Assembly: GCA_021773835.1 (NCBI GenBank)
Contig: JAJFJQ010000052.1
Location: 62,001-126,000, forward strand
Origin: Gammaproteobacteria bacterium
GTDB lineage: Bacteria > Pseudomonadota > Gammaproteobacteria > Ga0077536
Length of the DNA: 64,000 nt
Direction: 5' to 3'
Part shown: one piece after another, positions 1 to 64,000 of the stretch
Position numbering within the stretch: the first letter of the stretch is position 1
Layout of the letters: the number at the start of each line of letters is the position of its first letter
Notes under the pieces: model-generated
The model's database searches: none
Seen by the model: only the letters and a program-made list of their open reading frames with translations
Told to the model about the DNA's origin: nothing
Made by a program: the position numbers and the translations under genes

Positions 1-772
1 GAATGACGTTTGCAACAAGCGTATTCAATTGAACTTCGCCAAACGCACCGCGCGATCTTTTGTCGGCAAGAATATGCTGTAGGCCAACCACTTCACTGGA
101 CAACGCCGTTATTTTCTTTTGCGCTTCGTCGATTAGTGCGAGACGTCGCAGCACATCGGCAAATGTCGTCGTGGTCTTTTCAAAACCTTCGGCAAGGCGT
201 CGATCAACCTGGCCACCTATCTCGCGAAGACGTTCATCGGTGGTGCGGGTGAGGCTCTCGACGCGTTGGCCCAACTCGGTTGCATTATTGAGTAAGGATG
301 TCCCCAATTGCTTATGCAACTCATTGAATCCATTTTGCATGCTGTCGAAGATCGTTTTTGATACCTCTGATTGACGCTGTTCGAGACCGCTCTGGTATGT
401 GCTTAACCTGGTGCTTAGCTGTTCCCTGAGTTCCGCCAGTGACTGGACCATAAGGGTTCGTTCGTCGCCCAGCTGTGCGGTCACCGAATGTCGCGATTCA
501 TCCATACGCTCGATAACATTTTCGCGCATGCGCGCGGCATCCTCTGCCGCCTGGGCGTGTAATTGGTTCAATCGACGTTCGAGCATTTCAAGCGTCGCTT
601 GTTGGACCTGCACCGCAGCGGTAACCGTCCTCAGCTCCGCAGTGATCTGAGCACCTTGGGCACTGCGTTTGAGTAACCAGATCAGTAGCACGATGACGAT
701 TAAGAGCAGCGCTGCGACGAGCGTCCACGGGTCGAGCTGAATCTGAGGGATTGTGCTGGTAAATTTATTCAA
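1..772 (-). CDS. rmuC: DNA recombination protein RmuC, N-terminal part (cut by window edge)
   Basis: Open minus-strand frame running off the left edge; 257 codons are visible from a TTG at 770-772, and no ATG lies between it and the upstream stop at 791-793. The protein starts with a short polar tail, one membrane segment (about residues 16-33, rich in L, I and V), then a long heptad-rich coiled coil to about residue 200. The restriction-endonuclease-like domain begins near residue 240 with the family hallmark AFGEVQLN. This layout is that of RmuC, a membrane-anchored, nuclease-like protein that limits recombination between short inverted repeats in Escherichia coli. The catalytic part of the nuclease domain lies outside the window. 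The TTG start is inferred, so the exact N-terminus is uncertain; the family call is firm. Confidence 0.9.
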   Translation of the reverse strand, partial: MNKFTSTIPQIQLDPWTLVAALLLIVIVLLIWLLKRSAQGAQITAELRTVTAAVQVQQATLEMLERRLNQLHAQAAEDAARMRENVIERMDESRHSVTAQLGDERTLMVQSLAELREQLSTRLSTYQSGLEQRQSEVSKTIFDSMQNGFNELHKQLGTSLLNNATELGQRVESLTRTTDERLREIGGQVDRRLAEGFEKTTTTFADVLRRLALIDEAQKKITALSSEVVGLQHILADKRSRGAFGEVQLNTLVANVI

Positions 773-968
773 GAAACGTAGCTTTAGCTCTCAAGCGGAC
801 GCCAGTGATGTCGTTAGGCAGCAAGCTGTTATGGTGCGCCGGTACGAGGAACCCACGATCAAGCGCTTAGATGAGGTCTTAGCACGTTGGCAGATTTTCA
901 AGGATAATAAACGGCACCGCCTGCGTTAGCTGGACATGATACTACGCAGTTCAAGGAAAGGTCGATCT

Positions 969-1817
969 ATGCAGTTTATCGAAACCGCAGTTAGCCAGGA
1001 TTTTACGCGGGAAGTCGCATTGCCGGAATCCGCGATGAACCTCGCGCGTGCTGGTTTGCTATTCGCTAAAGCAGAATATCCGCAGTTGGACTGCGACTGG
1101 TATCTCGGTCAGCTCGACCTTATTGCCGCCGACATTAGTGCGCGTTCCGATCCTGACGCCGATCTTGGTGTGCGACTCGCAGTGATGAACGAATATCTAT
1201 TCGATGACCTTGGGTACTCGGGCAACATGGACGATTATTACGATCCTCGCAACAGCTACTTAAATGAGGTTATCGATCGGCGAGTAGGGCTTCCTATCAC
1301 CTTGTCGATAGTGTTTCTTGAGTTGGCTCAGCGCGTCGGGCTGCACGCACGGGGTATTTCATTTCCTGGACATTTTCTCGTTTCCGTCTCGGAAGGTAAT
1401 GGCGACATCATCGTCGACGCCTTCGACGGTGGGGTGTGCCTTGCTAAGGCAACCTTCCTTGAACGATTACGAGAACGAGCGGAGGCGAATACATCGCTTG
1501 CCGCGCTGGAATCCGCATTGGCGCCTGCGTCGAAAGCCGACATTCTCTTACGCCAACTGCGGAATTTGAAGGCGGTCTATATCGAACAAGGCAAGGTCGA
1601 GAAAAGCTTAAATGTTGCCAACCATATGCTGACGATTAACCCCGACCTGGTACCGGAGCTGCTGGAGCGTGCCGGTTTATATAATTCGCTTGGTTATTCA
1701 CGCGGTGCCGTCGTGGACTACGAGCGGGCGTTGACCCAGATGCCGACCGGTGATCTACAAGCTGAGGTACGCGAGCGCCTTGGAAAGGCGAAGGAGCAAG
1801 CGCAACGTTTGCATTAA
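969..1817 (+). CDS. SirB1 family protein (transglutaminase-like fold plus TPR)
   Basis: 282 residues from the ATG at 969, chosen over an ATG at 936 because AAGGA sits at a proper distance before it and the family begins near this point. The N-terminal two thirds match the SirB1/YchA family, with the conserved block RVGLPITLSIVFLELAQRVG followed by the PGHFLV segment. The C-terminal third (about residues 200-280) forms TPR-like helices. SirB1 proteins have a transglutaminase-like core whose biochemical role is unsettled; in enterobacteria sirB1 lies in the prfA-hemK-kdsA area. Here it is instead divergent from rmuC and 15 bases upstream of a radical SAM gene, probably one transcript. No signal peptide, so likely cytoplasmic. 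Confidence 0.88.
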   Translation: MQFIETAVSQDFTREVALPESAMNLARAGLLFAKAEYPQLDCDWYLGQLDLIAADISARSDPDADLGVRLAVMNEYLFDDLGYSGNMDDYYDPRNSYLNEVIDRRVGLPITLSIVFLELAQRVGLHARGISFPGHFLVSVSEGNGDIIVDAFDGGVCLAKATFLERLRERAEANTSLAALESALAPASKADILLRQLRNLKAVYIEQGKVEKSLNVANHMLTINPDLVPELLERAGLYNSLGYSRGAVVDYERALTQMPTGDLQAEVRERLGKAKEQAQRLH

Positions 1818-1832
1818 TGTGAAATTCGCACG

Positions 1833-2912
1833 ATGTCATCACCTCCAGGTATGAAACCCCGACGCGGCCGCGGTGCAAGCGGTAATCCGGATGGTCGCTA
1901 TCTCCCTACCACTCGGGAGGAATATGACGACGGCTGGACCAACGATGATCGCGACGTGCCGCAGCTAAAAACAACGGTTACCGAAGAACGATCGAAATCG
2001 ATCATCAATCAGAATAAATCCCCGGACCTCCCCTTCGATCAATCCATCAACCCGTACCGAGGCTGCGAACACGGCTGCGTCTATTGCTATGCGCGCCCGG
2101 CACATGCGTATATGGACTTGTCACCAGGTCTCGATTTCGAAAGCCGCTTATTTTCAAAGCCCGATGCGGCCGAGGTGTTACGCAAAGCGTTTGGACGCAA
2201 GGGTTACAGATGTTCCGCCATTTCTCTTGGGGCCAATACGGACGCGTATCAGCCGATCGAGAGGCGCTTGAAAATCACGCGGGAAATCCTCGAGGTCATG
2301 GCCGAATGCAGGCATCCGGTGACTATCGTATCGAAGTCTTCATTGGTCGAGCGCGATATCGATCTGCTAGCACCGATGGCAGCGGCGAACCTAGCGCAAG
2401 TATTTATCTCGGTCACTTCTCTAGATCGAGGTCTGTCGCGTCGCATGGAACCACGAGCCGCAGCTCCGCAGCGCCGATTGCAAACAGTTAAATCCCTCGC
2501 CGCCGCAGGCATTCCGACCGGTGTGATGTTTGCACCTGTTATTCCAGCCTTGAACGACGATCAAATGGAAGACGTGCTTGCCGCTGCCGCAGTGGCCGGT
2601 GCGCGCTACGCCGGCTACATCATGTTGCGACTACCACTTGAAGTGAACGGTTTATTCAAAGACTGGCTGCAACAGCATTATCCTTTGCGTGCCGACCGCG
2701 TGATGGCCAGGGTTCGTGATGTGCGCGATGGCAACGAAAATGATTCAAAGTTTGGGCGCCGATTTAGAGGCACGGGTGCTATTGCAGAGTTGATTGGACA
2801 ACGGTTCCGCCGCGCTTGTCGCGACTATGGGCTCAACGTCTCGCGGCATGAATTCGATACCGATGCCTTCACACCGCCGCGCGAATGCGCACCGCAACTT
2901 GAGTTGTTTTAG
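1833..2912 (+). CDS. PA0069-type radical SAM protein
   Basis: 359 residues. A radical SAM cysteine cluster CX3CX2C is visible at residues 78, 82 and 85 (CEHGCVYC), followed by the YARPAH stretch typical of the PA0069/Rv2578c group, which is distantly related to spore photoproduct lyase. These enzymes should bind a 4Fe-4S cluster and S-adenosylmethionine; the reaction of this group is not established. Later blocks (PFDQSINPYRGC before the cluster, GVMFAPVIPALND in the C-terminal half) also fit. Starts 15 bases after the SirB1-family gene, suggesting a bicistronic unit. Followed by a repeat-bearing spacer. Confidence 0.9.
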   Translation: MSSPPGMKPRRGRGASGNPDGRYLPTTREEYDDGWTNDDRDVPQLKTTVTEERSKSIINQNKSPDLPFDQSINPYRGCEHGCVYCYARPAHAYMDLSPGLDFESRLFSKPDAAEVLRKAFGRKGYRCSAISLGANTDAYQPIERRLKITREILEVMAECRHPVTIVSKSSLVERDIDLLAPMAAANLAQVFISVTSLDRGLSRRMEPRAAAPQRRLQTVKSLAAAGIPTGVMFAPVIPALNDDQMEDVLAAAAVAGARYAGYIMLRLPLEVNGLFKDWLQQHYPLRADRVMARVRDVRDGNENDSKFGRRFRGTGAIAELIGQRFRRACRDYGLNVSRHEFDTDAFTPPRECAPQLELF

Positions 2913-2999
2913 GGTGATGTCGGTTTGATGTGTAGAAACCCGAGGCCTTAGCTGCCGTTTTTGTGTTTAGCCGGGATCCTCTATCCAAGACGTAATGGA

Positions 3000-3017
3000 T
3001 TCCGGCATTCGCCGGAA
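3000..3017. repeat. REP-like perfect hairpin
   Basis: Seven-base perfect inverted repeat TTCCGGC / GCCGGAA with loop ATTC, inside GGATTCCGGCATTCGCCGGA. It resembles the short extragenic palindromes scattered through many gammaproteobacterial genomes. It sits 87 bases after the radical SAM gene and is not followed by a T-run, so it is not a standard terminator. Confidence 0.65.
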
Positions 3018-3164
3018 TGACGAGGTGGGGTGCAACGTAGCCGATGCCGGAATGAGAGGGTGGGGTGCGGGCTTAGATGGAATCACGAGGTGGAGAGAGA
3101 CGCAGACTATTCTACGATGGCAAGGCGGAGCGGGCACGGCATACGCCGCAATGGCGAGATGGAG
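3014..3164. repeat. Degenerate tandem array, about 34-base unit
   Basis: Recurring motif GGAATGACGAGGTGGGG at 3014-3030, again as GGAATGAGAGGGTGGGG at 3049-3065, GGAATCACGAGGTGGAG at 3079-3095 and GCAATGGCGAGATGGAG at 3148-3164, with a weaker match near 3114. Spacing is about 30-35 bases. The array begins at the right arm of the hairpin at 3000-3017 and decays to the right. Together with that hairpin it fills most of the roughly 300-base gap between the radical SAM gene and the metallopeptidase gene; no coding sequence is evident there. Confidence 0.55.
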
Positions 3165-3213
3165 CTAATTGAAACCGATGCCCGTAATTCGGTTGGTTTG
3201 TCCTACAACGGCC

Positions 3214-3900
3214 TTAGCGCCGCAAGAAATAAATCCAGCGCCAAAAATTCAATATCGCCGACAGTGAGGCGGCGACGTAGGTCAACGCACACGCGGTTAG
3301 GATGCGCCGTGCCGCTGGCATCTCCGCCTCCGGAACGTATCCGAGCGCCAAGATCGGCAGTGCACGTTTAAAGCTTGCGTCGAATTCGACCGGCAGGGTA
3401 ATTAAATGTACAAGCACTGGTACCAGCAGGACCGTGAGTCCGGCAATAAGCATTAAGGCGCCGGTAGCCGGCACCCGGGTGAGTGCAGTAATAAACGGCA
3501 ATGCGATAAGGATCATGGCGCCAATACGCTCACTTAATTGTGCGAGGCCCACAAGACGGGTACGCAGTCTCAGCGGTGCGTAATTCAATCTGTCTTGTAT
3601 GGCATGTCCAACTTCGTGCGCGGCGACGACGACGGCTGTGAGAGACTTGCCGTCATATACCGCTTCGCTGAGGCGCACGACTTTTTCTATTGGGTCATAG
3701 TGATCACCTTGTGGGATTTTCTCTACCGTGACCCCGTCGAGCTTGCTGTTGTTGATTAAATGGATTGCCAGTTCGCCACCCGTGCCGGGAATGCCGTCGC
3801 GGTGTTTGCTATGGCGCTTCAAGATGTATTGAGCCCATAGCTGTGGACCAAAAATTACGCCGAGGGCAACAACCACCAGCGACGCAATAACAATTGGCAT
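3214..3900 (-). CDS. YugP-type neutral zinc metallopeptidase, membrane-bound
   Basis: 228 residues. The N-terminal membrane segment (residues 3-20) is followed by the family motif GDHYDP (65-70) and the zinc-binding HEVGH at 95-99, where both histidines bind Zn and the Glu is catalytic. Two or three further hydrophobic stretches lie between about 120 and 180 and one near the C-terminus. This is the layout of the YugP family (neutral zinc metallopeptidase, Zn_peptidase_2), whose substrates are unknown. The ATG overlaps the stop of the upstream ion-channel gene (TAATG on the minus strand), so translation is probably coupled. A link between the channel and the protease is inferred from that arrangement only. 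Confidence 0.9.
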   Translation of the reverse strand: MPIVIASLVVVALGVIFGPQLWAQYILKRHSKHRDGIPGTGGELAIHLINNSKLDGVTVEKIPQGDHYDPIEKVVRLSEAVYDGKSLTAVVVAAHEVGHAIQDRLNYAPLRLRTRLVGLAQLSERIGAMILIALPFITALTRVPATGALMLIAGLTVLLVPVLVHLITLPVEFDASFKRALPILALGYVPEAEMPAARRILTACALTYVAASLSAILNFWRWIYFLRR

Positions 3901-4565
3901 TAGCGGCGGGCGCTATCTGATATATGTAAGCCCACAATTCTGGCGATCAGCACGGTTAGAAAGATTTGACCGATTACGGCAGAGAGGTAGGAAAAGACCC
4001 GCGCCGCTGGTGTCGCCGGAACGATGTCGCCGAAGCCAAGAGTCGTCAGGCAGGTGAAGCTATAGTAGATATACGCACTTATTGGGCTGACAGCGGATAA
4101 TTCGGGCGCAACCGCAGTGGTGTTCACTAAGGCACCGGAGTCAACCAGTTCGAGAAATCGAAAGATAAAACCGCCGCCGATACCAAGAAGCAGATATGTA
4201 CTCACCGCCGCCAGCAACTCGTCCAGCGTTATCGTCGAGGCCCTAAGAATATGGATCAGGATCACGAGCGCCGCATATGCGAAATAAAGGAAACCTAATA
4301 AGGTCGAGGCTAACGCAGGAAATAACAATCCGGAAAGAAGCGCAAGCCAGGCGGAGGCAAAAGTCGACGATGCCAGCACAATCCCTGCAACAAAAAATCG
4401 ACGGTTTTGGCTTGTCGCATAGATAGTAGCAAGCAGCGTTACGCTCAGCATGATGTCAAAAATGACTTCGCCATACTCAATATATTGCGTAAACGCGCCG
4501 GCCACTAGCAGCACTAGCAATGATCCTAGGAGGTAGGCGAATTTTCCGGTGCGATCGATAAACAT
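3900..4565 (-). CDS. Potassium channel family protein (two-helix pore domain)
   Basis: 221 residues with several hydrophobic helices (about 11-28, 36-50, 56-80, 85-108, 119-138) and a C-terminal pore module: pore helix, selectivity filter TLGFGD at 175-180, then a last membrane helix 187-210. TxGFGD is a known variant of the K+ channel TxGYGD filter. There is no cytoplasmic RCK or nucleotide-binding domain, so gating cannot be inferred. Its stop overlaps the start of the YugP-like peptidase gene, and a gene of unknown function lies 57 bases upstream; all three probably share one transcript. Confidence 0.87.
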   Translation of the reverse strand: MFIDRTGKFAYLLGSLLVLLVAGAFTQYIEYGEVIFDIMLSVTLLATIYATSQNRRFFVAGIVLASSTFASAWLALLSGLLFPALASTLLGFLYFAYAALVILIHILRASTITLDELLAAVSTYLLLGIGGGFIFRFLELVDSGALVNTTAVAPELSAVSPISAYIYYSFTCLTTLGFGDIVPATPAARVFSYLSAVIGQIFLTVLIARIVGLHISDSARR

Positions 4566-4622
4566 GTTGTCGGTGCCTAACTTAGTACTGTGTACGAGGG
4601 TATGGTTCGGTGAACGTAAAGA

Positions 4623-5144
4623 TTAATTGACCGTTGCATCGTCGGGCATCGACGTTAAAGAGCTTTCTTCAATTGGTGTCGATAGCGCCCATTCGGCGAT
4701 ATGCGACGCGTTACTGATTAATTCCGTCAATGAATGTAATAGGCTAGCAGTCAAGGCGAGGTCAATTCCGGGCCCTTGTTCTGGGGCAAGTGCCATCACT
4801 ATTTCACCGGATTCACTTTTGCGTAGCTGCATCTTGGCCAATAGGATCGGTTGCTCGCCCAGGGGGAGGCTTTTGGGGGATTCCTTGTACGGGGTATTAA
4901 AGTCAGAATCACGCACAGCCTTTTTATGTTCAAACGCGAGCAGTTCTTTTTTTACTTCCGCTGACACTTGTGTCTGGATCCGTGGCGTATCTGCTAATGC
5001 CTGCTGTAAAGCAGGCCAAATGAGGTTAACAAATCGACGGGTCATCCAAAACCGGCATTCAACTTGGTCGCTACTGGATACCCTTAGCAACAAGCGATCC
5101 TCAACGGCAACGAATTTGATTTGAATTTGCTGGATTTTAGCCAT
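4623..5144 (-). CDS. Uncharacterised cytoplasmic protein
   Basis: 173 residues from the ATG at 5144 (an ATG at 5159 gives five more residues). I do not recognise the family. It has no signal peptide or membrane segment and looks like a compact alpha/beta protein. The first half is strand-rich (KIQQIQIKFVAVEDRLLLRV), the middle is charged and probably disordered (about residues 75-100), and the last 60 residues are helical with an acidic tail. It contains two tryptophans and no cysteine pair or evident catalytic motif. It is the first gene of the apparent channel/metallopeptidase operon. Confidence 0.7.
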   Translation of the reverse strand: MAKIQQIQIKFVAVEDRLLLRVSSSDQVECRFWMTRRFVNLIWPALQQALADTPRIQTQVSAEVKKELLAFEHKKAVRDSDFNTPYKESPKSLPLGEQPILLAKMQLRKSESGEIVMALAPEQGPGIDLALTASLLHSLTELISNASHIAEWALSTPIEESSLTSMPDDATVN

Positions 5145-5319
5145 TAATTGCCCGCCCAATACGCCGCAAACCGGCTGGCGTTTCAGTGGTCGGAGATTTC
5201 TGAGACACTTTCCGGATTATAAAGGAGACCATTTAAAATCCGAGCGTTGTTTTGCACTGTTTGCAAACTTGAACCAACAGTGATGCTACAAGCTCTTTAG
5301 GTCGAACCATAGCTTTCGT

Positions 5320-6480
5320 ATGTCTGACTCCATTGACCAACAACGCCTGCAAGCCGGTGAACGCACCGCAACCGAAGGGATGAGCCCAAAGGTGCGTTAT
5401 TTAAGCGATGTTGCTGCATCGATTCTCACGCCGGACGCTGCGCAAGCGCTAGCGATCGATCACGTTGAGCGGCTCTATCAAGATCTGATTGCGAGTGAGA
5501 ATTCGCGTGCGCTCGGGCTATTGGAAAAAATCTTCAAGTCCCGCAGCCACGAGGTCGCACCGGTCCGCGGATTATATTTGTGGGGCCGGGTCGGACGTGG
5601 GAAAACGTATATTGTCGATACGTTCTACGATTGTCTTAATACCGATCGAAAGCTTCGAATCCACTTCCACAGCTTCATCCGCAAAGTCCACAGCGACTTG
5701 AAACAACTGCGCAATGAGAGCGATCCATTGGCCACCATTGGACGGCGGTGGGCTCAGGATATACGGCTTTTATGTCTCGACGAGTTTCACGTCGGCGACA
5801 TAACGGATGCGATGATATTAGGTAATTTACTGAGTGCTTTATTCGATAATGGGGTAACACTGGTCGCGACCTCGAACGAGGCGCCGCAAGATCTCTATCG
5901 CGACGGCTTGCAGCGCGATCGATTCTTGCCGGCCATCGCGTTGTTGCAAAAGCACCTCGAAGTAGTCGAATTGGCCGGGGAACTCGATTATCGACTACGC
6001 GCATTAGAGCAAGCCGAGGTGTATTACACGCCGCATAGCGAGGATGTTGACGAGAAGCTAACGACGCGATTTATTGACATCGCGCCGGAACCTGGAATCG
6101 TCGCAGCGGTGATTGAGATAGAAGGGCGCACCATTGCGACGCGCCGACAAGCCGACGGAGTGGTGTGGTTTGACTTCGAAACTTTATGTGGTGGGCCACG
6201 TAGTACTGGAGACTATATTGAAATCGCACTATGCCATCACACAATAGTGCTCAGTGATGTACCGGTAATGGACAAAGATGCTAGCGATTCGGCGCGACGC
6301 TTTATCAATTTGATTGATGAGTTGTATGACCGAAACGTAAAGTTGGTGATGTCTGCCGCGGCGCCGCCCGAAGGCCTCTATAGCGGAACGCGGTTAGTGC
6401 AGGCGTTTAAGCGTACCGCGAGTAGGCTCAGGGAGATGCAATCCCACGATTACCTAGCGCGTCCACATTTGTGCGATTGA
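5320..6480 (+). CDS. zapE: Cell division ATPase ZapE (AFG1-like)
   Basis: 386 residues. Walker A is GRVGRGKT (89-96; usually GGVGRGKT), and Walker B is LCLDEFH with the Asp-Glu pair at 154-155. The sensor-like block ATSNEAPQDLYRDGLQRDRF and the FKRTASRLREM box near the C-terminus complete the AFG1/ZapE AAA-type P-loop fold. In E. coli ZapE associates with the Z-ring and reduces FtsZ polymer stability in an ATP-dependent way. Slightly longer than E. coli ZapE (375). No strong ribosome-binding site precedes the ATG. It stands alone, not next to rplM/rpsI or cytochrome genes. Confidence 0.93.
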   Translation: MSDSIDQQRLQAGERTATEGMSPKVRYLSDVAASILTPDAAQALAIDHVERLYQDLIASENSRALGLLEKIFKSRSHEVAPVRGLYLWGRVGRGKTYIVDTFYDCLNTDRKLRIHFHSFIRKVHSDLKQLRNESDPLATIGRRWAQDIRLLCLDEFHVGDITDAMILGNLLSALFDNGVTLVATSNEAPQDLYRDGLQRDRFLPAIALLQKHLEVVELAGELDYRLRALEQAEVYYTPHSEDVDEKLTTRFIDIAPEPGIVAAVIEIEGRTIATRRQADGVVWFDFETLCGGPRSTGDYIEIALCHHTIVLSDVPVMDKDASDSARRFINLIDELYDRNVKLVMSAAAPPEGLYSGTRLVQAFKRTASRLREMQSHDYLARPHLCD

Positions 6481-6639
6481 TCGTCTGACATCGAACGGTA
6501 ACAAGACCGTATTACCCCCTCATTTGCCCCGCCCTTACCTCCCTAGCCCGCATCTCGATTGGCCCCGGATCGAATGCGCCCAAATTTTATGCCTGTCCTA
6601 AATTAGGAGCAGGTCCGGCCGTTAAGTTTGTGGAGCATT

Positions 6640-6658
6640 ATTTGTATTAAATACAAAT
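6640..6658. promoter_or_regulatory. Perfect 8+3+8 palindrome, candidate operator
   Basis: ATTTGTAT-TAA-ATACAAAT, ending 15 bases before the -35 element of the promoter for the 64-codon gene. A perfect dyad of this size next to a promoter is a typical binding site for a dimeric helix-turn-helix regulator. Which protein binds is unknown; the small downstream gene product itself is a candidate. Confidence 0.5.
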
Positions 6659-6673
6659 GCTTATGATATTTAC

Positions 6674-6701
6674 TTGACAATTTAAATTACTAAGCTATTC
6701 T
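6674..6701 (+). promoter_or_regulatory. Sigma-70-type promoter of the 64-codon gene
   Basis: -35 TTGACA (6674-6679, all six consensus bases), 16-base spacer, -10 TATTCT (6696-6701, four of six). It lies in an AT-rich patch that contrasts with its surroundings, so transcription should start near 6708, about 80 bases before the gene. Confidence 0.6.
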
Positions 6702-6790
6702 AATTACCTAAGAACACATGGTTATTTCGCACGAGCAGACAGCATTGCCGCGCGAATCAACCCGCAGCAAAGAGATTGGATTGGACGTAG

Positions 6791-6985
6791 ATGACGGTGA
6801 GCTTGGACCAAGGGCAACGGCCCGTTGAGAAATTGCTGGCACACCATTATGGCGATGGCTGCATCTACCTACCTAAGTCCATGAATTCAGGCGTCTTACA
6901 GGACGCCAAACGTCAAGGTTTCGTGAGCGAAGAAGGATTCTTGACGAGAAAGGGACGAAATTTTCTGGCCGGAGCCAGTAGCTAG
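6791..6985 (+). CDS. Small protein, possible mini winged-helix
   Basis: 64 residues; family not recognised. Residues 30-60 read like the end of a winged-helix domain: a helix followed by a G-F-V turn, a short strand pair and LTRKGRNFLA, close to the LTxKGRxxLA ending seen in many small DNA-binding wings. The ribosome-binding site is weak and a GTG two codons downstream (6797) is an alternative start. The gene has its own promoter, palindrome and terminator, which supports real expression. An autoregulatory DNA-binding role is inference. Confidence 0.6.
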   Translation: MTVSLDQGQRPVEKLLAHHYGDGCIYLPKSMNSGVLQDAKRQGFVSEEGFLTRKGRNFLAGASS

Positions 6986-7033
6986 ATCCTCCGTGGGTAA
7001 GTGAAGACAGGTCCCATCCTGTCACCAGCGTTT

Positions 7034-7061
7034 AGGGCTGCTTCTTGCAGCCCTTTTTTTT
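7034..7061 (+). terminator. Rho-independent terminator
   Basis: Perfect eight-base stem AGGGCTGC / GCAGCCCT (7034-7041, 7047-7054) with loop TTCTT and a run of T to 7061. It ends the 64-codon gene's transcript and insulates the amidohydrolase gene that follows. Confidence 0.92.
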
Positions 7062-7166
7062 GCTGTGTATTTAATTCTAGCGTTGTTGCCCGATAAACGT
7101 TAATAAAATGGGCGCATATAGACCTGTACGGGATTTTAACCGCACCTAATCGTGGAGAAGATCAAC

Positions 7167-8474
7167 ATGTGGCGGATGTGCGCAATTTGTATTTTGATAT
7201 GGGGATGGACGACCGGGCTGTGTGCCACCGATTTGTCAGCGTCGCACGACGAACGTCTCGAAGCCTTGTACCTGTATCTGCATCAAAATCCTGAACTTTC
7301 TTTTCACGAACAAAATACCGCGAGGCGCATGGCCGATGAGCTATTGGCGCTTGGATTCTCAGTAACTGAGAATTTCGGCGGTACCGGTGTAGTTGGTGTA
7401 CTCGCGAATGGCGCTGGACCAACCGTCCTCATCAGAGCCGATATGGATGCCTTACCCGTCAAGGAGCAGACTGGTTTGGATTACGCGAGTACGGTGGTGG
7501 TCACGAGCAACGATGGAAATGCCCAACCGGTAATGCACGCGTGTGGACATGACATCCACATGACAGTCTTCGTCGGTACGGCTGGGCGACTTATGCGCGC
7601 CCGCGATCAGTGGAGCGGTACCTTGATAATGATTGCCCAGCCTGCTGAAGAACGCGGTGCCGGGGCCAACGCAATGCTTAAGGCCGGCTTGTTCACAAAA
7701 TTTCCCCGGCCGGACTTCAATCTAGCACTCCATGTAAGCGCCGGTGTCCCGGCAGGAAAAGTTGGCTACGTGGCGGGGCCGGCACTCGCGAACGTCGACT
7801 CAGTAGACATCACGGTCCATGGTGTTGGAGGCCACGGTGCCTACCCACATGCGGTACGCGATCCAGTCGTATTGGCGGCGGAAATTGTTACGGCCATGCA
7901 GACGATTGTCAGCCGCGAGTTATCGCCATTAGAACCGGCAGTACTGAGCGTGGGATCGATCCATGGCGGACACAAGCACAACGTCATTCCAGACAAGGTG
8001 ACAATGCAGCTCACCTTACGATCGTATACGGCGGAGGTGCGACGACAAATGATCGAGGCAATCAAGCGCATTTCGAAAAACCTCGCCATAGCGGCGCGCA
8101 TGCCGGCCGACAAAATGCCCGAGGTCGTGGTCAAGGAACAATACACACCGGTAGCGTATAACGACCCTGAGCTCACACACCGCCTTGCGGCTATCTTTCG
8201 GGGCGAGATTGGCGCTGATAACGTTATTGAATTAAGCCCGGTGATGGGGGGTGAGGATTTTGGCCGGTATGGCCAGGTCGAACCCAAGATCCCGAGCCTG
8301 ATCTACTGGCTGGGCGCCGTTGACCGTACGCTTTTTGCGAAGTCGAAAGCCGGGAGTACGGCGCTGCCGTCGTTGCACTCACCCTTGTTCGCACCTGAGT
8401 ACCGGATGACGATCCGAACTGGGGTTAGAGTAATGACCGCGGCCGCCCTCGATCTGTTAGGCAAGGTCGAGTGA
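7167..8474 (+). CDS. Exported M20 family amidohydrolase
   Basis: 435 residues from the ATG at 7167; GGAG at 7154-7157 is well placed for it, while a GTG at 7152 would include that site. A signal peptide is evident (residues 1-20, ending GLCA). The M20D peptidase/amidohydrolase pattern follows: RADMDALPV, HACGHDIHM (metal-binding His), AQPAEERGAGA (Glu-Glu pair) and PVMGGEDFGRY near the end. Relatives hydrolyse N-acyl amino acids, hippurate or related amides using two divalent metal ions. Export suggests a periplasmic substrate. The specific substrate cannot be read from the sequence. Confidence 0.9.
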   Translation: MWRMCAICILIWGWTTGLCATDLSASHDERLEALYLYLHQNPELSFHEQNTARRMADELLALGFSVTENFGGTGVVGVLANGAGPTVLIRADMDALPVKEQTGLDYASTVVVTSNDGNAQPVMHACGHDIHMTVFVGTAGRLMRARDQWSGTLIMIAQPAEERGAGANAMLKAGLFTKFPRPDFNLALHVSAGVPAGKVGYVAGPALANVDSVDITVHGVGGHGAYPHAVRDPVVLAAEIVTAMQTIVSRELSPLEPAVLSVGSIHGGHKHNVIPDKVTMQLTLRSYTAEVRRQMIEAIKRISKNLAIAARMPADKMPEVVVKEQYTPVAYNDPELTHRLAAIFRGEIGADNVIELSPVMGGEDFGRYGQVEPKIPSLIYWLGAVDRTLFAKSKAGSTALPSLHSPLFAPEYRMTIRTGVRVMTAAALDLLGKVE

Positions 8475-8543
8475 GCAGGTGCCGGCAAACCGCCAACTGT
8501 TAACGGCCGTAGGCCTCCCACATTTACTGAGGAGTGAGTTCGT

Positions 8544-8870
8544 ATGAAACATATGGTGGTGGTGCTGACCGAACCAACCGCAGGCCGCGAGGATGAATTT
8601 AACGACTACTACGAGGACCTCCATATCGATGAGGTCCTTGCAACCACCGGTTGGAAGTCGGGCCAGCGCTTTAAGCTAACGGATAAGATGGGCGCTGATT
8701 GCCCGTTGCCATATTTGGCTATCTACGAAGCGCATGGCGACGATCCTCAACAAGTCATCCGGACCTTGAATGAAACGCGTGCCGAGCGCAAACAGAGTAA
8801 AGCGATCAACAAAAAAACCGCGGCAGTTTGGGTTTTCTCCGAGACCGGTCCGCTGCACGAAGCGGAATAA
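8544..8870 (+). CDS. Small dimeric alpha/beta-barrel-like protein
   Basis: 108 residues with a strong ribosome-binding site (GAGGAG before the ATG). The opening strand MVVVLTEPT, the polar helix with EFNDYYEDLHIDEVLA and the closing AVWVFSETGP resemble the ferredoxin-like dimeric alpha/beta barrel folds (EthD, DUF1330 and DUF4286 types). Such proteins include small isomerases and oxygenase partners; no catalytic residues can be assigned. It lies 69 bases after the amidohydrolase gene on the same strand and converges on the serine hydrolase gene. Confidence 0.75.
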   Translation: MKHMVVVLTEPTAGREDEFNDYYEDLHIDEVLATTGWKSGQRFKLTDKMGADCPLPYLAIYEAHGDDPQQVIRTLNETRAERKQSKAINKKTAAVWVFSETGPLHEAE

Positions 8871-8886
8871 AAGACCCGAGCGGCAC

Positions 8887-10326
8887 TCAATTGTCGGTTA
8901 CTGGCTCCGGAGGCGAAGCTGGGATCGGCGTTGGCGTCACGGACTGCGCCGGTGGCGCCTTTTCTTCGGTCGCATTTGGCACCGATGCCTCCTCCAATCG
9001 CGGTTTATGGTACGCCTCAATCAGTCGGTGCAAACGGGTCGCGAAGGTTTGATGGTCGACAGCTGAGTTTCGTCGTAGCACATTCGACATTAGGGTAACG
9101 ATGTAATGGAGTTTGCGCTCGCCGGCCGGTGACTCGACGATAGCCACGGAATTCATGAAGTTGCGAACGTTGCCGTGATATTTTTTGCATACAAAGTCGG
9201 GTTCCGGCTCACATTTATAGAGTGATCCGCTTTTAAAATACACCGCCGATTTGCGCAACGCCGGCGCTGAGGCATAGCGGATCCGGCGCTCGGTAACGTA
9301 CATCATGCGCTTAATTTCACGCGACGAAAATTCGTCGACTAATCGGCCTTGCTCCATGCGCAGCATCACCTTCATCAGCTCGCGTGATGTCGCGTAGCTG
9401 GTAGTGCCTTGAACTTTTCTTTTACCGGTGCGCGTGAAGAAGCTGCCCTGTCGAATTTTGTCTAGATCGAAACCATTTCGGGTCACGGGGGATTGGATAA
9501 ATGTCGCTAATTGCTCGGTTAGCTCGGCCCGGGGGGTGTTCGCGAAGTAATCTTTAGACACTTCCTCGCTTACCGGGTAGTTGTGTCCGAACTTCGTTAG
9601 CAACATGCCGTGTTTCGTCAACGTTGCTGCGGCTGCGTTCGCACTCGGTGAGATCATCCAGTCGACATATTCCATCATGCTGGCGCGATCACCGATCTCC
9701 AACGGGCGACGTATAAGTTTTTCATTCTCGCGGTCCCACATCCGGACTGTGTGATGATCAGAGATGATAAATTCATCGGCGATGATTTCAGTATCGCGCA
9801 GCACGCGCCAGCGGGCGTCAATATCATCTGGATAAAGATCGGCCAAGGTTTGGTACAAGCCGAGCGCGACGATGATTTTGCCCACGCTGCCCGGATTGCG
9901 TGCAACATTTCCGTTGACTTCCGCGTAGCGCGGGTTATCGACGTCGCTGAGATCGAGAACCGATACCGCGTAACGATCGACATAGTCCCCAAGCAGCCCT
10001 TCAATTTGTCGCCTAAACACACCGTCGGCGGGCGGTAGCTCCATGTCCGTGTGTTCGCGTAAACGAATATCAACCTCAGCGGTAGAGAGCAACGCGCCTT
10101 TAGGTTGCTTACGCCCCTTGATAGTCTCCGCTTCAATTCGCCGCATCACTTCGAGTCGACCAATCCCTGTTTCTTCAAACGCGTCGATCGGGTAGGCGTA
10201 CGCGTTGGATATGCACCATAGCGGCGCAGATAAACAGAGCAACAACACGATTCGAGCCGCGTCTACAAGGCCCATCAATTGGCGAGAAAGATTTTCGTTT
10301 GTCGGCTTGTTCGGCGATATTTGCAT
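8887..10326 (-). CDS. Exported serine hydrolase, class A beta-lactamase/PBP fold
   Basis: 479 residues with an AAGGAG site before the ATG. A hydrophobic export segment (about 24-42) ends near NAYA. The three motifs of the beta-lactamase/penicillin-binding superfamily are present in order: SVGK at 147-150 (nucleophile Ser, Lys), SAN at 228-230 (SxN) and KSG at 365-367 (KTG-type). The spacing is wider than in true class A beta-lactamases, and a Pro-rich tail (451-479) is added. Likely a periplasmic serine hydrolase; resistance function is not implied. It is last in a minus-strand operon after the dikinase-like gene and a small exported protein. A second, shorter relative lies at 21498-22394. 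Confidence 0.85.
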   Translation of the reverse strand: MQISPNKPTNENLSRQLMGLVDAARIVLLLCLSAPLWCISNAYAYPIDAFEETGIGRLEVMRRIEAETIKGRKQPKGALLSTAEVDIRLREHTDMELPPADGVFRRQIEGLLGDYVDRYAVSVLDLSDVDNPRYAEVNGNVARNPGSVGKIIVALGLYQTLADLYPDDIDARWRVLRDTEIIADEFIISDHHTVRMWDRENEKLIRRPLEIGDRASMMEYVDWMISPSANAAAATLTKHGMLLTKFGHNYPVSEEVSKDYFANTPRAELTEQLATFIQSPVTRNGFDLDKIRQGSFFTRTGKRKVQGTTSYATSRELMKVMLRMEQGRLVDEFSSREIKRMMYVTERRIRYASAPALRKSAVYFKSGSLYKCEPEPDFVCKKYHGNVRNFMNSVAIVESPAGERKLHYIVTLMSNVLRRNSAVDHQTFATRLHRLIEAYHKPRLEEASVPNATEEKAPPAQSVTPTPIPASPPEPVTDN

Positions 10327-10376
10327 ACGAACTCCTTACTTAATTATGCCAAGCGAAGGCGAACCTGCGCTTCAGC

Positions 10377-10706
10377 TTACGGCCGTGTTGCGTCGAATGA
10401 TGGTGGCCTAGCATCGATAAGCTCGATCCCAATGACGCTCGGATGAACCCCAATTTCGCGCGCAGTCGCTTCCCACGTTAGTGCATCAATTCGTATGCGT
10501 TCAATGTCCGCGACGCTTCGACCTGAATATGCCGCGAGAGTTTCTGCCCTAGCGCGATCCTGCTCACTTGGCTGACCCGAGATGGGTTCCGCGTCTGCTC
10601 CCATAGCATTTATCGATACGGCGAGCGTAGCCAATATTGCGAGTAGGGCACCGACACGATTAGAGGTGCTGAATGCCATCCGCGACTCGCCCCGGGGACC
10701 GCTCAT
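10377..10706 (-). CDS. Small exported protein of unknown function
   Basis: 109 residues. The ATG at 10706 overlaps the TGA of the preceding dikinase-like gene (ATGA), and GAGGAG precedes it, so translation is coupled. A signal peptide spans about residues 10-37 (core LLAILATLAVSINAM, likely cleavage after GADA). The mature part is short and helical, containing the pattern TAREIGVHPSVIGIE. I do not recognise a family. Its position between the dikinase-like protein and an exported serine hydrolase suggests a shared periplasmic role. Confidence 0.75.
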   Translation of the reverse strand: MSGPRGESRMAFSTSNRVGALLAILATLAVSINAMGADAEPISGQPSEQDRARAETLAAYSGRSVADIERIRIDALTWEATAREIGVHPSVIGIELIDARPPSFDATRP

Positions 10707-13645
10707 GGGATCTCCTCGAGAGATACGGTATTCGATGCACGATTAGCCAAGGGTGCGTCGAGTTGGCGTAGTAGGTCATTCCCGCGCGCGCGATCACTGT
10801 CTAGAAACGGGCGGATCTGGAAGAGCCTGAGTTCGCCGTCTAAGAATCCAAATTCAATGTCCGCCGGTGCCGCTTTTCCGGATGCGTCGATTACAGCCGG
10901 GAAGCGATCCGGGAGTTGTTTCGCGAACTCGATGAGCTGCGCGATTTCGCCGTCAACGAGTACGCGATCGGCGCTACTAACGGGCAGTTTCTTCACGCCG
11001 CCGGAAAGGTCGACCTTGCGACGGATTGACGCGGTCGCTTCAGCCATCAACCTCACGTCGCCTGTGACTGTATTGATCCTTATCGATTCTGCCGACTGTC
11101 CGTCGACCGCACCGCCGACCCCTTCGTTTACCGCCACCGATAGCCAGTTTTTGTCGCCGCTATCGATATCTTGGGTAACCAACACGCCAGATTTATCCGC
11201 GTCGACACTGAGCATTAGTAAGACTGCCGGATAGACGTGTTCTGGTTTATCCATCAAGGTTTGGCGCCAGGCGAAGGAGCGCGCGCTGAATGGCGAGGCC
11301 CAAACGCGTGAAACAGCCGCAAGAATGTTGTCGATTCCAACAACGTTGGCCACGGTCAAGTTCAAACCGGCTCCAGTGAAGCCCGGCAAGTCCTCGACAT
11401 TCGTGTCGCTGCGTACGAATACACCGAACGATCCATCCGCCCCGAATACTTCGATGAGTTTAGTGCGCAAACGCTCGCGAAATTCATCGCCGGGGTCAGC
11501 ATTCTTTATCGTGTCCTGCAGCTTCGTACGAAAAATTTCGGTGGCCGCGCGATGCTCACTACTGCCTCGAGGAAGTTCGCCGAGGCGAGCATATTCGCCC
11601 TGCATCCATTCGAACACCGATCCAGCCGTTCCGGCCATTGGTTGCTCAAGGATGTCTTTGAAGCTGCCAAATGGGATCGCGAGCCCTTCGGCAACGGCCT
11701 TGGGATAGTGATGTTTTAATTCGCCCAGTTTTGCAGCCTTCGGTCCTACTACGCGACCGGAATCACTCGCGCGCAATTCACTTAATGTCATGAATTGATG
11801 CTGGTTCAAGTCGAGTTTCTCAAGGTCCACCTTGATCAACGTTGCTTGCTCGTCCGGCTTGTTGTTCTCATCGAAGGCCGCGCCAAAGCTACCGTCGTCA
11901 ACGTTCAAGCGCACCGAACCCGCCGGACTGACTGCCAGGACAACGGTAGTGCCCTCGTGCTGGCGCAGCGTTTCGAGCTGGCTTTGGTCGACGCCGACAT
12001 TTGGGATCCCAAGATTGCGCGCTAGCAGTTGGACATGCGAAAGTGGATTACCTTCCCCTTCCGTTAGGATCCCGGCAACAGGTGGCAGCTCGGAGACGGT
12101 TTCCGGTAATAGGTAGATACCGTCTGTGTCGAGGTCCGCAATATCTTTCCCCAAAGCAAGACGTAGTGGTCCACGCGCGAGGCCGGGGTTCAAACTGCGC
12201 AAGCCAAAGCCAACGTTGTTGCCGAATAACTCGTTACTCACCCCGGCGAGCGCATTGGCGTCACGCACTAAAGCGTCAATTCGAGCCGCATATATGAACA
12301 TTGGGCTACCGCGTAGATGGTCTTGAATATAAAGCCCGGCGATCGGTTCGATCTCGTGTAATTTATCCATGCCCTCAGCGAAGAATCGTCGCAAGGCCTG
12401 CGTGCTCCAGGAAGGTGCGAGCGCAAGGTAATCGAGCACGCGTTTATAGCGACCGACGCTAGGAGTGGATGTCGCCAGTAGCGCTTGAAGTTCGCCCTGC
12501 GCCGCGTCAAGCTGGCGCTTCGTCAACAGTCCTACCCCGTAAAGCGCGAGTAAGTTGTCGCCTATTATTTCAAGTTGATCGGCCCTAGGCAGTTTTTTCA
12601 CCGCCGCTTCAAGTTCAGAGGCCACGGTAAATAATTCGGATTCGACCACGAGGCTCGTGTCCAACATCGCAAGACGCAGGCGCGATTGCTTGGCGACCGT
12701 AATGTGATCCCTAAGATCCGCTAACAGACGAGCAGTATCGCGGAAATTTTCGCGTGGTTCAGCGCTTCCGGCGAGCGCTTGGCCGGCGGCGTTTGCGAGA
12801 ATGGCGATATCTGCAGCGCCACCTGCTACCTTCGCAAGTGACCGTAGGCGTTCTGAGATGTCGGCAGTGAAAACAGCCTCAATGAGACCGGCGAGGCGCT
12901 CAAGATCGGTACTGAGTCCGGGCTCTGATTGGCCAACTGAATAGCTTCTAACGGCAGCCGCATCCTTCAGCTCGGGATTGCCGTGGATCTTGTTGCGCAA
13001 TGGCTTGAATCCGGGGTCGCGGTCAGAAAGTGATGCCGACAATTGTCGAATTTCCTGTACCGAAGCCGTTTCTGTGCCGTGTGCTAGGAGTCGTGCCGCG
13101 GTCCGCAATACCAGATATCGGTACGTAACCCAGTCGTGCCGACCCGCCAACTGCAATAGCAACTTGCGCGCGCCGCTGCGCTCATCTTCCGCCTGAAGTG
13201 CACCGCGATACGCATGGGCACGACGCAAAATCCAACCGTTATCAATCCGGATCAGGAATTGCTCAATCAGCATTTGTTGGAACTGAGCCGAGTTTGCATG
13301 CTTACCGACAAACTCGTCGACATCGAGATCTGAGTAAAAGTTTGCGATGGCATAACCCGCCGCACGCAGGGTTTTAGTACGCTCAGACCATTCGCCGTGT
13401 TGGACACCGCCACCGAAGTCAGCACACGCATACGCCTTTGGCGGCAATATCTGCCCGTCTTTACAAAACCACCGGATCCTTGAAAACGGACCTCGCTCGG
13501 CAGATTTCATCTGCTCAACCCAATGCGTGTGGTCGCTGTCGACCTGGGCTTTTTCAACCCCGGCAGCGCCAGAGCCCGTCCATCCAATTACTAAATAGAT
13601 CGCCAGGCAGTAAACCGTGGTGAAATGCTTCGTCGTATCGTGCAA
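10703..13645 (-). CDS. Exported dikinase-like protein (phosphohistidine + PEP/pyruvate-binding ATP-grasp domains)
   Basis: 980 residues from a TTG with GAGGAT four bases upstream. Residues 8-29 form a signal peptide. Residues 30-480 are an unfamiliar, mostly helical region. A swivelling phosphohistidine domain follows, with NPLSHVQLLARNLGIPNVG at 533-551 (His 537), then a PPDK/PEP-synthase N-type ATP-grasp domain: FVRSDTNVEDLPGFTGAGLN (743-762) and ADIEFGFLDGELRLFQIRPF (928-947). In PEP synthase the ATP-grasp domain comes first; here it is last, as in alpha-glucan, water dikinases, whose His motif (LSHVSxRARN) is also similar. The substrate is unknown. Export is odd for an ATP-using enzyme. 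First long gene of a four-gene operon. Confidence 0.85.
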   Translation of the reverse strand: MHDTTKHFTTVYCLAIYLVIGWTGSGAAGVEKAQVDSDHTHWVEQMKSAERGPFSRIRWFCKDGQILPPKAYACADFGGGVQHGEWSERTKTLRAAGYAIANFYSDLDVDEFVGKHANSAQFQQMLIEQFLIRIDNGWILRRAHAYRGALQAEDERSGARKLLLQLAGRHDWVTYRYLVLRTAARLLAHGTETASVQEIRQLSASLSDRDPGFKPLRNKIHGNPELKDAAAVRSYSVGQSEPGLSTDLERLAGLIEAVFTADISERLRSLAKVAGGAADIAILANAAGQALAGSAEPRENFRDTARLLADLRDHITVAKQSRLRLAMLDTSLVVESELFTVASELEAAVKKLPRADQLEIIGDNLLALYGVGLLTKRQLDAAQGELQALLATSTPSVGRYKRVLDYLALAPSWSTQALRRFFAEGMDKLHEIEPIAGLYIQDHLRGSPMFIYAARIDALVRDANALAGVSNELFGNNVGFGLRSLNPGLARGPLRLALGKDIADLDTDGIYLLPETVSELPPVAGILTEGEGNPLSHVQLLARNLGIPNVGVDQSQLETLRQHEGTTVVLAVSPAGSVRLNVDDGSFGAAFDENNKPDEQATLIKVDLEKLDLNQHQFMTLSELRASDSGRVVGPKAAKLGELKHHYPKAVAEGLAIPFGSFKDILEQPMAGTAGSVFEWMQGEYARLGELPRGSSEHRAATEIFRTKLQDTIKNADPGDEFRERLRTKLIEVFGADGSFGVFVRSDTNVEDLPGFTGAGLNLTVANVVGIDNILAAVSRVWASPFSARSFAWRQTLMDKPEHVYPAVLLMLSVDADKSGVLVTQDIDSGDKNWLSVAVNEGVGGAVDGQSAESIRINTVTGDVRLMAEATASIRRKVDLSGGVKKLPVSSADRVLVDGEIAQLIEFAKQLPDRFPAVIDASGKAAPADIEFGFLDGELRLFQIRPFLDSDRARGNDLLRQLDAPLANRASNTVSLEEIP

Positions 13646-13661
13646 TAGATCCTCGATTCCG

Positions 13662-13814
13662 CTAAAAAAGCGTATAGATAAATGGTGCGACCGCCGAGCC
13701 TTGCGCGAATACGATCAGTCCTCCGAGTAACACCATGACGATAACGATAGGGGCCAGCCAAAATTTCTTGCGTTCGCGCATGAAGTCCCACATGTCTTTC
13801 AAAAATTCTAGCAT
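13662..13814 (-). CDS. DUF5989-type small membrane peptide
   Basis: 50 residues from the ATG at 13812-13814. Layout: an amphipathic start (MLEFLKDMWDFMRERKKFW), one long membrane helix (about 20-37) and the ending GSAVAPFIYTLF, which is the hallmark of the DUF5989 family. Function unknown. It ends 16 bases before the TTG of the dikinase-like gene, so it likely heads that operon. In other genomes I recall DUF5989 genes beside exported or surface carbohydrate-modification genes; that association is from memory. Confidence 0.8.
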   Translation of the reverse strand: MLEFLKDMWDFMRERKKFWLAPIVIVMVLLGGLIVFAQGSAVAPFIYTLF

Positions 13815-14187
13815 TCGATTGCAATCCCAAATTGATTTCGATCTGGCAGCTAAGCTCACGCCGTTTACCGATGATCCACTCGGACGCTTTGTCCAAGAAA
13901 ACTGTTGAATATCGCGGCCCGCAACAATAATGAAATCCGGCCTCAATGTCAGCGCGCAGGTATTCACTCTGACGTCTGGTCGGACTCCAATTGAATTATT
14001 TGATAGGAGAGCCTCAATGAACCTGCAGCTGGCGTATCGTATCATTACGTGATTTAAATATTTAGTTTACGAACCCCGTGTACCTAATTGAGTTTATTTG
14101 CAAATGGGCATCGATTTCGGCAACATTGGAAGATCGCGTCGGGGACTTATCTCTTGGCCGTAATAGCGTCATTGGCCTTATAAATCC
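13815..14187. other. Divergent intergenic region, 373 bases
   Basis: It separates the minus-strand DUF5989/dikinase operon from the plus-strand receiver-kinase gene, so it should hold both promoters; I could not find convincing -35/-10 pairs on either strand. It contains an AT-rich patch (14050-14072), a perfect 10-base palindrome ATTTGCAAAT (14096-14105), and an 11-codon frame at 14017-14052 preceded by AGGAGAG. TATAAA at 14179-14184 is too close to the ATG to act as its -10 element. Confidence 0.5.
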
Positions 14188-15471
14188 ATGAAATTAATCA
14201 TCGTCGACGATTCGAAAGAATACATGACCCTGCTCCGGCGCATGCTGGCCAGCGTGATCCCCGATATTGAGGTAACGGAATACGATCCAGAGCAACAAGG
14301 ACGCCCCACCGACGAGTTCGACTGGGGTATATACGATGTCCTGTTGATCGACTACCAACTCGGCGTTCATGAAAATGGACTTGAATGGATCGAGCAATTC
14401 CGCCGGGCGGCGGGATTCCCACCTGTGATCCTTATGACCTCAACCGGCGATGAGTATGTTGCTGCAACGGCCATTAAGCTCGGGGCCAGTGACTTCATCA
14501 AGAAAGTTGATATTGATGCCGAGCGACTAGCGGGCATGGTTAAGGGTGCTGCGGCAGAGCGCGAGCAATCGCTCGCAGCGGACGAGACTACGGTAAATTC
14601 AAAGCTCGATAACGATGCCTTCGTTTTCAAAGAGGTCAAACTTAACCGTGAGCGGACACCGGACGGCCAGCGGATTGGCTATCGATTTGTAAGACTGATT
14701 GGTCAAGGTGCGAGTTCGCGAGTATACCTAGCAGAGCGCTTGTCGGATCAAATGACGCTCGTGCTAAAAATAATGGACGTCGCTACGATCAAAGAGCCGC
14801 AGGCATTGCAACGGTTTGTGCAAGAGGCAGAGTTGGTGTCAGAACTCGATAGCCCGTATGTCGTTCATTTCCTCGAGCACGGCTTTACCAAGGACTATGG
14901 TTATATTGCCATGGAGTTTTTTACCCGAGGCGATCTAAAACAACGGATCGAACACGGCGTATCCGTGGAAGATGCAACGAATTACATTCGCCACATTGGT
15001 TATGGTTTGAGTGCGGTGCACGCCGCAGGCATCGTTCACCGGGATCTAAAGCCCGGGAATATCATGTTTCGGTCGAATGACAGTTTAGCGCTTGCTGACT
15101 TTGGAATTTCGAAACGTCTGGATGAAACGGGTGAATTGACCAAGCTCGGTAGTGTGTTAGGCACGCCGAATTATATTAGCCCAGAGCAAGCGCTCGGGAA
15201 TCAGGTTGATCATCGATCCGACCTTTACAGCGCGGGCGTCATCTTCTTCGAAATGTTGACCGGCCATAAACCGTTTAAGGCGGAGACCGCGCCGGCGTTG
15301 GTTTATCAACACGTCCATGCGGCAATCCCGCAATTGCCAAATGTGGTGCACAATTATCAGCCGATTTTGGAGCTGTTACTCGCGAAAGATCCGAACGACC
15401 GTTTTTCATCGGCTGACGAATTTATCGAGGGTCTGCTCGCAATTGACCGCGCGTCAAGCACTAACCTGTAA
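14188..15471 (+). CDS. Response-regulator receiver / Ser-Thr protein kinase fusion
   Basis: 427 residues. Residues 1-120 are a CheY-like receiver: acidic pair D7-D8, phospho-acceptor D55 (LLIDYQ), T85 and the Lys near 105. A linker (125-160) leads to a eukaryotic-type kinase: glycine loop GQGASS (172-177), VAIK-type Lys 194, HRDLKPGN (284-291, catalytic D286), ADFGIS (303-308) and SPE (331-333). All key residues are present, so both domains should be active. Phosphorylation of the receiver probably controls the kinase. There is no membrane segment. No histidine kinase or phosphatase gene is adjacent; lon follows 117 bases downstream. No clear ribosome-binding site precedes the ATG. Confidence 0.92.
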   Translation: MKLIIVDDSKEYMTLLRRMLASVIPDIEVTEYDPEQQGRPTDEFDWGIYDVLLIDYQLGVHENGLEWIEQFRRAAGFPPVILMTSTGDEYVAATAIKLGASDFIKKVDIDAERLAGMVKGAAAEREQSLAADETTVNSKLDNDAFVFKEVKLNRERTPDGQRIGYRFVRLIGQGASSRVYLAERLSDQMTLVLKIMDVATIKEPQALQRFVQEAELVSELDSPYVVHFLEHGFTKDYGYIAMEFFTRGDLKQRIEHGVSVEDATNYIRHIGYGLSAVHAAGIVHRDLKPGNIMFRSNDSLALADFGISKRLDETGELTKLGSVLGTPNYISPEQALGNQVDHRSDLYSAGVIFFEMLTGHKPFKAETAPALVYQHVHAAIPQLPNVVHNYQPILELLLAKDPNDRFSSADEFIEGLLAIDRASSTNL

Positions 15472-15525
15472 TTCGATCGTGCTAATCGCTCGCGTATGCG
15501 TTTGGATATCCATAGGTTTGCCGGA

Positions 15526-15554
15526 CTTGATTATCGTGAAATCGCACCCAATAT
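15526..15554 (+). promoter_or_regulatory. Sigma-32-like heat-shock promoter of lon
   Basis: -35 CTTGATT (15526-15532; consensus CTTGAAA), 14-base spacer, -10 CCCAATAT (15547-15554; consensus CCCCATNT, one mismatch). It lies about 35 bases before the lon ATG. lon is a classic RpoH target in E. coli, which supports the reading. Confidence 0.55.
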
Positions 15555-15588
15555 ATTAGGGTTCAAGCGATTACGCTGATATACACCC

Positions 15589-17979
15589 ATGCCGATCGAA
15601 AATGAACAAGACATCATAGTTCCCGCCGATAGCATCTCCGGTGATACGGTGCCGGCGCGGATCGACCCGACGTTTCCAGAGAAGCTGATCTTGCTGCCGC
15701 TGCACGCTCGACCGTTCTTTCCTGCCCAGACGATGCCGATCGTCATCGACGAGAAACGGTGGTCGAAAACGCTCGAGCAAGTTGGCAATACACCGCATCA
15801 TCTCATTGGCTTGGTATACGTTGACGCTGAAGCCGATCAAATGCCGAGTGCGGACGACTTTGCAACCGTAGGCACACTTGTGCGCGTTCACAATGCGATC
15901 CGAGGTGAAGATAAGATCCAGTTTATCGCTGAAGGGCTACAGCGCTTTAGCATAGTTAGGATGGCAAGCGATAAAGCGCCCTACGTCGCGGAAGTCGAGT
16001 ATCCGCAAATCACAGAAGAGATCACCAAAGAGATCCGGGCCTACGCGCTGGCGATCATAAATAAAATAAAGGAATTGTTACCGTTAAACCCCTTGTATAA
16101 GGAAAATGTACGGGCCTATCTCGATCGGTTCAGCCCAGACGATGCATCTCCTTTGGCTGATTTTGCTGCGGCTTTGACCAGCGCGCCGGCGCCGAAACTT
16201 CAAGAAGTCCTAGAAACCGTGCCACTGTTACGACGCATGGAAAAGGTCATGCTTTTAGTACAACACGAATTAGAGATCGCCGGGCTGCAAACCGAGATCC
16301 GCCAGAAAGTCGAGGACCGTGTTAGCGAACATCAACGCGAATTCTTCTTGAAGGAGCAACTTAAAGAAATTCAACAAGAATTGGGAATTTCGAAGGACGA
16401 TAAGACGGTAGAGTTAGACCGCTTCCGAGATCGCCTGGTTGATTGTGTCGTTCCCGAAGCCGCACAAGTAAGAATTGATGAAGAAATCCAAAAATTCTCG
16501 TTTTTGGAACCAGGCTCGCCGGAGTATGCCGTAACGAGAAACTACCTGGATGCATTGACTGATCTCCCGTGGGGAAAAAATTCCGAAGACAATCTCGATT
16601 TAAAGCGCGCACGCGAAAGTCTGGACCGGGATCATGAAGGTCTCGATGATGTTAAGGATCGGATCATCGAATTTCTCGGCGTCGGGGCGTTGAAAGGAGA
16701 AATTGCGGGGTCGATCATTTGCCTTGTCGGACCCCCGGGGGTCGGAAAAACTTCAATCGGCCACTCAGTCGCTGATGCGCTCGGTCGCGAGTTCTATCGT
16801 TTCAGTCTTGGGGGTATGCGGGACGAGGCAGAGATCAAAGGCCATCGTCGTACCTACATCGGTGCTATGCCGGGAAAATTCATCCAGGCGATCCGAGAAA
16901 CCGGCGTTTCGAATCCCGTTATCATGCTGGATGAAATCGATAAGATTGGTAATTCCTATCAGGGCGACCCGGCCTCGGCGTTGTTAGAAGTATTGGACCC
17001 GGAGCAGAATGTCTCTTTTCTGGATCACTATCTAGATGTCCGATTTGATCTGTCAAAAGTATTGTTTATTTGTACGGCTAATCAATTGGACTCGATCCCA
17101 CGACCGCTGCTTGATCGGATGGAGTTGATCCGCCTGTCGGGGTACATAACCCAGGAAAAAGTGAGCATCGCGAAACGCCACCTGTGGCCGAAACAACGGG
17201 CTAAGGCGGGGTTAAGCGCCAAGCAAATCTCGATTTCAGACGCAGCGATGCGCGCAATTATCGAAAACTATGCGCGTGAAGCCGGGGTGCGAAATTTAGA
17301 GAAGCAGCTCGGTCGTATTGCACGCAAAGTTGTCGTGCAGGTGTTGCAAGATCCGAAGAGCAAAACCAAAGTCACGCCGGATAATTTGGTGCAGTTTTTG
17401 GGGCAGGCCGTATTCCGGAAACAAACACCGCAGCGAGGCATAGGCATCGTAACCGGACTCGCTTGGACGGCGCTCGGCGGGGTTACGCTCGACGTCGAAG
17501 CGACTCGAGTGCATAACAAAGGCCGCGGTTTCAAGCTGACTGGACAGCTCGGTGAAGTGATGCGCGAATCGGCGGAGATCGCCTATAGCTACGTCACGTC
17601 TCACTTGGAAGAATTTGGCGCGGATCCAACATTTTTCGACAATGCATTCGTGCATATCCATGTGCCGGAGGGTGCAACGCCAAAGGATGGGCCGAGCGCC
17701 GGGATCACAATGGCTACTGCCTTATTGTCGGTTGCGCGGGGCAAACAAATAACGCGACCCGTCGCCATGACCGGAGAACTTACCCTCACCGGTCGCGTAT
17801 TACCAATAGGCGGTGTGCGCGAAAAAATCGTTGCGGCAAAACGTAATGGGATAAAGGAAGTAATCTTGCCGGCAGACAATGCCGGAGATTTCGACGAGCT
17901 ACCCGAGTACATTCAAAAGGGAATAACGGCAAACTTCGCAAGCGATTACAGCGACGTCGCCGCAATCGTTTTCAAATGA
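15589..17979 (+). CDS. lon: ATP-dependent protease Lon
   Basis: 796 residues, slightly longer than E. coli Lon (784). The N-terminal substrate-binding (LAN) domain covers about 30-230, followed by a coiled-coil arm. The AAA+ module has Walker A GPPGVGKT (381-388) and Walker B MLDEIDK. The C-terminal protease domain has the Ser703-Lys746 dyad (DGPSAGI; REKIVAA). It degrades misfolded and regulatory proteins in the cytoplasm. An RpoH-like promoter lies just upstream. It is not next to clpX or hupB as in many gammaproteobacteria but follows a receiver-kinase gene. No strong ribosome-binding site is visible. Confidence 0.97.
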   Translation: MPIENEQDIIVPADSISGDTVPARIDPTFPEKLILLPLHARPFFPAQTMPIVIDEKRWSKTLEQVGNTPHHLIGLVYVDAEADQMPSADDFATVGTLVRVHNAIRGEDKIQFIAEGLQRFSIVRMASDKAPYVAEVEYPQITEEITKEIRAYALAIINKIKELLPLNPLYKENVRAYLDRFSPDDASPLADFAAALTSAPAPKLQEVLETVPLLRRMEKVMLLVQHELEIAGLQTEIRQKVEDRVSEHQREFFLKEQLKEIQQELGISKDDKTVELDRFRDRLVDCVVPEAAQVRIDEEIQKFSFLEPGSPEYAVTRNYLDALTDLPWGKNSEDNLDLKRARESLDRDHEGLDDVKDRIIEFLGVGALKGEIAGSIICLVGPPGVGKTSIGHSVADALGREFYRFSLGGMRDEAEIKGHRRTYIGAMPGKFIQAIRETGVSNPVIMLDEIDKIGNSYQGDPASALLEVLDPEQNVSFLDHYLDVRFDLSKVLFICTANQLDSIPRPLLDRMELIRLSGYITQEKVSIAKRHLWPKQRAKAGLSAKQISISDAAMRAIIENYAREAGVRNLEKQLGRIARKVVVQVLQDPKSKTKVTPDNLVQFLGQAVFRKQTPQRGIGIVTGLAWTALGGVTLDVEATRVHNKGRGFKLTGQLGEVMRESAEIAYSYVTSHLEEFGADPTFFDNAFVHIHVPEGATPKDGPSAGITMATALLSVARGKQITRPVAMTGELTLTGRVLPIGGVREKIVAAKRNGIKEVILPADNAGDFDELPEYIQKGITANFASDYSDVAAIVFK

Positions 17980-18066
17980 TTAGCGCCGAGGTCTGACTGC
18001 TGTCGCTATCGCCCCGTTTGGGGTCTGTGGCGAAATCGTAATTTGAACGTAGTGCGTCGTAGATTT

Positions 18067-18435
18067 CTATAAAGCATCTAGCTGCGACTGCAGCTCAGCC
18101 ATATCTTTTTTCATTATTGAGACTTGCTCGGGATCAGAAACCGTCTCTAGCAGCGACTCCATACCGGCAAGCGATTTTTTCAACTTAAACTCGATTTCGT
18201 CTTTGCCGTGGTCAATATAACGGGTTGGCCCGTCACTAGCGGTGGCGGGGACATCGGGCGCTGCAGCAGGCGTCGGTGCCGCAGCGCTTGGCGGAGGTGC
18301 ACTGACAGGTGCCGGGGTTGCCGCAGCGGGCGTGGGTGACGGGCTTACTGCTGCAGCTTGTTCCGGGGCTTGTTTTTCACACGCTGCAAGTAGGATGCCG
18401 GTTGAGACCAGTAGAATCAGATGCAGGAGCTTCAT
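18067..18435 (-). CDS. Small Ala/Pro-rich lipoprotein
   Basis: 122 residues. A lipoprotein signal peptide ends in LLAAC with the lipidated Cys at 19. The next 50 residues are an Ala/Pro-rich flexible linker, and the last 50 are charged and helical with heptad-like spacing (KKSLAGMESLLETV and KKDMAELQSQLDAL), so a short coiled coil is likely. I do not recognise a family. It may reach across the periplasm from an anchored lipid end. It lies 69 bases downstream of an LplT-like transporter gene on the same strand and converges with lon. Confidence 0.8.
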   Translation of the reverse strand: MKLLHLILLVSTGILLAACEKQAPEQAAAVSPSPTPAAATPAPVSAPPPSAAAPTPAAAPDVPATASDGPTRYIDHGKDEIEFKLKKSLAGMESLLETVSDPEQVSIMKKDMAELQSQLDAL

Positions 18436-18504
18436 GGCGTATGTCCCTGAGTTCGATGTTAGCGCCGTAGTGTATCAGCCACTTGGCGTAGTGAAACCTA
18501 GACT

Positions 18505-19818
18505 TTATCTTTTGCGGCGCAACAAAATAGCGCGCGCGCGGTTAGAAAATTCTGGCAGCACCGCGCAAGCAATTATGAGTACGACCAAATTTAACAACGC
18601 AACCAACCCAAAGATGTCCGGGATCGTGACCTTAAAGTGATACAACACGACAGTAAAGATTGCGGATAAAACCATAAATAACGCATTTGTGACGTTCAAA
18701 GCCGCGATCATTTGCGCACACCGCGAGCGCTCAACCCGTGCTTGCAGCGCCGCATATAGCGGCACGATAAAGATCGCGCCAAACGCGCCAATCAACGCAA
18801 GATCTACAAAAGCGCGCAGCGCGGGAAGATAGGTCAGCACACTTTTCAGGGTCAGCACGCTTGCTGCTGCTTCAGGTATGCCTACGAGAAAAAAGTCTGC
18901 GGCGAATATTGAGATACCGATGCCACCGATTGGGACCAGTCCGAGTTCGATACGGCCGCGGGAGAATTTCTCGCATAGTAAGGATCCGATCCCAATTCCG
19001 ACGGTAAATGCGACGTTCATTAGTGTTACCGCTTGTTCGTCGGCGCCGAGTAATTCCTTGCCGTAGGTGGGCATCATGCTCAGAAAGGTCGCGCCCAGAA
19101 ACCAAAACCAAGAAATCGTTAGGATGATGGTCAATACTTCCCGATCCGTTGTTGCATGACGCAACAACCGCACCGTCGCTTGCGGTAAATTCCAATTGAT
19201 GCGGATTGAGGCATCGGATGGATCCGCGGTTGGAATCGCCATCGAAAACAACCACCCGATTAGGGCAAGGATAACAACGCACGAAACGACAAACGCGGGT
19301 CCGAGCCCATCAACAGAGGCCAGCATGCCGCCGGCAATCGCGCCGAGTAGGATCGCAGCGTAGGTGCCCATTTGAATTAGGCCGTTGCCACCGGTGAGTT
19401 CGGCGGTTTCCAAATGCTGTGGGAGAATGCCGTATTTTAGTGGACCGAAGAAGGTTGATTGGGCACCCATGAGAAATAAAACGATAAATAAGAAAGTGGC
19501 GCTTTCAATCCAGAATCCGATCGCAGCGAAACTCATGACGACGATTTCCACAAACTTTACCCGCCGAATGACCGACGATTTTTCATACTTATCCGCGATC
19601 TGGCCGGCTATTGATGAAAACAAAAAGAACGGAAGGATAAAGATACCGCCGCTGATCACCACCAATGATCGCGTGTCCACTCCAAATTTATCGGCAAGTG
19701 TAAAAGTAATGAAAATAATCAGTGCGAAGCGGAAGACGTTGTCGTTGAAAGCACCAAGAAACTGTACCGCAAACAACGGTGCAAAACGTCGCGATCGGAG
19801 CAATTGAAACTGATTCAT
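18505..19818 (-). CDS. MFS transporter, LplT-like
   Basis: 437 residues, twelve predicted membrane helices. The N-terminal block FAPLFAVQFLGAFNDNVFRF, the GQIADKYEKS loop and GPLKYGILPQ match the LplT (lysophospholipid flippase) branch of the major facilitator superfamily. In E. coli LplT moves lysophospholipids inward for reacylation by Aas; no acyltransferase gene is adjacent here, so the substrate is an inference. Divergent from pyruvate kinase with a 142-base spacer. Confidence 0.85.
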   Translation of the reverse strand: MNQFQLLRSRRFAPLFAVQFLGAFNDNVFRFALIIFITFTLADKFGVDTRSLVVISGGIFILPFFLFSSIAGQIADKYEKSSVIRRVKFVEIVVMSFAAIGFWIESATFLFIVLFLMGAQSTFFGPLKYGILPQHLETAELTGGNGLIQMGTYAAILLGAIAGGMLASVDGLGPAFVVSCVVILALIGWLFSMAIPTADPSDASIRINWNLPQATVRLLRHATTDREVLTIILTISWFWFLGATFLSMMPTYGKELLGADEQAVTLMNVAFTVGIGIGSLLCEKFSRGRIELGLVPIGGIGISIFAADFFLVGIPEAAASVLTLKSVLTYLPALRAFVDLALIGAFGAIFIVPLYAALQARVERSRCAQMIAALNVTNALFMVLSAIFTVVLYHFKVTIPDIFGLVALLNLVVLIIACAVLPEFSNRARAILLRRKR

Positions 19819-19960
19819 TGGCGTTTAAGTCAGCATTCCTGCAGCGGTTACATTAAAGTTAAATGGTCGATAACCGATCCTATTACAGAGACTCATCGTC
19901 CAATAATTCCGGGCTATACTCACACAGCCGCTGTAGCAGCTAGGTAGTTAAGAAATTCTA

Positions 19961-21415
19961 ATGACCATCGTAACCGAACATGATCTGCTGAAATATCGTC
20001 GAACGAAAATTGTCGCAACTATAGGTCCCGTCTCGGCCGATATGCCGACCATAACACGCTTAATCGAAGCCGGTGTTGACGTATTCAGGGTCAATATGTC
20101 CCACGGTGAACAATCTGCCCATGCGCAAACGATCGCCGCGATCCGCGAATGCGCCGAGCGCTTAAACAGTCATACCGCGATCCTCGCCGATTTGTGTGGT
20201 CCGAAGATCCGAACTGGGAAATTTATTAATGGCGTCGCGAACATCGTTACGGATAGTGATGTGGTCGTAACGGCGCGTGACGTTGAGGGTGATGCGGTAA
20301 CGATACCGTCACAATACGCGGCCTTGTGCTCCGATGTTGTCCCGGGCGACCGGATCTTGCTGAATGACGGTGCGGTTGAACTTAAGGTTCTGAAGTTATC
20401 GGGCACGGACGTTAAATGCCGCGTCGTGACAGGTGGCCCGGTGGGAGACCACAAAGGGATCAATTTACCAGGCGTAGCGGTATCGGCGCCGTCCCTAACC
20501 GATAAAGATATCGAAGACGCCCGCTTTGCCCTGTCCCAACAAGTAGATTTCCTCGCGCTGTCGTTCGTGCGAAGCGCGGCCGATATCCAAGCACTGCGAA
20601 AGATCGTTGATGAGGAGCACTGGAGCCCAATGGTGATTGCAAAGATCGAAAAACCGGAGGCGCTAGCGAACAGCACTGAAATAATTGCAGCGAGTGACGG
20701 CATCATGGTGGCGCGCGGTGATTTAGGGGTTGAGCTGAATCCGGAGCAGGTACCCGTTGCTCAACACCAGTTAATCAACCGCGCCGTCGCGGCGAATAAA
20801 CCCGTGATCGTGGCAACGCAAATGTTGGAGTCAATGATTTCTAGTGCTCGCCCTACACGAGCGGAAGTGACTGATGTCTCTCATGCCGTTGGTAGCGGCA
20901 CGGATGCCGTCATGCTCTCTGGGGAAACCGCCGTTGGCCAATTCGCCGTGCGTGCGGTTGAAATGATGGATCGTGTTGCTCGTCAAACCGAAAGCTACCA
21001 TTGGCATGAGGGTGGCCCATTAAAACCGCCCAAGACGCCAATTCACGGTGAGGTTGCACCGTTCGGTGATGCCATCGCCGATGCCGCCGCATTGCTCGTT
21101 ACGGACACCCGTGCGCGTGCGGTCCTCGTGATATCCAACCGGGGAATGACGGCGGCAACGATTAGCGCCGCGCGACCGGCAGCACCCGTTATCGCCATTT
21201 CGCCAGATCCTCGTATCTGCCGGCGGATGAGTCTCATGTGGGGAGTCGTTCCACACCTTGACCAAACGGCCGGCAGGGAGAATCCCACAGCAGTGGCGCG
21301 ACGCGTTGCCAAGGAATTGAATCTTGCCTCAAGTGGTGATTATGTGGTTTTGGTCCGCGGGTTCCATTCCGATCCGAAATTGAATACGCCGACTTTGACC
21401 TTGCTGGTTGTGTGA
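19961..21415 (+). CDS. pyk: Pyruvate kinase
   Basis: 484 residues. Visible motifs: RRTKIVATIGP at the N-terminus, FRVNMSHG, the active-site segment VIAKIEKPEAL, MVARGDLGVEL and the TQMLESM / RPTRAEVTDV / MLSGETA series. These give the TIM barrel (with the inserted B domain around 75-175) and the C-terminal regulatory domain. It converts phosphoenolpyruvate and ADP to pyruvate and ATP. Monocistronic: divergent from the LplT-like gene and convergent with a serine hydrolase gene. A TATACT at 19915-19920 is a possible -10 element, without a good -35. Confidence 0.97.
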   Translation: MTIVTEHDLLKYRRTKIVATIGPVSADMPTITRLIEAGVDVFRVNMSHGEQSAHAQTIAAIRECAERLNSHTAILADLCGPKIRTGKFINGVANIVTDSDVVVTARDVEGDAVTIPSQYAALCSDVVPGDRILLNDGAVELKVLKLSGTDVKCRVVTGGPVGDHKGINLPGVAVSAPSLTDKDIEDARFALSQQVDFLALSFVRSAADIQALRKIVDEEHWSPMVIAKIEKPEALANSTEIIAASDGIMVARGDLGVELNPEQVPVAQHQLINRAVAANKPVIVATQMLESMISSARPTRAEVTDVSHAVGSGTDAVMLSGETAVGQFAVRAVEMMDRVARQTESYHWHEGGPLKPPKTPIHGEVAPFGDAIADAAALLVTDTRARAVLVISNRGMTAATISAARPAAPVIAISPDPRICRRMSLMWGVVPHLDQTAGRENPTAVARRVAKELNLASSGDYVVLVRGFHSDPKLNTPTLTLLVV

Positions 21416-21497
21416 CGGGCCCCCGGGCTGGGGTTCAATATTGACGGTTCGTGTTTGCCCACGAGGTCGGGGCTACAACAACAATGCGAGAAGGCAC

Positions 21498-22394
21498 TCA
21501 GCGGTAGCTTGCGGCCACCTTGGTTGGCACTACGAGTGTATGCAGGGATGCCGCAATATCGGCGAGCCATTCGCCGCCGTGCCCATCGTTGGCGAGGGCG
21601 GTTAGGATATAACGGCTGGCACCCGGCGCTTCGACGATTGCGCTATCGGCATGCCAACTGCGCCAGGTGCCGGATTTCCTATAGATCTTGACCCCATGTT
21701 GATTGGCAAGCCCCTTAACGAACTTGTGCTCGATCCCGGGTTTCGACAACATTTCTTTCATCAGCTTGGTCAGCCGCGGACTCACGAGCTGTCCGGTTTC
21801 CAGCAAGTAGTAAAACCTTGCGGTCTGCAATGCCGTTGCACCATGTGAAATGTTATGTAGTGGGTCGCGCTGGAACGCGCTGCCGGTGGCGTACTCTTTT
21901 CCCACCCACAGGCCGCCGTTAACGAGCGGGTCATATAAGCGGAAGCGATCGGACCGTAGGATCTGGTTGACCCGTTGTTTACCCACTCGGTTTAGCATTG
22001 CAGTCGCGTCCTCGTTTGAGGACATGCGGATCATTCTGGTTAGGGAATCGACCGTTGATCGGTCCAAGGGCAACCGACCACGTTCAATTTCGACGAAAGC
22101 CCCGAGCAGAATGCCAATCTTCGGTAGACTGGCAGCGTACATCATGTGGTCGCCGTTGATCGTCGCCACGCGTGGCTCGAGAGGGTCACTAATATCGACC
22201 AAAGACAGGCATAGGTCGCGACGTTCAGCCGCTTGGGTCAAGCCGAGCTCGTCGATGCGCCGCTCAACGGCACTTTGGAAAGCGGGATCGTAACTCTCAC
22301 GCAGCAACGGCGGCCCGTTCTGGCCATCTGCCCAGACCAGCCCGTTAATCAGCAGCCCGAAAAAGGCTACGACTATGCTACGGTTAACCCCCAT
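21498..22394 (-). CDS. Exported serine hydrolase, beta-lactamase-like
   Basis: 298 residues. Signal peptide 1-22 (ending VWA). Class A-like motifs: SLPK at 89-92, SSN at 125-127 and KSG at 240-242 (KSGTW). Length and spacing are close to true class A beta-lactamases, but the sequence around the omega-loop position does not show the usual ExxLN box clearly, so I call it a serine hydrolase rather than a resistance enzyme. It is a shorter relative of the protein at 8887-10326. It is divergent from the NTT-like pair and convergent with pyk, and stands alone. Confidence 0.85.
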   Translation of the reverse strand: MGVNRSIVVAFFGLLINGLVWADGQNGPPLLRESYDPAFQSAVERRIDELGLTQAAERRDLCLSLVDISDPLEPRVATINGDHMMYAASLPKIGILLGAFVEIERGRLPLDRSTVDSLTRMIRMSSNEDATAMLNRVGKQRVNQILRSDRFRLYDPLVNGGLWVGKEYATGSAFQRDPLHNISHGATALQTARFYYLLETGQLVSPRLTKLMKEMLSKPGIEHKFVKGLANQHGVKIYRKSGTWRSWHADSAIVEAPGASRYILTALANDGHGGEWLADIAASLHTLVVPTKVAASYR

Positions 22395-22450
22395 AAGTGC
22401 GCGACCTTATCATCATAGTGCTGTTAGCGGCAACGATATCCCAGTTCTAA

Positions 22451-23716
22451 ATGGATCAATCTCACATTGATAAATCCGCTGCAGCGCAGCAATCACGCTT
22501 GATCGAGCGCTCTATAGCGCTGTTCGTCAATTTCTTTTTCATTATTTTGGCCTACTACCAAGTGAAAGCAGCGTCGCGCGGGTTGCTCATCGAATATGGG
22601 GGATCGGGCTGGTTCCCTTATACTTGGGTCTATTCAGCGGTTGCCCTAACCGCACTTATCGGTTTCTACCATGGCTTGGTCGAACGCCACAGTCGCGTCC
22701 GGATTGTGCTCGGTTCGCTATTGCTGTTCGTGGGCCTGCTGGTTGTTTTCCGCAGCGTACTCGACCAAAAGAGCGCGATCGCGGCAATCACGTTCTATAT
22801 CTTCGTTGACATCTTCAGTGTGGTTTTGGTCGAGCAGTTTTGGAGTCTGGCCGTTTCAATAACGGATTCGAGCGAAGGCAAACGGAGCTTCTGGTTTGTC
22901 GGAACTGGGGGGCTCGTCGGTGGCGTCGCCGGCGGGTTTCTCGTCAGCTACCTGTTGGAAAATACACAACTCACTACCCCAGACTTACTTTATACCTGCG
23001 CGCTCCTGTTAATTGCGACATTTGTGCTCAATCTGCTGATGTGGCGGGCCGGCATGTATGAGGAGGTGCAAGGCGAGACCGCCGAGCCACAGAAAAAAGG
23101 CGACTGGCGCTCACTCCTCAGCAACCGCTACTTGCTCTTAATTGCGACGGTATTGTGCTTGTCCCAGTTGGCGCAACCGGTGGTTGAGTACCAATTTATC
23201 AGCGCCATCGAGCAGGCTTACTCGGAGCTCGATGAACGAACCGCATTCATTGGTAAGTTTTTTAGTGTGATGGGCTTGGTCTCTATCGGTATCAACCTGG
23301 TGTTGACTCCGATTACGCATCGTTATCTCGGCATCTTCGCTGGTCTGGTTGTACAGCCATTGATGATCTCGGTGTGTTCATTTGGGTTCTTTTTGCACTC
23401 AAGCTTGTCGATGGCATCTATTATGAAGATCAGCGATCGGGGATTGTCGTATTCAATCAATCGCGCCTCAAAGGAGCAGCTCTATATTCCAGTCGACCCT
23501 ATCCAGACCTATCAGGCAAAAGCATGGATCGATATGCTTGGTTACCGTCTTTTCAAGGTACTTGGATCAGGTCTCATTCTGCTTGCGACGCAATGGCTCC
23601 CGGTGCGCTTGGATATCGGCGAACTGTCATTTTTGACATTGGTTATTTGTACTCTCTGGATCATTACGATTGGTATGCTGGCGAGCTCCTACCGTCACCT
23701 CACTGCGACCGCATGA
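22451..23716 (+). CDS. ATP/ADP-translocase-like (NTT family) membrane protein
   Basis: 421 residues with about eleven or twelve membrane helices. The KAASRGLLIEYGG segment in the first helical hairpin and DRGLSYSINRASKEQLYIPV followed by KAWIDMLGYR in the second half are typical of the TLC/NTT nucleotide-transporter-like family. Classic members exchange host ATP for ADP in intracellular parasites; relatives in free-living bacteria have no assigned substrate. No HEAT tail here. The next gene, an NTT-like protein with a HEAT tail, starts 3 bases after this stop, so the two are co-translated and may form a heteromer (inference). Confidence 0.82.
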   Translation: MDQSHIDKSAAAQQSRLIERSIALFVNFFFIILAYYQVKAASRGLLIEYGGSGWFPYTWVYSAVALTALIGFYHGLVERHSRVRIVLGSLLLFVGLLVVFRSVLDQKSAIAAITFYIFVDIFSVVLVEQFWSLAVSITDSSEGKRSFWFVGTGGLVGGVAGGFLVSYLLENTQLTTPDLLYTCALLLIATFVLNLLMWRAGMYEEVQGETAEPQKKGDWRSLLSNRYLLLIATVLCLSQLAQPVVEYQFISAIEQAYSELDERTAFIGKFFSVMGLVSIGINLVLTPITHRYLGIFAGLVVQPLMISVCSFGFFLHSSLSMASIMKISDRGLSYSINRASKEQLYIPVDPIQTYQAKAWIDMLGYRLFKVLGSGLILLATQWLPVRLDIGELSFLTLVICTLWIITIGMLASSYRHLTATA

Positions 23717-23719
23717 GCA

Positions 23720-25948
23720 ATGGTCCGCGACCCGCATCACTCGAGCACTAAAACCGCCACCACTTTTGCGCTGGCGTCGGCAACCTTAATGATTGCGCAC
23801 CAAGTTGCGGGCAAGGCGACCCGCGACGCGATCTTTCTATCGCACTACGACGTAACCGATCTACCAAAGATCGTGATAATCGCCGCCGTATTGTCGATGA
23901 TCGGCGTGATATTGATGTCGCGATTATTGGTCGTGTATGGGCCGTCTCGCGTGATCCCCGCGGCGTTCGGCATCAGCACAATTTTATTCCTCGGCAATTG
24001 GTTGTTGTATGAGTCGGCGCCGGAACGGGTCGCCGTGCTGTTGTATTTACAAATGGCCATCTTCGGCGCGGTCTTAATCAGCGGATTCTGGTCGGTCGTC
24101 AATGAACGCTTTGACCCGCATACAGCCAAGCACACGATCGCAAGAGTCGCGGCGGCCGCAACCTTAGGTGGCGTTCTCGGAGGCTTACTTGCGGGCCGGG
24201 TCGCCGCGGCGCTCGATGTACGGTCAATGTTATTGGTTCTCGGCGGCCTGCATTTCGCCTGCTTCTTGACGGTACGCGCGGTAGGGGATCCTCGCGTAGG
24301 TGGCTTACGGGCAGAATTAAAACCGACCATGCAGTCTGGGTTGCACTTGTTGGCGACCAATCGCTACTTGCAATTAATGGGTTTATTGATGGTGCTCGCC
24401 GCGGTGATGGCAGCACTTGTTGACTACGCCTTCAAATCCGCAGCGACAAATATGCTCAGCCGCAGCGAAGACTTGGTTATGTTTTTCGGCCAGTTTTATG
24501 CAGCGGTTGGGGTACTAACATTTCTCATCCAGTCTGCCTTGGGACCACGCTTACTTAAACGCTATGGGATAGGTGCGACACTCGCGGTAATGCCGGCTGT
24601 GCTCTTTGGCTCCGCATTTCTAAGCATCGCAGTGGCTGGCAAGCTTTGGTCGGTGGTCGTGTTGCGCGGTAGCCAGCTCGCATTTACCAATTCATTTTTT
24701 CGCTCGGCGTTCGAATTGTTGTATACGCCGCTGCCGCCGCTGACCAAACGGCCAACGAAGACCATCATCGACGTCGCGTCAGATCGCCTAGGCGATGTTC
24801 TCGGTAGTGGCGTGCTTTTATTGCTATTGGCGCTTTCGCCGAGTTTGCCGATCCCGGTCGTGGTTGGTGTTGCCGTCTTAACAGCGCTGTTCACGCTGTA
24901 TATCGTACATCTACTGTATCGCGGTTATGTCGAGCAATTAGCTACCAGCTTGCGCGACGGTGCTATATCACTGAGCGACGATGAGGTCATCGATGCGACT
25001 ACCCGGCACACCTTGGCGGAAGCATCAGGCGCGTCCGAACGCGAAATATTGATGGCCAAGATCCGCGCCATGAAACAAGAGAGAGGCACCGACCAACCGG
25101 TCGCTGTCGATGATATTGACCGCGACAGCGAGCCGTTCGCGGACGCAGATCCGGAATTGCTGCGGGAGATTTGCGATGCCACTGCCGCGCTGATGTCAGG
25201 TAACAGCGCACGTGTGCGGCGGTGCCTATCGGGCCCGACCCTCGATATTCGTCTAGTGCCATACTTGATTCCGCTGTTGGCGAAGGACGATCTTGCTGAA
25301 GACATTCGGATGGAGTTGCGTTGGAAGGCGCCGCAAACGATTGGCACACTCACCGACGCGTTGCTCGACCCAGACATGCCCTTACTAGCGCGCCAACGGA
25401 TCCCAAGCATCCTCGAAGTCACTCACAATCCACGTGCGGTTGATGCGCTCGTTGCGGGCTTGCGCGATGAGGAGTTTAACGTTCGCTATAGCAGCGGGCG
25501 GGCGTTAGCCCGCATGAATGAACGTGACGCATCGATGAAAATCGAGCCAGCCGAAGTTTTCAGTGCAGTTGAACGAGAAGTATCCGTAGAACGTGCGGTA
25601 TGGGATGAACGGAATATCGAATTAGATGTGTCTGTACCTGTTGATATGGCATCGACACCATTGGCGGGCGATCCACGCATCGATTACTCGATGGAGCATG
25701 TTTTCACCCTGCTCAGTCTCACGCTAGATCGCAATGCGTTGATGTTGTCGCGACAGGCAGTGCAGAGTTCAGACCGCAACTTGCGCGGCACTGCGCTGGA
25801 GTATTTGGAAAACGTTCTACCCGAAAATGTGCGCCGGGGATTGTGGCCGCACTTCGGCGAGTCGGTAGTGGTTACGCAGCCGCGTCGGGCCGAGCAAGAG
25901 GTCGTCGCCGATCTTAAGCGGTCGGTAGATCCGAAATCGTCGCCGTAG
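23720..25948 (+). CDS. NTT-like membrane protein fused to a HEAT-repeat domain
   Basis: 742 residues. Residues 15-420 are a twelve-helix NTT/MFS-like domain with KATRDAIFLSHYDVTDLP, SGFWSVVNERFDPHTAKHTI and repeated LGGVLGGLLAGRVAA. Residues about 480-740 are cytoplasmic and helical with HEAT-type repeats (for example VDALVAGLRDEEFNVRYSSG). A long charged linker joins the two. It lacks an obvious signature fixing the substrate. It starts 3 bases after the preceding NTT-like gene. HEAT arrays usually bind proteins, so this may dock a partner at the membrane. Convergent with an alpha/beta hydrolase gene 13 bases away. Confidence 0.82.
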   Translation: MVRDPHHSSTKTATTFALASATLMIAHQVAGKATRDAIFLSHYDVTDLPKIVIIAAVLSMIGVILMSRLLVVYGPSRVIPAAFGISTILFLGNWLLYESAPERVAVLLYLQMAIFGAVLISGFWSVVNERFDPHTAKHTIARVAAAATLGGVLGGLLAGRVAAALDVRSMLLVLGGLHFACFLTVRAVGDPRVGGLRAELKPTMQSGLHLLATNRYLQLMGLLMVLAAVMAALVDYAFKSAATNMLSRSEDLVMFFGQFYAAVGVLTFLIQSALGPRLLKRYGIGATLAVMPAVLFGSAFLSIAVAGKLWSVVVLRGSQLAFTNSFFRSAFELLYTPLPPLTKRPTKTIIDVASDRLGDVLGSGVLLLLLALSPSLPIPVVVGVAVLTALFTLYIVHLLYRGYVEQLATSLRDGAISLSDDEVIDATTRHTLAEASGASEREILMAKIRAMKQERGTDQPVAVDDIDRDSEPFADADPELLREICDATAALMSGNSARVRRCLSGPTLDIRLVPYLIPLLAKDDLAEDIRMELRWKAPQTIGTLTDALLDPDMPLLARQRIPSILEVTHNPRAVDALVAGLRDEEFNVRYSSGRALARMNERDASMKIEPAEVFSAVEREVSVERAVWDERNIELDVSVPVDMASTPLAGDPRIDYSMEHVFTLLSLTLDRNALMLSRQAVQSSDRNLRGTALEYLENVLPENVRRGLWPHFGESVVVTQPRRAEQEVVADLKRSVDPKSSP

Positions 25949-25961
25949 CACTAACCGGCCT

Positions 25962-26783
25962 CTAGCGTTTAAGAAAGGCCAGCAATAATTCGTTCACGGA
26001 ATCGCTCTGGTCCAATGGAAGCCAGTGGCCGGCACCATCTAAGCGTTCGTAGTGCCATGGGCCATCGACGTAAGTCTTAGAACCGAGCATTTGTCCTTCG
26101 GTAAGATATGGGTCTTCGCTACCCCATATTCCGAGTGTTCGTGCGTCGACCCGTGGAAACGGTTGTACGTTAAACGTTTGCTCGGGGTGCGCATTCGCTC
26201 GATAAATGTTGATCGCAGCGGTCAACGCATTAGGGCGTTCAAGATCGGCGATCCAATTGTTGAGTTCATCATGATCACGAACGAACTCGCGGAACAATTT
26301 CCAATTGTCTTCGCGCAACAGCCGCTCGGCGAGTTCTTCGAACTGAAACAAAAGCATGTACCAAGATTTTTCTCGCTGTTCAAATCCGGCATTGAAAAAG
26401 CTCTGCGGGTGACCAACCGTTAGCACGCTCAGACTGTGGGTACGTTTTGGCGCCATGCCGGCAACCAGCCACGCAATGAGGGCACCCCAATCGTGACCCA
26501 CGACGTGGGCAGCGGGGACCGATAATTCGTCGAGAATCGCTAGAACGTCGGCGACGTGTAATCCGATTGCGTATGAGGCAAGCGTATCGGGTTTACTAGA
26601 CTCTCCAAACCCGCGCAGATCCGGCGCAATGACGCGATAGCCGTGCTGTAACAGCGCGGGGATCTGGTGACGCCAAAGTCTCGAGGAATCTGGAAAGCCG
26701 TGTAACAAGATCACCGGCTCACCGTGCCCATCGTCAAACACGTTCAGGTCGACGTTATTGAGCTGTAGCGTTTTATAAGCCAC
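25962..26783 (-). CDS. Alpha/beta hydrolase, epoxide hydrolase-like
   Basis: 273 residues. Oxyanion motif HGFPDSS (28-34), nucleophile elbow GHDWGA (96-101) with an Asp nucleophile (D98) rather than Ser, acid residue in WGSEDPYL and catalytic His in GAGHWLPL near residue 252. An Asp nucleophile with this pattern is typical of soluble epoxide hydrolases and haloalkane or fluoroacetate dehalogenases. The cap domain lies at about 130-205. The gene begins 6 bases after a catalase-like gene, so the two form one transcript, perhaps dealing with oxidised lipid or xenobiotic products (inference). Confidence 0.88.
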   Translation of the reverse strand: MAYKTLQLNNVDLNVFDDGHGEPVILLHGFPDSSRLWRHQIPALLQHGYRVIAPDLRGFGESSKPDTLASYAIGLHVADVLAILDELSVPAAHVVGHDWGALIAWLVAGMAPKRTHSLSVLTVGHPQSFFNAGFEQREKSWYMLLFQFEELAERLLREDNWKLFREFVRDHDELNNWIADLERPNALTAAINIYRANAHPEQTFNVQPFPRVDARTLGIWGSEDPYLTEGQMLGSKTYVDGPWHYERLDGAGHWLPLDQSDSVNELLLAFLKR

Positions 26784-26789
26784 GGAATT

Positions 26790-27902
26790 CTATTGAGCAA
26801 ACACTTCGGGTTCTTTGGGCTCGGTCACGTATTGTTCGTTGCCACGGTTCTTCGAGTCTAACAGGGCAGCGTAGATATCGCGACGCGCGCGATTGATGCC
26901 CCCGAGTGGGCGATGTTCGGCCAGCACTCGCCATGGGCTATACGAAAGATTCTCGCAAAATTCCATTTGCTCATCCGAGTCAAAGTCTTGAGATTCAATT
27001 GTCAGCAAGGCGACTGGTTCGAACGGTGCGAGGAATTCGTCCCATTCCACACTTGGATCTTCAATCGACATCTCGACCGCGTCCGTTTGAAATTGCAACA
27101 TAAACTCAAAACATCCAGTGCCGTCGCGAAGTCGCCGTTTTAAGACCTCCTGCGGATTTACACTTCCGCGTAATACGGCGTTAGGTTCTTTTGATCGGTG
27201 ACATGGACGCGCCGAATATTTCACCGCCCGATCATCGCCGTAGTTATATGCGACGTCGCTCCACCAACGTGTTTCTATCAAATTAGCAGGTAGCGGCGAC
27301 GAGCTATTGGCATCGAGAAATAATTTGATATGGGAGTCGAACGGGTTTAAGTAGAACTGTAGCGCTTGATTTGAAGAAAACGCCGCAAAGGCCTTAGCGT
27401 AAGTTTCGACGTCAGGATACGAAAAGGTCGACTTTGAGCCCAATAAAAAATCGTGAGAGTCCTGGTTTGTCGGGCCCGGTGCGTATAGTTTTTCTCCCGC
27501 GACACCAAGTAATTTAATCGCCATACTCACTGCATCTGCGTCACCGTCGGCGTGGGGATCGGCATTGTGCGAGAATCGAACCCAAGCCGGATACCGTGCC
27601 CCTGGTTGAAAGATCCCAAGCGTAAGCTCGGGCGCGAGATTTTCGACCACAGAAAATCTCGCGCTGACGCAGGCAAGGTGTTGATTCCGTTCCTGTGGCG
27701 CAGACTGAGAGCGCTGTTTGCGCGCTGTGGTTTGTCTCTGAAATTGCTCCACTAACTGGCCAATGTATTGGGATTCTGCGGTTGGGATCCGTTCCTCGGC
27801 AAGCCCAAGCGCCTCGCCGCGATCCCCTTGCCGCAGGGCAAGTATCGACAGGATCGCGACACCAACGGCGCACGAGATAATGATGTTCGTGCGGGTCTGC
27901 AC
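26790..27902 (-). CDS. Membrane-anchored catalase-like heme protein
   Basis: 370 residues. One N-terminal membrane anchor (8-24), then a trimmed catalase fold: HLACVSARFSV with the presumed distal His, ARYPAWVRFSHNAD, SMAIKLLGV, NQDSHDFLLGS and PWRVLAEHRPLGGINRARRD near the end. This is the catalase-related family with no NADPH-binding or flavodoxin domain, about half the length of large catalases. Such proteins may act as peroxidases or heme-dependent oxygenases on lipid hydroperoxides. The proximal Tyr cannot be assigned with confidence. Followed 6 bases later by an epoxide hydrolase-like gene. Confidence 0.82.
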   Translation of the reverse strand: MQTRTNIIISCAVGVAILSILALRQGDRGEALGLAEERIPTAESQYIGQLVEQFQRQTTARKQRSQSAPQERNQHLACVSARFSVVENLAPELTLGIFQPGARYPAWVRFSHNADPHADGDADAVSMAIKLLGVAGEKLYAPGPTNQDSHDFLLGSKSTFSYPDVETYAKAFAAFSSNQALQFYLNPFDSHIKLFLDANSSSPLPANLIETRWWSDVAYNYGDDRAVKYSARPCHRSKEPNAVLRGSVNPQEVLKRRLRDGTGCFEFMLQFQTDAVEMSIEDPSVEWDEFLAPFEPVALLTIESQDFDSDEQMEFCENLSYSPWRVLAEHRPLGGINRARRDIYAALLDSKNRGNEQYVTEPKEPEVFAQ

Positions 27903-27961
27903 GGTAAATCCGTTGCTTACGCGATCCTGGCGATGTCGACTAACGCGCCGATAGGTTGTAC

Positions 27962-28435
27962 CTAGAAGGGGATATCATCATCGAAGTCATCCATCGGGGG
28001 CTCCGGAGAATTCTTCGCCGCATTTTGCGTTGCGCCTGCGTTCGGTTCAAAGTTGTTACCGCTACCTCCACCGCCATCTGCACCGCTGCCGCCGCCGCCG
28101 CGACCGCCGAGCATTTGCATTTCATTCGCTACGATCTCGGTGGTGTAACGATCATTACCGTCGCGGTCCTGCCACTTGCGCGTCTGCAGCCGACCTTCGA
28201 CATAGATCTGCGCGCCTTTTTTGAGATACTCACCGACAATTTCAGCGAGTCGGCTGAAGAACACCACTCTATGCCACTCGGTGCGCTCTTGCTGATCGCC
28301 AGTTTCCTTATCACGCCACGATTCAGCGGTCGCTAGGCGCACATTCGCTACCGCGCTGCCGCCGGCCGTATAACGAACTTCCGGATCTGCACCAAGATTT
28401 CCGATAAGTGTGACTTTGTTTACTCCGCGTGCCAT
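27962..28435 (-). CDS. ssb: Single-stranded DNA-binding protein SSB
   Basis: 157 residues. The N-terminal OB fold starts [20 protein letters not shown] and includes [14 protein letters not shown] and [12 protein letters not shown] Gly-rich flexible linker (about 110-140) follows, and then the acidic tip DDFDDDIPF that recruits partner proteins. AAGGAG sits before the ATG. SSB coats single-stranded DNA in replication and repair. Downstream of an MFS gene on the same strand, and about 1.4 kb from divergent uvrA; ssb beside uvrA is a conserved gammaproteobacterial neighbourhood. Confidence 0.98.
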
Positions 28436-28526
28436 TTCTTGCTCCTTTTATCGACTGTAAATTTAAGCTTCCGTGCTTAATTGTTTGGGTGGATACGATC
28501 CTCTAGATCGAATGCCGCCACCGATT

Positions 28527-29747
28527 CTACCCAAGGCTCGGATCACTGTCAGTCGTTTCCTCGACCGGTACAATGATGCTGTAGATTAACCATCCGCCAG
28601 CGACCAATGCCGCGATCGCGAATACCGAACGAAAGCCGAGCGCGCCGGATAATCCGCCGCCGCCAAGCCCCCCAGCGAATAGACCGATAAATTGTGCGGT
28701 CGAGTAGGTGCCTAAGGCATCGCCGCGTCCGCGCTCGGGTGCCGCGCGCGAGACCATGCTTGGCAATGAAGCCTCGAGGAAGTTGAAGCCGATGAAAAAT
28801 GCGGTGAGCCCGGTGGCGATGGTGACCTTGTGCAGCGGACCGAGCCACAGGACAAGCTCTCCGACAATCACCGTTATGATCGCAAGCCGAAATAATAACC
28901 GGTCGACGTTGCCGCGGTGTGACAGCATGATCATTGGTGTGACGCACAATAGTGAGACGATCAATACAGGAATATAGATGCGGAAATGCCCGGCGGACTC
29001 GAGTCCTATGCCGTCTTGCAGCAGCAATGGAATAGAGACAAAACTGGCGGCCAGAATCCCGTGTAAGCAGAACACGCCAACGTAGAGCGAGAGCAGGTGT
29101 TGCGCCGGTGGCCAGGCGATGCCTCGTGCCTCGCCTGGCTCTGACGTGATCGCTGGTGAAGCGGCGGGAACGCCGTAAAACAGTATCGGCAGCGCCACGA
29201 GACCGAGTGCTGCCGCAACCCAGAACAATCCCGCGAGCCCGAATATCGAATCCAGCCATGGTCCCAGAACGAATGATGCTGAGAACGCCAATCCGATACT
29301 GATCCCGATCAAGGCCATTACCTTGGTTCTGTGTTGTGGTCTGGTTAAATCGGATGCCAGCGCTAGCACTGCGCCGGATATCGCCCCGGCGCCTTGCAGT
29401 GCGCGGCCCGCGAGCACGGCCGCTATGTGCCCGGTGAGCGCCGCCACCATTCCTCCCCCCGCGAATATCAACAAACCAATAGCGATCACCGGTTTGCGAC
29501 CGATACGGTCTGACCAACGTCCCATAGGGATCTGCAGCGCTGCCTGGGTAAGTCCGTAGATACCGAGTGCCGCACCGATCAACAAAGGCGTAGCGCCCTC
29601 GATTCGCGCGGCGTACAGCGCGAGTACTGGCAGCAGCATAAATAAACCGAGCATGCGCAAGAAAAATATGCTCGCCAACGCCGCCGCAGTTCGCAGTTCT
29701 GTCCGGTCTAAGCGGTCCTGGTTTTCCACTTGGTTCTGTTTGTCCAA
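28527..29747 (-). CDS. MFS transporter (drug/solute efflux type)
   Basis: About 406 residues from a TTG at 29747; an ATG at 29855 would run past the uvrA start, and GTG 29729 is another option. Twelve helices with the MFS loop 2-3 motif GRWSDRIGRKP and the PESR-like RALQGAGAISGAV segment. The family is that of proton-linked efflux pumps placed between uvrA and ssb in many gammaproteobacteria. Substrate unknown. uvrA diverges from it. Confidence 0.88.
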   Translation of the reverse strand: MDKQNQVENQDRLDRTELRTAAALASIFFLRMLGLFMLLPVLALYAARIEGATPLLIGAALGIYGLTQAALQIPMGRWSDRIGRKPVIAIGLLIFAGGGMVAALTGHIAAVLAGRALQGAGAISGAVLALASDLTRPQHRTKVMALIGISIGLAFSASFVLGPWLDSIFGLAGLFWVAAALGLVALPILFYGVPAASPAITSEPGEARGIAWPPAQHLLSLYVGVFCLHGILAASFVSIPLLLQDGIGLESAGHFRIYIPVLIVSLLCVTPMIMLSHRGNVDRLLFRLAIITVIVGELVLWLGPLHKVTIATGLTAFFIGFNFLEASLPSMVSRAAPERGRGDALGTYSTAQFIGLFAGGLGGGGLSGALGFRSVFAIAALVAGGWLIYSIIVPVEETTDSDPSLG

Positions 29748-29819
29748 TTGGCGAAAAAGGCCGTATAGTACTCTATTCCCTGGCCCCCTCTTAACGGACC
29801 TGCGACACCTGCACCATTG

Positions 29820-32687
29820 ATGGACAATATTTCTCTGCGCGGCGCAAGAACCCACAATCTTCAGAACGTGGACATAGATCTCCCGCGCGATAAATTGATC
29901 ATCGTCACAGGGTTGTCTGGTTCCGGGAAGTCATCGCTGGCATTCGATACGATCTACGCGGAAGGGCAGAGACGATACGTCGAGTCCCTATCGGCCTACG
30001 CGCGCCAATTCCTATCGATGATGGAGAAACCCGATATCGATCATATCGAGGGACTTTCTCCTGCCATTTCCATCGAACAGAAATCGACATCACATAACCC
30101 GCGATCGACGGTCGGCACGATCACCGAGATTTACGACTATATCCGGCTGATGTTCGCGCGGGTGGGCGAGCCGCGTTGTCCCGACCACGGCGAGGTACTT
30201 GAGGCTCAGACAATTTCGCAGATGGTCGATCAAGTACTTGCGATGGAACAGGGGCAGGCATTGATGTTGCTAGCCCCAGTAGTCCGGGGTCGCAAGGGCG
30301 AGCACGTACAAGTTTTCGATTCCTTATCGCGACAAGGGTTCGTGCGAGCTTTCGTGGACGGGGAAGTCATCATGTTGGATGACCCGCCACCGCTGGAATT
30401 GCATAAAAAGCATGACATCGACGTTGTCATTGACCGCTTTAAGGTTCGCGATGATCTGAAACAGCGTTTGGCGGAATCTTTTGAGACGGCGATCGAACTC
30501 GGTGATGGGATCGCGCGGATCCGCGCAATCGATGATCCTCGGACGAGCGAAATATTGTTCTCCGCCCGCTTCGCGTGTCCGCAGTGCGGCTACAGCATAA
30601 ATGAGCTCGAGCCACGTTTGTTTTCGTTCAACAATCCCGCAGGTGCGTGTAACCGCTGCGACGGATTGGGCGGTATCCAGTATTTCGACGAAGACCGGGT
30701 TGTCCAACGTCCGGAGCAGAGCTTACCGGCCGGTGCAATCCGCGGTTGGGATCGCCGCAATGCTTATTATTTTCAATTGATCAGTGCGCTTGCCAAGCAT
30801 TTCGAGTTCGATATCGACACCCCGTTTAATGAATTGAGCCCAGCCATCCGTAAAGTGATTTTGTATGGGAGTGGCAGCACCAAGATCGAGTTTTCATATT
30901 TTCGCTCGGGGGGAAATACTTATACGCGCAAGCACGTATTCGAAGGTGTCCTACCAAATATGGAACGACGCTATCGAGAGACCGAATCGAACGTGGTGCG
31001 TGAGGAACTCTCACGCTATCTTGCCTCGAAGATCTGTCCCGAATGCAATGGGAATCGTCTCAATCGTGCTGCCTCGAATGTGTTCGTCGCTGGTCGCCGG
31101 ATCCCCGAACTCACAAGTATGCCGATCGGTGCAGCGCAGAAATTTTTTGCGGAAATGAAACTACCCGGCCACAAGGGGGAGATTGCGGCCAAGGTGATCA
31201 AGGAAGTGCAATTGCGCTTACAGTTCTTGGTCAATGTCGGCTTAGATTATCTCACCTTGGATCGTAGCGCGGATACCTTGTCGGGCGGCGAAGGACAGCG
31301 CATTCGGTTGGCGAGTCAAATTGGCGCGGGTCTGGTCGGGGTCATGTACATCCTGGATGAACCGTCGATAGGATTGCATCAGCGTGATAACCAGCGCCTG
31401 CTCAACACCCTTACCCATCTGCGTGACCTCGGTAATACCGTAATCGTAGTTGAGCATGACGAGGAGACGATAAGAGCCGGTGATTACGTCGTCGATATGG
31501 GCCCTGGCGCAGGTGTCCATGGCGGTAAGGTGGTGGTCCACGGTATTCCTGAGGTCGTCGCCGGGTGTTCGGAATCGTTAACCGGACAATATCTTTCAGG
31601 ACGACGGCGGATCGAGATACCAATGCTACGCAGCCCGCCCGATGACAACAGGATGTTCCGACTCACGGGTGCCACCGGTAATAATTTGAAGTCCGTCGAT
31701 CTTGAGATCCCTGTCGGGTTAATGACCTGCGTGACTGGGGTATCGGGGTCGGGTAAATCAACGTTGATTAACGACACCTTATATCACTTGGCGGCGCGTG
31801 AATTGAACAAGGCCACACACGAAGTCGCTCCGTTCGAGGACGTTCAAGGACTGGAGTTTTTTGATAAGGTCGTCGACATTGATCAAAGCCCGATCGGGCG
31901 TACGCCGCGTTCGAACCCAGCGACCTACACGGGACTGTTCACCCCCATACGGGAGCTCTTCGCCGCTACACCCGAAGCGCGGTCGCGTGGTTACAAACCT
32001 GGGCGCTTTAGCTTTAATGTTAAAGGTGGGCGCTGCGAGGCGTGTCAAGGCGACGGTGTGATCAAAGTAGAAATGCATTTCTTGCCGGACGTCTATGTAT
32101 CGTGCGATGTGTGTAAGGGTGGTCGTTACAACCGCGAAACCTTGGAAATCCTGTACAAGGGTAAGAACATCAGTCAGGTGCTTGATATGACCGTCGAGGA
32201 GGCGGTTGGCTACTTCGAAGCTGTCCCAGCTATCTATCCGAAACTCAAGACCTTACTCGACGTCGGGATGTCCTATATCCGCTTGGGTCAAAACGCGACT
32301 ACCTTATCCGGAGGCGAAGCCCAGCGGGTGAAGCTTGCACGGGAACTGTCTAAACGAGACACCGGCAAGACGCTGTATATATTGGATGAACCGACCACTG
32401 GACTTCATTTCTACGATATCGAGCAATTGCTAAAAGTACTCCACCGGTTACGTGATCATGGCAATACAATCGTCGTTATAGAACACAATCTCGATGTCGT
32501 AAAAACCGCAGATTGGGTGATTGACCTCGGGCCCGAAGGCGGCAGCGGTGGCGGTGAAATCATTGTCGCCGGAACACCGGAACAAGTCGCTGCACAGCCG
32601 GCCTCACACACCGGGCAATACCTTTTGCCCTTATTAGGTGACGCTCTGAGCGCGGATGATTCCGAACGCTCCGCGCAGCCGGCCTAG
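29820..32687 (+). CDS. uvrA: Excinuclease ABC subunit A
   Basis: 955 residues; ATG 29820 is used rather than the TTG directly before it. Two ABC modules: Walker [10 protein letters not shown] near residue 31 and GVSGSGKST near 640, with ABC signatures [12 protein letters not shown] and [12 protein letters not shown]. Zinc-binding modules: CPQCGYS with CNRCDG, and CEACQGDG with CDVCKGG. With UvrB it scans DNA for bulky lesions in nucleotide excision repair. The stop overlaps that of the convergent membrane protein gene (TAG shared in CTAG at 32684-32687). Confidence 0.98.
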
Positions 32688-33370
32688 ATTGCCAGTTGCC
32701 GGCCAAGCCCATGGCCAAATAGAAGAATCACCGGTATCTGCGCCAGGAGCTCGACGGCGTTGAGGATCACGAGGTCGTATCCTGTGGTGTTTAACAGGCG
32801 ATCTAGGCGGTCGCCGCAGGCCTTGCCAACCACACGACCGAGGCGATCGGCGAAATACGACACGCAGACCATGGTCATCACGATATCGATGCCTGGCCAT
32901 AATGTCGCCGTTGTCACGCCGAGATAGCCGGTCAATGCGAAAAACAGATAGCCGCATGCTAATGCGCCTTGAATAGGCAGTACGAATTCAGGTTTGCGGC
33001 TTAAGCCAGGGACGAGGGAGGCTAGCAATCCAGCCAGGAACAACACCCCAAGTACGCTTGAAATGTGGCCCTGTTGTTCTTTAATTAGCTCGCTGACCGT
33101 GGGCGCCGAACTTAGTCCGAAGATCGCCGGGAACGCCAAGTAAACGAATACTACGAGCATCGTTGCACGTAACAACGGGGCGAAGAACTGATCCCAACCC
33201 CACTGAAACGGCGGGTTGGACGCGAAGACCCGATGCAGCCAAGATTCAAGAAATGGTTCGGCCAATGCCAATAGGCCAAAAACCATGATGGCTACAATAA
33301 CATCGGCACTCGTAAATATATTTATCAAAGTCAAGTTCGTGGATTGGTCCGAATACAACAAGCCTGTCAA
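32684..33370 (-). CDS. Uncharacterised multi-pass membrane protein
   Basis: 228 residues with five or six hydrophobic segments (about 24-42, 67-87, 101-120, 130-150, 158-175 and 200-218). No charged catalytic pattern and no family recognised. Its TAG stop overlaps that of uvrA on the other strand. Upstream, divergent at 79 bases, lies a PfkB kinase gene. Confidence 0.75.
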
Positions 33371-33449
33371 CTATTGGATGGTATGCCATCGTGGGCGCCA
33401 CTAGGTCATAATAGCGCGCTTCGTTTCCTCCTACGTAAAAGGAAAAGTA

Positions 33450-34388
33450 ATGTCAGCGTTAATTTGCGGGTCATTTGCCTACGACAACATTATGGTGTTC
33501 CCGGACCATTTCAAAAACCATATTCTTCCGGACAAGATTCATATGTTGAATGTGTCTTTTCTAGTGCCGGAAATGCGGCGGGAGTATGGTGGATGTGCCG
33601 GTAATATCGCCTACAACCTTAAGCTGCTCGGTGGCGATCCCTTACCGATGGGTGTCGTTGGTTCAGACTTTTCACCTTACGCGGCGTGGATGGACGAATG
33701 TGGTCTTAACCGTGCCCATGTCGCACAGATTGATGAGGCGTTCACCGCGCAGGCGTTCATAACGACCGATTTGGATGACAACCAAATTACCGCGTTCCAC
33801 CCGGGTGCCATGAACTACGCGGCGCAGAATAATATTGCCGACGCGACTGGCGTTTCTATTGGCATTATTGCGCCAGACGGCCGCGATGGGATGCTGCAGC
33901 ATGCAAGTCAATTCGTTGATGCCGATGTACCGTTCATCTTCGATCCGGGTCAGGGTATGCCTATGTTCGATGGCGACGACCTTAAGAGCTTCATCGAAAA
34001 ATCAACGTGGGTAACGGTGAACGACTACGAATCGGAACTGATGCAGGAACGCACCGGCTGGCGCGCAGAGGAGATTGCTGAACGTGTTGACGCATTGATC
34101 GTCACGCGTGGTAGCGAAGGCTCGCAAATTTATACTAGTGATGGTGTTACCGAGATACCGACCGCAGCCACGAGTTCAATTGTTGATCCTACCGGTTGTG
34201 GTGACGCCTATCGAGCGGGCCTGCTATACGGGCTCATGCACGATCTCGGATGGGAGACGACCGGCCGCATTGCGTCCTTATGTGGCGCAATTAAGATTGA
34301 AAGCGCTGGCACGCAGAACCATTCGTTTACGCGTGATTCGTTTGCAGCGCGCTACGCACAGGCGTTTGGACAAGCGCTGAACTGGTAG
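33450..34388 (+). CDS. PfkB-family kinase, adenosine/sugar kinase-like
   Basis: 312 residues with AAGGA upstream of the ATG. The N-terminal strand CGSFAYDNIMVFPDHF, the glycine-rich MRREYGGCAGNIAYNLKLLGG and the C-terminal DPTGCGDAYRAGLLYG (catalytic Asp, anion hole) define the PfkB/ribokinase family. The N-terminal block resembles bacterial adenosine-kinase-type members. It transfers phosphate from ATP to a nucleoside or sugar; the substrate is not fixed by sequence. Monocistronic. Confidence 0.88.
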   Translation: MSALICGSFAYDNIMVFPDHFKNHILPDKIHMLNVSFLVPEMRREYGGCAGNIAYNLKLLGGDPLPMGVVGSDFSPYAAWMDECGLNRAHVAQIDEAFTAQAFITTDLDDNQITAFHPGAMNYAAQNNIADATGVSIGIIAPDGRDGMLQHASQFVDADVPFIFDPGQGMPMFDGDDLKSFIEKSTWVTVNDYESELMQERTGWRAEEIAERVDALIVTRGSEGSQIYTSDGVTEIPTAATSSIVDPTGCGDAYRAGLLYGLMHDLGWETTGRIASLCGAIKIESAGTQNHSFTRDSFAARYAQAFGQALNW

Positions 34389-34560
34389 TTTTTAGTTTGC
34401 AGCGCAAAATTTAGGCTAAATATTTGCTCGCCAATACGCTACAACTCAGAAGTTGTCATATTGCATTCGGTTCAGAGCCAAGGAGGGCACTAAGCACACC
34501 GAGAGTACGGCTATTTTGGGAATAGGATCAAGATCTGTTTCTCCGTGGTTAGTCAGATAT

Positions 34561-35055
34561 TTATTTAGGTGTTCGTGATCGACGGGCAGCGTTCGCATGG
34601 GCCCGGCGCCAGCGCCATGGTGCGATAAATTCGGAACGCCATAGGCCGATTGCGGCAGCACGCGCTTGCGTTTGTTCGGGAACGTAGCGCGCGCTGTAGC
34701 GAGTGTAGGACACGGCCATACCACGGGCTACAAGCTTTGCATTGAGGTTCTCACCGTTGCTGAAGCAAGTCGCAAGTGCGCGGTTGTACGAATCACGCTC
34801 ACTCCAGGTACAACGCACTTTCGCGCTGCCGATCATTTCTTTCAATGCACGTGTTGCGCTTCGGCCGCAGTCCCACTGTCGGTTCCCAATCCGACAGGTT
34901 TGCTGGCTTTCCGGCGCATCAATGCCAAACAATCGAATTTCAAGCTCGCCAATGCGCAAGCTGTCGCCATCGAGAACCTGTGCTTGACCGTAGACTTCCC
35001 CGGCGCTGGCCGTTGCGCACGCCGAAATCAGGATAAGTGAGGCCCATGGACTCAC
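34561..35055 (-). CDS. Exported thermonuclease-family (SNase) protein
   Basis: 164 residues if the GTG at 35055 is used; an ATG at 35145 would overlap the end of fhs by 40 bases and add a polar 30-residue leader before the signal peptide. The signal region has the core ASLILISACATASA; ISAC could also be read as a lipobox. The nuclease core has QVLDGDSLRI, RLFGIDAPE and the SERDSYNRALATCF block with the expected Arg and Asp residues of staphylococcal-nuclease-like enzymes, and the C-terminal GLWRSEFIAPWRWRR box is typical. Probably cleaves extracellular or periplasmic nucleic acid. Co-directional with fhs. Confidence 0.82.
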   Translation of the reverse strand: MSPWASLILISACATASAGEVYGQAQVLDGDSLRIGELEIRLFGIDAPESQQTCRIGNRQWDCGRSATRALKEMIGSAKVRCTWSERDSYNRALATCFSNGENLNAKLVARGMAVSYTRYSARYVPEQTQARAAAIGLWRSEFIAPWRWRRAHANAARRSRTPK

Positions 35056-35104
35056 TTTGCCGCTACTAGGTCTAATCGAGGTGACCAGAGGGTTATTCCA
35101 GCGG

Positions 35105-36778
35105 CTAGAAAAGGCCGATGATATTGCCGCCCTTGTCGACGTCAATTTTTTCTGCCGCAGGCGACACTGGTAGTCCCGGCATGGTCATCATGTTGCCAGC
35201 AAGCGCGACCACAAAGCGCGCACCTGCGGATAGTCTGACCCCACTGATTTCAACGTTGTGGCCGCTCGGTGCCCCGATCAGTAGCGGGTCTGTAGAAAAT
35301 GACATTTGCGTCTTTGCCATGCATACCGGGAAGTTGCCGTAGTGCTCGTTCAGCTTTTTGATCTCGGCATGCACTTTAGTGTTGGCGCTGATCCCGCTTG
35401 CGCCATAAATCTTCGTCGCAATTGCGTTCATTTTGTCCCATAGCGAATCGGTTTCGGCATATACATAAGTATGCCGTTGCGTCTGTTTGTCGACGATATC
35501 CGCTACCGTCCGGGCGAGTTCTTCGGCCCCTGCGCCACCATCGGCCCAGTGTTTGGCGACAACCGCTACGCCACCGAGCGCTTCAACCTTGGACTTGAGT
35601 AAATCCACCTCGGCATCGGTGTCGTTAGTGAAATGATTGATAGATACAACCGCGGGCAAACCATAGTGCTGCGTAATATTCGTTAAATGCCGTTCTAGAT
35701 TCACCATGCCACGCTCTAGCGCTGCAAGGTCCTCTTTATTGAGCGCGTCTTTGGCAACGCCACCGTGATATTTGAGCGCACGGATGGTTGCAACCAGCAC
35801 CACTGCCTGAGGTTCGAGCCCAGCCATTCGGCATTTGATGTCGATAAATTTTTCCGCCCCTAGGTCGGCGCCGAATCCGGCTTCGGTTACGACGTAGTCG
35901 GCTAGCTTCAATGCGGTCTTCGTCGCCGTAACGCTATTGCAACCATGCGCGATATTCGCAAACGGGCCGCCGTGGACGAATGCGATGTTGTTCTCAAGTG
36001 TCTGTACGACATTCGGTTTAATCGCGTCTTTGAGCAATGCAGCCATCGCCCCATGAGCGTTCAGATCGGACGCTATAACTGGCTTGCGCTCTCCGCGTGT
36101 ATAGGCGACGACGATATTGCCGAGCCGCTCACGTAAGTCATGGAGTGAGGTGGCGAGGCAGAAGATTGCCATGACTTCTGACGCGACCGTGATGTCGTAG
36201 CCGTCTTCACGAGAAAATCCGTTGGCCGTGCCACCGAGGCCCACCACGATATCGCGCAGAGCCCGATCGTTCATATCGACGACGCGCTTCCAGGCAATCA
36301 ATCTAGGGTCGATATTGAGTTTGTTGCCGTGGTGAATATGATTGTCGATGAGCGCTGATAATAGATTATGCGCAGTGCCGATCGCATGGAAGTCCCCGGT
36401 GAAATGTAAATTGATGTCCTCCATCGGAACCACTTGCGCATAGCCGCCGCCGGCCGCGCCGCCTTTCATGCCGAAGCAAGGACCAAGAGACGGTTCACGC
36501 AGACAAACGATCGATTGCTTACCAATGCGGTTGAGGCCATCGCTGAGACCAACGCTGGTGGTCGTTTTACCTTCGCCGGCTGGGGTCGGGCTAACGGCAG
36601 TCACTAGTATTAACTTACCGTCAGCTTTGTCGCGCAATGAATCGATGTAATCGAGCGATAGCTTGGCTTTATAGTGTCCATATGGTTCGAGGTGTTCGCT
36701 CTCGATCCCGAATTGCGCATCCGCCAATTCGATGATGCGTCGCTTGGTTGCAGCTTGCGCAATTTCAATGTCAGACAT
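35105..36778 (-). CDS. fhs: Formate-tetrahydrofolate ligase
   Basis: 557 residues. N-terminal P-loop [14 protein letters not shown], formate/folate-site blocks [20 protein letters not shown] and [16 protein letters not shown], and the C-terminal [15 protein letters not shown] ending. It makes 10-formyl-THF from formate, ATP and THF, feeding purine synthesis and one-carbon metabolism; purB and purL lie elsewhere in this window. The leader (36779-37002) has possible stems but no riboswitch I recognise. Divergent from the CLC gene. Confidence 0.97.
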
Positions 36779-36997
36779 TACTCGTTGTCCTGTGAGGTGG
36801 GGTTAAAGAAGTCGCTAGACGGGAATGGGTGGTGTGCGATCTGTTATCATGCCGTCGCCGGATCTTCCTGAAGTAGTAGGGATTTGGCAGAGACCGAGCG
36901 GGAATCTCGTCTCGCGGTGCCCGGCAAAGTCCCGCATATATTAGCATCTGTTTGACCTGGATTTCTTTAAGCTTCGGATCCCACACTCGCGCGCCCA

Positions 36998-37017
36998 ATT
37001 GAATGAAATTATTCAAT
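36998..37017 (+). other. Hairpin enclosing the CLC gene start codon
   Basis: ATTGAAT (36998-37004) pairs with ATTCAAT (37011-37017) around a six-base loop; the ATG at 37003-37005 lies in the left arm and loop. No ribosome-binding site is visible, so initiation may be weak or structure-dependent. Confidence 0.4.
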
Positions 37018-38739
37018 GCCATCCCGCCCGCGTTCGAACGCTTCCGTTTGCGATTAGCGTCGTCACAAGCTGGTATCGGTTTGGCGCTGCTGGGATTGCT
37101 TGGTGGATTGTTAGCCGGGGGCCTAATCGTTTTATTTCGCCTACTAATTGAGTTTGTTCAGGGCACCTATATTCCCTTCGGTGACGTCGAAAACTATGAA
37201 GCACTGCCGGCGCTCGCACGTTTCTGCTTACCGCTAGGCGGTGCAGTGATTATTGGCGTGTGGTTTCAGTGGCTGAGCCCTTCCGGGCGGCGTGTCGGCA
37301 TTATTCACGTCATGGAGCGTTTGCAGTATCACGAAGGACATTTACCGATAAAGAATCTAGCGACGCAATTTTTTGCCGGTTCAATTGCGTTGATTTGTGG
37401 GCACTCTGTGGGGCGAGAGGCCCCAAGCGTCCATTTGGGTGCCGCCACAGCCAGTTTGTGCGGCCAGTTCTTCAAGCTGCCGAACAACAGTATTCGCACC
37501 TTAGTCGCATGCGGATCGGCGGCAGCGATTGCGGCGTCATTTAATACCCCACTCGCTGGGGTCATCTTCGCCATGGAAGTGGTGATGATGGAATACACAA
37601 TTGCGGGCTTCATACCCGTAATTTTAGCGGCGGTCGTCGCAACAATAATAAGCCGGAGCGTGTTTGGCGACGGTTCTCTGTTCTACGTGCCGCAACTGAC
37701 CTTGGGATCGATGTGGGATCTCGTTTATATACTTTTCATGGGCATCTGCCTTGGCGCATTGTCAGCATTGTTCGTCGCCGCGATCCGATATTTTTCCCGG
37801 CTCGCGAAAAAGGTACCAATTGCGGTCGCCATCATCGCCGCCGGTACGCTGGTTGGGGTGATTGCGCTCGAGATACCAGCGGTAATGGGAATGGGTTATG
37901 ACACGGTTAACGCCGCGATTCTCGGGGATATCGCCATTCAGAGCTTGCTGCTGATAATGGTGGCAAAACTTATCGCCAGTTCCGCCTGTGTCGCGGTGGG
38001 GATCCCCGGTGGCTTGATCGGACCGACAATCGTAATGGGGGCAATGGTCGGTGGCCTATTCGCCTTTGGCAGCGATCACATTCCCGGATTGAGCTCGGGA
38101 CAAGGTTTATTCGTGATGTTGGGCATGGGGGCCATGATGAGCGCCGCGCTACAAGCCCCACTGGCCGGATTGATGGCGATATTGGAGTTGACGGCGAATC
38201 CCCACCTAATTCTCCCGGCAATGTTGGCGGTGGTGAGCGCTAATGTGACGGCTAAAGAAATCTTCCAGCAGGATTCTGTATTCTCGATGTTGATGCAGGA
38301 TGCAGGACTCGACTATCGCAACGATCCTATCTCGCAAAGTTTACGACGCGTAGGCGTTGCTTCAGTAATGAACCGAAACTTCGTCGAGAGCGAAGCGCTG
38401 GTCGATCGTGACAGTGCGCGCGGCCTACTGGAAAAAACGCCGCAATGGATCATCGTTCGCAGTAGTGATGAAAACCGCAATTTGTTGCCGGCCGCCGACC
38501 TAGCGCGATTTCTCGAGGATCATGAAGCCGAAAATATAGACTTAATGGAGATCCCCGCACACCGCCGAGAGATCGTCCCGATCCATATGCAGGCGTCATT
38601 GCAAGAGGCTCGGGTGGTATTAGAGGATTCCGATGCGGAAGCCATTTACGTGCGGCGGCAGATCGCCCCGCTCACCTATCGAACCTTTGGCTTGTTGTTG
38701 CGCCAGGATGTCGAGTCGAACTATGTCCTGCGGCGTTAA
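37003..38739 (+). CDS. CLC-family chloride channel or antiporter
   Basis: 578 residues. CLC core of about ten or more helices with GHSVGREAPSVHLG (filter region; canonical GREGP is GREAP here), ASFNTPLAGVIFAMEVV and GIPGGLIGPTIVMGA. A C-terminal region of about 150 residues with CBS-like segments (from VASVMNRNFVESEAL) follows. It moves Cl-, perhaps exchanging it for protons through the glutamate of GRE. The gap upstream to fhs is 224 bases and divergent. Start-codon hairpin as noted separately. Confidence 0.9.
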   Translation: MKLFNAIPPAFERFRLRLASSQAGIGLALLGLLGGLLAGGLIVLFRLLIEFVQGTYIPFGDVENYEALPALARFCLPLGGAVIIGVWFQWLSPSGRRVGIIHVMERLQYHEGHLPIKNLATQFFAGSIALICGHSVGREAPSVHLGAATASLCGQFFKLPNNSIRTLVACGSAAAIAASFNTPLAGVIFAMEVVMMEYTIAGFIPVILAAVVATIISRSVFGDGSLFYVPQLTLGSMWDLVYILFMGICLGALSALFVAAIRYFSRLAKKVPIAVAIIAAGTLVGVIALEIPAVMGMGYDTVNAAILGDIAIQSLLLIMVAKLIASSACVAVGIPGGLIGPTIVMGAMVGGLFAFGSDHIPGLSSGQGLFVMLGMGAMMSAALQAPLAGLMAILELTANPHLILPAMLAVVSANVTAKEIFQQDSVFSMLMQDAGLDYRNDPISQSLRRVGVASVMNRNFVESEALVDRDSARGLLEKTPQWIIVRSSDENRNLLPAADLARFLEDHEAENIDLMEIPAHRREIVPIHMQASLQEARVVLEDSDAEAIYVRRQIAPLTYRTFGLLLRQDVESNYVLRR

Positions 38740-38969
38740 AAGCGCTTGTTTTGGCTTGGCCGCTGAGCGGTGCTAATAAGACGGTAGTTCGGCGTGGCGA
38801 GCCAGGGCCTCGATATCCCATGAGCGGTCCTTAGGCCGTTGAGAATAGTTGACCGTTCTGGTAGCTTGAAGTGCGACATGGGACGGTTCAGCAACAGCAC
38901 AAATAGCAATAAATTCCGACCCTCGCACGACCCCGTTTGCAACGCTCGATTCGCCGTAAAGGTCCTCTA

Positions 38970-40611
38970 ATGACGCGCTACGTCTTTACCACCGGTGGGG
39001 TCGTGTCGTCGTTGGGTAAGGGCATCGCATCTGCGTCGCTGGCAGCAATTCTAGAAGCCCGCGGTCTCGATATTGCGATGATCAAACTCGACCCCTACAT
39101 CAATGTCGACCCGGGCACCATGAGCCCATTTCAGCATGGCGAAGTATTCGTTACCGACGACGGCGCAGAGACGGACCTCGATCTCGGTCACTACGAACGC
39201 TTCGTTAAATTCCGCACCACCGCAAAAAGTAATTTTACAACCGGGCGGATCTACGAAAACGTGATCCGCAAAGAACGGCAGGGAGAGTATCTCGGTGGTA
39301 CGGTGCAGGTAATTCCCCATATCACGGACGAAATCATCCGGTCGATTAAGGCCGGCGCCGGCAACGCCGAAATTGCTATGGTCGAGATTGGCGGTACGGT
39401 CGGCGACATTGAGTCGCTGCCTTTCCTAGAGGCAATTCGGCAGATGCGAATGGAATTGGGACAGAAAAGTACCCTGTTTATCCATTTGACCCTGGTTCCC
39501 TATATTCCGTCAGCCGGTGAAATTAAAACGAAGCCAACTCAGCACTCGGTGAAGGAGTTGCGGTCGATCGGCATTCAACCAGATATCTTGTTATGTCGGG
39601 TCGACCGCCCGCTGCCGGCGTCGGAGAAGCGCAAAATCGCATTGTTTACCAACGTCGAGGAGCGTGCCGTTATTCCTGCCTATGACGCGGATTCGATCTA
39701 TATGATTCCATCCATGCTGCACGATGAAGGCCTCGATGAAATCGTGATCGAAAAATTCGCGATCGAGGCGCCGGATGCAGATCTCAGCGAATGGCGGTCG
39801 GTCGTCGACGGGTTGCACAACCCAGTCCGCGAGTTGACCATCGCGATGGTCGGTAAGTATGTTGATCTCACAGAATCTTATAAGTCCTTGTCTGAAGCGC
39901 TCATTCACGCTGGCATCCACACACATACCCGGGTCAACATTCGCTATTTCGATTCCGAGCAGATCGAACGCGAAGGGATCGCCTGCCTGGCTAATGTCGA
40001 TGCCATCTTGGTCCCGGGCGGTTTCGGCGAGCGCGGAATTGAAGGAAAGATCGTCGCCGCTCGATACGCCCGTGAGTCGAAGATCCCCTACTTAGGGATC
40101 TGTCTTGGTATGCAGGTTGCGGTGATCGAAAGTGCACGAAACTGTGCCAATCTACGCGACGCGCATAGTACGGAATTCAATCCGAACACACCGCACCCCG
40201 TAATCGGGTTGATTACAGAATGGACTACAAGTGACGGGACGCTCGAACGTCGAAGCGAAGGCGACAATAAGGGTGGGACGATGAGACTCGGCGGACAGCA
40301 ATGCAAAGTCGCGCCCAACAGTTTCGTTGCGCGTGCCTATGGCACCGAAGTTATAACGGAACGCCATCGCCATCGTTACGAATTCAACAATAAATACATG
40401 ATGGAGTTGGAGGCCGCGGGTTTGCGTATCGCCGGACGGTCGATCGATGGCAACCTGGTTGAGATAATCGAGATCCCGGACCACCCATGGTTTGTCGGAT
40501 GCCAGTTTCATCCGGAATTTACCTCGACCCCACGCGACGGCCATCCGTTGTTCAATGCATTTCTTACCGCTGCCCTCAACTATCAGCGCTCTACCGAGGC
40601 CGAGGTTCCCG

Positions 40612-40625
<14 letters not shown>
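38970..40625 (+). CDS. pyrG: CTP synthase
   Basis: 551 residues from the ATG at 38970 (AAAGG upstream); an in-frame ATG at 38937 is less likely since the family starts with the [17 protein letters not shown] block. Amidoligase domain to about 270, then a class I glutamine amidotransferase with GICLGMQ, nucleophile Cys 378 and C-terminal HPEF. It converts UTP, ATP and glutamine to CTP. First gene of the pyrG-kdsA-eno-ftsB-ispD-ispF run; its end overlaps the kdsA start by 14 bases. Confidence 0.98.
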
Positions 40626-42740
<2,115 letters not shown>

Positions 42741-42747
42741 TACTTCA

Positions 42748-43062
42748 GTGCGGGTGATCACTTTCGTGCTCGTCGTGATGTTAATCTACCTGCAATACAT
42801 CTTGTGGTTCAGCAAGGGTGGGATCCGGGATGAACGAATGCTCCGGCGCACGGTTGCGGAGCAGCAAGCCGAGATTGGCGCCCTTAAAGAACGCAACCAA
42901 GCACTCGCCGCCGAGGTACGCGACTTGAAGCAAGGTATGGATGCGATTGAGGAGCTGGCGCGGAGCGAGATGGGCATGATCAAAGACGGCGAACTGTTTT
43001 TTCAGATAATTAAGCCGCAGTCGACACTTCCACAAGCCGCCGAGCTAGACCGCAATGAATGA
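42748..43062 (+). CDS. ftsB: Cell division protein FtsB
   Basis: 104 residues from a GTG 7 bases after eno. Short cytoplasmic end, one membrane helix (3-20, VITFVLVVMLIYLQYILWF), then a coiled coil (30-75) ending in a conserved ELARSEMGMIKDGE box. FtsB joins FtsL and FtsQ at the divisome. Overlaps ispD by 8 bases. Confidence 0.95.
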   Translation: MRVITFVLVVMLIYLQYILWFSKGGIRDERMLRRTVAEQQAEIGALKERNQALAAEVRDLKQGMDAIEELARSEMGMIKDGELFFQIIKPQSTLPQAAELDRNE

Positions 43063-43759
43063 CGCTGCGGTTTGGGCGGTTGTACCTGCCGCCGGTAAGG
43101 GAATGCGCATGGGCTCTGAGACGCCGAAGCAATACTTGTTGCTTGCCGGGAAGCCTGTTGTGCAGCATACACTTGAGGTCTTGATCGAGCACCCACAAAT
43201 CACCGGGGTCGCAATCGTGATCGCAGCGGACGATGCCCACTGGTCGGTATGCGCCAATTCGATTTCAAGCGAATTGCGAGTCGCCACTGGTGGCGCTGAA
43301 CGATGCCATTCGGTGCTCGCCGGGCTCGAAAATTTGAGCGACATTGCAAGCGACGACGATTGGGTTTTGGTGCACGATGCAGCGCGACCGTGTCTGCGCG
43401 CGAGCGATATCAATCACATGATCGAAGCGCTTCGCGCTAGCACCACCGGTGGGATCCTCGCTGTTCCTGTCGGTGACACCTTGAAGCGCTGTAATGCCGA
43501 TAACGAGATTGAAAGTACTGTGGACCGTACGCGGTTGTGGCGTGCACTGACGCCGCAGATGTTTCGCATCGGTACCTTGCGCGCAGCAATCGACGCGGCT
43601 TTAAACAAGGGCGTGTTAGTGACCGACGAAGCCCAGGCGATAGAGGCTTTTGGGGTAACACCAAGAGTCGTACAGGGTCACGCGGACAATATTAAGATCA
43701 CCCATCCCACGGATCTCGCACTTGCGGAGGTCTTTCTGCAGGCTCAAGGCAGGGCGTGA
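43055..43759 (+). CDS. ispD: 2-C-methyl-D-erythritol 4-phosphate cytidylyltransferase
   Basis: 234 residues. N-terminal nucleotide-binding motif PAAGKGMRMGSETPKQY, VLVHDAARPC, and the VDRTRLWRALTPQMFR block near 150 support the CTP-dependent step of the MEP isoprenoid pathway. It overlaps ftsB and is followed 73 bases later by ispF. Confidence 0.97.
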   Translation: MNDAAVWAVVPAAGKGMRMGSETPKQYLLLAGKPVVQHTLEVLIEHPQITGVAIVIAADDAHWSVCANSISSELRVATGGAERCHSVLAGLENLSDIASDDDWVLVHDAARPCLRASDINHMIEALRASTTGGILAVPVGDTLKRCNADNEIESTVDRTRLWRALTPQMFRIGTLRAAIDAALNKGVLVTDEAQAIEAFGVTPRVVQGHADNIKITHPTDLALAEVFLQAQGRA

Positions 43760-43832
43760 TGTGATCCTTACGGTCGCATGCATGCGTGGCCCGGGCCGAT
43801 TTGGTGCTAATTAATCGAGAGAAATATTTGGA

Positions 43833-44318
43833 ATGACGTCAAGAATCAGGATCGGCCATGGATATGACGCACATCGTTTTCAAGCAGGCGATGTCGTTGT
43901 AATAGGTGGCGTACGCATTCCGTTCGATCATTCCCTGGCGGCACATTCCGACGGTGACGTACTGTTGCATGCGGTCTGCGATGCGCTGTTGGGTGCGGCA
44001 GCGCTCGGTGACATCGGCCGACATTTTCCCGATTCGAACGTCGAGTTCAAAGGTGTCGACAGCCGTGTGCTACTGCGCGAAGTTGCCAAACTGATCCATG
44101 GCGAAAACATGAGTGTGCTAAACGTCGACGCCACGCTTATTGCTGAGCGCCCAAAGATTGCGCCCCATGTAGACACAATGCGTTCCAACATAGCTGCTGA
44201 CCTCGGCATTGCCGTCGGTCAAGTCAATGTGAAGGGAACAACCACCGAAAAGATGGGTTTTACCGGTCGCGGAGAAGGGATCGCTGCGGATGCGGTTGCG
44301 CTTATCGAGCAGCTCTGA
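43833..44318 (+). CDS. ispF: 2-C-methyl-D-erythritol 2,4-cyclodiphosphate synthase
   Basis: 161 residues. GHGYDAHRF (Asp-x-His zinc ligands), [23 protein letters not shown] and the C-terminal [15 protein letters not shown] are diagnostic. It makes the cyclic diphosphate in the MEP pathway. It ends one base before the stop of the convergent Smr gene, and truD/surE, the usual next genes in enterobacteria, are absent. Confidence 0.97.
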
Positions 44319-44319
44319 T

Positions 44320-44871
44320 TTAGCGCCCCTTCAACAAGACATACAACGCGCCTGTACCGCCATCTACTGGTCGCGCAGACACAAAGGCTAATACTGTGTC
44401 CCAGCGTGACAACCAGAGTGCGACCTTTGGTTTAAGCACCGGCATTTTGCCTGGTGAACGGTGCCCTTTGCCATGGATAACCCGAACGCAAACGAGTCCA
44501 CGATCACTAGCGCGTTGTAGGAACTCGGCCAGGTCTGTTCTGGCCTGCGCGACGCTGAGACCGTGCAGGTCAACTTCAGCTTGTACGGCATATTGTCCGC
44601 GACGAAGCTTGCGCATAACCACACGAGATACGCCGGAACGCTGAAAGACGGCTTCGTCACCGTACTCGAGCTCCGAATAGTCGAGTTTCCCATTGGCCAT
44701 TTCGTCGAGGACCGCGGCATTATCCCTCTGTGACTGCGCGGGCAGCGGCGGCGGCGGCGCCTTACGCACAACCAAGGTCTCGGTTGCGAGTGGTTGCACG
44801 TCCTTTACCGCGTTGCGAAACAGGCTCGCGTCGTCAGCGGAATTTATGTCGTTGTCATCGCCCATTAGCAT
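44320..44871 (-). CDS. Smr-domain protein (SmrA/SmrB-like endonuclease)
   Basis: 183 residues from the ATG at 44871 (44865 also possible). Residues 1-90 are a variable, Pro-bearing region; the C-terminal Smr domain begins VDLHGLSVAQART and has the HGKGHRSPG nucleic-acid-binding loop and LKPKVALWLSR. Smr domains cleave DNA or, in SmrB, mRNA on collided ribosomes. It begins 47 bases after the isochorismatase-fold gene, so the two are probably co-transcribed. Confidence 0.9.
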   Translation of the reverse strand: MLMGDDNDINSADDASLFRNAVKDVQPLATETLVVRKAPPPPLPAQSQRDNAAVLDEMANGKLDYSELEYGDEAVFQRSGVSRVVMRKLRRGQYAVQAEVDLHGLSVAQARTDLAEFLQRASDRGLVCVRVIHGKGHRSPGKMPVLKPKVALWLSRWDTVLAFVSARPVDGGTGALYVLLKGR

Positions 44872-44918
44872 CGGCCGATTGAAAGAAAACGTAGATGTAG
44901 TCGTATGCAAGCTTCGCG

Positions 44919-45464
44919 CTACCCGCCGAGGTAGTCTGCGGTTGAAACCACGCTCGCGTAAGGTGCTGCAAGTGCCGCCATAAAAGATCCGTGAACCTGA
45001 GTAGCGGCGACGGTGTTGCCGTTGAATTCTAGGTCTCGAGTCGCACACGCGTCCTCAACAACCGTGCATTCGAAGCCGAGGTCAAAAGCAGCGCGCGTCG
45101 TCGCGTCGATACACATGTGACTCATAGCGCCGACAATAACTAGCTGGTCGATCCCCGCATCACGCAACTGCACTTCGAGATCGGTAGCGCGAAAGGCATT
45201 GGGGAAGTTTTTCTGGACGACAAGCTCGCCGGCATTTGGAGAAACTGAGGTATGGTGCTTTGCGCCGTCCGTATCGGGGATAAAAAAAGTGGCGCCCGGG
45301 CGTACGGATAGGTGTTGAATGTGGTAAAGCGGTGCTTTACGTTCGCGAAACGATTCGAGCACTCGACCGGCATTGTCGGCCGCACCATTCATGCCTACCA
45401 GTTCCATCGTTCCACCGGGGAAATAGTCGTTTTGGATGTCAACGAGAATAAGTGCTTGGTTCAT
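44919..45464 (-). CDS. Isochorismatase-fold cysteine hydrolase
   Basis: 181 residues. The catalytic triad pattern is visible: Asp in ILVDIQNDYF (residue 9), a Lys in VVQKNFPNAF and Cys in GAMSHMCIDATTR (near 118). Relatives are amidases such as nicotinamidase and N-carbamoyl hydrolases; the substrate is not determinable. Upstream neighbour purL is on the same strand with an 85-base gap. Confidence 0.9.
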   Translation of the reverse strand: MNQALILVDIQNDYFPGGTMELVGMNGAADNAGRVLESFRERKAPLYHIQHLSVRPGATFFIPDTDGAKHHTSVSPNAGELVVQKNFPNAFRATDLEVQLRDAGIDQLVIVGAMSHMCIDATTRAAFDLGFECTVVEDACATRDLEFNGNTVAATQVHGSFMAALAAPYASVVSTADYLGG

Positions 45465-45549
45465 TGCGGCTCGCTTTGGTGGTTTAGGGGCTACAAATTT
45501 AGCACAAGGTGGCGCGCTTCAGGGGATCCCGGGCATCAAGCGCAGATAA

Positions 45550-48500
45550 TTACTCAAGCCACGACCGCGCGTTACGAAAGATCTTCATCCACGGCCCTTC
45601 ATCACCCGTCCATGAGGGGTCGAGCCACGAATATTGTGTACGGAGAAACGCACGTTCTGGATGGGGCATCATAATAGTCACACGTCCGTCGTCGCTGGTA
45701 AGACCGGTGACGCCACCAATTGATCCGTTTGGATTGTAAGGATAGTGCTCGGTGACGGCGCCATGATTATCGACGAACCGCAGACATACATTGGCTTCAT
45801 CGGCGATGCGAGTCCCGACGCGTCCCTCGCCATGAGCAACCACAATCGGCGCCCTAGTGCCGGCCATTTCGCGTAACAAGATCGACGGCGAATCTAGCAC
45901 TTCAGCCATCACTAATCGCGCTTCGAATTGCTCAGACAAATTGCGCATGAACGTTGGCCATTTGTGTGCACCGGGAATTAGCGAACTTAAGTGCGAGAGC
46001 ATCTGGCAGCCATTACAGACGCCGAGCGCAAACGTCGTCGGTCGGTGAAAAAATTCCGCGAAAATTTCATGGGCGAAACTGTTGAATAAGATTGATTTCG
46101 CCCAACCACCTCCAGCCCCAAGCACATCGCCGTAAGAAAAGCCGCCGCAGGCGACGATTCCGTTGAATTCTTTAAGGTGCCGGCGCTGTTCTATTAGATC
46201 GGACATATGCACGTCAATGGCGTCAAAGCCGGCGCGATCGAATGCCGCCGCCATCTCCACGTGGCCGTTGACGCCTTGTTCGCGTAAGACCGCGATGCGT
46301 GGCCGGGTCGTGATTACGGTCGCGGTGCGCATCGGTGGCGACGGCTCGAACGTTACGGCAACATGTAATCCGGGATCATCGAGATCAACAATTGCCGCCA
46401 ATTCTTGCTGCGCACAGTGAGGGTTATCTCGTGTTTGCTGCATTTGAAATGTATTAGCCGACCAGCTGCCCAGCAACGTGGCGAGATCGCATTCGAATAT
46501 CGGTCTGGCGCCTGTTTGCACGCGCACGCATCCATCCTCATTCGGATGGCCCAACAGGTGAACATGACCACCGAGCGACGGTGTCTCCTCTAGGTACCGT
46601 GTTACGGTTTCGAGATGGATGTTCGCGACCTGAATGGCAACGCCGAGTTCTTCTGAAAACAATGCGGCGATCGGGTCTTGACCAAGTGTAGTGATGTCGA
46701 TATCTATCCCTGAGCGTGCGGCAAACGCCATTTCGCATAGCATTGCGATGAGTCCACCGTCGGATCGGTCATGGTAGGCAAGTAGGTAGCCAGCCTCGCT
46801 CAGGACTTGGATAACTTCGAAAAATGCGGCCAGCGTTGATGGATCTTCCAAGTCGGGCGGTTCCGTACCGAGGTTGGCATAACACTGGGTCAAGATGGAG
46901 GCGCCGAGCCGCTGACGCCCGGCGGCGAGATCGATAAACAGCAAGGAACTATCGCCCTTGTCGAGTTGCAGTTCCGGCGTAAGCGTTTGCCGAATATCGA
47001 CGACAGGTGCAAAGGCGGAGACTATCAACGACAACGGTGAGCTAACTGCATAATCATCGCTGCCGTCGCGCCATTGTGACTTCATCGACATCGAGTCTTT
47101 GCCGACCGGGATCACTATTCCAAGTGCCGGGCAAAGTTCGAGCGCGACGGCGTGAACGGTCTCATACAAACGGGCGTCTTCGCCCGGGTGTCCGGCCGCC
47201 GCCATCCAGTTTGCCGATAACACCACATCGCTTATACGCATTATCCGCGTTGCGCAGATATTGGTGAGTGCCTCTCCTACCGCCATGCGTCCCGATGCCG
47301 GTGCATCAAGTAGCGCAAGCGGCGAGCGTTCACCAACAGCCATCGCTTCTCCGGTGTAGACGCCAAACCCACTTGCGGTCACCGCGCAATCGGCGACTGG
47401 AGTTTGCCACCGTCCGACCATTTGATCGCGCGACGATAAGCCGCCTACGTTACGGTCACCTATCGTTATAAGAAATCGCTTGTCGGCAACACTGGGAAAG
47501 CTCAATACCCGATGGATCGCATCCGACACCGCAATATTATCGGTCGCAAACGCCTTACTCGGACGAGTCTGTGTGCTGACGTCGCGGAACATCTTCGGTG
47601 GCTTGCCGAAGATCACATCCATTGGCAGATCGATAACATCACAGTCTAATAAGTTGTCATGCACGAGTAGGTGTTCGTCCGCTGTCGCTTCGCCGATCAC
47701 CGCCATCGGACAACGTTCACGCGCGCACACAAGCTCGAGTTGGTCGACTCGATCGGGATCTACGGCTAATACGTAACGCTCTTGCGCTTCATTACACCAG
47801 ATTGCTAACGGCGACATGCTGGGGTCTGCGTTCGGGATCGCACGAAGCTCTATGCGCCCGCCGCGACCGCTATCGTGCAGGATCTCGGGAACTGCATTGG
47901 CGAGCCCACCGGCTCCTACATCGTGGATTGAGAGCAATGGGTTCGTTGCGCCCGCGGCCCAGCAACTGTTGATAACCTCTTGGCAGCGGCGTTGCATTTC
48001 CGGGTTGTCGCGTTGCACTGAGGCGAAATCGAGTTCGCTGTCGCTGGTGCCGGCACTCATCGACGAAGCGGCGCCGCCACCGAGTCCAATGAGCATTGCG
48101 GGTCCGCCAAGGACGACTATTTTAGTGCCGGCGGGGATCTGGCGTTTTTCGACATGCTCGCCACGTATATTTCCGAGACCGCCCGCGAGCATGATCGGTT
48201 TGTCATAGCCGCGGACGTCACCAGCAACAGTGTGGTCTTCAAAACAACGAAAATATCCGCACAACGCCGGTCGTCCAAACTCATTATTGAAAGCAGCGGC
48301 GCCAATTGGCGCGTCGCGCATGATCTCGAACGCGCTGGCCAAATTCGGATTTTGCGGTCGTTGCTGCTCCCACACCTGTGCGAAATCGGGGATCCGTAAA
48401 TGCGATACGGAAAATCCTGTGAGGCCGGCTTTCGGAATTGCACCGCGTCCGGTAGCGCCTTCGTCCCGGATTTCACCACCTGACCCGGTTGCCGCGCCTG

Positions 48501-49404
48501 GATACGGTGCTATACCGGTCGGGTGATTATGGGTTTCAACCTTCATTAGCATGTGAACGTCTTCTTCGCGCTCGCTATAGCGAGAGGATTGCGGATCGGC
48601 GAAAAAGCGCGTCGCTAGGTACCCGGTCGTGACGGCAGAGTTATCGGTATAGGCCGACAGTACCTTGTTCGGAGCCCAGGTATGTGTGTGGCGTATCATC
48701 CCGAACAGACTATGAGCTTGAGCTTGTTTATCGATCTGCCATTCGGCATTGAAAATTTTATGACGGCAATGTTCCGAGTTCGCCTGAGCGAACATCATCA
48801 GCTCGATATCGGTCGGGTCGCGGTCAAGTTGGGTATAGCGTTCTACGAGGTACTGTATTTCATCTTCAGCTAAGGCCAGTCCAAGCTCGTTATTCGCTTT
48901 GTCGAGCGCGCTACTGCCACCCGCCTTCAATGCAATCGACCCAAGTGCTTGTGGTGCCCCATGACTGGCGAATGCCTGCGCCTGTCGATGGTCCGTTAAT
49001 AGCGTCTCAGTCATGCGGTCATGGATGAATGGCGCGATGATCCGCAGGTCGTCGGCGGCAACCTCGGCGAATTGCAATCGGGTTGCTCGCTCAAGATGTT
49101 GTAAATTACCCAGACCGCAGTTACGCGCAATATCGGTGGCCTTGCTTGACCATGGGGAGATGGTGCCAAGCCTCGGCGTTACCAGAATTGAAAGCCCCGG
49201 ATCGGATCGGTCGATAGTATTATCTCCGCCGACCAGGTCGCCGAGGCGTTCGAGTTCTGTCGCACTAGGGCTTCCATCAAACCATGCAAGGTAGACAAAT
49301 TGGGTCTCGATAGTCTCGATCCCGGGGAGCGCTGTGCGTAATTGGCTTAGTAGTCGATCGCGCCGAAACTGAGATAGCGCCTGTGCGCCATAGAAAACGT
49401 GCAT
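45550..49404 (-). CDS. purL: Phosphoribosylformylglycinamidine synthase, large single-chain form
   Basis: 1284 residues, the fused gammaproteobacterial/eukaryotic form. N-terminal PurS-like domain, two FGAM synthase halves ([49 protein letters not shown]) and a C-terminal class I glutaminase with [25 protein letters not shown] (nucleophile Cys) and PHPERAF. Fourth step of purine synthesis, in the cytoplasm. It lies 171 bases from the end of the purB operon, on the same strand. Confidence 0.98.
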
Positions 49405-49575
49405 GTGCTTCGTACCCTTCCCGGAACGCCCGCTGCTATGCAGCCTGGCGGGTGAGGTTGTCGGAATGTATGGGGTGCAAGGGTCTCTCGAGCTTGACTA
49501 AAATAAGCGGTGCGACGATACCGCCGATGATACTGTAAAGCGACTCGACTCGCCTACGGTCAGTCATCCACTGCG

Positions 49576-50463
49576 CTAGGGTACTTCTTCCACCTTCACC
49601 CAAACGCCGTAAATGTCAGACCCTTGGCGTCGTGTCCGGGCAAGTAGCGCGCTGTCATTCCCACTCGCCGCTTCATTGGCGCCGCCCAGCGGTATCCATT
49701 CACCGAGTCGGCCGCTTACGGTGGTTGATGAGGAGCGCGTATCGATGACACCGCGATCTCTGGGGTCGGCGCGCTGGAGTTGCGGTGCAATGTCTAAGGT
49801 TACGGTTTGCCCGTGTGTTCTCGGGGTGACGTAGAACCCGGATGACACATCGCGATAGTCGATCCCGTCGTAAACTACCACGCCCCGACGATCGTATACC
49901 GCAGAGCTATAGGGGTAGGGGAGCGACTGTCCGGTTTGAATCAGTGCCGGACGTCCTTCAACCGTTGTGACAAAGTGCGACACACGTCGGTCGTCGCTTG
50001 ACTGCGTATTCAGCGCGCGGTACCGGATCGCATTACCGTTGCGATCGCGATAGCCAATACTGGCGCCGTCGTGGGAGCCTGGGTCGGGCAAGCGGCCGGA
50101 CACGTTACCGGATCGGAAGCGTCCCGACATAGCGTTTTCCTGTATGCGCGACTGTTGGGCGACGTCTTGCTTCACTGTGATCTTGAGTGTTTTCGGTGCC
50201 CGATCAAACGCCGCGAGGATGTTTTTTATCTCGGCAAGGTTTTCCGGAGTAGTCTTGATTATGAGCTGGTCATGCATACCGGTCGCGGTGCCACCGGGTG
50301 CCACCAGCGGTTGTACAAGCGGTAATATATCGCTTGCCATGGCATGGCGGAGTTTGATGATCTCAAGCGTAAGTCCATCGGCTTTTGCCGCGGACCAGCT
50401 AATCAGTGCGGCGGCTAAATATGCAACCGTCGAAAATTTGGATCGATTTCTGCGCGTTCCCAT
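49576..50463 (-). CDS. Exported protein with secretin N-type domain
   Basis: 295 residues. Signal peptide (10-28), then a NolW/secretin-N-like domain (about 31-100: a strand-helix-strand pattern ending in LAEIKNILAAFDRAPK, as in GspD and PilQ repeats). The rest resembles part of the secretin C domain (for example QTGQSLPYPY, YVTPRTHGQTVTLDIAPQ) but is far too short for a complete ring. Its ATG lies 49 bases inside the preceding gene, with GAAGAAAT before it. It may pair with a real secretin elsewhere. Confidence 0.78.
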   Translation of the reverse strand: MGTRRNRSKFSTVAYLAAALISWSAAKADGLTLEIIKLRHAMASDILPLVQPLVAPGGTATGMHDQLIIKTTPENLAEIKNILAAFDRAPKTLKITVKQDVAQQSRIQENAMSGRFRSGNVSGRLPDPGSHDGASIGYRDRNGNAIRYRALNTQSSDDRRVSHFVTTVEGRPALIQTGQSLPYPYSSAVYDRRGVVVYDGIDYRDVSSGFYVTPRTHGQTVTLDIAPQLQRADPRDRGVIDTRSSSTTVSGRLGEWIPLGGANEAASGNDSALLARTRRQGSDIYGVWVKVEEVP

Positions 50464-50909
50464 ATTTCTTCAAACCGCCCTGTGAGGTCTGCGGCGCGTC
50501 GCTTATCATTATGACTGGCGATTGCCTCATAACGATCGGCGAAGCGCCGGTGAATATATGCTGTGTTATCGGCGAGTAGCATCGCTTCATTAAAGTTTTT
50601 GTAGTCCCGCCCAGGTTTGCGTATCGCAATGAAGCTCGATAGGCGTGAGCACAGCTCTATCAATCGATGGCCACGTGACACCACCGGACCAATGTCGGTG
50701 ACCAGTAGCCTGATCCGGGCCAAGCGGTTATTCAACGCTATTTGCTTGACCGCTTCAACGAAAGGCGCTTGATCGTATAAGGCTGGGTCGAGATGGCGGC
50801 TCGCAATATCGAGCGTACGGTGGCAGCCTGTCACCATCTCGAGCGCGATTTCACGCAGTTCCTCGCTTGTTTCAATCGTAAATTCTTCAACTTCGGCGGC
50901 GTCTGACAT
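50415..50909 (-). CDS. DUF7931-like PLD-fold protein, stand-alone
   Basis: 164 residues from the ATG at 50909 (a GTG directly after the purB stop is the alternative). It resembles the C-terminal part that, from memory, is fused to GNAT acetyltransferases in pseudomonads (DUF7931): DIASRHLDPALYDQ early, IRLLVTDIGPVVSRGHRLIEL in the middle, and FADRYEAIASHN with RFEEIWERA near the end, similar to one half of a phospholipase-D fold. The HKD motif is not intact, so enzymatic activity is unlikely. Sandwiched between purB and the secretin-N gene. Confidence 0.72.
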   Translation of the reverse strand: MSDAAEVEEFTIETSEELREIALEMVTGCHRTLDIASRHLDPALYDQAPFVEAVKQIALNNRLARIRLLVTDIGPVVSRGHRLIELCSRLSSFIAIRKPGRDYKNFNEAMLLADNTAYIHRRFADRYEAIASHNDKRRAADLTGRFEEIWERAEIDPNFRRLHI

Positions 50910-50915
50910 GAACAC

Positions 50916-53335
<2,420 letters not shown>

Positions 53336-53488
53336 TTGCTAACGTGGTTCTGTGTGTCGTGCCTACAGTAAGAAACCTTTGTATTACGCGCAAGTCACCA
53401 AACGCCGACATCGCAATCGGTGCTTGGTATCGAATTGACCAAAACGGCGCTAAGCTGTCATACGTATCTCAGCTATATTGGATAGGCA

Positions 53489-54121
53489 TTGGAAAAGACC
53501 GTCGTTGCTCGCCGTTTTCGTGGTTTTCTACCGGTCGTGGTTGATGTCGAGACCGGTGGTTTCGATGCCAAGCGTGACGCCTTGCTTGAAATGGCGGCCG
53601 TGTTGCTAGCTTGGTCAGCGGAACGTGGTTGGCATCGGGGCGAGACCATCGCCCACCACATCGAACCTTTCGCCGGCGCAAATCTCGAGGAGGCATCGCT
53701 GCAGTTTAATAAAATTGATCCGTATCACCCGTTTCGCATGGCGGTACCGGAAGAAAAAGCGGTGAACGATGTCTTCAAGGTTGTGCGCGAGGCCGTTGCC
53801 GCACACGGATGTACCCGAGCTATTCTGGTCGGCCATAATCCCGCTTTCGACCTTGCGTTTGTCAAAGCCGCCGCCCAACGGCTAAAAATAAAGAAAAACC
53901 CGTTCCATCAATTCAGTACTTTTGACACCGCAGCGATCGCCGGCGTGGCACTGGGGCAGACGGTGCTGTCGCGCGCAATCGAGGCCGCCGGGATCGAATG
54001 GGACCCGGACGAAGCGCATTCCGCCGTGTACGATGCTGAGAAGACCGCCGATCTTTTCTGTTCGATTGTAAATCGCTGGGACGAATATAACCGGCAGTCA
54101 CAAGATAAAGGCGGCGGCTAG
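53489..54121 (+). CDS. rnt: Ribonuclease T
   Basis: 210 residues from a TTG with GGATAGG upstream. DEDDh exonuclease motifs: VVDVETGGF (D19, E21), GHNPAFDLAF and HSAVYDAEKT (His, Asp). The basic FNKIDPYHPFRMA patch is typical of RNase T. It trims the 3' ends of tRNA and other stable RNAs. Its stop overlaps that of convergent mtaD in CTAG (54118-54121). Confidence 0.95.
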   Translation: MEKTVVARRFRGFLPVVVDVETGGFDAKRDALLEMAAVLLAWSAERGWHRGETIAHHIEPFAGANLEEASLQFNKIDPYHPFRMAVPEEKAVNDVFKVVREAVAAHGCTRAILVGHNPAFDLAFVKAAAQRLKIKKNPFHQFSTFDTAAIAGVALGQTVLSRAIEAAGIEWDPDEAHSAVYDAEKTADLFCSIVNRWDEYNRQSQDKGGG

Positions 54122-55431
54122 TTTTTTATTCGATCGCGCCAGTGATCGGTGGTCTGCTTCAACGATGCAATATCGACGTTCGTAAGCTTTCGCTCGGCAA
54201 CGACCCGCCGCCCGGCAACCCAGACATTAGAAATTTGATCGCGGTGTCCGGAATATACGAGTTGTGAAATTGGGTCATAGAGCGGCGCGGCGCCAATCCC
54301 ACCCAAATCAACCGCAACAATGTCAGCAAGTTTCCCAGCCTCTAATGAGCCGAGATCCGCCTCCATGCCCAGCGCTTTGGCGCCGCAATAAGTAGCCATG
54401 CGTAGCACCTGAGATGCCGGGGCCGCAGCCGGATCATTGGCGACACCTTTTGCAAGGAGTGCGGCGGTACGCATTTCGCTCAGCATATCGAGGTCGTTAT
54501 TACTCGCCGCGCCGTCCGTTCCCAACGCTACATTGACTCCTGCTTCGAGTAATTGTGCTACGGGACAAAATCCGCTGGCCAACTTCAGATTGGATTCAGG
54601 GCAATGCACGACACTCACGCCGGCCCGTGCGAGCTCTGCGATTTCGTCGTTGTTGAGCGCGGTCATGTGGACCGCGATGAGCCGGTGCGACAATAGTCCG
54701 AGTTCCGCTAAGCGCGCCAGTGGGCGGCGGCCGTCTTCGGCGTTTGCTTGATCCACTTCGCGTTGAGTTTCGTGCACATGCATCTGGATTGGAACGTCTA
54801 GCTCTTCGGCCAAGGTCGCGATGCGACGCAAGGTGTCATCGTCTACGGTATACGGCGCATGTGGCGCAAAGGCCGTGTGAATGATCGGGTGGGTTCGATA
54901 GCGATCATGCACGCGCTGACCATTATGTAGGTACTCATCGACGTTAGCGGCCCATGCGCTGGGAAAGCCGATGACAATCATCCCAACCACAGCGCGTATA
55001 CCTGCTTCGATGGCGGCGGCGGCGGCCTCGTCCGGGAAGAAATACATATCATTAAAGCAAGTGGTGCCAGAACGCAGCATCTCAGACGCTGCGAGTAGGC
55101 TCCCATCATGCACGAAATTGCGGTCCACACAACGAGCCTCGGCCGGCCAGATATGGTCCCGAAGCCACGGTTCTAATGGGATATCGTCCGCGAGCCCACG
55201 GAATAGGGTCATCGCGGCATGGGCGTGACAATTGATTAATCCCGGAATGAGCGCATGGTCTTTAAGCGCGATCTCATGGTCGGTAGTGAAATTTTGCGAT
55301 ACCCGTGCGCTTGGCAGCACATCGACAATGCGGTCCCCGAGAATGGCAACGCAATGATCGGACAGGGTCACACCACTCGGTTCGATTGGAATGACCCAAT
55401 CGGCATGCAGAATTTGGTCAACGTGTTGCAA
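54118..55431 (-). CDS. mtaD: 5'-methylthioadenosine / S-adenosylhomocysteine deaminase
   Basis: 437 residues of the TRZ/ATZ amidohydrolase group. Metal-binding HCHAAMTLFRG, MHVHETQREVDQA, HMTALNNDEIAEL and GTDGAASNNDLDM. In Pseudomonas the related enzyme converts methylthioadenosine to methylthioinosine, feeding the methylthioribose-1-phosphate route. It is divergent from mtnA over a 235-base spacer, which fits that pathway. The precise substrate could be one of several adenosine derivatives. Confidence 0.9.
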   Translation of the reverse strand: MQHVDQILHADWVIPIEPSGVTLSDHCVAILGDRIVDVLPSARVSQNFTTDHEIALKDHALIPGLINCHAHAAMTLFRGLADDIPLEPWLRDHIWPAEARCVDRNFVHDGSLLAASEMLRSGTTCFNDMYFFPDEAAAAAIEAGIRAVVGMIVIGFPSAWAANVDEYLHNGQRVHDRYRTHPIIHTAFAPHAPYTVDDDTLRRIATLAEELDVPIQMHVHETQREVDQANAEDGRRPLARLAELGLLSHRLIAVHMTALNNDEIAELARAGVSVVHCPESNLKLASGFCPVAQLLEAGVNVALGTDGAASNNDLDMLSEMRTAALLAKGVANDPAAAPASQVLRMATYCGAKALGMEADLGSLEAGKLADIVAVDLGGIGAAPLYDPISQLVYSGHRDQISNVWVAGRRVVAERKLTNVDIASLKQTTDHWRDRIKN

Positions 55432-55666
55432 CTTCGATCCTCACCGGCAGCACAATGCGGCCCTACCTTACCAGAGTGTCGAAAACCTGTGTCGGCTATC
55501 GCGGTGAAAGATCCTTGGTAAATCTGGACTGCTATTAATCTCGACTGTCGGGGGATGATGGGCGGCTACGTATTGAATGTTCCCATCTCGCGAGGATGTT
55601 GGCCCAGGCGCATTCGAAATTGATGGCTTGCGGTAACATAGCGAGTTTTCCCGCAGACACAACGGT

Positions 55667-56710
55667 ATGACTGACTACGCTTCAAGTGTTCGAACGCTTT
55701 ATTGGGAAGATGGCGGTTTGATGTTGCTTGATCAACGTCAACTTCCCCACCAGGTCGAATACGTTAGATGCGTTGCGGTTGAGCAGGTTGTGGCGGCAAT
55801 CGAGACAATGGTCGTGCGCGGGGCGCCGGCGATTGGAATCGCGGCAGCGTACGGCATTGTGTTGGCTGTCGGTAGCGCTTTCGAAAAACACGGCAGCCGA
55901 TGGCCGCAGCACGTAGACCCACAAATCGATGCATTGGAGAAATCGCGTCCAACGGCGGTCAATTTAAGGTGGGCGATCGATGCGATGCGAAAGCACTTCC
56001 CGGCGCCCGCTGGCGATCCGCGTCCGACTCTGCTGGACGTTGCCGAACGTCTACACCGAGAGGACGTCGCTGCCAACCGGGCGATTGGAGAACATGGTGC
56101 TATCTACCTCGAAGCAAATGCCCAGGTGCTAACGCATTGTAATGCCGGCGCGCTGGCAACGGCAGGTTATGGTACTGCCTTAGGGGTCGTTCGTAGTGCG
56201 TGGCGTTTAGGAAATATCCAGCGCGTTTATGCAACGGAGACGCGCCCGTGGTTGCAAGGTGCACGACTAACTACTTGGGAGCTGCAGCAAGATGGCATCC
56301 CAGTAACCTTGATTGCTGATAGCGCAGCTGCGCAATTGATGCACGGGGGTGGTATTAATTGCGTGATCACTGGTGCGGATCGGATCGCCGCGAATGGTGA
56401 CGTCGCAAACAAGATCGGTACTTACACACTGGCACTTTGCGCACGTGCGCATGGGGTACGGTTCATGGTCGCAGCACCGTTATCGACCATCGACCAAACG
56501 GCGCCAAATGGCGCGGCGATTCCGATCGAGCAGCGACCCGCAGAAGAATTACTGAGCTACCAAGGACACAAGACCGCGCCACTCGGCGTGCCCGCCTATA
56601 ACCCGGTTTTTGATGTTACACCGGCCGCTTTAATTGACACTTTGGTGACCGAGGTGGGGGCCTTAGACGGGCCCGACTTCGCCTCGATAGCGGGGCTTTT
56701 TAAGACCTAA
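55667..56710 (+). CDS. mtnA: Methylthioribose-1-phosphate isomerase
   Basis: 347 residues. RGAPAIGIAAAYG, LTHCNAGALATAGYGTALG (catalytic Cys), ATETRPWLQGARLT and ITGADRIAANGDVANKIGT (catalytic Asp) are characteristic. It converts methylthioribose-1-phosphate to methylthioribulose-1-phosphate in methionine salvage. Divergent from mtaD; gyrA follows 105 bases later. The other salvage genes are not in the window. Confidence 0.95.
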   Translation: MTDYASSVRTLYWEDGGLMLLDQRQLPHQVEYVRCVAVEQVVAAIETMVVRGAPAIGIAAAYGIVLAVGSAFEKHGSRWPQHVDPQIDALEKSRPTAVNLRWAIDAMRKHFPAPAGDPRPTLLDVAERLHREDVAANRAIGEHGAIYLEANAQVLTHCNAGALATAGYGTALGVVRSAWRLGNIQRVYATETRPWLQGARLTTWELQQDGIPVTLIADSAAAQLMHGGGINCVITGADRIAANGDVANKIGTYTLALCARAHGVRFMVAAPLSTIDQTAPNGAAIPIEQRPAEELLSYQGHKTAPLGVPAYNPVFDVTPAALIDTLVTEVGALDGPDFASIAGLFKT

Positions 56711-56748
56711 AATTGGCCCTATTTTGGCGTGCGTTCCGGGCGTAATGA

Positions 56749-56757
56749 TGGTATAAT
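56749..56757 (+). promoter_or_regulatory. Extended -10 promoter of gyrA
   Basis: TGGTATAAT matches the extended -10 consensus TGnTATAAT exactly; no good -35 is visible. The start point would be near 56764, about 50 bases before the gyrA ATG. Confidence 0.6.
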
Positions 56758-56815
56758 TTCGCTGTTTGAATCGCCACTAAAATCCCTTTTAATTTAGATA
56801 CTTACAGACCTCGAA

Positions 56816-59383
56816 ATGGCAGATTTCGCACGCCAACTCATACCCGTCAATATCGAAGACGAGATGCGCCAATCGTATATGGATTATGCGATGAGCGTGA
56901 TCGTCGGTCGCGCCCTTCCAGACGTCCGCGACGGCCTTAAACCGGTGCACCGGCGGGCGCTGTTTACGATGAGCGAAAACAGCAACGACTGGAACAAACC
57001 GTACCGGAAATCGGCACGTATTGTCGGTGACGTAATGGGTAAGTATCACCCGCATGGCGACTCCGCCATTTACGACACCATTGTGAGAATGGCGCAACCG
57101 TTTTCGCTGCGCTATATGCTTGTCGACGGGCAGGGTAATTTTGGCTCGGTGGACGGTGATGCGCCCGCCGCAATGCGTTACACCGAAGTCAGAATGGCAC
57201 GCATCGCGCACGAATTAATTGCCGATTTAGATAAGGACACGGTCGACTTCCAACCCAACTATGATGGCTCCCTGAATGAGCCAGTCGTTTTCCCGACCCG
57301 CATTCCCAACCTGTTGGTTAACGGATCGAGTGGAATTGCCGTTGGCATGGCGACCAACATTCCGCCCCACAATCTGACCGAAGTGGTCAATGCTTGTATA
57401 GCGATCATTGATAATCCGGCGATTGAGATGACCGAATTATTCGAGTTGATCCCCGGACCGGATTTTCCTACTGCTGGGATCATTAACGGTTCGGCTGGGA
57501 TCCGCGAGGCCTACCGCACCGGACGTGGCCGGATCTATGTGCGCGCCCGTGCAGAAATCCAGGGCGAAGAAGGCGAGATGCAGCGCATCATCGTGCATGA
57601 ACTGCCGTATCAAGTGAACAAGGCGCGGTTGCTCGAGAAGATCGCCGAACTGGTTAAAGAGAAAAAGATTGAAGGTATTCGCAGCGATGGATTGCGCGAC
57701 GAATCCGACAAAGAAGGCATGCGGGTCGTCATTGAGCTCAAACGCGGTGAAAACGCCGACGTGCTGTTGAATAATCTTTATCGGCAGACGCAGATGCAAA
57801 CGGTGTTTGGTATTAACACGGTTGCGCTGGTTGATGGCCAACCGAAGACGCTTGATCTCAAGACAATACTTGAGTGTTTTGTCAGACATCGCCGTGAAGT
57901 TGTCACTCGGCGAACCTTGTTTGAGCTACGCAAAGCACGCGAGCGCGCACACGTGTTGGAGGGACTTGCAGTAGCCTTGGCCAATATCGATCCGATCATC
58001 GCCTTGATCAAGGCATCTCCAACCCCAGCCGAAGCGCGCACGAGCTTGCTCGCGCAAGACTGGGCGCCAGGGATCGTCTTGGAGATGTTGGAACGAACAG
58101 GGGCAGAAGTATCGCGTCCTGACGACTTGCCGGAATCCTGCGGTCTACATAATGGCAGGTACCGGCTATCCGAGCGCCAAGCAAAAGAAATACTCGAAAT
58201 GCGCTTGCAGCGTTTGACGGCGCTCGAGCACGACAAAATTATTGACGAATATAAGGCCATACTGGAGCAGATAGACGACCTACTTGATATCCTCGCGCGC
58301 CCGGAACGGTTGATGCAGGTGATCCGAGACGAGCTAATCGAGATACGCGAACAATACGGCGATGAACGTCGTACTGAGATCGTGGAATCGCAAGAACATC
58401 TCTCTTTGGAAGACTTGATCAGCGAAGAGGATGTGGTCGTAACTTTCTCCCACACGGGATATGCAAAATCGCAGCCGATCGATGTCTATCGCTCGCAGCG
58501 GCGTGGCGGCAAGGGCAAAACCGCGACTACAACGAAGGAAGAAGACTTCGTCGATAAGTTATTTATTGCGAGTACCCATGACACCATTTTGTGTTTTTCG
58601 ACGCTGGGCAAGTTGTATTGGCTGAAGGTTTACGAACTCCCGCAAGCGAGCCGCACGGCACGTGGCCGACCGCTGGTCAACCTGCTGCCGCTTGGCGAAG
58701 GCGAACGTATAACGGCCGTATTACCGATTAAGGAATTTGATGCCGAACTCTATGTATTGATGGCGACCCGCCGAGGAACCGTTAAGAAAACGTCGCTCGA
58801 CCAGTTCTCGCGTCCGCGCGCGAACGGCATTATCGCCGTCGACCTCGATTCCAACGACAGTCTTGTGGGGGTCTCATTGACGGACGGCGGTAGCGATATC
58901 ATGTTGGTCAGTTCGAGCGGTAAGGCGATACGGTTTTCGGAAACGGCGGTGCGGCCGATGGGACGCACCGCGCGCGGTGTTCGCGGCATTCGACTAAGTG
59001 ACGAGCATGAAGTTATTTCCCTGATTCCGGTTGACCCGACGCAAGCGATCCTGTTCGCAACACAAAATGGTTATGGCAAGAGAACCGCGGTGGATGAATT
59101 TCCGACGAAGGGGCGTGGTGGTCAGGGCGTCATTGCGATACAAGCTAGCGCACGCAACGGTCCCGTCATTGGTGCGGTATCCGTGCTTGAGGACGAGGAG
59201 ATCATGCTGATAAGCGATGGCGGTACGCTGGTACGAACCCCTGTCAGTGGTGTTTCAATACTTGGCCGTAATACCCAAGGTGTGCGGTTAATCAACATCG
59301 CGGCGGACGAAAAATTGGTCGGCGTGGAACCCGTTGCCGAATATCAAGCAGATGATGCCGCCGACGACGAGCACGAGACATGA
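56816..59383 (+). CDS. gyrA: DNA gyrase subunit A
   Basis: 855 residues. Winged-helix catalytic region with active Tyr 122 (AMRYTEVRM), quinolone-determining positions Ser83 and Asp87 ([10 protein letters not shown]) in the usual sensitive state. C-terminal beta-pinwheel with the GyrA box SQRRGGKGK. With GyrB it introduces negative supercoils. The acidic tail ends [10 protein letters not shown]. It heads the pheA-tyrA-aroA-cmk-rpsA cluster, with serC missing behind it. Confidence 0.98.
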
Positions 59384-59461
59384 GTGTTCGAGCCCTGGAC
59401 TGAGCGCTGTATCGCACGGCGGTGGTAGCATGTAGTCCCCGGTAGAGGATCGCTAATTAGC

Positions 59462-60553
59462 ATGGCGGACGAAGAAAAAGTGCTCAACGCGCTGCGTGCT
59501 GATATCGATGCCGTCGATAACGAATTACTGCGCCTGATAAATGAGCGTGCCCGACTCGCGCAGGAAGTCGGCCAAGTAAAGCAAAAAAGCGGCGAAGACG
59601 CCGTGTTCTATCGACCCGAGCGCGAGGCAGCAATATTGCGCCGTGTGCTTGAGCAAAATCCTGGTCCACTGTCGGCGCCAGAGGCGACACGTTTAATACG
59701 AGAAATTATGTCGGCGTGTCTGGCCCTCGAACGCCAGCTCCGCGTCGCCTATCTAGGCCCGAAGGGGACGTACACTCATCTGGCGGCGCTCAAGCATTTC
59801 GGTGGATCGATCAACGGTGCGCCGGTTTCCAGTATCGAAGAAGTGATGCGCGAGGTGGAGGCTGGAAGTGCCGATTTTGGGGTCGTTCCGGTCGAAAACT
59901 CATTGGAAGGCGGGGTTAATCAGACGCTCGATGCGATGCGCGATTCGCCACTTAGGATCTGCGGCGAGGTTGTCCTTAGTATTCACCACCAGCTGTTGTC
60001 CAGCGCGACCGACATTAGCGACATCAAACGGGTTTATGCACATCCTCAGGCGCTTGGTCAGTGTCGCCGATGGCTTGCGCAAAACCTGCCGGATGCAGAA
60101 TGTATACCGGTGAGTAGTAACGGCGAGGCCGCGCGGCAGGTTCGCGCCGAAGCTGATGCGGCGGCGATTGCTGGCGTTGTTGCGGCCGAAATTTATGCGC
60201 TTGGGACTTTGCATAAGAACATCGAGGACCACCCGGGCAATACGACTCGATTTGTGGTCCTCGGTGATAGCTCACCGCCACCGAGTGGTAAAGACGTGAC
60301 GTCGATAATGTTCACTACACCGAATCGGCCCGGCGCTCTACATGATGTCCTAGGTGTGTTGTCGGACGCGAAGATCAGCATGACTCGTATTGAGTCACGT
60401 CCGCTGCGACAAGAGTCGTGGGACTACGTGTTTTTCGTGGACATTGATGGCCACGCGGACATTGAAACGGTGCGTAATGCGTTGGTGGCGCTTGAAGATA
60501 AGACGTCGCAGTTAAAGATTTTGGGTTCGTATCCGCGGGCGGTCTTCTCGTAG
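59462..60553 (+). CDS. pheA: Bifunctional chorismate mutase / prephenate dehydratase
   Basis: 363 residues. AroQ-type mutase (1-90, DIDAVDNELLRLINERARL), prephenate dehydratase (about 95-270, VAYLGPKGTYTHLAAL and NTTRFVVLG) and a C-terminal ACT domain (about 280-360, with ESRPLRQESWDYVFFVD, the phenylalanine-sensing segment). Converts chorismate to phenylpyruvate. Feedback by phenylalanine is expected from the ACT domain. tyrA follows 96 bases later with no hisC between. Confidence 0.97.
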   Translation: MADEEKVLNALRADIDAVDNELLRLINERARLAQEVGQVKQKSGEDAVFYRPEREAAILRRVLEQNPGPLSAPEATRLIREIMSACLALERQLRVAYLGPKGTYTHLAALKHFGGSINGAPVSSIEEVMREVEAGSADFGVVPVENSLEGGVNQTLDAMRDSPLRICGEVVLSIHHQLLSSATDISDIKRVYAHPQALGQCRRWLAQNLPDAECIPVSSNGEAARQVRAEADAAAIAGVVAAEIYALGTLHKNIEDHPGNTTRFVVLGDSSPPPSGKDVTSIMFTTPNRPGALHDVLGVLSDAKISMTRIESRPLRQESWDYVFFVDIDGHADIETVRNALVALEDKTSQLKILGSYPRAVFS

Positions 60554-60649
60554 AATAGTAGGTCGATCAGAAGTTTCATCGATATTCGTCTGTTCATACG
60601 TCAAACCTTTGTCGGCGCGCGCAACCCCATTTTTTCAAAGGACTTCTAG

Positions 60650-61516
60650 ATGATCCATCGGCTATGCATATTCGGTGTCGGACTCATTGGCGGATCGCTG
60701 GCCCAAGCGTTGCGCGCCGCTGGGACTGTTCAAAGCGTTGTCGGTTGTAGTCGCTCGGAGGCGAATCTGGTGCGCGCCGAAGAGCTGAACGTGATCGATG
60801 AATACACGCTAGATCCAGTCGCAGCGATTGCCGAAGCCGATATGGTGGTTGTCGCGACGACATTAGGAGCGACCCGCAGTATTTTCGAAAAGATAAGCCA
60901 GCATCTCGCACCAACGACCGTGATAACCGACGTTGGTAGCGCCAAGGCGCGGGTCGTTGATGCCGCGCGGGCGTGTTTAGGAAAAAACATTAATCAATTT
61001 GTACCGGGTCATCCCATTGCTGGCACAGAGAAAAGCGGGGTTGATGCCGCTTTCGCGACTCTATTTCGCGACCATCGGGTGATCTTGACACCGCTTGTGG
61101 AAACAAATCGCGACGCACTGGCGGCGGTTTCGAAAATGTGGCGGGAGACCGGCGCGAATGTCGTCGAAATGGATGTGCAGCATCACGACGATGTTCTTGC
61201 GGCGACAAGCCACTTGCCGCACATGCTCGCGTACGCCTTAGTAGAATGTCTCGCCGGGATGGATGAGTCGAATGAAATATTTGCCTATGCGGCGGGCGGT
61301 TTCCGTGATTTTACTCGGATCGCATCCAGCAACCCTGCGATGTGGTGTGATATCGCGATGGATAACCGTGACGCTTTGTTAGCCGTGCTCACCAGTTTTA
61401 CCGCAACCTACGATAAATTGGTTAGTGCCTTAGAATCCAACGATAAAGAGCAATTGGTGCGGATTTTTACCCGCGCGAAAGACGCGCGGGAACGCGCTGT
61501 GCTCAAGACCCCTTAA
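60650..61516 (+). CDS. tyrA: Prephenate (arogenate) dehydrogenase
   Basis: 288 residues. N-terminal NAD(P)-binding FGVGLIGGSLAQAL, VTDVGSAKARVVDAA and catalytic-site HPIAGTEKSG, then the helical domain with HHDDVLAATSHLPHMLAYAL. It lacks mutase and ACT domains, so it is the stand-alone form. Oxidises prephenate (or arogenate) towards tyrosine. Its TAA overlaps the aroA ATG as TAATG. Confidence 0.95.
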   Translation: MIHRLCIFGVGLIGGSLAQALRAAGTVQSVVGCSRSEANLVRAEELNVIDEYTLDPVAAIAEADMVVVATTLGATRSIFEKISQHLAPTTVITDVGSAKARVVDAARACLGKNINQFVPGHPIAGTEKSGVDAAFATLFRDHRVILTPLVETNRDALAAVSKMWRETGANVVEMDVQHHDDVLAATSHLPHMLAYALVECLAGMDESNEIFAYAAGGFRDFTRIASSNPAMWCDIAMDNRDALLAVLTSFTATYDKLVSALESNDKEQLVRIFTRAKDARERAVLKTP

Positions 61517-62832
61517 TGATTATTGGCGATCGGCTTTGCGTTGAACCTGGCGGGACCCTGTATGGCGACTTGCAAGTGCCTGGGGATAAATCGATCTCGC
61601 ACCGTGCCGTGATGCTGGGTTCGATTGCGACCGGGACGACGGAGATAACAGGTTGTCTGATGGGTGAGGACGTTCGCTCCACGATCGCCGCGTTCAGCGC
61701 CATGGGGGTGTCTATCAACGCGCGCGAAAATGGACAACTGTCAATTGAGGGACGCGGCTATAGCGGTTTGAACCCGCCGGCCAGTCAACTCGACCTGGGA
61801 AATTCCGGTACGTCGATGCGTTTGATGGCCGGACTGCTGGCCGGATCTGGCATGTCTGTCACGATGACAGGCGATCAATCCTTGTGCGCACGGCCAATGC
61901 GTCGCGTCACCGCTCCGCTGGGGCAAATGGGGGCAATTGTCGACACTCAGCCGGATGGGACGCCGCCGTTGATCATCACACGAGCAACGGATCTGCATGC
62001 GATCAGCTACGAGCTGCCGGTGGCAAGCGCTCAGGTAAAATCGGCCATATTGCTTGCTGGACTGCGCGCTTGTGGCCGAACCCGCATCGTCGAACCGGCG
62101 CCGACCCGTGACCATACCGAGCGCATGCTGCGCGCCTTTGGTGCGGCACTTGAGGTTGTCGCGAACGAAATTTGTATCGAGGGTCCGCAGGAATTAACAG
62201 CGACGTCGATAGCGGTCCCCGGCGATATCTCGTCTGCCGCTTTTTTTCTGGTTGGTGCAGCCATGGTCGAAGGCGCTGCAGTGACCATTAAGAACGTTGG
62301 GGTGAATCCGACCCGCATCGGGGTACTCGAAATATTGCGCCTGATGGGCGCGGACATCGAATTGTCGAACGAGCGCTCAACCGGCTCGGAACCGCTTGCG
62401 GATTTAACCGTGCGTGGTACACGGTTGACCGGAATTGATATCCCGGCTGCGCTAGTGCCTAGCGCAATCGATGAGTTCCCAGCGCTTTTCATCGCGGCTG
62501 CATGCGCCAAGGGACGCACCCGATTGGCGGAGGCCGGCGAATTACGCCATAAAGAGAGCGACAGAATCGACATGATGGCCCATGGATTGGAAATTCTAGG
62601 GGTTAAGCTGACCACCAGCGCCGATGGGATCGAAATTACCGGTAGCGAACGTGGATTTCGTGCCGGCCGGGTTGCTAGCGGCGGCGATCACCGGGTCGCA
62701 ATGGCCTTCGCAGTAGCCGGATTAAAGGCGGCAGGTCCTATCGAAATCACAGATTGTTCGGCAATCGCCACCTCATATCCGGGATTCGTCGATAGCGCCC
62801 GGCAACTCGGGTTAAAGCTTGCCGCAATTTGA
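61516..62832 (+). CDS. aroA: 5-enolpyruvylshikimate-3-phosphate synthase
   Basis: 438 residues. PGDKSISHRAVMLGS, GNSGTSMRLMAGLLAG, SAQVKSAILLAGL, DISSAAFFLVGAA and LRHKESDR are diagnostic. RPMRRV, ASAQVKS and TRDHTERML look closer to the class II (Bacillus/Agrobacterium CP4-like) branch than to the E. coli class I enzyme. It condenses shikimate-3-phosphate and PEP. Coupled to tyrA by TAATG and to cmk by TGATG; in pseudomonads tyrA and aroA are fused. Confidence 0.97.
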   Translation: MIIGDRLCVEPGGTLYGDLQVPGDKSISHRAVMLGSIATGTTEITGCLMGEDVRSTIAAFSAMGVSINARENGQLSIEGRGYSGLNPPASQLDLGNSGTSMRLMAGLLAGSGMSVTMTGDQSLCARPMRRVTAPLGQMGAIVDTQPDGTPPLIITRATDLHAISYELPVASAQVKSAILLAGLRACGRTRIVEPAPTRDHTERMLRAFGAALEVVANEICIEGPQELTATSIAVPGDISSAAFFLVGAAMVEGAAVTIKNVGVNPTRIGVLEILRLMGADIELSNERSTGSEPLADLTVRGTRLTGIDIPAALVPSAIDEFPALFIAAACAKGRTRLAEAGELRHKESDRIDMMAHGLEILGVKLTTSADGIEITGSERGFRAGRVASGGDHRVAMAFAVAGLKAAGPIEITDCSAIATSYPGFVDSARQLGLKLAAI

Positions 62833-63506
62833 TGCGCCCACCAACGATTACCATTGATGGGCCAAGCGGTACAGGCAAGGGCACCCTCGCGATCCGACTG
62901 GTGCGTGCCACGGGTTGGCATCTACTGGACAGCGGCGCACTTTATCGTGTTGTCGCCTATGCAGCGCAACAACAGGGCGTAAGCCTTGATTCGGCCGCCG
63001 ATCTGGCGCGAATCGCAACGGGTCTGGCGCTTGAATTCCAGGTCGCAGAAGAGGCCGTGGAGGTGTGGCTGAATGGGATGGAGATCAGCACCGACATTCG
63101 CTCTGAGACTGCTGGCAGCGCTGCCTCGCAGGTTGCGGCAATTGCCGCCGTTCGTGACGCCTTGCTGGCCCGCCAGCGCGAATTTTTGCGAGCGCCTGGC
63201 TTAGTCGCCGATGGACGCGATATGGGAACCGTCGTTTTTCCCACCGCAGAGCTTAAAATTTTTCTGACTGCAAGTCCGTTCATCCGCGCGGAAAGACGCT
63301 ATAAGCAGTTGAAGCAAAAAGGAATTGATGTTAATCTCGCGCGGCTTTCGGAGGACATAGCCGCGCGCGATCGGCGTGATGAGGAGCGCGAAGTGTCCCC
63401 GTTGCAACCAGCGTCTGATGCAATAATCCTCGATACCAGTGCACTTGATATCGATGCCGTTGAGGAATCTGTAATAGCACTGGCACAAGAGCGTGGCCTA
63501 CGCTGA
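62832..63506 (+). CDS. cmk: Cytidylate kinase
   Basis: 224 residues from the ATG overlapping the aroA stop. P-loop DGPSGTGKGTLA, LDSGALYR and VADGRDMGTVVFPTAELKIF, with the C-terminal LID and RDRRDEERE segment. It phosphorylates CMP and dCMP. Followed 117 bases later by rpsA. Confidence 0.97.
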   Translation: MRPPTITIDGPSGTGKGTLAIRLVRATGWHLLDSGALYRVVAYAAQQQGVSLDSAADLARIATGLALEFQVAEEAVEVWLNGMEISTDIRSETAGSAASQVAAIAAVRDALLARQREFLRAPGLVADGRDMGTVVFPTAELKIFLTASPFIRAERRYKQLKQKGIDVNLARLSEDIAARDRRDEEREVSPLQPASDAIILDTSALDIDAVEESVIALAQERGLR

Positions 63507-63623
63507 GGGGGTTACCCTGGAATGGCCACTCATTTATTAACTGATTGCAACTATAGTGGCCGGCCCGTTCCGTAGTCCTAAACGACCGCAGTAAATGAAG
63601 CCACTCGGATAACCCATAAGCAC

Positions 63624-64000
63624 ATGTCGGAGAGTTTCGCAGAATTATTTGAGCAGAGCCAGGTTGAAGCAAAGATGCGGCCTGGCACGATTGTTACTGG
63701 CCTCGTGGTTGAGATACGGCCAGATTTTGTCGTCGTAAACGCCGGTTTGAAGTCGGAAGGGGTGATCCCGGCCGAACAGTTCCGTGCAGCCGATGGTGGG
63801 CTCGAAGTCGCCGTTGGCGATGAGGTCGATGTGGCGCTCGACGCGGTCGAGGATGGTTATGGGGAAACCCGCCTGTCACGAGAAAAAGCAAAACGCGCAC
63901 GGGCCTGGGACGAGCTGGAAAAGGCTTGCGAGGACAGTGTCAACATTACAGGGATCATTAGCGATAAGGTAAAAGGTGGCTTTACCGTCGACATCAGCTC
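63624..64000 (+). CDS. rpsA: 30S ribosomal protein S1, N-terminal part (cut by window edge)
   Basis: 125 codons from the ATG at 63624 to the edge. [39 protein letters not shown] and [14 protein letters not shown] mark the first S1 RNA-binding domain and linker. S1 brings mRNA to the ribosome. A TATAGT at 63552-63557 may be its -10 element. The remaining domains lie outside the window. Confidence 0.97.

Follow-up and report, generated by a model that had tools for sequence, protein, structure and literature searches.

Within the window, the 64,000-nt stretch of DNA analysed here, genes for a dikinase-like protein (DK), two SxxK hydrolases (SH1 and SH2) and nucleotide transporter-like proteins (NTT1 and NTT2H) are found together with two small reading frames (Table 1). 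A preliminary description of this DNA had placed four minus-strand genes here, separated by 16 nt, an ATGA overlap and 50 nt, with strong ribosome-binding sites for the last two, and the coordinates and sequences bear out each of these points. In the gaps between the DUF5989, DK, 109-aa and SH1 genes no promoter-like or terminator-like site was found, and across positions 8000–14600 the overall counts were no more than chance (2 promoter-like sites versus 4.3 ± 2.2 in shuffles, and 9 terminator-like sites versus 7.7 ± 3.4); a single transcript of the four genes therefore appears plausible. The DUF5989 assignment is supported by 99 bits to PF19451 (cut-off 27). SH2 and NTT1 (21498–23716), the other two core members in the same window, were absent from the operon previously described; they are divergent and 56 nt apart, and NTT2H starts 3 nt after NTT1. 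A role in anti-phage defence was considered and rejected on the basis of a PADLOC search in which 7 proteins gave no match at E up to 0.001.

Table 1. Positions and predicted products of the genes in the window
Gene	Predicted product	Length (aa)	Position	Strand	Remarks
DUF5989	single-TM peptide	50	13662–13814	minus	PF19451 match
DK	probably exported dikinase-like protein	980	10703–13645	minus	TTG start, GAGG 5 nt upstream
109-aa	small protein, predicted to be exported, between DK and SH1	109	10377–10706	minus	GAGGAG before ATG
SH1	likely exported SxxK acyl-serine hydrolase	479	8887–10326	minus	TAAGGAGT before ATG
SH2	second likely exported SxxK hydrolase	298	21498–22394	minus	SxxK/SxN/KSG motifs
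NTT1	TLC/NTT-type nucleotide transporter-like membrane protein	421	22451–23716	plus	PF03219
NTT2H	TLC domain fused to HEAT repeats	742	23720–25948	plus	

DK consists of a signal-like N-terminus, a region of about residues 40–480, a phosphohistidine domain at about 500–600 and an ATP-grasp domain at about 620–950, and the Pfam matches of the window DK follow the same order (phosphohistidine 512–557, then ATP-grasp 632–954). PF01326 (PPDK_N) matched the window DK with 85 bits (cut-off 27) and 33 of 34 DK members at E up to 0.1, and PF00391 matched 32 of the 34 at the same threshold. The catalytic residue of the phosphohistidine domain, His537, aligns with the swivel histidine motif of 5hv1 and is kept in at least 90% of the 34 DKs, and the Lys, Arg and Glu/Gln/Arg residues of the ATP-grasp domain (Lys636, Arg745, Glu931, Gln943 and Arg945) are invariant or nearly so in the 34-row alignment. 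Solved structures to which the ATP-grasp domain could be aligned are the PEP synthases 8a8e and 2ols and 5fbs/5hv1, whose deposition title is PEP synthase but which we take to be the Listeria rifampicin phosphotransferase. By alignment, DK thus retains the residues expected of a functional ATP-dependent phosphohistidine enzyme, and it is very probably catalytically active. The N-terminal region at 40–480 matched neither Pfam families nor solved structures, either as single sequences or as a 34-row profile. No plasmid-borne relatives were found at E up to 1e-20. AlphaFold models of DK and NTT1, built from two-row alignments (the window and locus L003 only), had mean pLDDT values of 37.0 and 38.6.

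In glucan water dikinase (GWD), the phosphohistidine domain precedes a C-terminal ATP-grasp domain. DK resembles the GWD/PWD enzymes of plants and protists in this order and in having no detectable pyruvate barrel, since the 8 families to which one or more of the 34 DKs matched at E up to 0.1 do not include the PEP/pyruvate TIM barrel. Unlike GWD/PWD, DK matches GWD1_pHisD below the Pfam cut-off (15.5 bits versus 27 for the window DK, with a weak match in 6 of 34 DKs and a best E of 0.0074), and no starch-binding domain was found, only PPDK_N, PEP-utilizers and GWD1_pHisD recurring in Pfam among the 34 members; moreover, DK is bacterial, possesses a signal-like N-terminus and has SxxK hydrolases and a TLC transporter as partners. 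With PEP synthase, PPDK and rifampicin phosphotransferase it shares PF01326, PF00391 and the swivel histidine, whereas its domain order is reversed, it has no PEP/pyruvate or rifamycin domain, and it carries an N-terminal region of about 440 residues and is likely exported.

The cellular location of DK was assessed with a crude signal rule applied to hits of at least 150 bits whose frames were not cut by contig ends. A separate motif scan gave N-termini for 48 of 50, with no frame for genomes G280 and G448. The signal rule was passed by 32 of 37 DK frames versus 1 of 25 cytosolic controls (Lon, pyruvate kinase and response regulator-kinase). It was also passed by membrane proteins (MFS 6/6, NTT1 16/18) and therefore cannot separate a signal from an anchor, and the window DK itself fails it, the net charge of its n-region being 0. 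Both observations would suit an enzyme anchored by its N-terminal hydrophobic stretch but facing the cytoplasm, that is, an ordinary cytosolic phosphotransferase beside envelope hydrolases. This arrangement is nevertheless unlikely, because the 32 passing frames carry a net positive charge ahead of the hydrophobic stretch, an invariant cysteine pair follows it (C61 and C74, in 34 of 34 DKs), the stretch of the window DK falls below the 19-residue TM threshold and is too weak for a TM helix, and the partners are exported or membrane proteins. The only other cysteine of the window DK is C13, in the signal. Export of DK is thus strongly favoured, and DK, SH1 and SH2 are likely to be exported and to fold in the periplasm, as judged from their signal-like N-termini and from the conserved cysteine pair in DK and SH1 (372/380 in the latter). 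The preliminary description had assigned membrane or export signals to all four products of the operon, which broadly holds: DUF5989, SH1 and the 109-aa protein each have a TM-like segment, and DK has a hydrophobic stretch that falls short of the TM threshold.

SH1 carries the motifs SVGK at 147, SAN at 228 and KSG at 365, and SH2 carries SLPK at 89, SSN at 125 and KSG at 240; the motif Ser, Lys and Asn are present in over 97% of 33 SH1 and 31 SH2 rows, which comprise hits of at least 200 query residues free of internal stops. Both proteins match PF13354 (25 and 61.9 bits, respectively, versus a cut-off of 22) and retain the SxxK, SxN and K[ST]G motifs of class A beta-lactamase/PBP-type enzymes. 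Unlike those enzymes, neither matched an NCBIfam model or had a relative by sequence among solved structures at E up to 0.1.

NTT1 shares PF03219 (TLC; 66.3 bits versus a cut-off of 21) with the NTT/TLC transporters of plastids, Chlamydia and Rickettsia, and its closest solved-structure relatives are the ADP,ATP carriers 9j3n and 9j3j. In contrast to those transporters, NTT1 is shorter, lies far below the cut-off of the NTP/NDP exchange model TIGR00769 (63 bits versus 387) and is tied to a probably exported kinase. In a weak alignment, E245, E385 and K527 of AtNTT1, numbered by an offset inferred from residue spacing in a printed alignment, correspond to D120, E246 and K369 of NTT1, with D/E/K in most of 20 rows; K155 of AtNTT1, which is tied to ADP binding, has no clear counterpart in this alignment. 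Its rows were limited to hits of at least 40% identity apart from L084 and L088, of which only L088 is in the final 20, and two rows are cut at contig ends. The TLC family matched none of 14 well-known control genomes. Not all TLC relatives move ATP, one being a NAD carrier and one having failed in transport assays according to a 2017 survey (PMC5381601). On balance, an adenine nucleotide is somewhat favoured as the cargo of NTT1.

In a class-level sample of 185 genomes, DK was present in 19 (17 families, 19 genera) and absent from 166. SH1 occurred in the same 19 genomes, SH2 in 18 and an NTT1 orthologue, defined in this count by at least 41% identity to the protein of genome G120, in 18, and all three were absent from the 166 DK-less genomes (Fisher p with relatedness ignored: 2.7e-26 for SH1 and 4.4e-24 for each of SH2 and NTT1). 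TLC relatives as such also occurred in 24 of these 166. An order-level sample gave DK in 12 of 36 genomes, the remaining 24 being devoid of SH1, SH2 and NTT1 orthologues. Among 52 DK genomes, SH1 was found in 51, SH2 in 49, an NTT1 orthologue in 37 (by fragments in G009 and G211) and a TLC relative of any kind (E up to 1e-5) in 50, while none of the 190 DK-less genomes tested, a set that does not extend to 275 DK-less genomes of the phylum sample, carried SH1, SH2 or an NTT1 orthologue. In 34 of 37 stretches (not counting L040, a second, diverged DK of G174), DK and SH1 share a strand and are at most 560 nt apart, and the four module genes cluster in most other families. A related-locus search among named genomes returned one relative, L003 (MAG ES_Gamma_036). 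Distance correlations, which lacked a species-tree control, point to nothing beyond shared descent. Genome G448 offers a natural control: its DK, the only one for which every partner is missing (searches there detected neither SH1 nor SH2 nor a TLC gene), no longer has the active-site His537, Lys and Arg.

Across these genomes, DK, SH1, SH2 and NTT1 occur and cluster together far beyond chance; their linkage is strong, DK and SH1 appear as an almost inseparable pair, and the four genes almost certainly form one module. A chance neighbourhood of functionally unrelated genes might be read from the 8–12 kb, with housekeeping genes in between, that part the SH2/NTT1 half from the DK/SH1 half in the window, but the joint presence and absence in 19 versus 166 genomes and the clustering elsewhere leave this reading with hardly any probability, and for DK, SH1 and SH2 it is already refuted as far as genome comparison can do so. 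Of the partners proposed earlier, SH1 recurs strongly, whereas among the 37 DK neighbourhoods DUF5989 adjoins DK in this genome only and the 109-aa protein is restricted to this genome and its congener G210 (55% identity over 55 residues). In a search rerun without masking, weaker matches to either protein near DK, down to E 0.004, were 23-residue or chance-level. Because neither protein recurs, the four-gene operon was rejected as a functional unit, and both are regarded from these comparisons as passengers.

The association with NTT1 has exceptions. Genus g243, which belongs to a different class of the phylum, includes 9 genomes (of 19) that possess DK, SH1 and SH2 without an NTT1 orthologue; several of these are draft assemblies, but the completeness rating of G233, G236, G239 and G259 is 99%, and all nine keep a TLC relative of 20–24% identity elsewhere (a fragment in G369). 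In G280, DK and SH1 look intact and no TLC gene or SH2 was found, and G201 has a HEAT-fused TLC gene as its sole TLC gene. NTT1 is therefore not strictly needed. In G303 and G378, a divergent TLC gene (26–27%) lies in the same cluster as DK, that of G303 not being found by the Pfam model.

Transfer of the beta-phosphate of ATP to a histidine with release of AMP and phosphate is the chemistry of PPDK, PEP synthase, rifampicin phosphotransferase and glucan water dikinase. With a probability of roughly 40%, we propose that DK is an extracytoplasmic ATP-dependent phosphotransferase that is fed by an NTT-family ATP exporter and acts with two SxxK enzymes on an envelope substrate. NTT1 would move ATP outward in exchange for spent nucleotide, perhaps AMP, the dikinase product, and an ATP/AMP exchange would fit the apparent lack of the ADP-site lysine in NTT1. 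The periplasmic ATP-grasp domain of DK could then place the beta-phosphate on His537 with release of AMP and phosphate, after which the swinging phosphohistidine domain may pass the phosphate to an acceptor held by the N-terminal region. The lack of a pyruvate barrel in DK makes a polymer of the envelope, or a precursor of one, the probable acceptor; a narrower assignment to glycan or peptidoglycan is doubtful. Cleavage or transfer of an acyl group (peptide or ester) on this substrate might be the task of SH1 and SH2. The supply of ATP to DK by NTT1 outside the cytoplasm is itself a tentative step. Of the envelope system linking phosphoryl transfer to hydrolysis that had been suggested earlier, the pairing of DK with SH1, as a serine acyl-enzyme, survives, and the partnership of DUF5989 and the 109-aa protein does not.

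The exceptions above also bear on an alternative in which DK, SH1 and SH2 modify peptidoglycan or polysaccharide of the envelope while NTT1 carries another nucleotide, NAD, a nucleotide-sugar or a wall fragment, the small ATP need of DK being met by leakage or lysis. The retention of DK and SH1 in the nine g243 genomes and G280, none of which has an NTT1 orthologue, and the lack of a clear K155 equivalent are consistent with such a cargo, as are the varied substrates of NTT relatives reported in PMC5381601. However, NTT1 orthologues were never seen in the DK-less genomes tested, so close an association that it is difficult to account for if the cargo of NTT1 does not serve DK, and the nine genomes retain another TLC gene; we regard this alternative as rather improbable. 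The flow might also be inward, with DK making periplasmic ATP from AMP and a phosphorylated compound, since dikinases are reversible, and NTT1 importing it as in intracellular parasites. GWD-type dikinases work forward, we know of no phosphorylated extracellular donor, and the DK genomes, at 1.5–6.1 Mb as listed with the smallest incomplete, are not parasite-sized, so that inward flow is very unlikely, although the characterised NTTs of bacterial parasites do import ATP (PMC5381601).

In the usual view, as worded in part of a 2014 hypothesis paper (PMC4289276), bacteria other than obligate parasites lack ATP/ADP transporters and hence a periplasmic ATP supply; the same part argues from a few ATP-dependent reactions in the periplasm that a transporter not yet known must exist. 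The 2017 survey (PMC5381601) describes, in its excerpted text, NTT genes as widespread in free-living bacteria with unknown roles. The preliminary description knew of no account of its gene combination, and literature searches likewise found none of a DK and SH1 envelope system among the matches listed, nor any match joining dikinase, nucleotide transporter and periplasm, or NTT, pyruvate-binding and serine hydrolase, in a coverage that misses most subscription papers. Under outward ATP transport by NTT1, an exported, catalytically intact ATP-consuming enzyme and an NTT relative would join the questions of periplasmic ATP and of free-living NTTs, both of which would become directly testable with four genes, and NTT relatives from a group found neither in parasites nor in plastids would gain a first function. 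The data hint that some bacteria ship ATP into the cell envelope to power chemistry there. Its fuller form, an energised periplasm in some Gram-negatives in which NTT-family ATP export powers an exported phosphohistidine kinase for the phosphorylation or ligation of an envelope polymer together with two SxxK enzymes, is put forward with slightly more reserve than the proposal for this locus. For the NTTs covered in the excerpts of Major et al. 2017 (PMC5381601), no partner of the dikinase or hydrolase type is mentioned; the excerpts describe in free-living bacteria NTT-HEAT proteins with the same fusion as NTT2H, whose functions are called unknown. NTT2H adjoins NTT1 or SH2 in some relatives and is not a core member of the module.

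Genome comparisons establish a dikinase-like protein (DK), two SxxK hydrolases (SH1 and SH2) and a relative of TLC/NTT-type transporters (NTT1) as one predicted module. The preliminary description had placed a DUF5989 peptide, DK, a 109-aa protein and SH1 in one minus-strand operon, and the four genes were confirmed with spacings of 16 nt, an ATGA overlap and 50 nt and with good ribosome-binding sites; the 109-aa protein gave nothing reliable in Pfam. Recurrence of the three partners with DK held for SH1 and failed for the DUF5989 peptide and the 109-aa protein, which are confined to the window genome and one congener. The DUF5989 peptide sits at its 16-nt distance before DK in the window genome only and was not seen in the 36 other DK neighbourhoods.

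DK was searched for in three samples and is present in 19 of 185 genomes at class level, 12 of 36 in the order and 24 of 299 at phylum level, the union being 52 DK genomes (19, plus 10 and 23 new ones). In the class-level sample, SH1 occurs in precisely the 19 genomes with DK, and among 58 further genomes it occurs in 33 of 34 with DK and 0 of 24 without (genome G091 is counted in both SH1 sets), which amounts overall to 51/52 DK genomes versus 0/190 DK-less genomes tested, 166 of them from the class and 24 from the order. In 34 of 37 stretches, the two genes share a strand and SH1 is downstream of DK by no more than 560 nt; 19 of these have a possible SH1 start at -4 of the DK stop, and in the window genus the 109-aa gene intervenes. 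The other three differ: in G066 the genes are 3.3 kb apart and separated by one on the opposite strand, in G174 SH1 sits on a different contig, and G448 has no SH1. G174 also carries, besides its main copy, a second DK (L040:4743-8945, 33% identical) adjoining a divergent SH2-like reading frame (23%).

Features of the module and its surroundings in the window
Feature	Position	Strand	Length	Basis or remark
Small membrane protein	3900-4565			Ion-channel domain (Ion_trans_2)
SH1	8887-10326	-	479 aa	Pfam Beta-lactamase2, 25 bits vs cut-off 22
DK	10703-13645	-	980 aa	Pfam PEP-utilizers phosphohistidine domain 512-557, then PPDK_N ATP-grasp domain 632-954
DUF5989 peptide	13662-13814	-	50 aa	Pfam DUF5989, 99 bits
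Receiver-kinase fusion	14188-15471			Ser/Thr protein kinase joined to a response-regulator receiver domain; divergent from DK
SH2	21498-22394	-		Second SxxK hydrolase
NTT1	22451-23716	+		PF03219
TLC-HEAT fusion	23720-25948	+		HEAT repeats joined to a TLC domain; 3 nt after NTT1

Two more genes recur in DK neighbourhoods, namely NTT1, a TLC ATP/ADP-transporter relative, and SH2, usually on the opposite strand. All four genes form a single cluster in G200 and G218 of the window's family and in 14 of 20 other families read, a count that takes in G303 and G378 with a divergent TLC gene; the families outside the 14 are those of G066, G153, G174, G280 and G448 and family f10, several being cut by contig ends. 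In the window genome and several of its family, a response regulator-kinase, Lon, an MFS gene and pyruvate kinase separate DK-SH1 from SH2-NTT1. NTT1 orthologues (41% identity or more to the query from G120) were found in 18/19 DK genomes and 0/166 DK-less genomes of the class-level sample (none in G153, a fragment only in G009), distant TLC relatives occurring in 24 of the 166; SH2 was likewise found in 18/19 and 0/166 (none in G009, a fragment in G153). Among the other 33 DK genomes, NTT1 orthologues occur in 9/10 of the order (G211 a fragment, G199 partial, G201 none) and 10/23 of the phylum, and SH2 in 10/10 and 21/23. Fisher tests of co-occurrence gave p values of 2.7e-26 to 4.4e-24, which ignore kinship, but the 19 genomes span 17 families and 19 genera. 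Many genomes are drafts, and the counts treat related genomes as independent. Pairwise distances of the four families correlate (r 0.78-0.90), which, without a species-tree control, indicates no more than shared descent.

Any TLC relative (E up to 1e-5) was found in 50/52 DK genomes, though not in G448 or G280; the TLC gene of G303 escapes the Pfam model. In G201, an NTT-HEAT fusion adjoining SH2 is the sole TLC gene found. In g243, a genus in another class of the phylum, two SH2 copies lie either side of NTT1 (L086, L087) or in tandem with no NTT1 between (L091, L093), the latter resembling a deletion of NTT1.

An alignment of 34 DKs shows near-invariance of the GPKAA, VRSDTN-ED and EFGF-LFQ-RP motifs and of the SH dipeptide at His537. 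HMMER aligned DK with 5hv1, a Listeria rifampicin phosphotransferase deposited as PEP synthase, placing His537 on its swivel-domain histidine motif and Arg745 on its VRSSATAEDLP motif. The pyruvate barrel is missing from DK, and its domain order is that of glucan water dikinase, in which a phosphohistidine domain precedes the ATP-grasp; GWD1_pHisD matched weakly in 6/34 DKs, and residues 40-480 matched nothing.

DK is likely exported, judging from its N-terminus and cysteines. In 48/48 DK N-termini, judged by eye, a hydrophobic stretch lies ahead of the first conserved block. A crude signal rule (a start codon, an n-region of net positive charge, a hydrophobic core of 10 residues and a small-x-small site) was passed by 32/37 DK frames, 31/35 SH1 and 24/27 SH2; among cytosolic controls from the same stretches, Lon (0/9), response regulator-kinases (0/9) and pyruvate kinases (1/7) seldom passed. 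Membrane proteins also pass (MFS 6/6, NTT1 16/18), and therefore the rule does not separate signal from anchor; the window DK itself fails it, on charge. C61 and C74, the only cysteines of the window DK past the signal region, are invariant in 34/34 DKs; one Cys pair is conserved in 97% of 33 SH1 rows, and SH2 has no such pair. The conserved pairs would suit periplasmic disulfides.

NTT1 scores 66.3 bits against PF03219 (above the cut-off of 21) and 63 bits against TIGR00769 (far below the cut-off of 387), and among solved proteins the ADP,ATP carriers 9j3n (E 2e-7) and 9j3j (E 5e-6) come closest. The roles of E245, E385 and K527 in AtNTT1 are described in PMC3306366 and PMC10654386; K155 of AtNTT1 is tied to ADP binding. 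With an offset of 84, inferred as placing K, E, E, K at the right spacing, E245 corresponds to D120 of NTT1 (19/20 rows), E385 to E246 (16 E and 2 D of 18) and K527 to K369 (13 K, 3 R and 1 D of 17); no clear counterpart of K155 was seen in this alignment. Dikinases yield AMP, not ADP, and, speculatively, an altered counter-substrate of NTT1 would fit such an enzyme.

NTT1 may deliver ATP for use by exported DK outside the cytoplasm, where His537 could relay phosphate to an envelope acceptor. SH1 and SH2, whose SxxK motifs are intact, may target an acyl bond in that same material; we infer both the delivery and the acceptor. The strongest facts against delivery by NTT1 are that 9/19 g243 genomes lack it and retain DK, SH1 and SH2 (each of the 9 has a different TLC gene, in G369 as a fragment), and that G280 has DK and SH1 and no TLC gene was found there. 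G448, a complete chromosome in which a genome search found no SH1, SH2 or TLC gene, is a natural control for the DK module: its DK relative (L090:8159-10834, 30% identical) has lost the catalytic His, the GPKAA lysine and the VRSDTN arginine motifs, and is possibly a pseudoenzyme with a new role. In the draft genome G009 (L037), an in-frame stop interrupts DK, no SH2 was found and the NTT1 match covers 127 residues only, as if the module were decaying, although an assembly error is possible.

No description of the module appeared among the papers listed in searches of an open-access library, and PADLOC models gave no match. According to PMC4289276, periplasmic ATP-dependent reactions occur in bacteria and imply an unidentified transporter. 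Major et al. 2017 (PMC5381601) describe NTTs and NTT-HEAT fusions of free-living bacteria as having unknown roles, the function of the NTT-HEAT class included; the window's TLC-HEAT gene belongs to this fusion class. The receiver-kinase fusion occupies the same place beside DK in several genomes of the window's family and in G120.
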